Shown here: piece after piece, positions 1-45,529 of the stretch
How the letters are laid out: each line of letters opens with the position of its first letter
Numbering within the stretch: position 1 is the stretch's first letter
Assembly (NCBI GenBank): GCA_016872055.1
Contig: VHBH01000004.1
Location: 1-45,529 of the forward strand
DNA length: 45,529 bases
Direction: 5' to 3'
Source of the DNA: Nitrososphaerota archaeon
Lineage (GTDB): Archaea > Thermoproteota > Nitrososphaeria > Nitrososphaerales > Nitrosopumilaceae
The notes under the pieces: generated by a model
Databases searched by the model: none
What the model saw: the letters and a program-made list of their open reading frames with translations, nothing else
What the model was told of the DNA's origin: nothing
Made by a program: the position numbers and the translations under genes

Positions 1-48
1 CCAGTACCGGAAACATTGGAACTCCCAAAACAAAAATCTGAAAATTAG
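1..48 (+). CDS. C-terminal tail of an upstream gene (partial)
   Basis: The first frame is open from the window edge to a TAG at 46-48 and encodes a short, proline- and charge-rich tail (PVPETLELPKQKSEN). Nothing identifies the product. A TATA-like element and the cupredoxin start follow at once, which fits a gene end here. The call rests only on frame openness over 16 codons, so it may be chance. Confidence 0.35.
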   Translation, partial: PVPETLELPKQKSEN

Positions 49-49
49 C

Positions 50-63
50 ACTAAACTTATAAG
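50..63 (+). promoter_or_regulatory. TATA-box-like element of the cupredoxin gene
   Basis: An AT-rich element containing CTTATAAG lies about 20-25 bp before the ATG at 80. At the usual archaeal TATA-to-start-site distance, transcription would begin at or very near that ATG, so the mRNA is probably leaderless. Confidence 0.5.
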
Positions 64-79
64 ACTTTTAGCGACAATA

Positions 80-553
80 ATGGTGTTGAGCAGCAAACCA
101 ACATCTAGTCATGCATATGGAATTGGCATTATAACATTGCTCGTTGGGGTGTCGATTGGAGTCGGTTACTATCAGATTTATTATCTTCCGGAATCAATGG
201 CAAAGCCAAAGGTATCTGAAGCAATCCTAAACCCATCTGACGAAATTGAGGTAAAAATGGTCGAAGGCTCTGGCAACCCTGAGCAAAAGGATAACTATAT
301 TCCAAAGACAATCAATGTTCAGCTGGGAATCGATAACCGTGTTATCTGGGTAAACTATGATGCAACTCCTCACACTGTATCGCCAAACAAGGCGACTGAG
401 GACTCGTACAGCGGAGAATTTGGCTCACCAGGCGTCGTAAAGCCTGGAGAAAACTATGAATTCCTCTTTACAGAGGCTACAGAAATTGAATATCACTGCT
501 CTCCACATCCATGGATGAAGGGCAAAGTAGTGGTAACAAAGCAGAGATTCTAG
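80..553 (+). CDS. Membrane-anchored type I copper protein (cupredoxin/plastocyanin-like)
   Basis: The protein has 157 residues, with a single N-terminal hydrophobic segment at about residues 13-35 that works as an uncleaved anchor or signal. A cupredoxin domain fills the rest. The four type I copper ligands are visible: H98 in a PHTV motif, then C140, H143 and M146 in the C-terminal loop HCSPHPWMKG. Proteins of this kind are abundant in ammonia-oxidising archaea, where small blue copper proteins are thought to replace cytochrome c as electron carriers outside the membrane. The specific redox partner cannot be read from the sequence. The gene ends on a CTAG shared with the convergent neighbour. 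Confidence 0.9.
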   Translation: MVLSSKPTSSHAYGIGIITLLVGVSIGVGYYQIYYLPESMAKPKVSEAILNPSDEIEVKMVEGSGNPEQKDNYIPKTINVQLGIDNRVIWVNYDATPHTVSPNKATEDSYSGEFGSPGVVKPGENYEFLFTEATEIEYHCSPHPWMKGKVVVTKQRF

Positions 554-897
554 GAAAAACTAGCAAAAACAACGTCACTTTCAATTTCTTTGTGTTGCTC
601 TATTATTGATGCGCGAAACTTGACGTCGTGCTTTTGTGCAGGCTCAAAGGTAATCTGCGCAGTAAAGTCGGCCTTGTTGTTTGGCATGGATTCCCGGCTT
701 ATGAAAAGCCTCGAACTGCGCTGAGATATTTTTTTGCCGTTATGCGATGTAAATAACATGAGTTCATTGGATCCGAGAATTTGGGTGTTAAGGACAATGC
801 TATCGTATTTTCCGGAATAATTTACCAGTATAGTACCTATGATGTCTGAATTTGGACTAATGTTTTTGTTCTGTAGGACTATCTCGATATCTTTCAT
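550..897 (-). CDS. Small beta-strand-rich protein, possibly arrestin-like fold
   Basis: This is a 115-residue soluble protein with no signal peptide or membrane segment. Alternating hydrophobic residues suggest an all-beta sandwich, and the opening pattern (I-x-I-V-L, a P-N-S-D turn, then I-x-G-T-I-L-V) resembles the first strands of arrestin-like or Spo0M-like domains. That resemblance is weak and is only an inference. No catalytic motif is visible. It is convergent with the cupredoxin gene and the two share the palindromic stop CTAG. A tRNA-Arg gene lies just upstream on the same strand. Confidence 0.7.
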   Translation of the reverse strand: MKDIEIVLQNKNISPNSDIIGTILVNYSGKYDSIVLNTQILGSNELMLFTSHNGKKISQRSSRLFISRESMPNNKADFTAQITFEPAQKHDVKFRASIIEQHKEIESDVVFASFS

Positions 898-938
898 TGT
901 ATGCCGCAGGGTGTGATGTTAAATAATTTTTTAGGTGG

Positions 939-1013
939 CGGGCCAGAAGGGCTTCGATCCCTTGACCACTGGATTAGAAGTCCAGCACTCTATCCATGCT
1001 GAGCTACCGGCCC
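939..1013 (-). tRNA. tRNA-Arg (anticodon TCT)
   Basis: On the minus strand a 75-nt cloverleaf can be folded by eye. The acceptor strands GGGCCGG and CTGGCCC pair, with G as discriminator. The D arm holds TAGCTCAG. The anticodon stem CTGGA/TCCAG encloses loop CTTCTAA with anticodon TCT. The T arm is AGGGATCGAAGCCCT. No intron is seen. The encoded genomic sequence after the discriminator reads CC, so CCA is completed enzymatically. Confidence 0.95.
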
Positions 1014-1048
1014 AAACTCCTCAAAATGAGCTGGCATTTTAAGGGTTT

Positions 1049-1885
1049 TTACAACCATTTTTTCTGATTTGACTCCCTGATCAACTTGAAGAGAAATTGC
1101 TGGCAGTACCCTGCATATGGCCCAAAATACTCTGTGATTTCTTCGTGCAAAATTTGATATTTCTTTTGTGTCAGTGTTTTTCCCTCAAAGAGAAATCTCT
1201 CTGGATAGTATTCCTGCAGACTGCGAATTATCCAGCGGTCCAGCGGAAATGATTCCAGCTTTTCTAGTGAGAAAAGCAAAATACAGTCAGCTACCTTATC
1301 TCCAATCCCAAATATCTTCAGTAGGGATTCTTTAACTGTGTGATAGTCTTCCTTTTTTAGATGATCAAAGTCGATCTGGCCATTGCTGACTAGTCTTGAT
1401 GCCTCTTTAACAAATGACGCTCTGTATCCCAGGCCGCAGGATGACAACTCTTGTCTTGTTGCATTTGCCAATTTTTTTGGTTCTGGAAATGTATAGAATT
1501 CTTTATTATCAAATTTGATTTTTTTACCAAACTTTATTGTAATATTTTGCAAAGTTCGCCTGATGTTTTGTATGCTAGAATTAGATGATACAATAAATGA
1601 AATGTAGCACTGGAACGGATCCTGTCGCATTAGCCGAAGGCCTGCAAATTCTTTTACTGCCTTTTTTATTATTTTGTCTTGGGATATTGATTTAATTATT
1701 TTCTCAAAATTGTCTTTTTCTCTGAATAAATCATAATCTTGTTTTTGATACGATGACACCATGCCGGGATTGCTCTCGTCAACCGATAAAACATCATAGC
1801 CGTTTATTCCATACCACTTGGTCCCAAACTTTTCCCACAAAAACACTTGGCCACTGTTGATGGTATGATCTAGGTTGATTTGCAT
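1049..1885 (-). CDS. 8-oxoguanine DNA glycosylase, OGG1-like (HhH-GPD)
   Basis: The protein has 278 residues when started at the ATG at 1885. An N-terminal OGG_N-like beta region opens with an NSGQVFLWEKFG motif. The helix-hairpin-helix GPD core ends in FGIGDKVADCI with catalytic Lys near residue 197, and the essential Asp near 216 lies in FPLDRWI. The family removes 8-oxoguanine opposite C and cleaves by beta-lyase chemistry. A longer frame opens at 1969, but its extra residues would lie inside the nuclease gene. The ATG at 1885 overlaps the upstream stop as TAATG, which argues for translational coupling with the beta-CASP nuclease. Confidence 0.9.
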   Translation of the reverse strand: MQINLDHTINSGQVFLWEKFGTKWYGINGYDVLSVDESNPGMVSSYQKQDYDLFREKDNFEKIIKSISQDKIIKKAVKEFAGLRLMRQDPFQCYISFIVSSNSSIQNIRRTLQNITIKFGKKIKFDNKEFYTFPEPKKLANATRQELSSCGLGYRASFVKEASRLVSNGQIDFDHLKKEDYHTVKESLLKIFGIGDKVADCILLFSLEKLESFPLDRWIIRSLQEYYPERFLFEGKTLTQKKYQILHEEITEYFGPYAGYCQQFLFKLIRESNQKKWL

Positions 1886-3141
1886 TATATCGATATGACG
1901 TCGCCCATCTTTGGGGCATGTGCATCGAAGCCAAACCGCTCGTTGATTTCCTGTGCAAACTTTGTGCACGAGTTTCCATCCCCGTGGACAGTCAGGACCT
2001 TGGGATTTCCCTTGATCTTCTTGATTAGATCAAATAACGCGTTTCTATCAGAATGCCCTGAAAACTCGAACTGTCGTACTTGGGCCTCTGCCTTTCGCTC
2101 TCTACCTTGGACTGAAATCTTGCCTGAATCTAGAAGCCTTCTGCCGGGCGTACCCTCACCTTGATATGATACAAGTGCAATTCCATTTTTTTTGTCAAGC
2201 GCCAATTCTTGCAGATAAAAGACAGCGTTTCCGCCAACTAGCATTCCTGCAGGCGATATTACAACACATGGCTCTGCAAGCTCGCGCTTTCGCTCTGAGT
2301 GAGTCCTCACCCAGACTGTATTTTCTATTGCATCTACAAATACCTCATAGTCTCGGAGATATTCTGGATATCGTAGTAACACTTCGTTGACACTTAGCGC
2401 CATTCCATCCATGATTATTTTGTGCTTGAACTTGGCGTTTTTTAAAATGCAGGCAATTTCCTGGGAGCGCTCTACAGAAAATGCTGGAACAAACAGGGTT
2501 CCCTTTTGATCCAGTATTTCATTTGCAAACTCGATGAACTTTTCCTCAGATTCCTTTCTTGGCATTTGTTCTGTTTGAGAATAGGTACTCTCTGTGATTA
2601 GCATATCAATTTCACCAATGTCGAGGTCTGCTTCGCGCAACATTCTGGAGCCGTTTACGTTGATGTCTCCAGTGTAGAAGAGTTTTTTTCCTTCAGATTC
2701 GACTAGGACGGTTCCTCCACCCACAACGTGGCCGGAATCTCGAAGTTCAAACGATGACTTGCCATGAGTGATTTTTTCGTTAAAGCCAACTCGCTTTGCA
2801 TGCGAATACATCTTGTGAACTTCGGGCAAACCAAACGGGTGGGCTTCCTTTTCCAGTCGTAGCATGTCTTCGATTAGAATTCTACTGAGATCAAATGTTG
2901 GCGGAGTTGCATACACAGGGCAGGTACCACTAACATACATCAATGGTACATAGCCGGAATGGTCCAAATGCGCATGTGTTACTATGATGGAGTCGACTTC
3001 CTTTGGCATCACGTGCATTGGTGCCAGCAGGTTTTTTCCAAGATTTACTCCATAATCCAATAGGTAATTGGCCCCTTCACAGTTTACCAAAAAGCCAGAC
3101 CTTCCTACCTCTAGGCCTGCCCCCAAAACTTTTACTTTCAA
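1885..3141 (-). CDS. MBL-fold beta-CASP ribonuclease, aCPSF2-type (no KH domains)
   Basis: This 418-residue protein carries the metallo-beta-lactamase motif HAHLDH at residues 56-61, a later histidine in DSGHVVGGG, and the metal-bridging Asp in YTGDI. It also has the beta-CASP motifs: the acidic TEST, FSGHSD, and VHGD near the C-terminus. There are no N-terminal KH domains, so it corresponds to the shorter archaeal CPSF73 relative (aCPSF2) rather than aCPSF1. Family members are Zn-dependent endo- or 5'-3' exoribonucleases acting in RNA processing and decay. It is first in a two-gene unit with the OGG1-like glycosylase. An AT-rich TTTTAA element sits about 25 bp before its start. Confidence 0.9.
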   Translation of the reverse strand: MKVKVLGAGLEVGRSGFLVNCEGANYLLDYGVNLGKNLLAPMHVMPKEVDSIIVTHAHLDHSGYVPLMYVSGTCPVYATPPTFDLSRILIEDMLRLEKEAHPFGLPEVHKMYSHAKRVGFNEKITHGKSSFELRDSGHVVGGGTVLVESEGKKLFYTGDINVNGSRMLREADLDIGEIDMLITESTYSQTEQMPRKESEEKFIEFANEILDQKGTLFVPAFSVERSQEIACILKNAKFKHKIIMDGMALSVNEVLLRYPEYLRDYEVFVDAIENTVWVRTHSERKRELAEPCVVISPAGMLVGGNAVFYLQELALDKKNGIALVSYQGEGTPGRRLLDSGKISVQGRERKAEAQVRQFEFSGHSDRNALFDLIKKIKGNPKVLTVHGDGNSCTKFAQEINERFGFDAHAPKMGDVISI

Positions 3142-3255
3142 GAGATTGGGATGGTTTTTGGTCTACGTTAAAAGGTTGTCACAAGGACGACCGATCGTTG
3201 CGCTAATAATATAATCTTCAAAAGCTTTAATTAGTCAAACCTAAGATCCTTTTTC

Positions 3256-3468
3256 ATGGGTAGAACTTTTGACCAATGGTGGAATTCAATTCCTGCAGAC
3301 CTACGCAACAAAACCCGCGCAGGCGATGAAGGAAACAAACCACTGTTAAACCAAATTAATTGGGTTTGGGTAAAAAATCTGATGGACAAAAGAGCTGACT
3401 TGAATCCAAGTGCAGCTGAATTGCTAGATTGGGTAACAAGCGGCCAAATCGACGCAATGCGAAAGTAA
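3256..3468 (+). CDS. Small conserved-looking hypothetical protein, 70 aa
   Basis: The protein is tryptophan-rich and soluble (five Trp in 70 residues), opening with FDQWWNSIP and carrying WVWVKNL in the middle. It is probably mostly helical. I do not recognise a family. Support for a real gene comes from clean codon use, an AT-rich promoter-like stretch (AAGCTTTAATTAG) at about 3219-3235, and its position alone between two well-supported genes. Its function is unknown. Confidence 0.7.
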   Translation: MGRTFDQWWNSIPADLRNKTRAGDEGNKPLLNQINWVWVKNLMDKRADLNPSAAELLDWVTSGQIDAMRK

Positions 3469-3566
3469 AAACCATCTGTATACCTTTTTTATATTTTGAA
3501 AATTTTTTGTTTATTTGATCGCGCACATCGATCAAAAAATAACGCTGTTGAATATTTCAATCATGG

Positions 3567-3574
3567 TTTAAATA
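3567..3574 (+). promoter_or_regulatory. TATA box of the ferredoxin gene
   Basis: TTTAAATA matches the archaeal TATA consensus and lies 34-41 bp before the ferredoxin ATG, predicting a leader of about 10 nt. Confidence 0.55.
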
Positions 3575-3607
3575 GTTAGCACAGGCAAATTACATTAAGT
3601 GAAATAA

Positions 3608-3910
3608 ATGCCAATAGCAATACTTCCAGACGTTGATGAACAAAGATGTATTGGCTGCGCACTATGCGTAGAAATCTGTACATCTCTTGGCCCAGACGTA
3701 CTCCGAGTAAAACCAGTCGAAGGCTGGAAAAGAGGTAAGGCATTTGTCTTTTACCCAGAAAGATGCATCTCCGATGGAGCATGCATCGGTGTTTGCCCAA
3801 CAAAGTCAATCTTCTGGATGAGACCAATGAACTACACAGCTGGACAACCAGTTCCTCTACACAGAAACGGAGTTTTCGTAAAAGGCTGGGCAGAAGACGC
3901 AGGTCTTTAG
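3608..3910 (+). CDS. Dicluster ferredoxin with Asp-containing second cluster motif
   Basis: This 100-residue ferredoxin has a complete four-Cys motif at C14, C17, C20 and C24. Its second motif, C53-x2-D56-x2-C59-x3-C63-P, has Asp replacing the second Cys. That Asp pattern is known from the seven-iron ferredoxins of Sulfolobales and from Pyrococcus ferredoxin, where it yields a 3Fe-4S or Asp-ligated 4Fe-4S cluster. Here it sits in the second position, opposite to Sulfolobus. A C-terminal tail of about 30 residues follows. It is a candidate soluble electron carrier, possibly to the NuoEFG-less complex I encoded 13 kb away, but that link is inference. Confidence 0.9.
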   Translation: MPIAILPDVDEQRCIGCALCVEICTSLGPDVLRVKPVEGWKRGKAFVFYPERCISDGACIGVCPTKSIFWMRPMNYTAGQPVPLHRNGVFVKGWAEDAGL

Positions 3911-3942
3911 ACCGCTTTCTTTCTTTTTACTTTTTTATTTGT
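3902..3942 (+). terminator. Hairpin plus T-tracts after the ferredoxin gene
   Basis: The palindrome GGTCTTTAGACC (3902-3913) includes the stop codon and is followed by several T-runs up to about 3942. Archaeal termination needs mainly oligo-T, which is clearly present. The tail runs into the 3' end of the convergent tgtA gene. Confidence 0.5.
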
Positions 3943-5429
3943 CTAGTTTTGACTGATTTTGGTATTTTTTGAGATTTTAGGAAGTCGTTCTTTTCGAGAT
4001 GAATTTTCTCGAACTTGTTGTTCTGCAAAAAAGCCTTCCAGGTCTTTGAAAATTCTGTAAATTCTTCTGGCTTTGCGTTGGTATTTGCCATTACATAATG
4101 CGCTGCTGGATAAAGGTCGGAGATCTCCAGAGGTATCAGTCCTAGATATGGGTTGAACTGGCAAAACTGAACTTTATCTTCTTTGTATTTTTTCTTGATT
4201 TTGGAGTAATCTCCTGAAAGATAGAATGGTTTGTCTGCCGTATCTCTTAGAATTACGAGCTCTTTTTTGTCGGTCTTAAAAGCCCGAACTGTTCTGTGAT
4301 ATGATAGAAGCTCCGGTCTGAACTGGTCCTCTGGGGTGTATAGGAATAATGCCCTCTCCTTGAATTTAGGAGTGGTTTTTGCCAAAAACTCGGAATTTGC
4401 AGTAAAGACATTCAGTGTTTCGTAGAGCTTTGGGTGAGCCTTTATCTTTTTGACGACATACTCCCAGAGCCTACCTTCGTGGATTGCCTCCTTGGTCCTA
4501 TCTACTTCGGACTTGATAGCATATAGATTATGGAGGGCAATACAGGGGATTCGCTCATTTGCTGGCAATTCTGAGAGTGACTTGGGGGTGTATTTTTTGC
4601 AAACCTCGCAGTTGCACGCAAAATATTGCATCTCGGTGAGTTGGTTTGTTCTGTCATCTGAGATGTACCTATCGTGCTTTGCATAAAGCATGTAGGATGC
4701 AGAATCAAATGTGTCATAACCCAAGGCAATTGCAATTGGTATTGTAAGTGGATGGCCTGCGCCAAACAAGTGAAGCGGTATTGAATCCGGGATTAGCTTT
4801 TTTGCTTCAAGAATAATTTTTGCCAAGAGACCATACTCGTATGACTCCATTACCTCAACTGGGCTGCCAAATGCAAGCATCTGGTATCCCTGTGATAGTA
4901 GGCTACTAGTTGATCTTCTAACCAAGTCCAGGTGTTCCGCTCCCTGGATTGGACCAATCCAGATCTGGCCATTTTCTTTTTTGTCCTTGATTGTTTTCTC
5001 TGTTACTGCTAGTGTATGGTCGACATAGTCCTTTGCCTTTTTCTTTGGTAGCCCGTATCCAGTAGGCTTGTCCAGAGGTATTGCAATGTCCGTCATTATT
5101 TTTTGTTCATAGTCGGCCATGGCATCTGGCGTGACATCTACTTGGCCATATTCTAGTACTTGGTATCCACCAGAGTCCGTCATGATGCTGCCGTCGAATT
5201 TTATGATATCATGAATGCCACGCCTTACAGCTTCGTCACCCCAGCGCTTCATTGTGATGTATGCATTTGTTATGACAAGATCAAAACCCATTTGTCTTAG
5301 CTTTGATGGTGGAATGCTTTGCTTTACTGGGTGAATCACCGGGACAAATGCAGGAGTCTCTACTTTGCCGTGATTTGTCTGCAGTATTGCTATTCTTGCT
5401 GCAAGGTCTGTCTTTAGAATTTCAAACAT
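3927..5429 (-). CDS. tgtA: Archaeosine tRNA-guanine transglycosylase (TgtA)
   Basis: This 500-residue enzyme exchanges guanine-15 in the D-loop of archaeal tRNAs for preQ0, the first step of archaeosine synthesis. The TIM-barrel active site is visible: D85 in MTDSGGYQ and the nucleophile Asp near 242 in DTFDSASY. The Zn site is C272-x-C274-x2-C277 with H300. About 200 residues follow the catalytic domain, ending in a basic tail, and no clear PUA domain can be recognised there. It is the second gene after the AK6-like kinase, 4 nt apart on the same strand, so the two are probably co-transcribed. Confidence 0.93.
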   Translation of the reverse strand: MFEILKTDLAARIAILQTNHGKVETPAFVPVIHPVKQSIPPSKLRQMGFDLVITNAYITMKRWGDEAVRRGIHDIIKFDGSIMTDSGGYQVLEYGQVDVTPDAMADYEQKIMTDIAIPLDKPTGYGLPKKKAKDYVDHTLAVTEKTIKDKKENGQIWIGPIQGAEHLDLVRRSTSSLLSQGYQMLAFGSPVEVMESYEYGLLAKIILEAKKLIPDSIPLHLFGAGHPLTIPIAIALGYDTFDSASYMLYAKHDRYISDDRTNQLTEMQYFACNCEVCKKYTPKSLSELPANERIPCIALHNLYAIKSEVDRTKEAIHEGRLWEYVVKKIKAHPKLYETLNVFTANSEFLAKTTPKFKERALFLYTPEDQFRPELLSYHRTVRAFKTDKKELVILRDTADKPFYLSGDYSKIKKKYKEDKVQFCQFNPYLGLIPLEISDLYPAAHYVMANTNAKPEEFTEFSKTWKAFLQNNKFEKIHLEKNDFLKSQKIPKSVKTRQIKK

Positions 5430-5433
5430 GGGA

Positions 5434-5988
5434 TCACTCTTTATTTGGGAAAAACTTTGCCAAGTCTCCTTTACGTGATACTAAATCCAGCCAGTCTATT
5501 TTATCTCCTTTGGATTTGCGCTGTGTGATCAAGCCTATCTTTGCTATGATTTGGCTAGGGGATAAATTGGTAGCATTGATTTGAAATGTCTTTTTGATGC
5601 CAAAGCTTGCAATAGAGTCGTATTCTATTATGCCTAGGATTTCACTTCCTACGTTTTCTATGATTTTCTTTTGCGTGTATTTTCTTTTTTTGTAAACTGG
5701 GATTAGCTTGTATGGATTTTTTCGCAAAATTATTGTTGTACTTACCCGTGTTTTATCCAAGACATATGGGGCTAGGTGTCCAACTATGATACTGTTCTTT
5801 TTTGCTAATTTTTTTACTAGCCTTGCCAATTTTTTTACGTCAACGTCTAGTGTTGAGCCAGATTTTTCATAGACTTTGTTTTGTATTGCGATTTGGTTTA
5901 GGTCAAGTATTGGCAGGTCTAGTTTTTGTGCCAATTTTTCAGAGACTGTATGTTTGCCTACACCTGGATTGCCAGTAATTACTAACAT
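5434..5988 (-). CDS. AK6/Fap7-type adenylate kinase
   Basis: The protein has 184 residues with a P-loop at its N-terminus (GNPGVGKHT, residues 6-14). It also has a hydrophobic strand ending in VGHLAPYV, and a KKRKYTQKKI segment in the position of the lid and ENVGSEILG typical of the AK6/Fap7 group. In eukaryotes and archaea this group couples adenylate kinase or ATPase activity to late 40S/30S ribosomal subunit maturation through RpS14/uS11. The C-terminal 40 residues, rich in Lys and ending FFPNKE, are an extension. It is divergent from the YchF-like GTPase with about 74 bp between starts. Confidence 0.8.
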   Translation of the reverse strand: MLVITGNPGVGKHTVSEKLAQKLDLPILDLNQIAIQNKVYEKSGSTLDVDVKKLARLVKKLAKKNSIIVGHLAPYVLDKTRVSTTIILRKNPYKLIPVYKKRKYTQKKIIENVGSEILGIIEYDSIASFGIKKTFQINATNLSPSQIIAKIGLITQRKSKGDKIDWLDLVSRKGDLAKFFPNKE

Positions 5989-6062
5989 GTAGGAGGCTAG
6001 TTTTACTCCACATTAAACAATTTCTGCAATCCTAATAAGAAGTGGTGATTTTTTTATCTTTG

Positions 6063-7256
6063 ATGTTTATCGGTCTTTTAGGCAAGGCAAATGTAGGAAA
6101 ATCCACGTTCTTTTCTGCATCTACTGAAACCGCAGTGCCAATTGGGAATTATCCATTTACCACAATAGAGCCAAACGTCGGGGTGACGTATGTAAAGACA
6201 AAATGTGCATGCAAGCATTTTGGCATTGCACACCAAAACCCAATGTGCTTGGATGGAATTCGACTAGTTCCTGTCAAAATCATTGATGTCGCGGGATTGG
6301 TACCGGGAGCACATGAGGGCAAGGGTCTAGGTAACAGGTTCCTAGACGATGCACGACAGGCAGATGTTCTAATTCATGTAGTGGATATTGCTGGCACAAC
6401 AGATATCCAGGGCCAGCCAGTCCCTGCGGGAACTCACAATCCTCTAGATGACGTGGAATTTGTTGAAAACGAGTTCAACCAGTGGTTTAAGCAAATCCTG
6501 ATGCGGGAATGGCAAAAATTACTAAAGGAAATTCTACAAAAGACAGCAACACTAGTAGAGGGAATAACAAGAAGGTTTTCCGGCCTTGGAATCAAGGACT
6601 ATCAAGTATCTGATATGCTAAAGGAGACTGGACTTGCTGCAAAAAAACCAACAGAGTGGACAGAGCAAGACATTTTGCAATTTGTAACCAAGCTTCGCAA
6701 AAAAACAAAACCAGTACTAATTGTGGCAAACAAGGCGGATTTGTGCAAGGATCTATCCATAATTGAGAAAATAAAAAAAGAAAGTCACGTGGTAACATGT
6801 AGTGCTGAATCTGAGTTATTACTCAGAAAAGCAAGCAAGGCAAATCTGATAAAATATGTTCCAGGCGATTCGTCATTTACCATATCAAACGAATCCACAA
6901 TAAATCCTCAACAAAAGCAAGCGCTGGATCTGGTAAAGTATGTGATGGGAAAAATCCAGACAACCGGCGTTCAATCGGCAATCAATTATGCTGTATTTGA
7001 TGTTCTCAAGTTCATCACAGTATATCCTGTAGAGGATGAGACCAAGCTCTCAAACAAGGATGGCGTCGTACTGCCTGACGCAAGACTGTTACCTGTCGGC
7101 TCTACTGCAAAAGAGCTGGCAGGCACAATACATGCAGATCTGGCAAAGGGATTTTTGCATGCAATTGACGCAAAGACAAAGCAGCGAATCAGTGCTGATC
7201 ACATCCTCAAGGACGGGGATGTAATCAAAATCATATCTAGCATGAGTCGTGGATAA
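6063..7256 (+). CDS. YchF/OLA1-related GTPase with C-terminal TGS domain
   Basis: Started at the ATG at 6063 the protein has 397 residues and begins directly with the G1 motif (MFIGLLGKANVGKST), as the family does. A GTG at 6042 would only add a hydrophobic leader. G3 is DVAGLVPGAHEGKGLG and G4 is NKADL. A TGS domain (about the last 75 residues) closes the protein. Archaeal members of this Obg-type group bind nucleotide and associate with ribosomes, but their exact role is open. The gene overlaps the promoter-proximal part of kae1: its stop lies 2 nt before the kae1 ATG, implying an operon. Confidence 0.88.
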   Translation: MFIGLLGKANVGKSTFFSASTETAVPIGNYPFTTIEPNVGVTYVKTKCACKHFGIAHQNPMCLDGIRLVPVKIIDVAGLVPGAHEGKGLGNRFLDDARQADVLIHVVDIAGTTDIQGQPVPAGTHNPLDDVEFVENEFNQWFKQILMREWQKLLKEILQKTATLVEGITRRFSGLGIKDYQVSDMLKETGLAAKKPTEWTEQDILQFVTKLRKKTKPVLIVANKADLCKDLSIIEKIKKESHVVTCSAESELLLRKASKANLIKYVPGDSSFTISNESTINPQQKQALDLVKYVMGKIQTTGVQSAINYAVFDVLKFITVYPVEDETKLSNKDGVVLPDARLLPVGSTAKELAGTIHADLAKGFLHAIDAKTKQRISADHILKDGDVIKIISSMSRG

Positions 7257-7257
7257 A

Positions 7258-8238
7258 ATGATCTGTTTAGGAATAGAAAGCACTGCACACACATTTTCAT
7301 GCGCTATAGTGGAAAAGAAAAACGAAAAGGGAAAAATTCTTTCTGATGTTCGCAAAATCTATCGACCACCAGACGGGCAAGGAATCCATCCGCGCGAAGC
7401 CTCGCGACACCACATTGAGCACAGTACCAGCGTTTTATCAGAGTGTATGCAAAAGGCAAATCTATCCATTAAAGACATTGACATTATTTCATATTCAGCC
7501 GGACCTGGCCTTGGACCGTGCCTGCGAGTCTCTGGCGTAATAGCTAGGACAATATCATCATATCACAAAATTCCAATCTATCCTGTCAATCATGCGATAG
7601 GGCACATCGAGCTGGGTAAAATGCTCACTGGAGCAAAGGATCCTCTGGTGTTACTAGTATCGGGAGGACATACAATGCTTGCTGCATTCAAGTACAAAAA
7701 ATGGAGAATATTTGGAGAGACACTTGACATAACACTTGGACAACTGCTGGACCAGTTTGGGCGCTCGCTTGGATTTGCATCACCATGCGGAAAAAAAATT
7801 GAAGAACTTGCGCAAGAATCTGATAACTATGTTGAACTACCATATGTCGTAAAAGGAAATGATGTGTCGTTTTCTGGACTAATGTCTGCAGCAAAAAGAA
7901 TCTCAAAAAACAAGCAGGATGCATGCTACTCCATACAGGAAACGGCATTTGCAATGATTGGCGAGGCTGCAGAACGGGCATTGTCTTTTACAGAAAAAAA
8001 GGAGCTGCTAGTAGTTGGTGGCGTTGCAGCAAACAAAAGACTCTCGCAAATATTTCGGCAAATCTGTACAAGACAAAAGGCAAAGTTCTTTGTCTCACCT
8101 CTGGATTATTCCGGAGATTGTGGCTCGCAAATTGCTTGGACTGGATTATTAGAGGCAACTGCAAAAAAGGGTGCAAAAATTCAGGATACGTTTGTCAGAC
8201 AATCCTGGAGACTAGATACAGTGCAAATTGATTACTGA
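7258..8238 (+). CDS. kae1: KEOPS subunit Kae1 (TsaD), tRNA t6A threonylcarbamoyltransferase
   Basis: This 326-residue protein carries the whole ASKHA-fold signature of Kae1/TsaD: MICLGIESTAHT at the start, SAGPGLGPCLR, metal ligands H112 and H116 in NHAIGHIE, LLVSGGHTM, and the C-terminal Asp in DYSGDCGSQ. It transfers threonylcarbamoyl to A37 of ANN-decoding tRNAs. Unlike many euryarchaeal versions there is no fused Bud32 kinase; the gene ends at the Kae1 domain. I chose the ATG at 7258 over a GTG at 7249 because family members start at MICLGIE. It overlaps the convergent neighbour by 7 nt. Confidence 0.95.
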   Translation: MICLGIESTAHTFSCAIVEKKNEKGKILSDVRKIYRPPDGQGIHPREASRHHIEHSTSVLSECMQKANLSIKDIDIISYSAGPGLGPCLRVSGVIARTISSYHKIPIYPVNHAIGHIELGKMLTGAKDPLVLLVSGGHTMLAAFKYKKWRIFGETLDITLGQLLDQFGRSLGFASPCGKKIEELAQESDNYVELPYVVKGNDVSFSGLMSAAKRISKNKQDACYSIQETAFAMIGEAAERALSFTEKKELLVVGGVAANKRLSQIFRQICTRQKAKFFVSPLDYSGDCGSQIAWTGLLEATAKKGAKIQDTFVRQSWRLDTVQIDY

Positions 8239-8558
8239 GACTTTGCTTGCTCGATTGCCTTTTTGATGTCTTTTTCCCAGCCGCCTGTGCTAAAGACGCC
8301 GAACTTGAAGGTTTTTTCTCCGTCTGCTGTCTTGCCTGTGATGCAGATCTTTTTTATGAAGAGTCCCTCCTTCCAGACCTTTTGAATATCGCCTAGGGGC
8401 ACATCTATGATTGTCTCCTCTATACGCTTGGTAAAATCGGCAATTCTTCCGCGAGTCTTATCAAAGGCAACTCGCTTGTTTGTTAATGTCAGAATTCCTG
8501 GACCTAGGCTGTCTTCACTGCAGTCTTCTTGCTTTAGTCGCTTTTCTGATTCGTCCAT
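8232..8558 (-). CDS. PH/GRAM-like small soluble protein
   Basis: The protein has 108 residues. The middle contains ILTLTNKRVAFD, the strand-turn-strand signature of bacterial PH-like and GRAM domains, followed by beta strands and a C-terminal helix (KKAIEQAK). There is no membrane segment and no catalytic motif. Function is unknown; domains of this kind usually bind lipids or proteins. A perfect palindromic TATA element lies 21-28 bp before the ATG, so the transcript is probably leaderless. Confidence 0.75.
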   Translation of the reverse strand: MDESEKRLKQEDCSEDSLGPGILTLTNKRVAFDKTRGRIADFTKRIEETIIDVPLGDIQKVWKEGLFIKKICITGKTADGEKTFKFGVFSTGGWEKDIKKAIEQAKSQ

Positions 8559-8578
8559 GTGGAATTTTCTTTTGGTGA

Positions 8579-8586
8579 TTATATAA
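8579..8586 (-). promoter_or_regulatory. TATA box for the PH/GRAM-like gene
   Basis: TTATATAA centred about 25 bp before the ATG at 8558. Because it is palindromic, direction is inferred from the adjacent gene start. Confidence 0.6.
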
Positions 8587-8665
8587 AAATTAAACAGAAA
8601 AAATAACTGAAAATTTCCAATGAACTACTTAAATAAGATAATTTGAAAAGAGATATTCTTCAAAA

Positions 8666-9475
8666 TTACTTATTTCCGAGTTTGAGTTGTTTTGAAATCT
8701 CTGATAAAATTTTCTTGTTTGCTGCCGCAATAAATGAAAGTCTTGTCTCATAGGATAGATCAGAATCTAATGGCTTTAGCTTTGAATCTAGCAAAATGCC
8801 GCCTGCCTCTTTTGATATTATGTAGCCAGCTGCCATGTCGGTGACGCGAATTTTATCCCTTAGGTCAATATAGACATCCATTAGACCACGTGCAAAAATT
8901 GCTAGCTCTAGCGCGTTTGCGCCTAGGTGCCTTGAGTGATTGGAATTCTCAAAGATTGGTTGGATTCTTTTTACTAGCTTGGGTTTTGCTCCAGAGACAT
9001 TGATTCCGACAATTTTGTAGACGGGGAACTGCTTGTGCACAATGATTTTTTTCTTGTTCAAGTATGCCCCTTTTCCCTTTGTTGCCCAATACATGTCACC
9101 ATTGGATAGATCAGTCACCACACCGTCTGTGATGGAGCTGAGCTTGTACTTTGGTGCAAATGCAAGCGAGCAGCAAAAAAATGGAATTCCGCGCACTGCG
9201 TTTGCCGAGCCGTCAATTGCATCCATTACCACAAAGCCCTTTGGGTTCTTTGATAATTCTACACGGCCGCACTCTTCACCTAGTACTGTACAATCAAACT
9301 TTACTTTTTTTAGATAATCAAGAACTGTCTTTTCTGCGACAATGTCTATTTTTCTAGAAATGTCTCCGCCCTTGCCAACTCCGTAGTCTTCTCCAGCTGC
9401 TTTTGTTCCTGCTAGATCTTTTACATTTTGGTACACTAGCTTGGATGCGTTGCGCAAAACCTCGATTGGCTGCAT
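8666..9475 (-). CDS. Inositol monophosphatase / archaeal fructose-1,6-bisphosphatase family
   Basis: The 269-residue protein has the three metal-binding motifs of the IMPase superfamily: GEECG, DAIDGSANAVRGIP, and VTDMAAGYIISKEAGG. Archaeal members often hydrolyse both inositol-1-phosphate and fructose-1,6-bisphosphate; which substrate is used cannot be told from motifs. The usual W-x-x-D-P-L-D-G-T motif appears as MDAIDGS, a variation found in archaeal enzymes. It stands alone, divergent from the unknown-rfcL operon. Confidence 0.87.
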   Translation of the reverse strand: MQPIEVLRNASKLVYQNVKDLAGTKAAGEDYGVGKGGDISRKIDIVAEKTVLDYLKKVKFDCTVLGEECGRVELSKNPKGFVVMDAIDGSANAVRGIPFFCCSLAFAPKYKLSSITDGVVTDLSNGDMYWATKGKGAYLNKKKIIVHKQFPVYKIVGINVSGAKPKLVKRIQPIFENSNHSRHLGANALELAIFARGLMDVYIDLRDKIRVTDMAAGYIISKEAGGILLDSKLKPLDSDLSYETRLSFIAAANKKILSEISKQLKLGNK

Positions 9476-9522
9476 AATATCTGGGAAAATTTTTCGTAAT
9501 TTAATCTAAGAAATCTTGAAAG

Positions 9523-9531
9523 GCTAAATAA
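9523..9531 (+). promoter_or_regulatory. TATA-like element of the rfcL operon
   Basis: GCTAAATAA lies 23-31 bp before the ATG at 9554, the spacing expected for a leaderless or near-leaderless archaeal mRNA. Confidence 0.45.
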
Positions 9532-9553
9532 CTAGATGGAAAGCTAATCACTG

Positions 9554-10669
9554 ATGAGCGGCAAGGACCAGTCCGTAGTGTCTAAAGAGGCACTAATGTC
9601 CACAAAATCTGGCAAGCAGATAATCAAGCAAGGATTATTCAAGTCAAAGGGATTCAAGCTTTTCAACCAGTACAAGGAAGAGGCAGAATCAGAGTTTCCA
9701 AAATTTGCGCAGAGATTTACAGATGACTTGTTGCGTGAGATAAAAAATGATGCCTCTCCTGCATCCACGCAAAAGGCGTTTGCGCAAGAGGTGTGTTCTG
9801 AGGAAATAATACTACAGGATTCGCAGATTCCTGAAATCAAATCAAAGCTTGAAAATCCAGAAATTCTCAAAGACCGGGTTTTGCGCATTTTAAACTCTAA
9901 TTTTGTAAAAATGACACTACCAGTGTTTTGCTCCTTGTATGATGCGGCAGCTGAATACACCAACACAAAATCTGCGCAAATGAGACAGAACCTAGTTGAC
10001 GGACACATAATAGCAATTGACCTCTCTGAGCCAATGGATAGAATAGTCGACAAGGACGAGGACTTGGAATATCTGGATGACTACAAGCTCATGAATCCAT
10101 ACATTTTGAAGCTTGCGAGAGATAAAATCGCAAAAGGAGGCGAGGAAGTTTTACGGGAATTCGAGGAAGGATTTCGCGATGCAAGACTAGGCCAATACAT
10201 TGACACCAAACTCAAAAGCACACCGACAAAAATTACCGAAGAGCAGATGAACCAGTGCTACAAAAAATACCGAGCAGTGATGGGTACTGCTGGACGCAAC
10301 ATGGCACTATCCAAGAACCCACTGGGTGAGATATTCTATTTGGGAATGGCGAGAGCTGCAGAGGGGGTAGGGTGTGGAAATGAAATCGAGGACTCGATTA
10401 AAAACAAATTTGTAAAGGTCCCGTCATGGCCACTATACTATTCATTGCTGACAAATGACGTCAAAAAGGGCTTTGAAAATACGATGAAGAAAAGTGAACT
10501 ATACCTGTCCGACGCAAGACTTGCACTGGAGTTACTCCCGAAGGATTTTTCGCATACGGAATTTTTGGAGTTTTTGTTTTTGACTGTAGAGCACTACAAC
10601 CAGTACTGGTATAATCAGCTTGACAAGGCAGACCTGTGGTCGGAATTTTCCGCAAAACTTCCGAGGTGA
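9554..10669 (+). CDS. Conserved-looking protein of unknown function next to rfcL, 371 aa
   Basis: I do not recognise this protein. It is soluble, highly charged and predicted mostly helical, with no Walker, zinc-finger or membrane motifs. Aromatic-rich stretches occur in the last third, such as WPLYYSLL and YNQYWYNQ. It has scattered Cys (for example in AQEVCSEE and EGVGCGNE) but no pairs that look like a metal site. Codon use and start context look native. It is the first gene of a tight unit with rfcL: its final codons contain the Shine-Dalgarno-like GAGGTGAT (10663-10670) for rfcL, so the two are translationally linked. A role in replication or repair is only suggested by the neighbourhood. 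Confidence 0.8.
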   Translation: MSGKDQSVVSKEALMSTKSGKQIIKQGLFKSKGFKLFNQYKEEAESEFPKFAQRFTDDLLREIKNDASPASTQKAFAQEVCSEEIILQDSQIPEIKSKLENPEILKDRVLRILNSNFVKMTLPVFCSLYDAAAEYTNTKSAQMRQNLVDGHIIAIDLSEPMDRIVDKDEDLEYLDDYKLMNPYILKLARDKIAKGGEEVLREFEEGFRDARLGQYIDTKLKSTPTKITEEQMNQCYKKYRAVMGTAGRNMALSKNPLGEIFYLGMARAAEGVGCGNEIEDSIKNKFVKVPSWPLYYSLLTNDVKKGFENTMKKSELYLSDARLALELLPKDFSHTEFLEFLFLTVEHYNQYWYNQLDKADLWSEFSAKLPR

Positions 10670-10675
10670 TAAGCT

Positions 10676-11836
10676 ATGATGTGGTCTGAAAAACATAGGC
10701 CAAAGAAAATAATCGACATGGTTGGAAACGAGGAATCTCGCAAATCCTTTGTCGAGTGGCTTACAAAATGGAAGGTAGGTGCAAAGCCAATTTTACTTGT
10801 GGGTCCACCAGGAATAGGAAAGACAACGCTTGCGCATTTAGCTGCCAAGGAATTTGGATATGATCTAATAGGAATGAACGCAAGCGATGTCCGTAACAAG
10901 TCAAACATTGAGGACTTGTTATCGCCACTGCTTGGAAGTACCAGCTTGCTTGGCAAGCCAATGATATTTGTCGACGAAGTGGATGGAATTCATGGCAGGT
11001 CTGACTTTGGGGGGGTAGAAGCATTGATCAAAATTCTCAAAGAGCCAACCATTCCGATAATTCTTGCAGCAAACTCTGATGATTCTGACAAAATGAAGAA
11101 CATCAAAAAAACAGCAAAGACCGTCAACTTCAAGCCTGTCCCACCGCGGCTACTCGGATTATACCTGAATAAGGCCCTCAAAGAAGAGGGAGCAAAACTC
11201 TCGCCTGGAACCATAATCAAAATAATTGTGGACTGTAAGGGAGACATTCGCTCATTATTGAACATGGCGCAGGCCCAGCTTGGTGGATTCGATGTAATGA
11301 CTGAAAAATCGTTTGAGGCACTAGACGTAGAGGCTGGCATCACTGCGTTTTTCAAGGCAAAAACACCACAAGAGGCTCAAAGTGTTTTGTATTCTTTGAG
11401 AATTGATCCGCGAGAGAAAATCAATGGATTCTATTCTAGTATAGTGACCAGCAACATTCCAAACCATGACATGGCTCGACTATTAGATGTGATATCTGAG
11501 GCAGATATGCTGTATGGCAAAATAATGAAAACGCAGGAATGGCGACTTCTCCGATATCTGGATAATATTTTGCTGAAATTATATTCTGAGGGCATGTCGG
11601 TGCAATATTCGCAGTACAATTTGTCGTGGCCGCTTTTGAACAAACTGAGATGGGACGGCAAGGTAATCAAATCGCTTGGAGCAAATCTTGCGAAGAGATT
11701 CCATGTATCCACCAGTACGATTGCGACACATTATCTGCCGTACATTTTGTTTTGCATCAAAAACAAAAAGCTAGAACTCGAAGTCAACCCTGAATATTCC
11801 GAGGTAATCCAAAAAGAGATTGATCTGATAAAATGA
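10676..11836 (+). CDS. rfcL: Replication factor C large subunit (clamp loader)
   Basis: The 386-residue AAA+ protein has Walker A GPPGIGKTT at residues 43-51, Walker B IFVDEVDGI with acidic residues at about 100-103, and sensor-1 AANSDDSD. It opens with WSEKHRPK as archaeal RfcL proteins do, and it lacks the SRC box of the small subunit, as expected. It loads PCNA on primed DNA together with RfcS. The C-terminal region is short: there is no extended charged tail and no recognisable PIP box at the end, unlike the longer RfcL of many euryarchaea. Start choice: two ATGs in tandem (10676, 10679) both follow GAGGTGAT at good spacing. Confidence 0.93.
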   Translation: MMWSEKHRPKKIIDMVGNEESRKSFVEWLTKWKVGAKPILLVGPPGIGKTTLAHLAAKEFGYDLIGMNASDVRNKSNIEDLLSPLLGSTSLLGKPMIFVDEVDGIHGRSDFGGVEALIKILKEPTIPIILAANSDDSDKMKNIKKTAKTVNFKPVPPRLLGLYLNKALKEEGAKLSPGTIIKIIVDCKGDIRSLLNMAQAQLGGFDVMTEKSFEALDVEAGITAFFKAKTPQEAQSVLYSLRIDPREKINGFYSSIVTSNIPNHDMARLLDVISEADMLYGKIMKTQEWRLLRYLDNILLKLYSEGMSVQYSQYNLSWPLLNKLRWDGKVIKSLGANLAKRFHVSTSTIATHYLPYILFCIKNKKLELEVNPEYSEVIQKEIDLIK

Positions 11837-12156
11837 GCTGGCGTAAAATCCCGATGAAGTTCCCTGGAACTTGTATTGTATGCAACCAGAAAATCGAGGT
11901 AAACGAGATTGGCCTGTGGGCAAAGGGAATTGGGGTCAAGCACGAAAAATGTGCAGAAAAAGAGGTAAAGGAACTAAAATGTGTCATATGCGGAGGCCCT
12001 GCAGGGTGCGCAAAGTGCGAGTTTGCAGACGACTGTGATCGAAGCAGGGTCTCAGAATTGTGTGTGTGCAAAAAGTGTGGCAACTCGCAGGAATCGTTTT
12101 TGGATTATCAAAATGCCGTAAAAAAGAACTATTCACTGCTAAATCTTAAAATTTAA
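11833..12156 (+). CDS. Cysteine-rich zinc-binding small protein, 107 aa
   Basis: The protein has an N-terminal treble-clef-like module, C-x2-C followed about 22 residues later by H-x2-C (CIVCNQKIE...HEKC). A second half is dense in Cys (CVICGG, CAKCEF, CVCKKC). At least two zinc sites are likely. I cannot place it in a named family; the first module resembles PARP-type or related archaeal zinc fingers. Its ATG overlaps the rfcL stop (ATGA), so it is co-translated with rfcL and may act on DNA or the clamp loader. That is inference from position. Confidence 0.75.
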   Translation: MSWRKIPMKFPGTCIVCNQKIEVNEIGLWAKGIGVKHEKCAEKEVKELKCVICGGPAGCAKCEFADDCDRSRVSELCVCKKCGNSQESFLDYQNAVKKNYSLLNLKI

Positions 12157-12176
12157 GCGCAAAAGAGAACTATACA

Positions 12177-12482
12177 TTGACTGACACCCAGATCGAGACA
12201 AAAAAAGAAGGGATCACATACCAGATTCCTCCGTATAATCCTCAGTACGTTCTGAGCCCCGAATTCAAGGGAACATCAAACTATGAGGTGGGTGTGGGTG
12301 ACATGGTAAAGCAAAAGAAAGAGGATCTGGAAAGATTGCGAGTTGACCCAGAGGCAACCCCTAGCCAAATCAAGCAGGCGGAGGAAGACCTCAAAAAACT
12401 AGAGACATTATACGAAAATTACAACATCGGAATGAATGTCTTTAGAACTGCCAAGGGTGGCAGGGACAAAATCCGGGAATAA
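12177..12482 (+). CDS. Small hypothetical protein with coiled-coil segment, 101 aa
   Basis: The reading frame begins with TTG at 12177, 20 nt after the preceding gene. The first ATG in frame is some 40 codons in, and the sequence before it (YQIPPYNPQYVLSPEF) looks like ordinary coding sequence, so the TTG start is preferred. Residues 44-80 form a charged helical or coiled-coil stretch (KQKKEDLERLR, QAEEDLKKLETLYENY). Its function is unknown. It is probably the last gene of the rfcL unit. Confidence 0.65.
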   Translation: MTDTQIETKKEGITYQIPPYNPQYVLSPEFKGTSNYEVGVGDMVKQKKEDLERLRVDPEATPSQIKQAEEDLKKLETLYENYNIGMNVFRTAKGGRDKIRE

Positions 12483-12572
12483 TTTTAACAAAGCGCGATC
12501 AGGCATTTTCAATACCATCACGTTCTAAAATTAATATAGAGTTTATCTTGGTCAGTTGTTGCGGGGTCTTAC

Positions 12573-14120
12573 ATGCACACTGACAAAATTGAAAAATTTC
12601 TAGAAAAGCAAAAGACAGCGCTTGCAAGCGGAGGTCAGGACAGAATAAAGGCTCAGCATGAAAAGGGAAAACTCACCGCCAGAGAGAGAATCCATCTTTT
12701 ATTGGATGAAGGAAGCTTTACGGAAATTGATGCGCTAACAACTCACCATTATTACGAATATGACATGCAGAAAAAGAAATTCTTTACCGATGGTGTCGTC
12801 ACTGGCTATGGCACCATCAATGGTAGACAGGTCTTTGTCTTTGCGTATGATTTTACAGTTCTTGGCGGCACACTATCACAGATGGGCGCCAAAAAAATTA
12901 CAAAACTAATGGACCATGCGGTGCGAACAGGCTGCCCAATTATAGGAATTGCTGACTCTGGTGGTGCAAGAATTCAGGAAGGAATATTGAGTCTTGATGG
13001 ATTTGCAGATATCTTTTATCACAATGAGCTCGCATCTGGCGTCGTCCCGCAGATCACTGCAAGCATTGGACCTTCTGCTGGCGGTGCGGTGTATTCTCCT
13101 GCGATGACTGACTTTGTCATAATGGTGGAAAAGGAAGGAACGATGTACGTGACAGGTCCAGAAGTGGTAAAGACTGTTCTTGGCGAGGAAGTATCTTTTG
13201 AGGATCTTGGAGGCGCAATGGCACACGGAACCAAGTCAGGTGTTGCTCACTTTGTCGCAAAAAATGAATACGATTGTTTTGATAAAATCAAGACTCTACT
13301 TTCATACATTCCGTCAAACAACACAGAAGAAGCGCCACACGTTGTAACCGACGACGATCCGAACAGGACAGATCACAACTTGATAAACAAAATTCCTGAA
13401 AACTCGCTTCAACCATACGACATGAAGGAGATACTTCTCTCCATTGTGGACAACAACCAATTATTTGAGGTCCATGAGTTATTTGCGCAAAACGTAATTG
13501 TTGGATTTGCAAGAATGAACGGTAGAACTGTGGGTATTGTGGCAAACCAGCCTATGTCTCTGGCAGGCGCACTAGACATAGATTCTTCAAACAAGGCTTC
13601 ACGCTTCATTAGGTACTGCGATGCATTTAACATTCCAATTATCACATTTGTGGACACGCCAGGCTACATGCCTGGAACCCACCAGGAACACAACGGAATA
13701 ATCAGACATGGAAGTAAGCTTCTCTATGCCTACTGCGAAGCCACAGTTCCAAAAATCACACTAGTAATTGGCAAAGCATATGGCGGAGCATACATTGCCA
13801 TGGGAAGCAAAAACCTTCGAACCGACATTAACTATGCGTGGCCTACTGCACAGATTGCCGTACTTGGTTCAGAGGCCGCAGTAAAAATCATGAACAAAAA
13901 AGATCTTGACAATGCCAAAAACCCAGACGAGCTCAAAAAACAATTAACAGCTGAATTTAATGAAAAGTTTGCAAATCCGTATGTTGCAGCATCGACAGGA
14001 TCTGTAGATGCAGTAATTGACCCTGCCCAAACCAGACCGATGTTGATCAAGGCACTTGAAATGCTTGCAAACAAGAGAGACAAACAGCTTCCTCGAAAAC
14101 ATGGAAACATAAACCTGTGA
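12573..14120 (+). CDS. pccB: Acetyl/propionyl-CoA carboxylase, carboxyltransferase subunit
   Basis: This 515-residue subunit has the crotonase-type carboxyltransferase pair of domains. The N-half contains LTARERIHLLLDEGSF, FVFAYDFTVLGGTLS and ADSGGARIQEG. The C-half contains VGIVANQP, FVDTPGYMPG, and KAYGGAYIAMGSK. It transfers carboxyl from carboxybiotin to acyl-CoA. In Nitrososphaerota one such complex acts on acetyl-CoA and propionyl-CoA in the 3-hydroxypropionate/4-hydroxybutyrate CO2 fixation cycle. It heads a three-gene operon with the biotin carboxylase and BCCP (gaps of 4 and 2 nt). An AT-rich TTAATATAG element about 35-45 bp upstream is a likely promoter. Confidence 0.93.
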   Translation: MHTDKIEKFLEKQKTALASGGQDRIKAQHEKGKLTARERIHLLLDEGSFTEIDALTTHHYYEYDMQKKKFFTDGVVTGYGTINGRQVFVFAYDFTVLGGTLSQMGAKKITKLMDHAVRTGCPIIGIADSGGARIQEGILSLDGFADIFYHNELASGVVPQITASIGPSAGGAVYSPAMTDFVIMVEKEGTMYVTGPEVVKTVLGEEVSFEDLGGAMAHGTKSGVAHFVAKNEYDCFDKIKTLLSYIPSNNTEEAPHVVTDDDPNRTDHNLINKIPENSLQPYDMKEILLSIVDNNQLFEVHELFAQNVIVGFARMNGRTVGIVANQPMSLAGALDIDSSNKASRFIRYCDAFNIPIITFVDTPGYMPGTHQEHNGIIRHGSKLLYAYCEATVPKITLVIGKAYGGAYIAMGSKNLRTDINYAWPTAQIAVLGSEAAVKIMNKKDLDNAKNPDELKKQLTAEFNEKFANPYVAASTGSVDAVIDPAQTRPMLIKALEMLANKRDKQLPRKHGNINL

Positions 14121-14124
14121 TACT

Positions 14125-15618
14125 ATGATAAAAAAAGTTCTAATCGCAAATAGGGGAGAAATAGCATTACGTGTAATTCGAACGTGCAAGGCACTTGGAC
14201 TCAAGACAGTTGCGGTATATTCTGATGAAGATTACAACTCACTCCATGTCAAAAAGGCAGACGAGGCATTCTATATCGGCAAAGCAGCTCCTCGAGAGAG
14301 CTATCTCAACCAAGAAAGAATTCTTGATGCGATACTAAAGTCTGGCTCTGATGCGGTTCACCCTGGTTATGGATTCCTCTCAGAAAACTCTGACTTTGCA
14401 CAACTATGTGAGGACAACAAGATCAATTTCATTGGACCATCAGCTGCCTCAATGGATCTCTGCGGTGATAAAATGCGTTGCAAGGCAGCAATGTTCAAGG
14501 CAAAGGTGCCGACAGTTCCTGGCAGTCCTGACCTAGTCAAGGATGTCGAGGAGGCACTAGACATTGCGAATGAAATTGGATATCCGGTTTTGCTAAAATC
14601 AGTATATGGCGGAGGAGGAAGAGGAATCAGACTAGTCAACAACGACAAGGAACTCAGGGAAGCATACGAGACAGTAACTGGCGAATCCATTGCGGCATTT
14701 GGCAAGTCTGCAATCCTAGTTGAGAAATTCCTAGAAAAAATCAGGCACATTGAATACCAGATGGCGCGAGACAAGCATGGAAATGCGGTGCATATCTTTG
14801 AGAGAGAGTGCTCAATTCAGCGACGCAACCAAAAACTAATCGAGCAGACCCCATCACCAGTAGTTGACCAAAAGACAAGAGACCGGATAGGCGAACTTGT
14901 GGTAAAGGCAGCAGAGGCAGTAGACTATACCAACCTTGGTACTGCAGAATTCCTCCGAGCAGACAATGGCGATTTCTATTTCATTGAAATAAACGCAAGG
15001 CTTCAAGTAGAGCACCCAATCACGGAGCTGGTCTCTGGCTTGGACTTGGTAAAACTGCAACTAGACATTGCAAACGGTGAGCCGTTGCCGTTTAAGCAAA
15101 AAGACTTACACATGAATGGTTATGCAATTGAATGCAGAATCAACGCAGAGGACACGTTCTTAGACTTTGCGCCATCGACGGGCCCAGTTCCGGATGTTAC
15201 AATACCGTCTGGTCCTGGCGTTAGATGTGACACATACCTATATCCTGGATGCACAGTCTCGCCGTTTTATGATTCGCTGATGGCAAAACTAATCACATGG
15301 GGCCAAACTTTTGAGGAATCACGAGTTCGAATGATAAACGCACTAAACGACTTTTACATCCAAGGCGTAGAGACGTCAATACCGCTGTACAAGACCATAC
15401 TAAAAACAGAAGAATACAAAAAGGGAAATCTTTCCACTGACTTTTTGAAGCGATATGGAATAATAGACAAACTAGTACAAGACATCAAAGAAGACCAAAA
15501 GCAAAAGCAACATGCCGCAATTGCGGGTGCCATTATCCACTCTGAATTCTTTAGAAGCAGAGTAAAATCATCAAGTGCTCCAAGCCCACGCTGGAAGAGC
15601 CACATGGATGGAAGATAA
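14125..15618 (+). CDS. accC: Biotin carboxylase subunit of acetyl/propionyl-CoA carboxylase
   Basis: The 497-residue ATP-grasp enzyme carboxylates biotin on BCCP using ATP and bicarbonate. Motifs are IANRGEIALRVIRTC at the start, VHPGYGFLSEN, the glycine-rich loop YGGGGRGIR, the catalytic ERECSIQRRNQK, and EINARLQVEHP. A C-terminal extension of about 50 residues after the usual domain is rich in Gln/Lys (EDQKQKQH) and probably docks the partner subunits. It is separate from BCCP, as in other archaeal complexes. Confidence 0.95.
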   Translation: MIKKVLIANRGEIALRVIRTCKALGLKTVAVYSDEDYNSLHVKKADEAFYIGKAAPRESYLNQERILDAILKSGSDAVHPGYGFLSENSDFAQLCEDNKINFIGPSAASMDLCGDKMRCKAAMFKAKVPTVPGSPDLVKDVEEALDIANEIGYPVLLKSVYGGGGRGIRLVNNDKELREAYETVTGESIAAFGKSAILVEKFLEKIRHIEYQMARDKHGNAVHIFERECSIQRRNQKLIEQTPSPVVDQKTRDRIGELVVKAAEAVDYTNLGTAEFLRADNGDFYFIEINARLQVEHPITELVSGLDLVKLQLDIANGEPLPFKQKDLHMNGYAIECRINAEDTFLDFAPSTGPVPDVTIPSGPGVRCDTYLYPGCTVSPFYDSLMAKLITWGQTFEESRVRMINALNDFYIQGVETSIPLYKTILKTEEYKKGNLSTDFLKRYGIIDKLVQDIKEDQKQKQHAAIAGAIIHSEFFRSRVKSSSAPSPRWKSHMDGR

Positions 15619-15620
15619 TC

Positions 15621-16133
15621 ATGGAATACAAAATAGCAGACATTGAAGCGGCATTTGAGGGCCATATCCTGCAAAAAACAGGCGAATCTGATTACACCAT
15701 CAAAATAAACGACAAACAACACACACTCAAAATTCTCAAAATGAACACTCGAGGAATAGAATTTGTCCTCGATTCCCACGTCCACACTGTCAAGTATCTG
15801 GACGCCGGGACTGCACATATGAAGATGGTAGTTGATAGTACTCCGTTTACAGTAAACATGCATCACTCTCTAAACGAGATTGTCTACAAGAATTCTGGCG
15901 GAGAAGACTCCGGCGACGCACAAACAGCACTGCACAGTCAAATTCCAGGCAAAGTAGTCTCTGTTAATGTAAGCGAGGGTGATAGCGTCAAAAAGGGTGA
16001 TGTCGTCTGCGTTTTGGAATCAATGAAGATGCAGGTATCAATAAAATCGCACAAGGACGGCACCATCAAGAAAATCAAGGTAAAGCCTACGGCATCTGTT
16101 GCAAAAAATGATATCCTAGCAGAAATAGAATAA
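15621..16133 (+). CDS. accB: Biotin carboxyl carrier protein of acetyl/propionyl-CoA carboxylase
   Basis: The protein has 170 residues. The last 75 form a biotinyl-lipoyl domain with K136 in the canonical ESMKMQ motif as the biotinylation site. The first 95 residues are a beta-rich domain (TIKINDKQHTLKIL, FVLDSHVHTVKYL) likely to be the BT-like domain contacting the carboxylase core. A Gly/Asp/Ser linker (NSGGEDSGDA) joins them. It ends 8 nt before the 3' end of the convergent peroxiredoxin gene. Confidence 0.94.
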   Translation: MEYKIADIEAAFEGHILQKTGESDYTIKINDKQHTLKILKMNTRGIEFVLDSHVHTVKYLDAGTAHMKMVVDSTPFTVNMHHSLNEIVYKNSGGEDSGDAQTALHSQIPGKVVSVNVSEGDSVKKGDVVCVLESMKMQVSIKSHKDGTIKKIKVKPTASVAKNDILAEIE

Positions 16134-16141
16134 AGAAGAAT

Positions 16142-16612
16142 TTAGTTTCCTTTCTTGAGGAAATCAATTATCTCTTGGTAGTTTGGCTCCACCAATGGAT
16201 TATCAGAGACCCACTTGTATGATACTGTGCCATTTTCATCCACTACAAAGATAGAGCGCTTTGCTGCATCGTATCCTTTTACATGTAGGAGGTCTGGCAT
16301 TAGTATGTCATAATCTCGTATGGTCTTTGACTTGTAGTCTCCAAGTATTGGATAGTTTAAATGGAATTTTTCTGCAAACGCCTTGTTTGCAAATGGACCG
16401 TCATTTGAGATTCCAATTACTTGAGCGCCAAGCGCAGAGATCTCGCCCCATCTGTCCCGGAAAGTACACATTTCATTGGTACAAACAGGAGAGCTTGCGG
16501 CAACAAAAAATGACAGAACTGCTTTTTTGCCCTTAAACTCGGAGAGCTTTCTCATTTTTAGATCGGTGTCTACCAGCTCAAACTCTGGAGCCTTTTCGCC
16601 TACATTTACCAT
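16142..16612 (-). CDS. Peroxiredoxin (AhpC/TSA, AhpE/PrxQ-like)
   Basis: Started at the ATG at 16612 it has 156 residues and begins MVNVGEKAPEFEL, the usual family opening. A longer frame from 16651 would add only a hydrophobic stretch that overlaps the promoter. The peroxidatic Cys is C44 in SSPVCTNEMC, with Ser in place of the usual Thr four residues or so before it; C49 could be a resolving Cys. The protein reduces peroxides. It is divergent from nuoA, sharing a 115-bp intergenic promoter region, with an ATATAT-containing element about 25 bp before its ATG. Confidence 0.88.
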   Translation of the reverse strand: MVNVGEKAPEFELVDTDLKMRKLSEFKGKKAVLSFFVAASSPVCTNEMCTFRDRWGEISALGAQVIGISNDGPFANKAFAEKFHLNYPILGDYKSKTIRDYDILMPDLLHVKGYDAAKRSIFVVDENGTVSYKWVSDNPLVEPNYQEIIDFLKKGN

Positions 16613-16695
16613 GAATAAAAAAAACCAAATGCGATATATCAATGATGTCAAGATTAATTTTTGATCGCAAAAATTTATTGAATTCTTTACATAGC

Positions 16696-16707
16696 TTTTT
16701 ATATTAA
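16696..16707 (+). promoter_or_regulatory. TATA box of the nuo operon
   Basis: TTTTTATATTAA is centred about 26 bp before the TTG at 16728, which places the predicted transcription start at that TTG. It supports TTG as the nuoA start and a leaderless operon mRNA. Confidence 0.6.
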
Positions 16708-16727
16708 CAATCGGGTGTCAAGCTGAT

Positions 16728-17102
16728 TTGGTTGGGGAATATGCGGCTAGCTATAGTCATGTTCTTCTGATGTTTGGCTTTGCCATCGTGGCTGTAGGTC
16801 CCGCACTTTTGATATCGCGTATGATTTCACCTAGACGACTCAGCAATCCAGTCAAGTTCCTCCCGATGGAAGCAGGTCAAGTACCCAAGGGAGAGGGAAG
16901 AACCCACTTTATGATGCAGTATTATGCGTATGTTCTAATGTTTGTAGTATTTGATGTGATGGCAATATTTCTGTATGCATGGGGCAGCTCACTTTTGAAT
17001 CTGCCCAAGACTGCGACTTTGCCAATAATCGCATTTTTGGGAATAATGTTTGCAGCTATGGCTTTTGCTTTGTACCAGTCAAAGAGGAGAAATATTTGGT
17101 AG
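16728..17102 (+). CDS. nuoA: Complex I subunit NuoA-like
   Basis: The protein has 124 residues and three transmembrane segments (about 8-29, 63-85 and 93-114). The conserved region between TM1 and TM2 is present (NPVKFLPMEAGQVPKGEGRTHF) although the usual Cys of the YECG-type motif is replaced by a P-M-E-A-G pattern. It is the first gene of the nuo cluster. The start is TTG; the next in-frame Met would remove half of TM1, and the TATA spacing points to the TTG. Confidence 0.9.
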   Translation: MVGEYAASYSHVLLMFGFAIVAVGPALLISRMISPRRLSNPVKFLPMEAGQVPKGEGRTHFMMQYYAYVLMFVVFDVMAIFLYAWGSSLLNLPKTATLPIIAFLGIMFAAMAFALYQSKRRNIW

Positions 17103-17144
17103 TCTTAATATTACTTGGACGCAAAAACCTGGTGAGGGATTAAA

Positions 17145-17660
17145 TTGCTAAAAGATCTACTCACACCACAAAACGCAAATGTCTTTGTAGGCAAGCTAGG
17201 CGATGTTCTAGTCAAAGCTATTGATCAACCCCTAGGATACGCAATTAACTGGAGTAGACTCTGGTCTTTGTGGCCTGTGCACATTGAAACTGCTTGTTGT
17301 AGTGTTGAATTTGGTGCTGCATCCAGCCCAAGATATGATGTAGAGCGATTTGGAATCATCGAGGCGTTCGGATCGCTACGCCAATGTGATCTTGTGGTAG
17401 TACAGGGAACCATCACGAGAAAGATGGCACCAAGACTAAGACTAGTCTATGACCAAATGCCAGAGCCCAAGTATGTAATTGCTATGGGAGCCTGCGCAAT
17501 CACCGGCGGACTGTACTTTGATTCGTATAATGTCTTACCTGGAATTGATGGAATTTTACCAGTTGATGTGTACGTACCAGGTTGCCCTCCAAGACCTGAG
17601 ACCCTAATTCAGGGATGCATGTTACTACAAGAGAAAATTAAGAGGCTAAAGGCTAGGTAA
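17145..17660 (+). CDS. nuoB: Complex I subunit NuoB-like (cluster N2)
   Basis: The 171-residue subunit holds the terminal 4Fe-4S cluster N2 with ligands C51, C52, C117 and C147, seen in ETACCSVEF, MGACAITGG and VPGCPPRPE. It passes electrons to quinone at the interface with NuoD. The start is TTG at 17145, backed by a strong Shine-Dalgarno-like GGTGAGGGAT at 17131-17140. A short leader without other ORFs separates it from nuoA. Confidence 0.95.
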   Translation: MLKDLLTPQNANVFVGKLGDVLVKAIDQPLGYAINWSRLWSLWPVHIETACCSVEFGAASSPRYDVERFGIIEAFGSLRQCDLVVVQGTITRKMAPRLRLVYDQMPEPKYVIAMGACAITGGLYFDSYNVLPGIDGILPVDVYVPGCPPRPETLIQGCMLLQEKIKRLKAR

Positions 17661-17666
17661 TGCTAA

Positions 17667-18212
17667 ATGAGCTCACAAGAAACAAAACCAGTAGCACAAT
17701 CAGAGTTAGTAAAGGATCTCCCAAAGTTTGAAAAATCAATAGCAGATAAGATTGAAAAAAAGTTTGGCTCAAAGACAAAAATTGAATTTGTAAAAGAGAA
17801 CAGAGTCCGCATCAAAGTATCAAAAGAAGACGTACTGGATGTGGCAAAATTCCTTCATGATGAGATGCACTATGACCACGCCGAGGCCGTTACAGGCGTT
17901 GACTATCCAGAAGAAAAGGAAATTGAAGTTGTTTATCATTTAGGCTCTTATACGGACCCAGAACTTGCAAATCAGGTTCTGACCCTGGCAACTAGGGCTC
18001 CAAGAGAGGATAACCCAAATCCGGGATCCGATAGCACCAAACTTCCAAGCCTCAGGGATATTTTCTACAGTGTAGAATTTCATGAGCGTGAATGCTTTGA
18101 GATGCTTGGCGTTTACTTTGATGGTCATCCAGATAATCGCAGATTACTCCTCCCAGAAGACTGGGCGGACTTGCCACCAATGCGAAAAGACTTCAAACTA
18201 AAGGGACGATAA
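17667..18212 (+). CDS. nuoC: Complex I subunit NuoC-like (30 kDa)
   Basis: The protein has 181 residues. The C-terminal part contains the NuoC signature: FYSVEFHERECFEMLGVYFDGHP is split here as HERECFEMLGV and FDGHPDNRRLLLPEDW. An N-terminal charged segment of about 60 residues (KIEKKFGSKTKIEF) precedes it. It forms the hydrophilic arm with NuoD and lies 6 nt after nuoB. It is not fused to NuoD, in contrast to some bacteria. Confidence 0.93.
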   Translation: MSSQETKPVAQSELVKDLPKFEKSIADKIEKKFGSKTKIEFVKENRVRIKVSKEDVLDVAKFLHDEMHYDHAEAVTGVDYPEEKEIEVVYHLGSYTDPELANQVLTLATRAPREDNPNPGSDSTKLPSLRDIFYSVEFHERECFEMLGVYFDGHPDNRRLLLPEDWADLPPMRKDFKLKGR

Positions 18213-18213
18213 A

Positions 18214-19347
18214 ATGAGTACTTCACTACCACCAGGCCTGCAAATGGAAAAAGTAGACGAGCGAATCATGACGCTCAACGTAGGACCACAACACCCAGGA
18301 TCTGGGCACATGAGAATCATTGTCAAAATTGACGGCGACTATATCGTTTCTGCAGAACCTGATCCTGGTTATGTGCACAGGGGAGAGGAGAAGATGGCCG
18401 AATACCGAAATTACATTCAAAACATTCCACACCTAGAGAGGCCGGTAATTCACGACTCTTGCAATGTATTGTACCCATACTGCCTTGGCGTTGAGGAATT
18501 GTTGGGAATTGAAGTGCCGGAGCGAGCAAAATACCTGCGAGTCATCGCATCAGAGCTTAACAGATGCGTCTACACCCAATACTGGCTTGCAATCTATGGA
18601 ATCTTTTTGGGCCACTCTACAATGTTCATGTGGCCTGCAGGTGACAGGGAACTCTACATAGACATGCTAGAAAAAATGACCGGAGCTCGTGTCACACACT
18701 CATACTTCATACCTGGTGGAATTCGAAACGATGTTCCAGCAAACTTTGAGGACATGTTACTAAAGAGAGTCAACTATTTTGAAAAACGCATCAAAGAATA
18801 CGGTGCAATATTTTATGACAACCCAATTCTGATTTCAAGAACCCGCGACGCAGGAAAACTTTCCCGAGAGGACGCAATACGACTAGGAACAACTGGCTCT
18901 ACATTGCGTGCAAGCGGTGTTGACTATGACTTGCGAGTAAAAGAGCCGTACGATGCATATGGAGAACTTGACATCAAGGTAAACACACTCAAGGAAGGAG
19001 ATGCATATGCACGCTCCAAGATTCCATGGCTCGACATGCTGGAATCCTGCAATATCATTCGCCAGGCTCTGCAAAAAATGCCAAAGTCTGGCTCTGTTCG
19101 AGTCAAGCTAAAGCCAAACCCAAAGGGTGGAAACGACGAAGTCTACAAGAGAGTAGAGTCTGGCCGTGGCTCACTGGGATGTTATATTGTATCTAAAAGT
19201 CAGCCAGAACCATACAGAGTAAAGATGAGTGTGGGCTCGTTTAGAAATCTTATTTGCATGCCATACCTGCTAAAGGGCGAAAAGCTAGGAAACATGCCGG
19301 CGGTGTATTGGAGCTTGAACTATTGGCCGGTGGAGGCTGACAGATAA
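18214..19347 (+). CDS. nuoD: Complex I subunit NuoD-like (49 kDa)
   Basis: This 377-residue subunit shows NVGPQHPGSGHMR, DPGYVHRGEEKM and ERPVIHDSCN, all near the quinone site in the family, and SYFIPGGIRNDVP later. As in all complex I enzymes it is a [NiFe]-hydrogenase large-subunit relative that has lost the metal-binding Cys pairs. It is translated from an ATG 1 nt after the nuoC stop. Confidence 0.95.
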   Translation: MSTSLPPGLQMEKVDERIMTLNVGPQHPGSGHMRIIVKIDGDYIVSAEPDPGYVHRGEEKMAEYRNYIQNIPHLERPVIHDSCNVLYPYCLGVEELLGIEVPERAKYLRVIASELNRCVYTQYWLAIYGIFLGHSTMFMWPAGDRELYIDMLEKMTGARVTHSYFIPGGIRNDVPANFEDMLLKRVNYFEKRIKEYGAIFYDNPILISRTRDAGKLSREDAIRLGTTGSTLRASGVDYDLRVKEPYDAYGELDIKVNTLKEGDAYARSKIPWLDMLESCNIIRQALQKMPKSGSVRVKLKPNPKGGNDEVYKRVESGRGSLGCYIVSKSQPEPYRVKMSVGSFRNLICMPYLLKGEKLGNMPAVYWSLNYWPVEADR

Positions 19348-19348
19348 A

Positions 19349-20650
19349 ATGTCTACAATTGCGCCAAAATTTCGACTAAGTTATTTCATAAAATCTCTTA
19401 CAGACAATGTTTTTTGGACAATCACACTTGTTACTCTGGTAGGACTGCCGTTTATCCAGGTGATGCTGTTCTATTTGGAATTGCCTGTGATTGGAACAAG
19501 ACTACTTGACCCATATTTGGCGCTGACAATTCTTGCAGACCCGTCAAGACAAATCCCACTGATAAAATCTCTGCTGCAAACTGAACTTTTCAGAATTGTT
19601 GCATTTCCTGGGTTTGGGTTTGCGGCATTGCTTGCGGCAGGAACCATTTTTATCGAAAGAAAAATGCTTGCCAAGCTCCAACTTCGTGTCGGTCCTTTCT
19701 ATTGCGGAAAAATAGAAGGAATTTTACAATTAATGAGTGACGGAATCAAACTGTTATCAAAGGAAATCATCATACCGGCAAAAGCAGACAAGCCAATATT
19801 CTGGGCGGCACCTGTCTTGTTTGTCGGGACGGCAGCTGCATTTGTATCGTTAATTCCTGCAGCTAGAGGTGGCTGGGTAGTAGCAGACGCCGACGTTGGA
19901 TTATTGACAGTCTTTGCAATAATTGGATTCTTCCCTGTTATCACGGTATTATCAGCATGGTCTGCTAACAGCAAGTTTCCATTCATTGGAGGAATTCGCG
20001 CGCTGCACCAAATGGTATCATTTGAAATCCCACTAATTTTGTCAGTCTTGGGCGTAGTCATATTAACTGGCACACTAAACCTGACTGAAATCGTAGAGTC
20101 CCAGTACACATTCTGGTGGATAATATTTTTGCCAATAGGCGCAATCGTGTTCTTCATAGCAATGCTGGCAGAGTTGGAGCGAATTCCATTTGACCTACCC
20201 GAGGCAGAAAGCGAAATTGTCGCAGGATGGCTAACAGAGTTTTCCGGCATGATGTACGGGTTGGTGCAACTAGGATCGTACCTGAAGCTGTATGCATTTG
20301 CTGGACTCTTTGTGGTGTTGTTCCTAGGTGGATGGAGTGGACCTAACATTTGGCCACCATTCCCAGAAGAAATAATCGAGGAAGGAATCAACGTGGGACC
20401 GATCACTGCTAGATTCCCAGGCCTACCACTTTTAGATCAGCAGATGCTCAATGACGCGTTGTGGTTTGTAGTCAAAGTAGTCGGTGTTATCTTTTTCATA
20501 TTGCTGCCAAGAGGCGTATTCCCGAGAATCAGAATTGATCTGCTTTTGCACATTGGTTGGTACAAACTGATCGGACTTGCATTCGTTAACATCTTTATAG
20601 CACTCGCCTTGGTTTACGCTGGGGTACTAGGTCCGGAGGGAATCTTATAA
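19349..20650 (+). CDS. nuoH: Complex I subunit NuoH-like
   Basis: This 433-residue membrane protein has about eight to ten hydrophobic helices. Family motifs include FIERKMLAKLQLRVGP near residue 92, KLLSKEIIIPAKAD, and ERIPFDLPEAESEIVAGW, the quinone-channel loop. It is longer than bacterial NuoH by about 100 residues, mostly in the N-terminal part and in a loop carrying PNIWPPFPEE before the last helices. It links the hydrophilic arm to the membrane arm. The stop overlaps the nuoI start as TAATG. Confidence 0.95.
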   Translation: MSTIAPKFRLSYFIKSLTDNVFWTITLVTLVGLPFIQVMLFYLELPVIGTRLLDPYLALTILADPSRQIPLIKSLLQTELFRIVAFPGFGFAALLAAGTIFIERKMLAKLQLRVGPFYCGKIEGILQLMSDGIKLLSKEIIIPAKADKPIFWAAPVLFVGTAAAFVSLIPAARGGWVVADADVGLLTVFAIIGFFPVITVLSAWSANSKFPFIGGIRALHQMVSFEIPLILSVLGVVILTGTLNLTEIVESQYTFWWIIFLPIGAIVFFIAMLAELERIPFDLPEAESEIVAGWLTEFSGMMYGLVQLGSYLKLYAFAGLFVVLFLGGWSGPNIWPPFPEEIIEEGINVGPITARFPGLPLLDQQMLNDALWFVVKVVGVIFFILLPRGVFPRIRIDLLLHIGWYKLIGLAFVNIFIALALVYAGVLGPEGIL

Positions 20651-21150
20651 TGGGAACAGCAACTGGAATCATCAAAGCACTAAACTCTGGAATCAAGCAC
20701 CTAGCAGTCAAGAGATTCACACTACGATATCCTGAACAAAAACTAAAGATGGTCGGAGATGGCTATCAATACGATCCAAACACCGGGGTTGGGATTGCGG
20801 GCTACAAGGGACGACACATGCTCTTCCATGACCACTGTACCGGATGCCAGCTGTGCTCTATTGCATGCGAAGGAGTTGCGGAGGCAATTGCAATGGTCAA
20901 GGTCCAAGAGGACTGGAAACAAAACAAAAAGGCAATCATGCCGCAAATCGACTATGGCAAGTGCGTCTTCTGCGGTCTATGCGTGGATGCATGCCCATTC
21001 TATGCGTTATACATGACTAACGACTATGAATTATCATCATTTACTAAAGAGGGCCTAATTTACACACCAGCCCAACTACAAGTAAAGCCAAACATTGCAC
21101 AAGACGTCGAGCTGAAATTTGACAACCCAAGAGGTGCCACACATGGCTGA
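20650..21150 (+). CDS. nuoI: Complex I subunit NuoI-like (2x[4Fe-4S])
   Basis: The protein has 166 residues with two complete Cys motifs: C63, C66, C69, C73 (CTGCQLCSIACEG) and C105, C108, C111, C115 (CVFCGLCVDACPF). The first ends in C-E rather than the usual C-P. It carries electrons towards NuoB. Because NuoE, F and G are absent, this subunit is the likely entry point for an unknown donor, possibly a ferredoxin. The gene overlaps nuoJ by 8 nt. Confidence 0.95.
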   Translation: MGTATGIIKALNSGIKHLAVKRFTLRYPEQKLKMVGDGYQYDPNTGVGIAGYKGRHMLFHDHCTGCQLCSIACEGVAEAIAMVKVQEDWKQNKKAIMPQIDYGKCVFCGLCVDACPFYALYMTNDYELSSFTKEGLIYTPAQLQVKPNIAQDVELKFDNPRGATHG

Positions 21151-21655
21151 TGCGGTATTCCTTGGTCTGGCAGTAATCACAATTGGCTCTGCAATTGCAG
21201 CACTTGAGTTAAGATCACTAATCTATGGTTCCATTGCATTGATGGGAACACTTGGTGGAATTGCGGGATTTTTTTTGTTACTGGATTCGCCGTTTGTCGC
21301 AATGTTCCAAATTGCAGTGTACATTGGCTCTATCGCGGTACTGATTCTATTTACAGTAATGCTGGTACGACGACAATTAATTTTCATTAAAATCGAAGAT
21401 AAACGAAGACGCTATGCGGGCATAGGCCTGATGCTTTCGTTGATGATAGGCCTTGGTGCAGTAATACTGAGCTCTGGCATCAAGACCGTTACCACCGATG
21501 AGCCACCAGTTGACTTTAGATCAATTGGTGCTGACTTTTTGACGTATTATTGGCCCGCACTCATACTAATGGCATTCATCTTGGCTGCATCCGTAATAGG
21601 CGCGCTGACTTTGGCAAGAAGGGAGGATTTGACAAATGACCAACACAATGCTTGA
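21143..21655 (+). CDS. nuoJ: Complex I subunit NuoJ-like
   Basis: Started at the ATG at 21143, which follows GAGGTG at a good distance, this is a 170-residue protein with five hydrophobic helices. It includes the QIAVYIGSIAVLILFTVML segment that is hallmark NuoJ, here read in two parts (QIAVYIGSIAV, ILFTVML). A further upstream start in the same frame would overlap nuoI more and adds no family sequence. It overlaps nuoK by 20 nt. Confidence 0.92.
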   Translation: MADAVFLGLAVITIGSAIAALELRSLIYGSIALMGTLGGIAGFFLLLDSPFVAMFQIAVYIGSIAVLILFTVMLVRRQLIFIKIEDKRRRYAGIGLMLSLMIGLGAVILSSGIKTVTTDEPPVDFRSIGADFLTYYWPALILMAFILAASVIGALTLARREDLTNDQHNA

Positions 21656-21941
21656 CTTTGTAATTGTATCGATTGCATTACTGGCAATTGGAATCTATGG
21701 AATCTCTGTAAAGCGAAACGCAATCCGCATGCTCTTTGCAGTAGAAATGATTGTAAACGCAGCAAACCTGAATCTCGTAGCATTTGGTAGATTCCTACCA
21801 AACAGCCAGGGACAGACATTTGCATTATTCTCAATTGCCATTGCCGCAGCCGAAGTGGCAGTGGGACTTGCACTAATCATCGTAGCATATCGCATGTACA
21901 AGAATGTCGATATTGCAGAATTTAGGAGCCTGAAAGGGTAA
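21636..21941 (+). CDS. nuoK: Complex I subunit NuoK-like
   Basis: This 101-residue MrpC-type subunit has three helices and the conserved intramembrane glutamates: one in FAVEMIVNAANL and one in AAAEVAVGLALI. It takes part in proton translocation. Its ATG lies inside the 3' end of nuoJ and its stop overlaps the nuoM start as TAATG. Confidence 0.94.
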   Translation: MTNTMLDFVIVSIALLAIGIYGISVKRNAIRMLFAVEMIVNAANLNLVAFGRFLPNSQGQTFALFSIAIAAAEVAVGLALIIVAYRMYKNVDIAEFRSLKG

Positions 21942-23509
21942 TGGAATACGCACTTCTTCAGGCAGTCTTCCTGCCTTTGTTATTGTCACCAATAGCATAT
22001 ATTCTGGGCAGAAAGATGGGTCCAAACGCCGCAACCTGGTTTACCTTTGGACTGTTGCTATATTGCACATTTTTAGTCATACAAGTGTCGCTATCTGGAA
22101 GCTATGAAGAGCACTATGTCTGGACCAAACTCTTTGGAGAATTTGGATTCAAGCTGGACGGTCTTGCAATTCCGTTTGCAGTAATCATCTATGTTCTAAG
22201 TACTGTATTGGCACTATACTCCAAACCATACATGTTGCACAAGTTCCATGAAATGTACGAAGAACACTTCCACCACACTAACTCTGGCTCTGGACAGACA
22301 ACTGCAATGGTAGAATCCTCTGAGATGAACAAATATGTCAAAAAGCAGTCCGGTCTGTACTTTGCACTGTATCTGGTATTTGTTATGGGCATGCTTGGTA
22401 CAGTTCTTGCAACAAATCTCATCCAATTCTATATTTTCTTTGAGGTCATGCTGATTCCGGCTTTCTTCCTAGTTGCATTCTGGGGTGACGGACCTAGAAG
22501 AAGAATTTCCCTGATGTTCCTGTTCTGGACCCATGTTGGCGCAGTTGTGTTGTTGTTAGGATTTTTGACAATTGGATTATCCATTGGAAGCTTTGACTTT
22601 GCGGCAATATCGGAGGCAAAAATCCCGCAAGATGTCCTGATGCTTTCTGCAATAGCTATAGTACTTGGCCTTTCAGTCAAGCTTGCGGCCTTTATCTACC
22701 ACATTTGGCTACCATATGTCCACGGAGCAGCCCCCACACCAATTAGTGCACTGCTGTCTCCTGCAATGATCGGAATTGGTGCATATGGTCTTTTCAGATT
22801 AATTATCGAATTTTTGCCAAACACGTATGCAGAAATGGCAATCTGGCTCCACATCTGGGGTCTTATCACTATGATTTACGGAGGTGCAATGGCACTAATG
22901 CAAGATGACATCAAGCGATTATTGGCATATTCCAGCATAAGCCAGATGGGCTACATCCTATTTGGAATAGGCTCGTATTCCACATTAGGACTTGCGGGAG
23001 CAGAGTTCATGTATGTGACCCACGGCTTGGGTAAAGCACTCCTCTTCATGACTGCAGGTATTCTGATTGTGCAGTGTGGCACGCGAAGCATGACAAAACT
23101 TGGAGGGCTTGCAGGAAAAATGCCAATCACTGCAGTCTGTGCCGTAATTGGCGCACTAACAATTGCCGGAGTTCCACCAACGAGTGGATTCATGGGTGAG
23201 TGGACTTTGTTTGCCGGTGCATTAGACACAGCAGTCAAAGAAAATGCCGCAAGTGGCGCAACGCTACGATACATCACATTTGGATTGGGACTCGTTGCCA
23301 CAGTAATTACAATGTCTTACATGCTCTGGATGCTAAAGCGAGTATTCTTTGGAAAACTACCAGAGCACCTTTCACACGTAAAGGAGGCAAGCTGGTACAT
23401 GACTGCTCCAATGATGGTTCTAGCTGGATTTACTATTGTGGTGGGCATATACCCAGACTTGTTCTTTGAGGATATCATCCCATACATGAAAGGAGTGCTT
23501 GGCGTATAA
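21941..23509 (+). CDS. nuoM: Complex I antiporter-like subunit NuoM
   Basis: The 522-residue protein has about 14 hydrophobic helices. Key charged residues of the antiporter family are visible: the Glu in FFEVMLIPAFFL, the Lys in LSVKLAAFIYHIWLP, and the region MQDDIKRLLAYSSISQMGY. A His/Ser-rich extramembrane loop (residues about 95-125) carries EEHFHHTNSGSG. The gene order is M before L, the reverse of the common bacterial order. TAATG junction with nuoL. Confidence 0.94.
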   Translation: MEYALLQAVFLPLLLSPIAYILGRKMGPNAATWFTFGLLLYCTFLVIQVSLSGSYEEHYVWTKLFGEFGFKLDGLAIPFAVIIYVLSTVLALYSKPYMLHKFHEMYEEHFHHTNSGSGQTTAMVESSEMNKYVKKQSGLYFALYLVFVMGMLGTVLATNLIQFYIFFEVMLIPAFFLVAFWGDGPRRRISLMFLFWTHVGAVVLLLGFLTIGLSIGSFDFAAISEAKIPQDVLMLSAIAIVLGLSVKLAAFIYHIWLPYVHGAAPTPISALLSPAMIGIGAYGLFRLIIEFLPNTYAEMAIWLHIWGLITMIYGGAMALMQDDIKRLLAYSSISQMGYILFGIGSYSTLGLAGAEFMYVTHGLGKALLFMTAGILIVQCGTRSMTKLGGLAGKMPITAVCAVIGALTIAGVPPTSGFMGEWTLFAGALDTAVKENAASGATLRYITFGLGLVATVITMSYMLWMLKRVFFGKLPEHLSHVKEASWYMTAPMMVLAGFTIVVGIYPDLFFEDIIPYMKGVLGV

Positions 23510-25602
23510 TGGCTGACGCTAGCATGCTGAGCTTTTTGCCAGACTTTGCGCCAACAAGTGCATGGCTTGTCTGGATTTTACCATTTATCGCAGCTCTAAT
23601 TATTCCGGCAGTCGGAAAAGCAACACAACGTGGTACTGGATGGGTAGCAGTAGGATTTGCTTTGATGAGTGCAATTTCTGCTGCGACACTTTTGCCTGGT
23701 GCACTAGAAGCACACGAAGTGCATGACCAGGTAAACTGGATCTCAACAATTGGAATCAAAGCAGGAGTGCTAGCTGACCCACTAGCTGTAATAATGGCAA
23801 ATGTAGTTGGGTGGATTTCATTTTTGATAATGGTTTACAGCACTGGATACATGAAAGGCGACAAGGACATTACTCGATTCTGGTTCTGGATGATGTTCTT
23901 TATTGGTTCGATGCAGATCATCGTATTGTCTGATAACCTACTAATGATGTTCTTTGGATGGGAAGGCGTAGGACTTGCATCATACGCACTGATTTCGTTC
24001 TGGTATAGGGACAAACACAAGGACCATGTCGGCGTTCAGGGAAGAACCGTACTGGGATTACAAGAGTATTATGCGCCGACACACGCAGGTATGAAGGCAT
24101 TCATCATGACCAAGGTCGGCGACATCATGATGCTAGCTGGAATGTTCTTGATTTTCGCATTTGCAGGCACATTTGGATTCAGAGAATTAATGAACGACAC
24201 TGCATGGGCTAGTGCGATGCAAGCACAAGGCTTGCTGGTACCAGCAGCTGTTTTGCTATTTGGAGGCGCAATCGGAAAATCTGCGCAATTCCCACTAAAC
24301 GAATGGTTACTAGAAGCAATGACAGGCCCAACCGCAGTTTCTGCACTGATTCACGCGGCAACAATGGTGAAGGCAGGTGTTTTCTTGGTTGCAAGAATTG
24401 GACCGCTTTTCTTTGCATTGGCTGCTGCCGGATTTGCACTAGACCAATTCTTTGAAGTAATTGCTTGGGTTGGAGGAATCACCGCAATACTATTGGCTAC
24501 GCAAGGAATGGTAAATCCAGAAATAAAGAAAGTACTGGCATACTCTACTGGCTCGCAAATCGGTTTCATGATGATGGCAATGGGTGTTGCTGGTCTATCG
24601 CACCAGTACGTTGATGGTTACACCGCCGGATTCTTCCATCTTATTTCACACGCAATGTTCAAGGCATCACTCTTCATGGCCGCCGGCTCATTACTCCATG
24701 TGGTGGGATCCAGATTCATGACAGACATGGGAGGACTGCGAAAGCATATGAAAAAGACATATGCGTTCATGTGGGCTGCAGGCCTAGGCCTGATGGGTGC
24801 TCCATTTATCACGACTGGATTTTGGAGCAAGGATGCAATCTTTGCCGCAGTGTACGAGTCTGGCAACACTTGGGCAATGCCGTTATTTGCAATTGCAGTA
24901 CTGACTGCAGTTATTACTACTTTCTATACTACAAGAATGATTGGAATGGTCTTCTTTGGAGATAAATCCAAGCACATTGAGCACATGGAAAAAGAAGGTC
25001 ACCACGTCCACGAGGCAAGCCTCTCCATGTGGGCTCCATATGGAATTCTAGCGGTGCTGACAATTGGCATTGGTATAGTTGGATTGTCCGCAGAACACGG
25101 CATCCATGAATTATTCACAGAATACTTGGGACACACATTCAACATCGAGGCAGAACACGGCCTGGTACCAGAACATGATGAAGAAAGCATACTGCCGTCA
25201 TTCTTGGAGGGAATCAACCCAGTTGCACTGATGGCATCGCTTGCAGCATTTGGAATTGGAATATCTTTGGGATATGTCTTCTATATTGGAAGATTTGTAG
25301 ACCCAGTCAAGTTTGTGAACTCTAACATTTTCTTTTATGCAATTCATAAGACTTTGCTGAATAGATGGTACCTCAATGCGATAGTTTACTGGTGCTTTGT
25401 AGTGGCACCACTATGGCTTGCAAGAGGAATCTGGAGATACTTTGAGAGATATGCAATCGACTTGGGCCTTAACGTCGGCTTTGAAAAGTCCGTCGGCTGG
25501 AGCGCCAAAGTAGTGCAAAAGGCCCAGACCGGCGTGGTACAGTCTTATCTTTACGTATTTGGAGCGGGAATACTATTCGTAGTATTGTTCCTGTTCTTGT
25601 AG
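23509..25602 (+). CDS. nuoL: Complex I antiporter-like subunit NuoL
   Basis: This is the largest membrane subunit, 697 residues and about 16 helices, with the lateral helix region near the C-terminus (residues about 570-640). Family signatures are FFGWEGVGLASYALISFW, AIGKSAQFPLNEWLLEAM and PTAVSALIHAATMVKAGVF. It also has His-rich loops (KHIEHMEKEGHHVHE). It pumps protons at the distal end of the membrane arm. Confidence 0.95.
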   Translation: MADASMLSFLPDFAPTSAWLVWILPFIAALIIPAVGKATQRGTGWVAVGFALMSAISAATLLPGALEAHEVHDQVNWISTIGIKAGVLADPLAVIMANVVGWISFLIMVYSTGYMKGDKDITRFWFWMMFFIGSMQIIVLSDNLLMMFFGWEGVGLASYALISFWYRDKHKDHVGVQGRTVLGLQEYYAPTHAGMKAFIMTKVGDIMMLAGMFLIFAFAGTFGFRELMNDTAWASAMQAQGLLVPAAVLLFGGAIGKSAQFPLNEWLLEAMTGPTAVSALIHAATMVKAGVFLVARIGPLFFALAAAGFALDQFFEVIAWVGGITAILLATQGMVNPEIKKVLAYSTGSQIGFMMMAMGVAGLSHQYVDGYTAGFFHLISHAMFKASLFMAAGSLLHVVGSRFMTDMGGLRKHMKKTYAFMWAAGLGLMGAPFITTGFWSKDAIFAAVYESGNTWAMPLFAIAVLTAVITTFYTTRMIGMVFFGDKSKHIEHMEKEGHHVHEASLSMWAPYGILAVLTIGIGIVGLSAEHGIHELFTEYLGHTFNIEAEHGLVPEHDEESILPSFLEGINPVALMASLAAFGIGISLGYVFYIGRFVDPVKFVNSNIFFYAIHKTLLNRWYLNAIVYWCFVVAPLWLARGIWRYFERYAIDLGLNVGFEKSVGWSAKVVQKAQTGVVQSYLYVFGAGILFVVLFLFL

Positions 25603-25612
25603 GAGATATACT

Positions 25613-27100
25613 ATGATAGAAATCACATCAACTCCAATTGTCCTGATTGCAATACTGGGTTCAATCGGCATGATTCTCCCAGTTATATCCGTAATACGAA
25701 AGGAAAAGGGGTCGAACTCGTTTTATGCGGCAATTGCATTTGGTGCACTGATAGCATCAATTGGCTATGTTGCATACGAGATAGTCTCAGGCCAGCTTCC
25801 TCCAGCAGCGGTATTTTCTGCAGATGTTCTTGCAAATGACTCCTTTAGCGGCCTGTTCGCAATAGCAATGCTAATTGTCGCAATAATCACAACTGCAGGC
25901 TCGTTTAATTTCATGCGTGGACAAGCTCATCCTCCAGTCTACTATTCTCTGATATTATTATCCACAATAGGAATGGTGCTAGTTGCATATTCTACTGATC
26001 TAGTAATGCTCTTTGTAGCATGGGAGCTAATGTCAATTCCAACATATGTTTTGGCTGGATTTATGAAAAAGAATCCAAGCTCAAACGAGGCGGCACTCAA
26101 GTACTTCCTCTTCGGCGCATTGTCTTCTGCAATTATAATTTATGGAATTTCTATAGTGTATGGTCTGACTGGCTCGACAAACATTGGCGAGGTCATGATG
26201 GGCCTTGCAAATCTAGATCCTTCAATGATGCCGCTTGCCCTCTTGGCAGTAGGTATGTTCATTGCAGGATTTGGATTCAAGATGGGTCTAGTCCCATTCC
26301 ACATGTGGCTTCCAGACACCTATGAGGGTGCGCCCCCAACAATCACTGCACTGTTAGCAGCTGGAACCAAAAAGGCAGGATTTGCAGCCGCCCTTCGAGT
26401 AATCATAATGGGTACTATAGCACTGCAGCTAGACTGGACATTTGCACTAGGTGTAATTGCAGTAATGACAATGACTGTTGGAAACATTGCAGCCATAATG
26501 CAAAAGAACATTTCACGTATGCTTGCGTATTCCAGTATAGGTCATGCCGGCTACATATTGATTGGACTGGCAGTTGCTCCGTTTACATCACTTGGCATTC
26601 AGGGATCATTGTTCCATGTCTTGAATCACTCTGTCATGAAGGGTGCAGCATTCATTGCAATTGCAGGCATTGTTACTACAATTGGCATAACAAATATCGA
26701 TAAACTCAAGGGCCTAGGCAGAAAGATGCCAATCACATCGATAGGTCTGGTCATATCAATATTGGCACTGGCAGGTGTACCACCGACTGCAGGATTTTGG
26801 AGCAAGCTGATTCTCTTTGGCTCTGCGCTAGAGACTGGACTTCCGGCGTGGGCAGGCTGGCTTGCAATAGCGGGTGTTCTCAACTCTGCATTGTCTCTGG
26901 CTTACTATGGTTGGATCATACGAAAGATGTACTTTGAAGGTGAGACTGAGAAAAAGGTCAAGGAACCAAAGGCAATCATCGGTGTAATGATATTCTCTAT
27001 AATATTTCTAATCGGAATAGGAGTCTATCCAGACCCAATTATAGAATTCACAAAGAATGCAGTACCAATACTGGATACCGCGCTTACAATTTCAAAGTAG
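25613..27100 (+). CDS. nuoN: Complex I antiporter-like subunit NuoN
   Basis: This 495-residue membrane protein has about 14 helices and antiporter motifs WELMSIPTYVLAGF, GFKMGLVPFHMWLPDTYEG and QKNISRMLAYSSIGHAGY. It is the last gene of the 11-gene nuo run. Its 3' end overlaps the convergent polyprenyl diphosphate synthase gene by 17 nt. Confidence 0.95.
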   Translation: MIEITSTPIVLIAILGSIGMILPVISVIRKEKGSNSFYAAIAFGALIASIGYVAYEIVSGQLPPAAVFSADVLANDSFSGLFAIAMLIVAIITTAGSFNFMRGQAHPPVYYSLILLSTIGMVLVAYSTDLVMLFVAWELMSIPTYVLAGFMKKNPSSNEAALKYFLFGALSSAIIIYGISIVYGLTGSTNIGEVMMGLANLDPSMMPLALLAVGMFIAGFGFKMGLVPFHMWLPDTYEGAPPTITALLAAGTKKAGFAAALRVIIMGTIALQLDWTFALGVIAVMTMTVGNIAAIMQKNISRMLAYSSIGHAGYILIGLAVAPFTSLGIQGSLFHVLNHSVMKGAAFIAIAGIVTTIGITNIDKLKGLGRKMPITSIGLVISILALAGVPPTAGFWSKLILFGSALETGLPAWAGWLAIAGVLNSALSLAYYGWIIRKMYFEGETEKKVKEPKAIIGVMIFSIIFLIGIGVYPDPIIEFTKNAVPILDTALTISK

Positions 27101-27935
27101 TCAGTCTTAGCAAATACTCCAAGTGAGACTTTGCATCATTGTCTGGAATTATTCTAAGACTGGCCGCAGCTTTTCCAGCATAATCCTTCAGCATTTTTTC
27201 CATATGATTGAAAATGTCACGCGGGTCCATGCTTCGCTTTACTAGTAGGTTGAATAGCTTGTCCTCATTTTTCCAGTCAATTAGGTCGTCTCGGATTTGA
27301 TATGCAATTCCTATGTTTCGTCCATATTCCGATAGTGCAACGATCTGGTCCTCGTTTCCACCACCGATAATTGCACCGAGCCTTGAAGATACCTCAAATG
27401 CTGTTGCGGTTTTGTATTCTATAACCTTGAGATAGTCATCAAATGTAAGATCTTGGCTTGTCTCCAGCATCGTCTCTAACACTTCACCTTCACTCATGAG
27501 CATTGCAGTATTTGCCAGGTCTTTTGTGATTCTTGGGTTGTTTAGTCGAGATGAAATATTCAGGATTAATCCCAAGACAAAATCACCAGTAAGGATGCTG
27601 GTGTTGTATCCGTATTTGATATGGAACGGATCCTTATGCCTTCGCGAGGTTTCATTATCGATAATATCGTCATGAATTACTGATTCTGTATGTAAAAATT
27701 CCACTGCACAACCTGCCGCAAATGCATGCTCATCAGCTTTACCAACAGATTCGGCAGCTAGCAATAATATCAGTGGCCTGATTCTTTTTCCACCCTCTAT
27801 TGCGTACATGAGGGGTTGCATGAACTCTGATTTTGAATAAAGTGATAATTCGGATTCAAGGGCGCTGTCTATTTTTTGGATATACTCTTTGTATGTGTCA
27901 AGTAATGGATTGATTTTCAGATTTTTTCGATCCAA
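27084..27935 (-). CDS. Polyprenyl (probably geranylgeranyl) diphosphate synthase
   Basis: The 283-residue prenyl synthase has the first Asp-rich motif DDIID at residues 89-93, GGKRIRP before it, and the second motif DDLID at 216-220. Residues just before the first motif (E84, S85) are small or polar rather than bulky, compatible with C20 or longer products for archaeal ether lipids. The start is TTG at 27935. No ATG occurs in frame until about residue 39, well inside the domain, and a stop lies just upstream. A TATTAATATT element about 30-40 bp before the TTG would fit its promoter. Confidence 0.9.
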   Translation of the reverse strand: MDRKNLKINPLLDTYKEYIQKIDSALESELSLYSKSEFMQPLMYAIEGGKRIRPLILLLAAESVGKADEHAFAAGCAVEFLHTESVIHDDIIDNETSRRHKDPFHIKYGYNTSILTGDFVLGLILNISSRLNNPRITKDLANTAMLMSEGEVLETMLETSQDLTFDDYLKVIEYKTATAFEVSSRLGAIIGGGNEDQIVALSEYGRNIGIAYQIRDDLIDWKNEDKLFNLLVKRSMDPRDIFNHMEKMLKDYAGKAAASLRIIPDNDAKSHLEYLLRLTTLKL

Positions 27936-27984
27936 AAAACTACACTCGACCGATCTCTTCGTTTACAATATTAATAGTTGTAGG

Positions 27985-28060
27985 TGCTCCCGCCGGGATT
28001 TGGACCCGGGATCTCCGCCTTGAAAGGGCGACATGCTTGACCGGACTACACCACAGGAGC
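27985..28060 (-). tRNA. tRNA-Glu (anticodon TTC)
   Basis: The minus strand folds into a 76-nt cloverleaf. The acceptor strands GCTCCTG and CGGGAGC pair, with A as discriminator followed by genomic CC. The anticodon stem TCGCC/GGCGG encloses loop CTTTCAA, anticodon TTC. The T arm is CCGGGTCCAAATCCCGG. No intron. Confidence 0.95.
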
Positions 28061-28139
28061 CCGTTTGCATCGCAAACTTGAACGCATAAAATCTTTTGGA
28101 CAGTAAAGATTTTTTTATTGGCAAAAACACCACAATACC

Positions 28140-28778
28140 ATGTCACTTACAAAAAAAATAGATCAGCTAATCGAGCAGAAGAGCTTACTCAAGCACCCGT
28201 TTTATCAAATGTGGTCAGACGGCAAATTATCTAAAGAAATGCTTGCAGGTTATTCTAAAGAATACTTCCAAATGGTAAAGGCAGTTCCGTCTTTTGTTGG
28301 CATGATTGTGCCATACACGCCAGAATCAATGGTATCAGAAATCAAAGAAAACCAATATGAAGAATCAGAACATATTGCTCCTTGGGCTCATTTTGCAGTA
28401 TCTCTGGGCGTGCAAAACATAGAGTCCTATATAGGACTTGAAAAGACAACTACGGCTGTATCTGAGCTATCAAGTTTAATAACTTCACTAGAATCAGGCG
28501 CAGCTGCTATGTATGCGTTTGAAAAGGAAATTCCAAAAATAAGCCACACAAAGCTAGAGGGCTTGGCAAAATTCTACAATATCACTTCAGATTCAGCAAC
28601 AGAATATTTCAGATTGCATGAGGAAGCAGATATTAGACATGCAGCAACATGGGAGAAAATACTGGATACTATTCCAGAAGAAAAACATGTCGAAATTTTG
28701 ACAATTGCAGAAAAGTCACTTGATGCACAAAACCATCTTCTGGACAGCTGCTACGAAAATTACTGCACATCTCTATAA
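28140..28778 (+). CDS. CADD/TenA-like di-metal oxygenase, probable p-aminobenzoate synthase
   Basis: This is a 212-residue all-helical protein of the heme-oxygenase-like (TenA/PqqC/CADD) fold. It opens with LLKHPFYQMWSDGKLS, then YEESEHIAPW, E128 and H160-x3-D164-x2-H167, the spacing of metal ligands in CADD-type enzymes. In Chlamydia and Nitrosomonas the CADD group makes p-aminobenzoate for folate by sacrificing its own Tyr and a Lys amine. Here Y22 and K138 are candidates for those residues, from spacing only. A TenA-like thiaminase or another heme-oxygenase-fold role is the alternative. It stands alone between two tRNA genes. Confidence 0.75.
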   Translation: MSLTKKIDQLIEQKSLLKHPFYQMWSDGKLSKEMLAGYSKEYFQMVKAVPSFVGMIVPYTPESMVSEIKENQYEESEHIAPWAHFAVSLGVQNIESYIGLEKTTTAVSELSSLITSLESGAAAMYAFEKEIPKISHTKLEGLAKFYNITSDSATEYFRLHEEADIRHAATWEKILDTIPEEKHVEILTIAEKSLDAQNHLLDSCYENYCTSL

Positions 28779-28811
28779 CTTTTATACACAGCACAAACCT
28801 GTTTTGTTCAG

Positions 28812-28885
28812 GGGCCCATAACTCAGCTTGGTAGAGTAACCGGCTCATAACCGGTGAGCCAAGGGATCGAAGCCCTTTGGGCCCA
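28812..28885 (+). tRNA. tRNA with anticodon CAT (elongator Met, or Ile2)
   Basis: This 74-nt cloverleaf has acceptor strands GGGCCCA and TGGGCCC with discriminator A. The anticodon stem is ACCGG/CCGGT with loop CTCATAA, anticodon CAT. The stem lacks the three G-C pairs of initiator tRNA, so this is elongator Met or the agmatidine-modified Ile2 type, and I cannot decide between them. No CCA is encoded. The universal-stress-protein remnant ends one base after it. Confidence 0.93.
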
Positions 28886-28886
28886 C

Positions 28887-29325
28887 TTATTTTATCAATT
28901 CCATTGGATACGCTGCATTAAGAGCTACGTTGGTAGAGATTCTGCCCAACATCTCTCCTTTACCGTTTCCTTTCCACTTGTTCCCGTTACGATGTAGTCA
29001 ATTTTGTTCATACTGGCAAATGAAATCTATGATTCCCAATTTTGTTAGATTCTAGGAAACTACATGTTAGATGAATCTGAAACTTGGTGGTTTGGACTTC
29101 GAATAATTTGAAGATTCTTCGAAGTACTACTTTTCGACTGACTGAAATATCTTTTACCTGCTTTGCGTGATACTGTTCAATCCTGCGTTAGTCTTCGTTT
29201 GTATGGATATGACATTGATTGGGACACCATTTTTTTTTGCTAAATCCAATGCATGGCAAAATGCTCGAATCGCATGCTTTGAGTATTAAATGGCACCATG
29301 ATGTGGCGACTAGGTTATTTGCCAT
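28887..29325 (-). pseudogene. Universal stress protein (UspA family) pseudogene
   Basis: The minus strand carries recognisable UspA-family pieces in the right order but in changing frames. From the 5' end they are IMVPF (29302), then SKHAIRAFCHALDLA and NGVPINVISIQTK (29282 to about 29190), IIDF and NKIDYIVTGTSG (about 29026-28975), and finally GEMLGRISTNVALNA and a stop at 28887. The pieces need at least three frame changes, and a stop interrupts at 29154-29156. A likely original ATG lies at 29325, giving a total length of about 440 bp, that of an intact UspA domain gene. The order, the length and the family motif (GTSG-x-L-G-R-I-S-x-N-V) support decay of a once complete gene. Confidence 0.75.
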
Positions 29326-29331
29326 ACTACA

Positions 29332-29578
29332 ATGCTCCAAGTCATTGCACACAATCTGGGTGTAATCCATCTATCATGGTGCCAATACGGCACTAAAATT
29401 AACGAGTTTGTATACATCGAAAAATCACACGCGGGGGGACAATCAATAAAAGAAGTCCCAATAGAATAGAACTTGGCCGCAATGAAGAATCAGAGTTATA
29501 TCTGAAAAATGATGTGAAGGCATTTGACTGAGCTGCCAATTCATTTGAGTATAAATACGGCTGTTTTGCAAAAAGGCT
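29332..29578 (+). pseudogene. Broken coding remnant upstream of tbp
   Basis: One frame reads INEFVYIEKSHAGGQSIKE and VPIE and stops at 29467-29469. The next frame continues with LGRNEESELYLKNDVKAFD, a TGA at 29529-29531, then AANSFEYKYG. At the break the DNA has TAGAA repeated in tandem (29462-29471); removing one copy joins the two frames without a stop. After that only the TGA interrupts. I do not recognise the family. The piece runs through the tbp TATA box and is in frame with tbp, so it could also be an N-terminally extended relic. Confidence is limited by its short length. Confidence 0.4.
29550..29557 (+). promoter_or_regulatory. TATA box of the tbp gene
   Basis: TATAAATA is a near-perfect archaeal TATA consensus, 26-33 bp before the tbp ATG. 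The transcript would have almost no leader. TBP may bind its own promoter here. Confidence 0.7.
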
Positions 29579-29582
29579 GAAG

Positions 29583-30143
29583 ATGCCGCAAACAAAACCA
29601 ATAGTATCAATCGAAAACGTAGTCGCCTCTGCCACAATAGAGCAAAGGCTGGATCTGACAGAAATCACGAAAAAATTCCCAGACACGGAATGGAACCCAG
29701 AACAGTTCCCTGGATTAGTATTTAGAATCAAAAGCCCAAAGACTGCTACTCTGATTTTCTCATCAGGCAAGATGGTCTGCACCGGAGGAAAATCAGAAGA
29801 GATGGCAGTCAAAGCTGTAAACTCTGTTGTAGCCCAGCTAAAAAAGGGTGGAATCAAAATAAAAAATAATGCAGTAGTAACCGTACAAAATATAGTAGCA
29901 TCTGGAAATCTTGGCGGAAAAATTCACCTAGAGCAAGCAGCTAGGATATTGCCGCGAAGTATGTACGAGCCAGAGCAATTTCCTGGATTAATCCATAGGA
30001 TGCTTGACCCAAAAACAGTGGTACTCTTATTTGCATCAGGAAAATTGGTATGTACCGGAGCAAAAAAGGAATCCGATGTTTACCGCTCGGTAAATAATCT
30101 ACACAACACCCTAGAAGACAAAAAGCTAATGATATACGACTAG
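29583..30143 (+). CDS. tbp: TATA-box-binding protein
   Basis: This 186-residue protein is made of two direct repeats of about 90 residues. The DNA-kinking Phe pairs are all present: F42 (EQFPGLVFR) and F59 (LIFSSGKMV), F133 (EQFPGLIHR) and F150 (LLFASGKLV). It recruits TFB and RNA polymerase to promoters. The short tail is KLMIYD, without the acidic C-terminus of many euryarchaeal TBPs. It shares a CTAG stop with the convergent pyrE. Confidence 0.96.
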   Translation: MPQTKPIVSIENVVASATIEQRLDLTEITKKFPDTEWNPEQFPGLVFRIKSPKTATLIFSSGKMVCTGGKSEEMAVKAVNSVVAQLKKGGIKIKNNAVVTVQNIVASGNLGGKIHLEQAARILPRSMYEPEQFPGLIHRMLDPKTVVLLFASGKLVCTGAKKESDVYRSVNNLHNTLEDKKLMIYD

Positions 30144-30745
30144 GACCGGACCTGACTTTTTACCTTGTCCAAAACAGAATCATCGATTAGCTTTTGCTCG
30201 TGCAAAATTTTGGCAACCTGTATTACATCAAAGATTTGATGTAAAGTGACTCCTTCCTGCAACAAATTCTTCTCAGCTCCCTCTAATCTGTTTACTATAA
30301 CATAGGCATCTGTAATTTTGGCACCTGCCTTTTTGAGCTCCTTGATTCCATTTATGATAGAACCACCGGTTGTTGCAACATCATCTATCAGAAGGATTCT
30401 GTCACCAGACTTAACAATGCCTTCTACTAGCTGGCCAGTTCCATAGTCCTTTGCCTGTGATCTTACATACACTAGAGGCTTTACCAGCTCGTATGCCAAG
30501 GACGACGCAATGACTAGACCGCCCGTAGGCACGGACGCAACAGAATCAATACCATCAAAGCCGATTTGCTCTGATATCAGGCGCTGCAAGTGCTTAATCA
30601 TGCGCCTGAACTGGTGCGGATAGCTAGGAACTAGTCTCAAATCTACATAGTAGGAGCTTTTCTTGCCACTTGCCAGGGTATAGTCGCCAAACTTGATTAT
30701 GCCGTTTTGGTGCAAAAACGTTGCAAACTCTTTTACAAACTCCAT
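30140..30745 (-). CDS. pyrE: Orotate phosphoribosyltransferase
   Basis: The 201-residue enzyme converts orotate and PRPP to OMP in pyrimidine synthesis. The PRPP-binding loop is LLIDDVATTGGS, with VPTGGLVIAS earlier and LASGKKSSYYVDLR near the N-terminus. A C-terminal section of about 25 residues ends in KVKSQVRS. No OMP decarboxylase is fused or adjacent. It is divergent from the LarA-like gene with only 50 bp between starts. Confidence 0.93.
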   Translation of the reverse strand: MEFVKEFATFLHQNGIIKFGDYTLASGKKSSYYVDLRLVPSYPHQFRRMIKHLQRLISEQIGFDGIDSVASVPTGGLVIASSLAYELVKPLVYVRSQAKDYGTGQLVEGIVKSGDRILLIDDVATTGGSIINGIKELKKAGAKITDAYVIVNRLEGAEKNLLQEGVTLHQIFDVIQVAKILHEQKLIDDSVLDKVKSQVRS

Positions 30746-30795
30746 ACCAAAATTTACTAAACTGGATTTATTTTGCTTTGTTTTGTGGGGGTATT

Positions 30796-31881
30796 ATGCC
30801 TGAAATTTGGTTAAACTATGGAGCCACCGATGTTGTCCTTGATATAAAGGCAGAAAACCTGGACCAAAAAATCGAGCTCGACTCTCCAGTATTGGATGAC
30901 TCACAAATATCTGAAAGACTGGATGGACTAGACATAACAAAACCAATTACACTAGTTGTACTAAATTACACCCAGGCAATCCAAAAAACATTATCTATAA
31001 TATTTGAGAAATGTACGCAAAAATCAGCCCCTAGACCTAAAGTGTTTGCAGACAAGCAATTCATGAATATAGTTAGATCAAGCCTCCCTCCGGAAAGTCA
31101 GGTTTTGGCGTTTGAAGGAATTGAAAATGTTGACTCCAATCTGGTCTTTGTAGGAGAAATGGAGTTTGACGGCCTGTTCGGCTTTGACACTATATCTACA
31201 AAACTATTGCGAAAATTTGGCAAGGACCAGATGCTGTCCGCATATGAGAAAAGACAAGGCAACCTCCCTAATCCAGGAAAAGAAACACAACCAATGGAAG
31301 TAGCCAAGTCCTTTGCAGGTACATTTGATATTTCTGCAATAGAAATTGTATCACACAACAAGGGAATTGCAGATCTTGCAATAGGCCATCCTTCCAATAC
31401 GGGTACAATATCAAAAACAATGGCAACATTTGCAAAATCCATAGAAAAGCACCGAACCCTGCTAATCAGCACAGGCAAGGACGCAAGCAACGACACGCTT
31501 GGTAGGTCCATAGGCTCGCTTTGGAACTGTTATACCACAATACGTGACGAAGGCCTAGCTATTCTGCTTGGCGAGTGCAGGGCAGGAATAGGCTCTGAGG
31601 CAATACGACAGTACATTGAAGGTAGGATGAGTATAGAGAGGCTGCAAAAGCCGGCAAAATATGTAGACGGGATGGAGGATTTACTATACATATCAGAGAT
31701 TCAAAAAAAGATCCAAATAGGAATTGTATCTGTTTTACCAGAATTTTACATCAAAAAACTAAACATGAAATTGTTTGACGGCGTCAAGGAAACTCTGGAA
31801 TACGTCCTAAAACACCAAGGCGCAAGACAAAAGGTATCAATTGTGCCGGATGGTGCAAGAATCCTTCTAGGGCCAAATTGA
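30796..31881 (+). CDS. Lactate-racemase-like (LarA/DUF2088) family protein
   Basis: Started at the ATG at 30796 it has 361 residues. An upstream start at 30721 would lie inside the pyrE gene region. The N-terminus IWLNYGATDVVLDIKAENL matches the LarA N-domain pattern, followed by ITLVVLNYTQA. The C-terminal ILLGECRAGIGSEAIRQ resembles the LarA acid-Cys-x-x-G-x-G-S motif. Typical LarA nickel-pincer residues (a Lys-Pro-Gly motif and paired His) are not obvious, so it is either divergent or has another function. There is a G-rich SD-like GTGGGGGT before the start. It overlaps the convergent M50 protease gene by 15 nt. Confidence 0.55.
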   Translation: MPEIWLNYGATDVVLDIKAENLDQKIELDSPVLDDSQISERLDGLDITKPITLVVLNYTQAIQKTLSIIFEKCTQKSAPRPKVFADKQFMNIVRSSLPPESQVLAFEGIENVDSNLVFVGEMEFDGLFGFDTISTKLLRKFGKDQMLSAYEKRQGNLPNPGKETQPMEVAKSFAGTFDISAIEIVSHNKGIADLAIGHPSNTGTISKTMATFAKSIEKHRTLLISTGKDASNDTLGRSIGSLWNCYTTIRDEGLAILLGECRAGIGSEAIRQYIEGRMSIERLQKPAKYVDGMEDLLYISEIQKKIQIGIVSVLPEFYIKKLNMKLFDGVKETLEYVLKHQGARQKVSIVPDGARILLGPN

Positions 31882-32952
31882 GAACGGCAAAGGAGCACAC
31901 AATACAGCTAATGCTATTACCATGATATAGAGTAGCCTTCTGTTCTTGGATAATGGCGAGACGTCATCTAGCGGTCTCACACTCATGTTTCTCATGCTAA
32001 ATATCAAAATGAATATTGCCATCATCTCATATCGAAGCAAAAACAAAACACCAACACTTGCATAGGTGGCAATTCTGTGGATTTTTTGGCCAAACATTGC
32101 GTGTGCCATGTGACCCCCGTCAAGCTGCCATGCTGGTAATAAATTCAAAAATGTGATCAAAAACCCAATCCATGCCGCAAACATCACAGGCGACATTAGC
32201 ACCTCAACGTCGGATCCTGCTTTTCCAAACACACCGAGCGCTATCTGCATGAAAATGCTGTCGTCAAGCTTACGTAAGCCGTCAACTCCATCAGAAATGC
32301 TGGGTTCCAAAATCGGCGAAGTATAAGCACCGTAGAACGACACCAACACAGCAACAACTAGGCCCGCGATGGGACCTGCAATTGCAATATCAAAAATGAT
32401 GTTGCGATTAACCATCAAGCCACGGGATTGGATTACTGCACCAAATGTCGGAACTAGGCCAAACACGGGAATTCCAGGAATAAAGTACGGCCAAGTCGTG
32501 CGTATTCTGTGCCATCTTGCCGCAACTAAGTGCCCTGCCTCGTGTACGCCAAGTATACCAATAAGCGATATCGTGTATAATACAGCAAAATCAAGCGGGT
32601 CTCCGATGTAAGTCAGGCTGTTTGCACCTATAGTCTTGTAGTAGCCATCAATCATGGCAAATACTACCACGACACAAAACAGAATTCTCTGTAGCCAGGC
32701 GCGCGAAAGGAATTTTTTCTTTTTCGATTCTGGTGGAAGTCTGTTTGCCTGGATTACTATGCTGGTAGAGTGTTTTTGCACAAAACATACAATTCCTATT
32801 TTTTCCAGTCTTTGCGCGAGGCCGACAAATTTTTCCGAGTCGTAATCTGATATCTCAAACTCCATTTTCTCAAGTGTTACAGATACTGCCTGAATGGAAA
32901 ACACGGACGATACAATGGCAATTACGTCTTCTTGCGTAGGCTCGCTCATCAT
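31867..32952 (-). CDS. M50 site-2-type intramembrane metalloprotease
   Basis: This 361-residue protein has a soluble N-terminal domain (about 1-80, alpha/beta, lipid- or substrate-sensing by analogy) and six or so hydrophobic segments. The Zn motif HEAGH is at H137, E138 and H141. The third ligand is D278 in NLLPAWQLDGGH. Site-2 proteases cut transmembrane segments of regulators or remnant signal peptides. The substrate is unknown. There are two tandem ATGs (32952, 32949), and TATA-like sequence on the minus strand at about 32985-32992. Confidence 0.92.
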   Translation of the reverse strand: MMSEPTQEDVIAIVSSVFSIQAVSVTLEKMEFEISDYDSEKFVGLAQRLEKIGIVCFVQKHSTSIVIQANRLPPESKKKKFLSRAWLQRILFCVVVVFAMIDGYYKTIGANSLTYIGDPLDFAVLYTISLIGILGVHEAGHLVAARWHRIRTTWPYFIPGIPVFGLVPTFGAVIQSRGLMVNRNIIFDIAIAGPIAGLVVAVLVSFYGAYTSPILEPSISDGVDGLRKLDDSIFMQIALGVFGKAGSDVEVLMSPVMFAAWIGFLITFLNLLPAWQLDGGHMAHAMFGQKIHRIATYASVGVLFLLRYEMMAIFILIFSMRNMSVRPLDDVSPLSKNRRLLYIMVIALAVLCAPLPFSIWP

Positions 32953-33004
32953 ACGTCAAAGCATAATCTGGGCATTAATTGATTTGTATAATTCTGCTTT
33001 AACG

Positions 33005-33012
33005 TTAAATAT
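33005..33012 (+). promoter_or_regulatory. TATA box of the RimI-like gene
   Basis: TTAAATAT is centred about 25 bp before the TTG at 33034, which predicts a leaderless mRNA that starts with the TTG codon. Confidence 0.55.
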
Positions 33013-33033
33013 CGATTATTCCAGAATATTACA

Positions 33034-33534
33034 TTGCAGATAATCAACCACCAGACTGGAGATTACATAATCCGACACTGCGAGCTGGGCGACCTAATCC
33101 CTGTAATGGAGATAAATCTCAAGACTCTGCCAGAGCATTATTCAGATTATTTCTATGAGAGTCTCCTAGCAGAACTACCGGAAGCATTCCTAGTTGCAGA
33201 ACACCAAGGCAAGCTAGTAGGATACATCATGTGTAAGACAGAATATGGATTTTCAAATTTCAAAAAGCTTGGCTTTGTCAAAAAGGGACACGTGGTCTCT
33301 GTTGCAGTATTAGAAGAGTACAGAAAGCAGGGGCTGGGCAAGGCAATCATAGAAGAATGCATCCAGGGTATCAAGTCAAAGAGATGCGACGAACTGTATT
33401 TGGAGGTCAGGTGTAGCAACGGCGATGCAGTCCGATTGTACGAAAAAATAGGATTTGTCATAAAGCAGAGACTTAAGGCATACTATAGGGATGGTGAGGA
33501 TGCCTTTTTGATGGCCATCGAATTTACATATTAG
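33034..33534 (+). CDS. GNAT N-acetyltransferase, RimI/Naa10-like
   Basis: The protein has 166 residues. The acetyl-CoA loop is seen as EEYRKQGLGKAI, preceded by strand GHVVSVAVL. The C-terminal part SNGDAVRLYEKIGF and YYRDGEDAFLM is typical of archaeal RimI-like protein N-terminal acetyltransferases, which in archaea act on many protein N-termini. The start is TTG at 33034; the next Met is at about residue 25 and would delete the first strand. Confidence 0.88.
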   Translation: MQIINHQTGDYIIRHCELGDLIPVMEINLKTLPEHYSDYFYESLLAELPEAFLVAEHQGKLVGYIMCKTEYGFSNFKKLGFVKKGHVVSVAVLEEYRKQGLGKAIIEECIQGIKSKRCDELYLEVRCSNGDAVRLYEKIGFVIKQRLKAYYRDGEDAFLMAIEFTY

Positions 33535-33566
33535 ATTCATATACTTACAATCAAGTATTCAGCTAA

Positions 33567-33788
33567 ATGAATAGACGTAAGATGACTGGAATTTTGATCT
33601 TTTGTTCCTGCATAGGGGGGTTTTTTGTCTATGCGTATTTGCTGATGCTCTCCGAGTGGAGTCCAATAGTATTACAATTATCGGTACTGATGATTGCAGG
33701 CGGAATCCTTGGTGTGATATCCTGGATTGGCTACATGATGGCAACTACAAAGTCGTCGCCGTCTTCTATTCTACCTGACGATAAATAA
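33567..33788 (+). CDS. Small two-helix membrane protein, 73 aa
   Basis: The protein begins with three basic residues, then a hydrophobic helix (ILIFCSCIGGFFVYAYLLML, 20 residues at about 9-28), a short polar turn and a second helix at about 37-58, ending in a polar tail with Ser and Asp. No family is recognised. It abuts the trm5-like gene end-to-end: its TAA is directly followed by the opposing stop codon on the other strand. Confidence 0.7.
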   Translation: MNRRKMTGILIFCSCIGGFFVYAYLLMLSEWSPIVLQLSVLMIAGGILGVISWIGYMMATTKSSPSSILPDDK

Positions 33789-34628
33789 TTATTTTGTAAT
33801 TTTGACATCCACTACTGTTTGGTAGTATCGAGGACCTACTGCCCGCACCATTCTTCCCCCAATTGTTTCTGCCTTTACCGGCGTTACTTGCAAAAAGTGT
33901 TTCTTTGATAGTTCGGCAGAGTTTTGACGCCTGTCGGCATGCTGATGTGAATAATAATGAATTATTCCGCCCGACTTTGTGGCAAGAACAGCAGAGTCTA
34001 AAAATTCATCGGATCTTTCGGGAAGCAACATCAGGGTTCTGTCTCCCTTGTCGCAGAGCTGTTCCCTTACAACTTGGGCTGCATCTCCATTTATGGATAT
34101 TATTTTACCCTTGAGCTTTTTGTTCAGCTTGACGCTTTCCTCGCATAATCTGGAAGCATGCGGATTTAGGTCGATATTGTACACTGTGCAGTTTTTTGCC
34201 TTAGCGGCAACTATGGAGAACATACCGACTCCGCCAAACATGTTGATTAGGACCTCCCCGTCTTGGACTAGATCAGCTATTCTCTTTCTTTCAGTGGATA
34301 GTCTTGGCGAGAAAAACGCCTTTTCCACATCCACTTTGAATCTACAACCATGTTCGCGGTATTCAGTCTCGGTTTTATCTTCACCTGCAATTACCTCTAG
34401 CTTTCTTGTCCTAAAGTCGCCTGAGACATCGGAACTCTGGTAAAAAACCGAGCGTGCAGGATGCACCGATTCCAACAATGTCTGGCCGATTATCTTTTTC
34501 TTTGATAATAGGGAATCAGGAATCCTGACTATGATGATGTCGCCTATCTGATCAAATGCGGAATACAGATCGGATGCCTCTGTTGGATTTAGCACACCTT
34601 CCAGTGCTTTTTTTAGCATTCGAGTCAA
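33789..34628 (-). CDS. trm5: Trm5-type tRNA (guanine37-N1) methyltransferase-like protein
   Basis: The 279-residue SAM-dependent methyltransferase has the motifs VEKAFFSPRLSTERKRIA (with the E of T-E-R near residue 113) and the SAM loop NMFGGVGMFSIVAAK. The class-specific N-L-P catalytic motif is replaced by L-L-P (residues 201-203, LMLLPERSDEFL). Trm5 makes m1G37, preventing frameshifting; aTrm5/Tyw2 relatives also serve in wyosine synthesis. The missing Asn leaves the exact activity in doubt. The start ATG overlaps the ABCE1 stop by 4 nt (ATGA), so the pair is co-translated. Confidence 0.85.
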   Translation of the reverse strand: MTRMLKKALEGVLNPTEASDLYSAFDQIGDIIIVRIPDSLLSKKKIIGQTLLESVHPARSVFYQSSDVSGDFRTRKLEVIAGEDKTETEYREHGCRFKVDVEKAFFSPRLSTERKRIADLVQDGEVLINMFGGVGMFSIVAAKAKNCTVYNIDLNPHASRLCEESVKLNKKLKGKIISINGDAAQVVREQLCDKGDRTLMLLPERSDEFLDSAVLATKSGGIIHYYSHQHADRRQNSAELSKKHFLQVTPVKAETIGGRMVRAVGPRYYQTVVDVKITK

Positions 34629-36409
34629 TGCTTATAGTAAAACTGGCCCGAGTCTTTTTGTTGCTTGTCCAACCTGCTTCCTGACTTGTTTACTCGTGGC
34701 CGTAGGGTCTGCTCGTCCCGCCTAAATGTAATGTCTAAGGAATTGAGGAATCTATTCATTGCATCTGCTTTACTCATTGCCGTTGTGCCATGGCCAGATT
34801 TTCCGGACTCTCCCTCAAAGATTACCATAGTATCGGAAATCAAGTCCATTAGCTGAATGTCGTGGTCTATTATGATGGCTGATTTTGCAAAAGATCTTAC
34901 GAATCTCTGGATGAATTTGGCAATTGCAATTCTATCTTCTACATCCAAAAACGCCGATGGCTCATCTAGTGCGTAGACGTCTGCTTTTTTGAGAAGGCAT
35001 GTGGCAACTGCCACCTTTTGCAGTTCTCCGCCTGATAAATTCTTGATTGACTTGTTGTACAGTTTTTTTATCTTTAGTGGATCGACGATCTGCTCTTCTT
35101 CTATGCTTCCAAATATTGGGCCGCCGTTTGCCTTGTCAAGTACTGATAACACCTCGACATCATAGTCGTTTGGAATATACTGTGGCTTGTAAGATATTGT
35201 AATCACCTTGTCAACTGTTCCTTCATCTGGCTTTTCGACTCCCGCAATCATCTTCATCATGGTTGTCTTTCCAAGAGCATTTGCGCCCATTATTCCCATG
35301 ACTTCACCTCTCCTTACTTGGCCTGGCTCGACAGAGACAGAAAATGCAGGATAGTTTCGCTTTAGTGCTGGATATTTGATTAGAACTTCGCCCTTCTCAA
35401 AGTCTTCAGCAGACGTGGACACATCAAAGCTGAATTTCTTGTCACGAAACCTGACGTTTTCGTTTGGAAGATATCCGTCCAAAAATACATTGATTCCAAC
35501 TTTTGTTGATAATATCCCAGACACAATTCCGTATGCAGAAGGTTCGCCATACAAAATTTCAATATAATCGGACAAAAAGTCAAGCAGAGTCAAGTCATGT
35601 TCTACCACCATTACTGATTTTCCAATGTTTGCCAAGCTGTGTATTACGCGTGCGACTCCCCTTCTCTGAAATACGTCATTGTACGATGAAGGCTCGTCAA
35701 AAAAGTAAAAATCAGATTCCCTTGAGGCAACAGCTGCAACAGAAATTCTTTGCAGCTCTCCACCAGATAATTCCTTTACGTGATGCTCTAGTGAATTTTG
35801 CAGGCCAAGCTCCTTTACCAAATACCCTGTGACTCCCCTCTGATCATATTTGTCCAGTAACTCTTTTCCAGTCCCGTCAAAGACCTGGGAAATGTTATAG
35901 ACTTGTTGTGGTTTTATTGCCGCCCTTATCTCTTGGTTTTTTATTTTCTCAAAGTGCTCCTTTAGCTCAGTTCCTGCAAATCTCTTCAGTATTTGGTCCC
36001 ATTCAGGTGGGGAATCATAGTTGCCAAGGTTTGGCTTAAGATTGCCGGACAAAATGGAAACAACCGTGCTTTTTCCCATACCGTTTCTTCCCAATAATCC
36101 TACAACTTCACCTTTTTTTGGCGTAGGTAATTTGTATAGTCGAAATGAATTCTTCCCATACTGGTGAATCTTATCTGTCCCTAATTCTGTTGCCAGATTT
36201 ACTATTGTGATTGCCTCAAACGGGCATACTTTGACGCAGATTCCGCACCCATTACAAATGTCCTCGTCTATTTGCGCTTTTTTTATCTCCTCATTTAGTA
36301 TGATACAGTCAGCGCCTGACTTGTTGACAGGACAGTACTTGATGCACTCTAGGCCACACTTTTTTGGCTGGCATAATTCCTTGTCTAGTACCGCTACTCG
36401 ATGCGTCAT
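34625..36409 (-). CDS. ABCE1/Rli1 ribosome recycling ATPase
   Basis: This 594-residue protein carries two N-terminal 4Fe-4S clusters: CQPKKCGLECIKYCP and CNGCGICVKVCP. Two ABC domains follow, with Walker A GRNGMGKST and GANALGKTT, signatures LSGGELQRI and LSGGELQKV, and D-E-P-S Walker B boxes. It splits 70S ribosomes together with aPelota/aRF1 and acts in initiation. The C-terminal tail is basic and Gln-rich. It is followed by the Trm5-like gene. Confidence 0.97.
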   Translation of the reverse strand: MTHRVAVLDKELCQPKKCGLECIKYCPVNKSGADCIILNEEIKKAQIDEDICNGCGICVKVCPFEAITIVNLATELGTDKIHQYGKNSFRLYKLPTPKKGEVVGLLGRNGMGKSTVVSILSGNLKPNLGNYDSPPEWDQILKRFAGTELKEHFEKIKNQEIRAAIKPQQVYNISQVFDGTGKELLDKYDQRGVTGYLVKELGLQNSLEHHVKELSGGELQRISVAAVASRESDFYFFDEPSSYNDVFQRRGVARVIHSLANIGKSVMVVEHDLTLLDFLSDYIEILYGEPSAYGIVSGILSTKVGINVFLDGYLPNENVRFRDKKFSFDVSTSAEDFEKGEVLIKYPALKRNYPAFSVSVEPGQVRRGEVMGIMGANALGKTTMMKMIAGVEKPDEGTVDKVITISYKPQYIPNDYDVEVLSVLDKANGGPIFGSIEEEQIVDPLKIKKLYNKSIKNLSGGELQKVAVATCLLKKADVYALDEPSAFLDVEDRIAIAKFIQRFVRSFAKSAIIIDHDIQLMDLISDTMVIFEGESGKSGHGTTAMSKADAMNRFLNSLDITFRRDEQTLRPRVNKSGSRLDKQQKDSGQFYYKH

Positions 36410-36462
36410 GGTGTATTCTCTGATCTGGTCAATTTATACCTCATTCGGGACTAGTCGTAATC

Positions 36463-36468
36463 TTAATA
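36463..36468 (+). promoter_or_regulatory. TATA-like element of the 5S rRNA gene
   Basis: TTAATA, about 26-30 bp before the predicted 5S 5' end. Confidence 0.4.
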
Positions 36469-36493
36469 CAGAACAATCAGACCAAGACATTCA

Positions 36494-36610
36494 AGCCGGC
36501 CACAGCGTTAGGGCGCGACCCAGTCTCTTTCCGAACCTGGAAGTCAAACCTAATGTCGCCACTGTGTTACTAAGGTGCGAGAGCCCTTGGGAAGTAGTGG
36601 TGCTGGCATC
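36494..36610 (+). rRNA. rrf: 5S ribosomal RNA
   Basis: The segment folds with a terminal stem between GCCGGCCAC at 36495 and GTGCTGGC ending at 36607. It contains the conserved loop C sequence CCGAACCTGGAAGTCAAACC and the loop E arm GTGCGAGAGCCCTTGGGAA. It is followed by a TTTT tract at 36611-36614, probably the terminator. It is not next to 16S or 23S genes, as is common in Nitrososphaerota, where 5S stands alone. End positions are accurate to a few bases. Confidence 0.9.
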
Positions 36611-36651
36611 TTTTAATCAAATTCTTATACTGTGGATTTTTTACCATATCC

Positions 36652-36780
36652 ATGCCAACATGTTCAGTTTGCGGTGCACAACTAGAAAACGACATTAGGT
36701 TCATGAATCACATGATGGAAAAGCACAACTTTAGAAATCCGAATGGCGGAACCCCTGACAGAAACTCTAGGGGCTACTAA
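36652..36780 (+). CDS. 42-residue C2H2-type zinc-finger protein
   Basis: This short frame begins at the ATG at 36652 and encodes MPTCSVCGAQLENDIR, with a zinc-finger spacing C4-x2-C7-x12-H20-x4-H25, then a polar tail to residue 42. A TTCTTATAC element is centred about 26 bp before the ATG, so the mRNA would be leaderless. Its last 14 nt overlap the end of the convergent aminopeptidase gene. Conserved Cys/His spacing, promoter and start together make it a believable gene. Small single-finger proteins of unknown function are frequent in archaea. Confidence 0.65.
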   Translation: MPTCSVCGAQLENDIRFMNHMMEKHNFRNPNGGTPDRNSRGY

Positions 36781-38236
36781 GATAATCCAGCATTAGTCGC
36801 ACGCCAAATCCGGTTGCACCTTTTGGATTGTAAGATTTTTCCTTGGCACCCGTTTGCATCCACGCGGTTCCTGCAATGTCAAAATGTACCCAAGGCGTGT
36901 TACCTACGGCGTTTGCCAAAAACGCAGCTGCAGTAATTGTTCCGGCAACTCTGCCAGGACCCGTGTTTCTGATATCCGCATAGTCTGATTTTATCATGTC
37001 CATGTAATCATCATTGATTGGAAGCTGCCAGACCTGCTCTCCAGTGTTTTGAGACGATTTTGCAATCTTGTCTGCGATTTTTTTGTTGTTGCTGACTAGA
37101 CCTGCTACATTTGCGCCTAGTGCCACAATACATGCGCCTGTCAGCGTTGCAAAGTCGATTATCTCCTTTGGCTTGTAAGTTTTGATGCCATAGGATAGTG
37201 CATCAAATAGGATGAGGCGCCCCTCTGCATCCGTGTTTAGAATTTCTGCAGTTTTTCCATCGTATAGTCTTATGATATCGCCTGGTCTATACGATTCTCC
37301 GCTAAGCATGTTCTCAACTGATGGCACAATTCCGACCAGATTTACCGGAAGCTTTAGCTCCGATGCAGCCTTCATTATTCCAAGTACGGTGCATCCACCA
37401 CACTTATCAAATTTCATTTCGTCCATTTTGTCTGCAGGCTTTATCGAAATCCCACCGGTGTCAAACGTGACTGCCTTTCCTACCAGTATGGTCGGTTTGA
37501 CTTCTTTTTTGCCATTGTATTCTAATATGATGAGTTTTGGTTCGTTTTTGCTTCCTTGTCCTACTGCCGTAATTCCACCAAATCCCTTCTGCCTTAGTTC
37601 TGCCTTTGATAATACGGTGCACTTTAGCTTGTTCTTTGATGACAATGTTTTTGCCAAGCCTGCCAGTTGTGCAGGATTGCATTCGTTTGGAGGAAGATTT
37701 GCAATTTCTCTAGAGTATATGACACCTTCCGATGCAATATTTGCCTTTGATACTATTTGCGGTGCTTTAGCATCAGGCGATATTATTATGAGATTTGGAA
37801 CTTTTTTCTTTTCTTTTTTGTACTTTTCAAATGAATACAGAGCAAGCCTTGAGCCTTCCACTATTGCCTCAATTGTTACCTTGGGGTCGACTGGCAGTCC
37901 GCCCGGAACAACTATCGCATATTGATCTAGGCCTATCTCGCTAGCTTTTTTTGCAATCTTGCCGGACGTTAACCTCAAAGATTCATGAGTGATTTTGTGT
38001 CTGGGACCAAGGCCAGCAATTAGAATTCTCTGCGCCGGAATCATGTCATGTGTATGGATAATTGAGATTGCGCCCAGTTTTGCCTTGGTTTCCTTGATTG
38101 CATTTTTTGTTGAATCGACCAGTTTTTGATTCAGTTTTGGAAATCCTAGAGGCAAGTCTGAATTTTCTGCGACAAAATAGCAAAGTAATTTTATTTTTTT
38201 CTTGGCAGGATCAGTATTTTCTGCTTTTACAAACAC
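36767..38236 (-). CDS. pepA: Leucyl aminopeptidase (M17)
   Basis: The 489-residue peptidase has the M17 hallmark NTDAEGRL and the metal-binding segments GKAVTFDTGGISIKP and KFDKCGG. The N-terminal macro-like domain covers about 1-170. It removes N-terminal residues in peptide turnover using two metal ions. The frame starts at GTG (38236), with no in-frame ATG upstream; an out-of-frame ATG lies at about 38249. The promoter is not clear. Confidence 0.9.
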   Translation of the reverse strand: MFVKAENTDPAKKKIKLLCYFVAENSDLPLGFPKLNQKLVDSTKNAIKETKAKLGAISIIHTHDMIPAQRILIAGLGPRHKITHESLRLTSGKIAKKASEIGLDQYAIVVPGGLPVDPKVTIEAIVEGSRLALYSFEKYKKEKKKVPNLIIISPDAKAPQIVSKANIASEGVIYSREIANLPPNECNPAQLAGLAKTLSSKNKLKCTVLSKAELRQKGFGGITAVGQGSKNEPKLIILEYNGKKEVKPTILVGKAVTFDTGGISIKPADKMDEMKFDKCGGCTVLGIMKAASELKLPVNLVGIVPSVENMLSGESYRPGDIIRLYDGKTAEILNTDAEGRLILFDALSYGIKTYKPKEIIDFATLTGACIVALGANVAGLVSNNKKIADKIAKSSQNTGEQVWQLPINDDYMDMIKSDYADIRNTGPGRVAGTITAAAFLANAVGNTPWVHFDIAGTAWMQTGAKEKSYNPKGATGFGVRLMLDYLSSP

Positions 38237-38448
38237 AAGTTTGCATCGCCTTTTTTGTCTCTATTAACTTTTGGGCTTATTGATAAATAGTTGATTTGTA
38301 CCAAAAACTAGTCAAGTACAAAATACATATCATGCGAAAAGATCTTCTTTTCTTCAGCTGGTTTGTCTAACACAATTGTTCTGGACTAGAAGTACTGTAT
38401 GGAAAACTCTGGGTGAGTTGATAGATCTTTTGGTGAAATTAATGACCT

Positions 38449-38835
38449 TCATGTGGTGCCAATTGAAATTTTTTTACTGTTTGTGATGAGGCTAGCAGAG
38501 CGCACAAAGACAGCCTTGGCATTTTTGCATTCTATACTGCAAGAATTGATATTCACAGATTCTTTATTTCCTGTTCCCTTGGATAGTATTATGCAACAAA
38601 TCAGAGGAATCAGTGCAGCCCGTCCTCCGTACGCTGTTTTTCTATCTACAAACCAAAACATCTCCAGAGCACTAGAGTCAAGGATTTCTTTTCGTAATCT
38701 TTCTCCCAGCTCAGTATAGTGACCAACTAGCAATAATTTTCCTCTTGCAAAAAAGTTAACAGCCTTTGCGAATTTGGTGCAAAGATAGCACTGATTGTCG
38801 TAAATTACAAGCGGAGTTAATTTGTTCAGATCCAC
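38449..38835 (-). CDS. DCC/DUF393-type thiol-disulfide protein
   Basis: The protein has 128 residues with C16-x2-C19 in YDNQCYLCTKF close to the N-terminus, the D-x-x-C-x-x-C signature of the DUF393 (DCC) group. The later region RAALIPLICCIIL is hydrophobic. These proteins resemble thioredoxin-fold oxidoreductases of unknown substrate. It is divergent from the pentose phosphate operon, with about 110 bp between starts. The 212 bp between it and pepA hold no ORF I can support. Confidence 0.75.
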   Translation of the reverse strand: MDLNKLTPLVIYDNQCYLCTKFAKAVNFFARGKLLLVGHYTELGERLRKEILDSSALEMFWFVDRKTAYGGRAALIPLICCIILSKGTGNKESVNINSCSIECKNAKAVFVRSASLITNSKKISIGTT

Positions 38836-38883
38836 AATATCATACAGCCTGATCGAGATTAAAGCATTGAGCAGAAAATAGCT

Positions 38884-38892
38884 TTTTATTTA
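38884..38892 (+). promoter_or_regulatory. TATA box of the pentose phosphate operon
   Basis: TTTATTTAA is centred about 26 bp before the ATG at 38914 rather than before the main ATG at 38942. The mRNA would therefore start at or near a short leader ORF. Confidence 0.5.
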
Positions 38893-38913
38893 ATCTGGAA
38901 GCAGCCTCAAAAC

Positions 38914-38940
38914 ATGACTTTACCAGTTATGCTTGATTGA
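38914..38940 (+). CDS. Possible leader peptide ORF (8 codons)
   Basis: The ORF reads ATG-ACT-TTA-CCA-GTT-ATG-CTT-GAT-TGA (MTLPVMLD). It starts where the TATA box predicts transcription to begin and stops one base before the main ATG, so ribosomes finishing here could restart on the fusion gene. It is in another frame. With only eight codons this may be coincidence. Confidence 0.3.
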   Translation: MTLPVMLD

Positions 38941-38941
38941 A

Positions 38942-40609
38942 ATGGGCCTAAATTACTATACAATAAAAAAAAATGTTAGAAGAGCGCGCAAACTTGTAAT
39001 TCACGCCACATCGACTGCCGGTTCTGGACATCCTGGAGGCTCTTTTTCTATGGCAGAAATAATGGGATGTATATTTTTCAAATATCTGAGATATGATCCA
39101 AAAAACCCATCTTGGCAAGACCGTGACAAACTTGTTCTATCCAAGGGCCATGCTTCGCCCGGATTATTCTCAAACATGGCACTGGCTGGTTATTTTGATA
39201 TATCGGAATTAGACACACTACGAAAATTTGGAAGTAAGCTGCAAGGACATCCTGATCTCAAGTGCCCAGGAGTAGAGTTTTGTGGTGGCTCACTAGGAAT
39301 CGGCTTGTCGTTTTCAATTGGTGCAGCACTTGCTGCAAGAATTGACGGAAAACCAACACGAATCTTTACTGTAATGGGCGATGGAGAAACAGACGAAGGC
39401 CAAGTCTGGGAAGCGGCAATGACGGCAGCAAAATACAAAGTTGACAATCTAACTGCAATATTGGATAGAAATTTTATACAACAAGACTCGTACACGGAAA
39501 AAATCATGCCGCTAGATGAGGAACTTGCGGGCGATGACCTATCTGAAATGTGGAAGGATGCAAGCAGATGGAAGACTGGAGACAAGTGGCGGTCATTTGG
39601 ATGGAATGTGCTAGAAATCGACGGCCATAGAATAGAACAACTAGACCATGCAATCAACAAGGCAACTCAAACCAAGGGTGCACCATCCATAATAATTGCA
39701 AGAACCATCAAGGGAAAAGGAGTCGAGCACATGGAGGATAACCCTAAGTGGCACGGCCAGGCTCCAAAAAAGGAACTCGTCCCAATCATCGACATGGAAA
39801 TTGACTCCCAATCGATGATTGCACCATCTATCATAGCTGGTGACATGAATAATCTTGAAAACGAGGTAAAGCGGTGTGTGAATGGAAGGGCCGATTACAT
39901 TCACCTAGATGTGATGGATGGGTTGTTCGTTCCAAACAAGACATTTGATCATAACAAAATCAGAGAACTACGACCGTTAACGGTCATACCTTTTGATACG
40001 CATTTGATGATAAACGAACCAGTCAAATACGTCAAAGATTATGTTGATGCCGGCTCTGATATCATAACTGTTCACGCCGAAGTTTGCGATGCGTCAAGCT
40101 TTGGGCAAATACATGACACACTCTTGGCAAATCAAGTAGGTGTAGGCCTTGCAATAAACCCTGATACAGAAATACCAGAGTGGGCACTACCGTTCATACC
40201 AAAGCTGGACCAAATCATAGTAATGTCTGTGGTTCCTGGCAAATCTGGTCAAAAATACATCGAAGCAACACATGAAAAAATGCGGCGATTAAACCAAATT
40301 CTAGGTCAGCACGACTTTGATGGATACATCGAAGCCGACGGCGGCGTCACGCTGGATAATATTGGGACGTGTTTTGCAGATGGTGCGCGTGCATTTGTTG
40401 GGGGAAGCGCGATAATTGGACAACATGACGTTCGTGGAGTAATTCGAGAATTTAGAAACAAAATTGCCTACGCAAGGCGCAAAATGCTAATCCAAAAAAC
40501 GTTTGAGCTTGGAGGCAAAGAACTTGTCGAAAAATGGATAGATCTACATGTGATTGGAGAGAAAAAGAACCAACTTAACACCATATCGAGGGAGCTTGGC
40601 TACGCATGA
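38942..40609 (+). CDS. Fusion: transketolase N-terminal half + ribulose-phosphate 3-epimerase
   Basis: This 555-residue protein has two enzymes in one frame. Residues 1-288 are the TPP-binding half of transketolase (HATSTAGSGHPGG, SKGHASPGL, MGDGETDEGQ, DRNFIQQD). Residues 292-510 are a complete epimerase with metal ligands H321, D323 (YIHLDVMDG), H354 (FDTHLMI) and D466 (EADGG). A 45-residue charged tail follows (KTFELGGKELVEKWIDL). The internal Met at the junction (39815) is not preceded by a Shine-Dalgarno motif. Epimerase makes xylulose-5-P, the transketolase donor, so the fusion could channel it. I start at the ATG at 38942 over a TTG at 38933. ATGA overlap with the next gene. Confidence 0.92.
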   Translation: MGLNYYTIKKNVRRARKLVIHATSTAGSGHPGGSFSMAEIMGCIFFKYLRYDPKNPSWQDRDKLVLSKGHASPGLFSNMALAGYFDISELDTLRKFGSKLQGHPDLKCPGVEFCGGSLGIGLSFSIGAALAARIDGKPTRIFTVMGDGETDEGQVWEAAMTAAKYKVDNLTAILDRNFIQQDSYTEKIMPLDEELAGDDLSEMWKDASRWKTGDKWRSFGWNVLEIDGHRIEQLDHAINKATQTKGAPSIIIARTIKGKGVEHMEDNPKWHGQAPKKELVPIIDMEIDSQSMIAPSIIAGDMNNLENEVKRCVNGRADYIHLDVMDGLFVPNKTFDHNKIRELRPLTVIPFDTHLMINEPVKYVKDYVDAGSDIITVHAEVCDASSFGQIHDTLLANQVGVGLAINPDTEIPEWALPFIPKLDQIIVMSVVPGKSGQKYIEATHEKMRRLNQILGQHDFDGYIEADGGVTLDNIGTCFADGARAFVGGSAIIGQHDVRGVIREFRNKIAYARRKMLIQKTFELGGKELVEKWIDLHVIGEKKNQLNTISRELGYA

Positions 40610-41577
40610 TTGGCGATATGACTGATATGCGAACAGCATATGGCAAAGCCCTAGTGGAGATTGGAGAGCAAACCCAAGATGTCGTGGTTTTGGGCGCAGA
40701 CACTACCGACTCCCTAAAAACAGCAGATTTTGGCAAAAAATTCCCTAACCGGTTCTTTAATGTTGGAATAGCCGAAGCAAACCTAGTTTCAGTATCCGCT
40801 GGACTTGCACTTTCCGGAAAAATTCCGTTTGCAAGTACATATGCGATCTTTCTCCCAGGCAGGTGTGTCGACCAAATCCGAAACGCAATAGCGTATCCTT
40901 CTCCTGGAGACAAAAAAGGTCTAAACGTAAAACTGGTGGTATCACACGGCGGAATCTCCGTTGGTGCAGACGGTGGGTCACATCAACAAATTGAAGATTA
41001 TGCGATAATGCGTTCCATGCCAAACATGACAGTACTTGTTCCGGCAGATACGATAGCAGTGTCAAAGCTTACTTGGATAATTTCTCAAAGATATGGCCCG
41101 CACTATATGCGACTGACCAGATCTGCATCCCCAGTTGTGCACCAAGACTCGCAGGAATTTGAGGTAGGAAAGGGAATTGTAATGAGAGAAGGCTCCGATT
41201 GTACCATAGCTGCGTGCGGCCTTACAGTAAAGATGGCACTAGATGCAGCAGAATCTCTAAAGCAAGAAGGAGTCTCTTGCAAAGTAATTGACATGTTTTC
41301 AATAAAGCCAATTGATACTGAATTACTGGAAAAGTCTGCCAGGGAAACTGGATGCATTGTGACGAGTGAAGAGCACAATATAATGGGAGGATTTGGCTCG
41401 GCAGTATCTGAAATCATATCCGAGTTGTATCCAGTACCAATCAAAAGAATTGGTGTCAATGACAAGTTTGGTGAGTCTGCACGCGATGCGGAGATTCCAC
41501 AGCTTTTGGAAAAGCACGGCATAACATCAATTAATATAGCAAAAGCAGTCAAGGACTTATTGGGTAACAAAAAATGA
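40606..41577 (+). CDS. Transketolase, C-terminal half
   Basis: This 323-residue subunit completes transketolase. It has the pyrimidine-binding and C-terminal domains with MRTAYGKALVEIG, NVGIAEANLVSVSAGLAL, VVSHGGISVGADGGSHQ and HYMRLTRSASP. It would pair with the N-half encoded just upstream, forming the split transketolase known in archaea. Its ATG overlaps the stop of the fusion gene and its stop overlaps the transaldolase ATG, both as ATGA. Confidence 0.94.
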   Translation: MIGDMTDMRTAYGKALVEIGEQTQDVVVLGADTTDSLKTADFGKKFPNRFFNVGIAEANLVSVSAGLALSGKIPFASTYAIFLPGRCVDQIRNAIAYPSPGDKKGLNVKLVVSHGGISVGADGGSHQQIEDYAIMRSMPNMTVLVPADTIAVSKLTWIISQRYGPHYMRLTRSASPVVHQDSQEFEVGKGIVMREGSDCTIAACGLTVKMALDAAESLKQEGVSCKVIDMFSIKPIDTELLEKSARETGCIVTSEEHNIMGGFGSAVSEIISELYPVPIKRIGVNDKFGESARDAEIPQLLEKHGITSINIAKAVKDLLGNKK

Positions 41578-42227
41578 AAATCTTTCTTGATACTGCTAAT
41601 CTACAATCAATAAAACAATACAATGACATGGGACTGCTTGATGGAATTACTACCAATCCATCCTTGTTGGCAAAAGAAGGCGGAGATCCGCAAAAAGCAA
41701 TGGAAGAGATAACCAAAATAATCAAAGGCGACGTAAGCCTTGAAGTTGTTGCAACTGATTATGCAGGAATGATGGATGAAGGACACAAACTCAAAAAATA
41801 TGGCACAAATGTTGTCATAAAGGTTCCAATGACTTCAGACGGCCTCAAGGCATGCAAGAGCTTTTCTTCAGAAGGCATACCTGTCAATGTCACACTGGTA
41901 TTTTCACCAAACCAAGCAATTTTGGCTGCAAAGGCAGGCGCAAAATATGTCAGTCCATTTATTGGAAGGTTGGATGATGTTGGCCAAGACGGAATGGCAC
42001 TCATTGCAGAAATAAAACAAATTTTCTCAAATTACAATTTTAAGACACAAATTCTTGTAGCTAGCGTAAGGCACCCAATGCATGTAGTAGAGGCAGCAAA
42101 GATTGGTGCAGACGTTGTGACGTTACCACCAGACGTTCTGGGCAAAATGCTCAAGCACCCGTTGACTGATAACGGCCTCAAGGCATTTTTGGCAGACTGG
42201 GACAAATTGCAACAAAGCCAACAATAA
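41574..42227 (+). CDS. Transaldolase (TalC/FSA-type)
   Basis: The 217-residue small transaldolase has the Schiff-base Lys at K83 in NVVIKVPMT, with MKIFLDTANL at the start and GITTNPSLLAKEGG. It interconverts sedoheptulose-7-P/GAP and erythrose-4-P/F6P; some family members are fructose-6-phosphate aldolases. Its position after transketolase favours transaldolase. The operon lacks a ribose-5-P isomerase. Confidence 0.92.
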   Translation: MKIFLDTANLQSIKQYNDMGLLDGITTNPSLLAKEGGDPQKAMEEITKIIKGDVSLEVVATDYAGMMDEGHKLKKYGTNVVIKVPMTSDGLKACKSFSSEGIPVNVTLVFSPNQAILAAKAGAKYVSPFIGRLDDVGQDGMALIAEIKQIFSNYNFKTQILVASVRHPMHVVEAAKIGADVVTLPPDVLGKMLKHPLTDNGLKAFLADWDKLQQSQQ

Positions 42228-42267
42228 TCTTACAACTGCTTAAAAACCACTCAAACATTACCGTATC

Positions 42268-42519
42268 ATGGATGATGAGGCACGCAATATCCAAATCATG
42301 GAGATAGCTGAACTTTTGACCAAAGACAATATCTCAATTCACGAACAAGATCAGAAAAAACTGCAGAAATACTATGATTTTGCGCAAAAAGAATTTCATC
42401 TGACTGGTGATGATTCTGTACAGTTAGTAAATGAGACATTTTTGTATCTGACACTAAAGAACGCCAAAGATGTCGATCCGCTACAGGATGGCGACAAGTT
42501 TGGTGCTGGATTTAGCTAG
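42268..42519 (+). CDS. Small acidic hypothetical protein, 83 aa
   Basis: The protein is soluble, acidic and predicted helical (NIQIMEIAELLTKDN, QKKLQKYYDFAQKEF). No family is recognised. It lies 40 nt after the transaldolase stop and could be the last gene of the operon or have its own start. Its stop overlaps the ASCH gene stop in a shared CTAG. Confidence 0.65.
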   Translation: MDDEARNIQIMEIAELLTKDNISIHEQDQKKLQKYYDFAQKEFHLTGDDSVQLVNETFLYLTLKNAKDVDPLQDGDKFGAGFS

Positions 42520-42986
42520 TGGTGATTAATCCACCGAGTACGGTATTCCTCATCAAAGATCTCTGATGTAATTTCATCTTCCTTAGCAACTGAACTCTGT
42601 AATTCTATGTCAAAAAACCCAAGTTGCCCCCTTGCAGGAATTGAAATCTTGAATTCTTTGAAACTTTTTAGAAAGAAACCGAATGTTTTTTCTGTAAAAT
42701 AACCGTCTGCAGCAAAATGATGCTTTTTATCAGATGCAAATTCCTTTTTGGTCTGGTATCTTTTTGTATCATAAATAGTAGCCTTGCCGATTATTGCTCC
42801 TGTGACTAGAGAGTGACGTTCAATTCCTAGCCTTTTACAATCATCTAGGTTGATTTTGGATGGAGAATGAATAAGAAATTCTCCACGATAATTAGTATTC
42901 CAGTGTCGAAGCTCTATTGTTTTTTGACCCTTGATGATAAGCTCGGCAAATGGTTGTGATACGGAAAGGCACTTGAAGGTGCTCAA
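42516..42986 (-). CDS. ASCH-domain (PUA-like) protein
   Basis: This 156-residue protein starts LSVSQPFAELIIKGQKTIE, an ASCH opening, with HSPSKINLDD and VTGAIIGKATIYD following. ASCH domains bind RNA or nucleobases and some members are N4-acetylcytidine amidohydrolases; no such activity is claimed here. The frame begins with TTG directly after the TAA of the rhodanese-MBL gene (TAATTG), so translation by termination-reinitiation is likely. The C-terminal 40 residues are rich in Glu. Confidence 0.8.
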   Translation of the reverse strand: MSTFKCLSVSQPFAELIIKGQKTIELRHWNTNYRGEFLIHSPSKINLDDCKRLGIERHSLVTGAIIGKATIYDTKRYQTKKEFASDKKHHFAADGYFTEKTFGFFLKSFKEFKISIPARGQLGFFDIELQSSVAKEDEITSEIFDEEYRTRWINHH

Positions 42987-44387
42987 TTACATCCTGATGC
43001 TGCATCTGTTAGGACCCATCTCCAAGTCTGGAATTTGTTCTGGTGCTATTGAGATGTCGCCCTTGTTAATCTTAATTATCATAGAATAGTTCAATGGCCT
43101 AGGAGTTGTAATGCTTACTACTTTGGATACAAACTCGGCCTGGCCCAAGTCTAGTAATGGTAGTTTTTTGGCGTTCTGCACCGTGGTGTAGAATAATCCA
43201 CCTTTGGTTGGACTTAATCCTTCACCATGATGGGTTGGAAATATTTTGGTGTCGTCTCCGAATTTCAGTATCTTGTTGTGTAAGGTGTCGTAGAGTTTTA
43301 CTGCAAATTCTTCTGCTTGATCTCTCAAATCCGGCCTTCCAATTCCCTCCACAAACAAAATGTCGCCAGAAAACACATACTTACTATCTAGGATAAACGA
43401 CATCCCACCAGGCGTATGTCCAGGCGTATGTATTGCTCTGAGTTGCTTTGTGCCAAATTGGATTGTGCTTCCATCTTCAATTTTCTCGCTTTCGATTTTG
43501 TATTCTTCTAGATTGCTGAGGTATAGTTTTGCACCAGCTATCTGCGCCAAATCTTTTGCGGCGGAAACATGATCTGCATGTTGATGTGTGTCAATTACCT
43601 TGGTAATCTTGAGATTTTCTTTTTGTGCAAATTCTGTATATTTTTTTGCTGGATGTGTAGGATCGATTACGACTGCCTCTCCATCTGAGCCAATAATATG
43701 GGACAGGCAACCTTTGCCGATTTTTTCTACTTGGATAATGGTGACGTCGTTTTCCTTTAGGGTAGTTGCACCAAGCACTTGGTTCCACAAAGACATTCCA
43801 CCAACAAGGGATGTTGATTCCAGTCCATTTTGTGCCAGTGCAAATGTCGCAACCATGGAGCGATTTCCATGCGAGCAGATGGTGACAATTTTTTTATCTT
43901 TTGGCAGGTGAGCTTTCGAGCCCGAAGTGAACAATTGTGATAATGGAATATTTACTGCGCCAGGAATCTTAAATTCGGCAAACTCTTGCGGTTCTCTTAC
44001 ATCCAGTAAAAACACATCGCTGTCTTGTTTTATGGATTCCCATAGACTGTCTCCACTAATTGTAGTGTCTTGTGTACTCTTTACAAGTTCGCCACTCCAT
44101 GACTTGAACCCATCTTTTAGATAATGGGCATCAAAGCCGAAGCGAGCCATCATAGTTGCATTTTGTTTTGCCTCAGTACCATCATCATCGATTAATATGA
44201 CTTTCATGTTTGCAGGAATCTTTGACATTATGACTTGTTTTTGTTGCATTGAATTACATACTGCATTTGCCGCACCAGAAATATGACCATTCATGTAGTT
44301 TTCTTTTGCGCGAATGTCTAGGATCAAAGCATTGGATTTGTTTTGCAAAATCTGGGTTAATTCTTCAGGTGTTATCTCTATGTTCAT
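42987..44387 (-). CDS. Rhodanese-rhodanese-metallo-beta-lactamase fusion protein
   Basis: This 466-residue protein has three domains. The first rhodanese (1-100) lacks the active Cys (the loop reads LIDDDGTEAKQ). The second (105-205) has C171 in VTICSHGNRS. The third (220-440) is an ETHE1/persulfide-dioxygenase-like MBL domain with H268, H270, D272, H273 (DTHQHADH), H324 and D342. Such combinations handle persulfide sulfur. Most published fusions place MBL before rhodanese; here the order is reversed. A C-terminal tail of about 50 residues ends in GPNRCSIRM. It heads a unit with the ASCH gene. Confidence 0.9.
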   Translation of the reverse strand: MNIEITPEELTQILQNKSNALILDIRAKENYMNGHISGAANAVCNSMQQKQVIMSKIPANMKVILIDDDGTEAKQNATMMARFGFDAHYLKDGFKSWSGELVKSTQDTTISGDSLWESIKQDSDVFLLDVREPQEFAEFKIPGAVNIPLSQLFTSGSKAHLPKDKKIVTICSHGNRSMVATFALAQNGLESTSLVGGMSLWNQVLGATTLKENDVTIIQVEKIGKGCLSHIIGSDGEAVVIDPTHPAKKYTEFAQKENLKITKVIDTHQHADHVSAAKDLAQIAGAKLYLSNLEEYKIESEKIEDGSTIQFGTKQLRAIHTPGHTPGGMSFILDSKYVFSGDILFVEGIGRPDLRDQAEEFAVKLYDTLHNKILKFGDDTKIFPTHHGEGLSPTKGGLFYTTVQNAKKLPLLDLGQAEFVSKVVSITTPRPLNYSMIIKINKGDISIAPEQIPDLEMGPNRCSIRM

Positions 44388-44487
44388 TTAATCTTGTCTA
44401 AATTGGAGCCAAATTTAGAATTTTTGCTATTACTTTACAATTGATCTGGTACATTATCCATAACCGTACAAAATCACAACAATGACT

Positions 44488-45529
44488 CTAGCTAGTCTGT
44501 AGTACAGCTAGAACTCTATTAGGGATATCTTTTAGTCTTGACACTGCAAGTGTTTTTTCATATCCCAAATATCTTAGATTGTTTGCAATTGTAGTGGCAC
44601 TAAATGTGTCATGGCCGACACCTATTGCAACCATCTTAATCCCGAGCGTTTTTAGTGATTTCACCATGGCTCTTACTGCATCAGGATCCGATGGTTCTCC
44701 ATCTGATAGAGTCAGAAATATGTCAGGTTTTTTGGATTTTAGTGTGGGAAACATCTTTTGATAGACGTCTGCCAAAGGGGTTCCACCATTTGCCTCAATT
44801 TGGGCTAGTCTCTTGGCGCACGCACTATTCCATTTGTTTTCTTCTTGCTTGACCATCCAACATACAACCTGTTTTTGGGTTGTGTTAAAGGCAAAGACTG
44901 AGAATTTAATCTTCAAAAATGATAATACCTCACATAATGCCAGTGTTGCCTTTTTGTATTCTGTCTGTTGATCTGTTATGCTAGATGAATGATCAAGTAG
45001 AATCATTATTTTGGATTTGATTGATTTTTTGACATCAATTACGAATGGCTTGTATCCCTCTACATAGGATTCTGGATCAAATTCATCGCCGGTAGAGACT
45101 TGTTGCTCTTTCCAGCTAGTCTTCCATTCTTTGAATTTGGTTTTAAGATTGCTAATTAGATCTTGGTCGTAGATTCGTGTTTCATCTATGTTTGTAGACC
45201 CAGGAATCTGAATTCCAATAGATTCGTTGCCAAGGCCTTTGTTTTCGTTTTTCTTGTTTTCTTCCTTAATTACCTTGAATTCGTCAGCAACTGATTTTCC
45301 AGATATTATGTTGTCTTTGTCAATTTTACCGAAATCATTTTCCTTGTTTTGAATTATTTTCTGTAATGCCTTTTCAAAGTCTTGTGGTGTGATCATCAAA
45401 CCAGGTCCTTTCCATGGAACAGCAAGTGGGACGGTCGTCAATGCATCAATGTTCAGAATGCTTAGGATTTCTGGAATTTTTTTTTCTAGCCATTCAGTAT
45501 CATGTTTTTTTTCTATTGCCTCTGAAACG
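44488..45529 (-). CDS. von Willebrand factor A domain protein (N-terminus beyond window)
   Basis: The frame is open to the window edge, so the N-terminus is missing; the TTG at 45441 is not needed as a start. The visible part has a charged linker (about 100 residues, with KEENKKNENKGLG) and a VWA domain. The MIDAS residues are intact: DHSSS, the T of GGTPLAD, and D of LSDGEPSD. VWA proteins of this shape usually act beside a MoxR-type AAA+ ATPase as metal-chelatase-like or assembly chaperones. The partner would lie outside the window, so this is untested. Confidence 0.85.
   Translation of the reverse strand, partial: VSEAIEKKHDTEWLEKKIPEILSILNIDALTTVPLAVPWKGPGLMITPQDFEKALQKIIQNKENDFGKIDKDNIISGKSVADEFKVIKEENKKNENKGLGNESIGIQIPGSTNIDETRIYDQDLISNLKTKFKEWKTSWKEQQVSTGDEFDPESYVEGYKPFVIDVKKSIKSKIMILLDHSSSITDQQTEYKKATLALCEVLSFLKIKFSVFAFNTTQKQVVCWMVKQEENKWNSACAKRLAQIEANGGTPLADVYQKMFPTLKSKKPDIFLTLSDGEPSDPDAVRAMVKSLKTLGIKMVAIGVGHDTFSATTIANNLRYLGYEKTLAVSRLKDIPNRVLAVLQTS

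What the first reader, a model, noticed from the sequence alone, without database searches (positions are those of the whole stretch)
28887..29325. Decayed universal stress protein gene directly behind tRNA-Met/Ile2
Pieces matching UspA motifs appear in order over about 440 bp on the minus strand but in several frames with stops, including the C-terminal piece that ends one base after the tRNA. It explains most of an otherwise empty 700-bp gap.
Basis: seen in the sequence. Interest (0 to 1): 0.5.

Follow-up and report, generated by a model that had tools for sequence, protein, structure and literature searches.

The report
Decayed stress-protein gene beside a tRNA
In an archaeon that is probably an ammonia oxidiser, a universal stress protein gene that close relatives keep intact has rotted into a pseudogene next to a transfer-RNA gene; this is ordinary gene loss, although the tRNA turns out to be a docking site for mobile DNA units in the relatives.

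Summary
Window 28887-29370 (minus strand) is a universal stress protein (Usp, PF00582) pseudogene, running from a recognisable ATG at 29370 to a TAA one base past the tRNA-CAU gene. Eight of 16 other genus genomes carry the gene at the same place, divergent from the TATA-binding-protein gene (one of the eight has a stop in its N-terminal extension). Against the nearest relative held, the window copy has 7 frameshifting deletions (8 nt), and its substitutions are flat over codon positions (19/18/18; 3/1/16 in that relative). Aligned parts of six flanking genes have no gaps. So this is decay, not sequencing error. Other usp copies in this 1.24-Mb genome are broken or deleted too, but a regional control gives no evidence of preferential loss. 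The tRNA 3' end (CCTTTGGGCCCA) is an attachment site, empty here. In six relatives 2.6-59 kb lies between tRNA and usp, partly as core-bounded units of 0.55-4 kb without a PF00589 recombinase; 12 of 13 aligned unit ends look alike over about 90 bp, and two units are in swapped order in two species. The pseudogene is ordinary; the units in the relatives are the part worth following.

The parts
28887..29370 (-). usp (universal stress protein) pseudogene, from former ATG (29370-29368) to TAA (28889-28887); 484 nt against 492 nt in the open copy of G001
   Evidence: profile pieces vs shuffles; alignment to orthologues, 7 frameshifting deletions; read-through match E 6.4e-20
28812..28886 (+). tRNA gene with CAU anticodon (called Met by ARAGORN), 3' end facing the 3' end of the pseudogene
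28874..28885 (+). CCTTTGGGCCCA: 3' end of the tRNA, attachment-site core repeated downstream in relatives; unoccupied here
29371..29582 (.). upstream region shared by the former usp and the TBP gene; the part from about 29436 is matched also in G005, G008 and G015, where no usp was found
29583..30143 (+). TATA-binding protein gene, divergent neighbour of usp in 8 relatives
   Evidence: Pfam PF00352 E 6.7e-57
28140..28778 (+). intact TENA/THI-4-like gene before the tRNA (flank, one of the control genes)
38344..38353 (.). scar of a second usp gene: about 1041 bp present in G001 (1042 in G012) is missing here; 10-bp direct repeat CTTCTTTTCT at both borders in G001 (one mismatch at the right border in G012)

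Best explanation
Window 28887-29370 is a unitary pseudogene of a Usp gene that relatives keep divergently beside a TBP gene. Shown: open orthologues at the same place, several frameshifting deletions here, and equal substitution at the three codon positions in the window lineage. Inferred: the gene became dispensable early after the split from the nearest relative held (G001), one change inactivated it, and neutral drift with a bias to small deletions has eroded it since. It makes no full-length protein and most likely does nothing now. It touches the tRNA because the tRNA 3' end is an attachment site at which mobile DNA enters in other species, and that site is empty in this genome.
For: Relatives-only profile: 5 in-order pieces, sum 141.7 bits, against a best shuffle piece of 11.1 in 1000 shuffles. 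Read-through match E 6.4e-20. Eight of 16 other genus genomes have a usp frame directly upstream of TBP, and G016 has one without TBP beside it. Seven deletions (six of 1 nt, one of 2 nt), all frameshifting, against G001, while G003 has no indel against G001. Window-branch substitutions 19/18/18 by codon position, G001 branch 3/1/16, Fisher p 4.6e-4. Five flanking genes summed on the window branch: 27/9/110. Usp 55 of 484 sites changed on the window branch, about the flanking third-position rate of 110 of 1276. Six flanking genes: no gap columns in the aligned parts against G001 (one of them aligned over only 364 of 501 bases because the fetched stretch ended).
Against: The general Pfam model does not find this copy at E<=0.001, so the case rests on genus relatives. 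The branch counts assume G003 as outgroup. G000 is an unnamed draft genome in 32 contigs and no reads were available.
Confidence: 0.96

Rival explanations
1. Sequencing or assembly errors break an intact usp gene.
For: Draft genome of 32 contigs; six of the seven breaks are single-base deletions.
Against: No gap columns in the aligned parts of six flanking genes against G001; substitutions at first and second codon positions are as frequent as at third, which indel errors cannot produce; another usp remnant in the genome lacks about 145 bp inside the gene.
Confidence: 0.02
2. The usp gene was cargo of an element that once integrated in the tRNA and was left behind, so what decays is mobile-element residue rather than a chromosomal gene.
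For: The usp stop codon lies 0-1 base from the attachment core in four genomes (G000, G001, G003, G012); no usp was found in the fetched locus of five relatives; 16 integrated thaumarchaeal elements are reported to carry UspA (PMC6563490, passages seen).
Against: In G001 and G003 usp lies beyond the last core, on the chromosome side; usp is beside TBP in 8 genomes; in G002, G004, G006, G009, G010, G011 and G016 the sequence next to the usp stop is not the core; no second core with up to 1 mismatch lies between usp and TBP in the window.
Confidence: 0.12
3. The pieces are a living gene read by programmed frameshifts, or as short proteins.
For: The N-terminal 60-codon frame 29188-29370 keeps its ATG.
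Against: Seven shifts in 484 nt and no codon-position constraint.
Confidence: 0.01
4. Chance resemblance in a non-coding gap.
For: Weak scores with the general Pfam model.
Against: No shuffle of 1000 reached any of the five pieces; 395 of 484 aligned sites identical to the open orthologue.
Confidence: 0.005

Closest known systems
Universal stress protein family (Pfam PF00582), the TBP-linked orthologue of this genus
   Same: Homologous over the whole length, same place and orientation; the open G001 copy scores E 2.4e-25 to PF00582
   Different: The window copy is broken in several frames and has lost codon-position constraint
Genome streamlining in freshwater nitrifiers (Podowski et al. 2022, PMC9239080; 12 of 19 matching passages seen)
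   Same: Small genome and fewer paralogues in an archaeon of the same family (family inferred)
   Different: That paper's archaea are Great Lakes Nitrosarchaeum; the passages shown do not mention usp loss
Integrated mobile elements of Thaumarchaeota in tRNA 3' ends (Krupovic et al. 2019, PMC6563490; passages seen)
   Same: Short att repeats at tRNA 3' ends (down to 8 bp, median 17); Ca. Nitrosotenuis sp. AQ6f is said to hold five elements in four tRNA genes; tandem use of one site noted
   Different: Their smallest cryptic element (2.6 kb) has an integrase; in the core-bounded units seen here in G002, G003, G004, G009, G010 and G016 the PF00589 search placed no recombinase; other recombinase families were not searched

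Membership tests
Usp (PF00582) gene, as a pseudogene | sequence homology over the domain in order | tested here: met
   relatives-only profile and orthologue; the general Pfam model alone does not pick it up
Usp (PF00582) gene, as a pseudogene | orthology with an open gene at the same locus | tested here: met
   8 of 16 other genus genomes, divergent from TBP, one of them with a stop in the N-terminal extension
pseudogene | disrupted frame not explained by sequencing error | tested here: met
   7 frameshifts here, no gap columns in the aligned parts of 6 flanking genes; no reads available
pseudogene | relaxed selection | tested here: met
   19/18/18 vs 3/1/16, p 4.6e-4
pseudogene | no protein made | not testable with these tools
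   no transcript or peptide data
tRNA attachment site of integrated elements | direct repeat of the tRNA 3' end bounding inserted DNA in relatives | tested here: met
   G001, G003, G004, G016 on one contig with exact cores; G002 and G009 with one-mismatch variants; G008 and G010 on two contigs
tRNA attachment site of integrated elements | cognate integrase | tested here: inconclusive
   one tyrosine recombinase inside the 58-kb G001 interval, just over the Pfam cut-off (27.8 vs 27.1 bits); none by PF00589 in the intervals of G002, G003, G004, G009, G010, G016
integron cassette array | hairpin-forming attC site | tested here: not met
   4 of the 13 aligned sites folded as DNA with the core at the 5' end, z -1.12 to 0.59; 2 of these also on the other strand, z -2.33 and -0.32

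The most novel reading that the evidence does not exclude
In this genus the tRNA-CAU end, whose empty form is the window's tRNA-usp junction, anchors an array of exchangeable DNA units of about 0.55-4 kb without a recombinase of their own (some with ParE- or HicA-like genes). They share a ~90-bp right end plus the tRNA-derived core, are moved by a recombinase acting in trans, and are reshuffled between species like cassettes but without integron attC sites.
Probability: 0.35. Interest if true: 0.55.

Novelty: new member of a known kind. Interest (0 to 1): 0.2.

Why it matters
As a pseudogene it is routine: one clear case of a stress gene dispensable in a small-genome archaeon, useful for correct annotation and as a lineage marker. 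It shows a TBP gene that has lost the divergent partner kept by 8 relatives. The junction matters more: it gives the empty reference site needed to delimit mobile units in relatives.

Tried and rejected
Considered an attachment core elsewhere in this genome: a second exact copy at C4:103127 seems, by eye in the sequence, to lie inside a coding frame; I did not translate or search it, and took it as chance.

Considered preferential loss of usp genes: in matched G001 regions 2 of 11 usp frames are intact here against 32 of 84 other frames (p 0.32). Two usp frames were masked by antisense frames in that script; adding them by hand gives 2 of 13 (p 0.13). Not significant. Some of the 'other' frames are antisense shadows and were not removed.

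Considered integron attC: rejected on folding of 4 of 13 sites. The consensus fold has four pairs, three with double changes, which I read as a short inverted repeat rather than a hairpin site.

Searched viral contigs for two arm-plus-core patterns: 0 matches each. Paper searches showed no description of this locus in the listings or in the passages seen of four papers (PMC6563490, PMC9289680, PMC9239080, PMC7554672); no paper was read whole, and the paper on integrons in Archaea (PMC9668308) was seen only as a listing.

The NCBIfam scan of unit genes never ran (one search failed). Frames of the G001 971-bp unit, G002, G008 and the G010 tRNA-side contig given were not scanned again.

Full report
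What is there. Between the tRNA-CAU gene (28812-28886) and a TATA-binding-protein gene (29583-30143) the minus strand holds Usp-like pieces in all three frames. I built a profile from ten Usp frames of relatives (one each from eight genomes, plus one G016 gene that entered twice through two overlapping loci) and scored the gap: five pieces in order, 38.6, 32.8, 28.0, 27.4 and 14.9 bits, sum 141.7; the best piece in 1000 shuffles had 11.1. A search that reads through stops with the G001 protein hits 29029-29370 at E 6.4e-20. The general Pfam model is nearly blind to it (best E 0.084; not listed at E<=0.001). A second profile used may have taken in window pieces during its iteration, so I do not rest the case on it.

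Where it belongs. A DNA search of the genus (17 genomes, own included) and a TBP search give the same locus elsewhere. Contig lengths and titles tie G012 to VHBK01, G015 to OMIR01, and G006 and G011 to Ca. Nitrosotenuis bins (inference from equal lengths), so the genus is most likely Nitrosotenuis. State of the usp place in the 17 genomes: usp frame directly upstream of TBP in 8 (G001, G002, G003, G004, G006, G009, G010, G011; G011 has a stop in the N-terminal extension); usp without TBP beside it in G016; only the 3' end at a contig edge in G012; decayed in G000; no usp found in the fetched locus of G005, G007, G008, G014 and G015; locus not recovered in G013.

That it is dead. Against G001 the window copy has seven deletions (six of 1 nt, one of 2 nt), all changing frame; G003 against G001 has none. 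With G003 as outgroup, substitutions by codon position are 19, 18, 18 on the window branch and 3, 1, 16 on the G001 branch (p 4.6e-4). Five flanking genes sum to 27, 9, 110 on the window branch, and six have no gap columns in their aligned parts against G001. The usp rate of 55 in 484 sites is about the flanking third-position rate of 110 in 1276, so constraint was absent for most of the branch (inference). Sequencing error would not give this pattern.

Context in the genome. Pfam finds 5 Usp matches here against 8-17 in the ten other genus genomes that are at least 90% complete and at most 5% contaminated. Of the five, two are full length and one is the end of a 770-aa frame; two are fragments, at C2:171.5 kb (about 145 bp missing inside the gene) and C1:37.5 kb (several gaps and no full frame); a third remnant, truncated, lies near C2:172.4 kb. 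A further usp, 8.9 kb beyond the start of TBP in G001 and G012, is cleanly missing in the window at 38344-38353, with a 10-bp direct repeat at both borders in G001. A control does not show that usp genes were lost preferentially: 2 of 11 usp frames against 32 of 84 other frames intact in the matched regions (p 0.32). A paper on sponge-associated Thaumarchaeota reports UspA enrichment in deep-sea symbionts (PMC9289680, passages), which fits a family whose size varies with habitat.

The tRNA side. In six relatives with both on one contig the tRNA and usp are apart: about 2.6 kb in G003, 6 kb in G002, 9 kb in G009, 11 kb in G004, 11.5 kb in G016 and 59 kb in G001 (coordinates). The usp-side match in G001 and G003 begins inside the tRNA 3' end, so CCTTTGGGCCCA is repeated there. 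Exact copies of this 12-mer: 34 places in 17 genomes, 1 for the reversed control; not all are at this locus. In G000 and G012 the tRNA runs straight into usp: the empty form. In G001 a tyrosine recombinase, just over the Pfam cut-off, lies inside the 58-kb interval.

The units. Cores divide the relatives' intervals into ten units of 552 to 4072 bp, besides the 58-kb one (cores with one fixed variant position at two places). The first 625-bp unit of G004 equals the second unit of G009 (624 bp) end to end at 90.7%, and the stretch after it in G004 equals the first unit of G009 over 2.0 kb at 91.9%: the order is swapped. Twelve of 13 aligned unit ends look alike over about 90 bp (by eye; G008 does not). 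Parts of this end recur elsewhere in the genus with other sequence after it, which suggests units with other targets; this was not followed. Of seven small frames scanned (one in a G004 unit, three in G010 units, three in the G016 interval between its last core and usp), two match HicA and one ParE above the Pfam cut-off; two more resemble ParE and one HicB below it; one has no match. Units of this kind are not in the window: the unit end has no match in G000.

Verdict. The finding is correct and its explanation ordinary. The junction's role as an empty docking site is a useful by-product.

Noticed in passing
L041 (G004) 1553-2190; L043 (G009); L052 (G010); L044 (G016); L040 (G003): Core-bounded DNA units between tRNA-CAU and usp in relatives; order of two units swapped between G004 and G009 (90.7% and 91.9% identity); 12 of 13 unit ends alike over about 90 bp; no PF00589 recombinase in these intervals.
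   Followed up: partly
L211, L212, L216, L217, L220, L221, L223: The first ~45 bases of the unit right end occur elsewhere in genus genomes followed by other sequences, as if units with other target sites existed.
   Followed up: no
L219 (G009 C1:1505696-1505726): A further unit-end-like site with a variant core, between the tRNA and usp of G009, missed by the stricter core pattern.
   Followed up: no
window 38344-38353: Clean ~1041-bp deletion of another usp gene between 10-bp direct repeats, relative to G001 and G012.
   Followed up: yes
G000 C2:171.5 kb and 172.4 kb, C1:37.5 kb (L194, L196): Three more usp remnants in the same genome.
   Followed up: partly
G014: No Usp match at E<=0.001 in an 81% complete 1.2-Mb genome of the genus.
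   Followed up: no
G005, G008 and G016, TBP-side region: The TBP gene seems missing at this place in these three genomes; their listed TBP matches lie elsewhere and are 82% identical or less.
   Followed up: no
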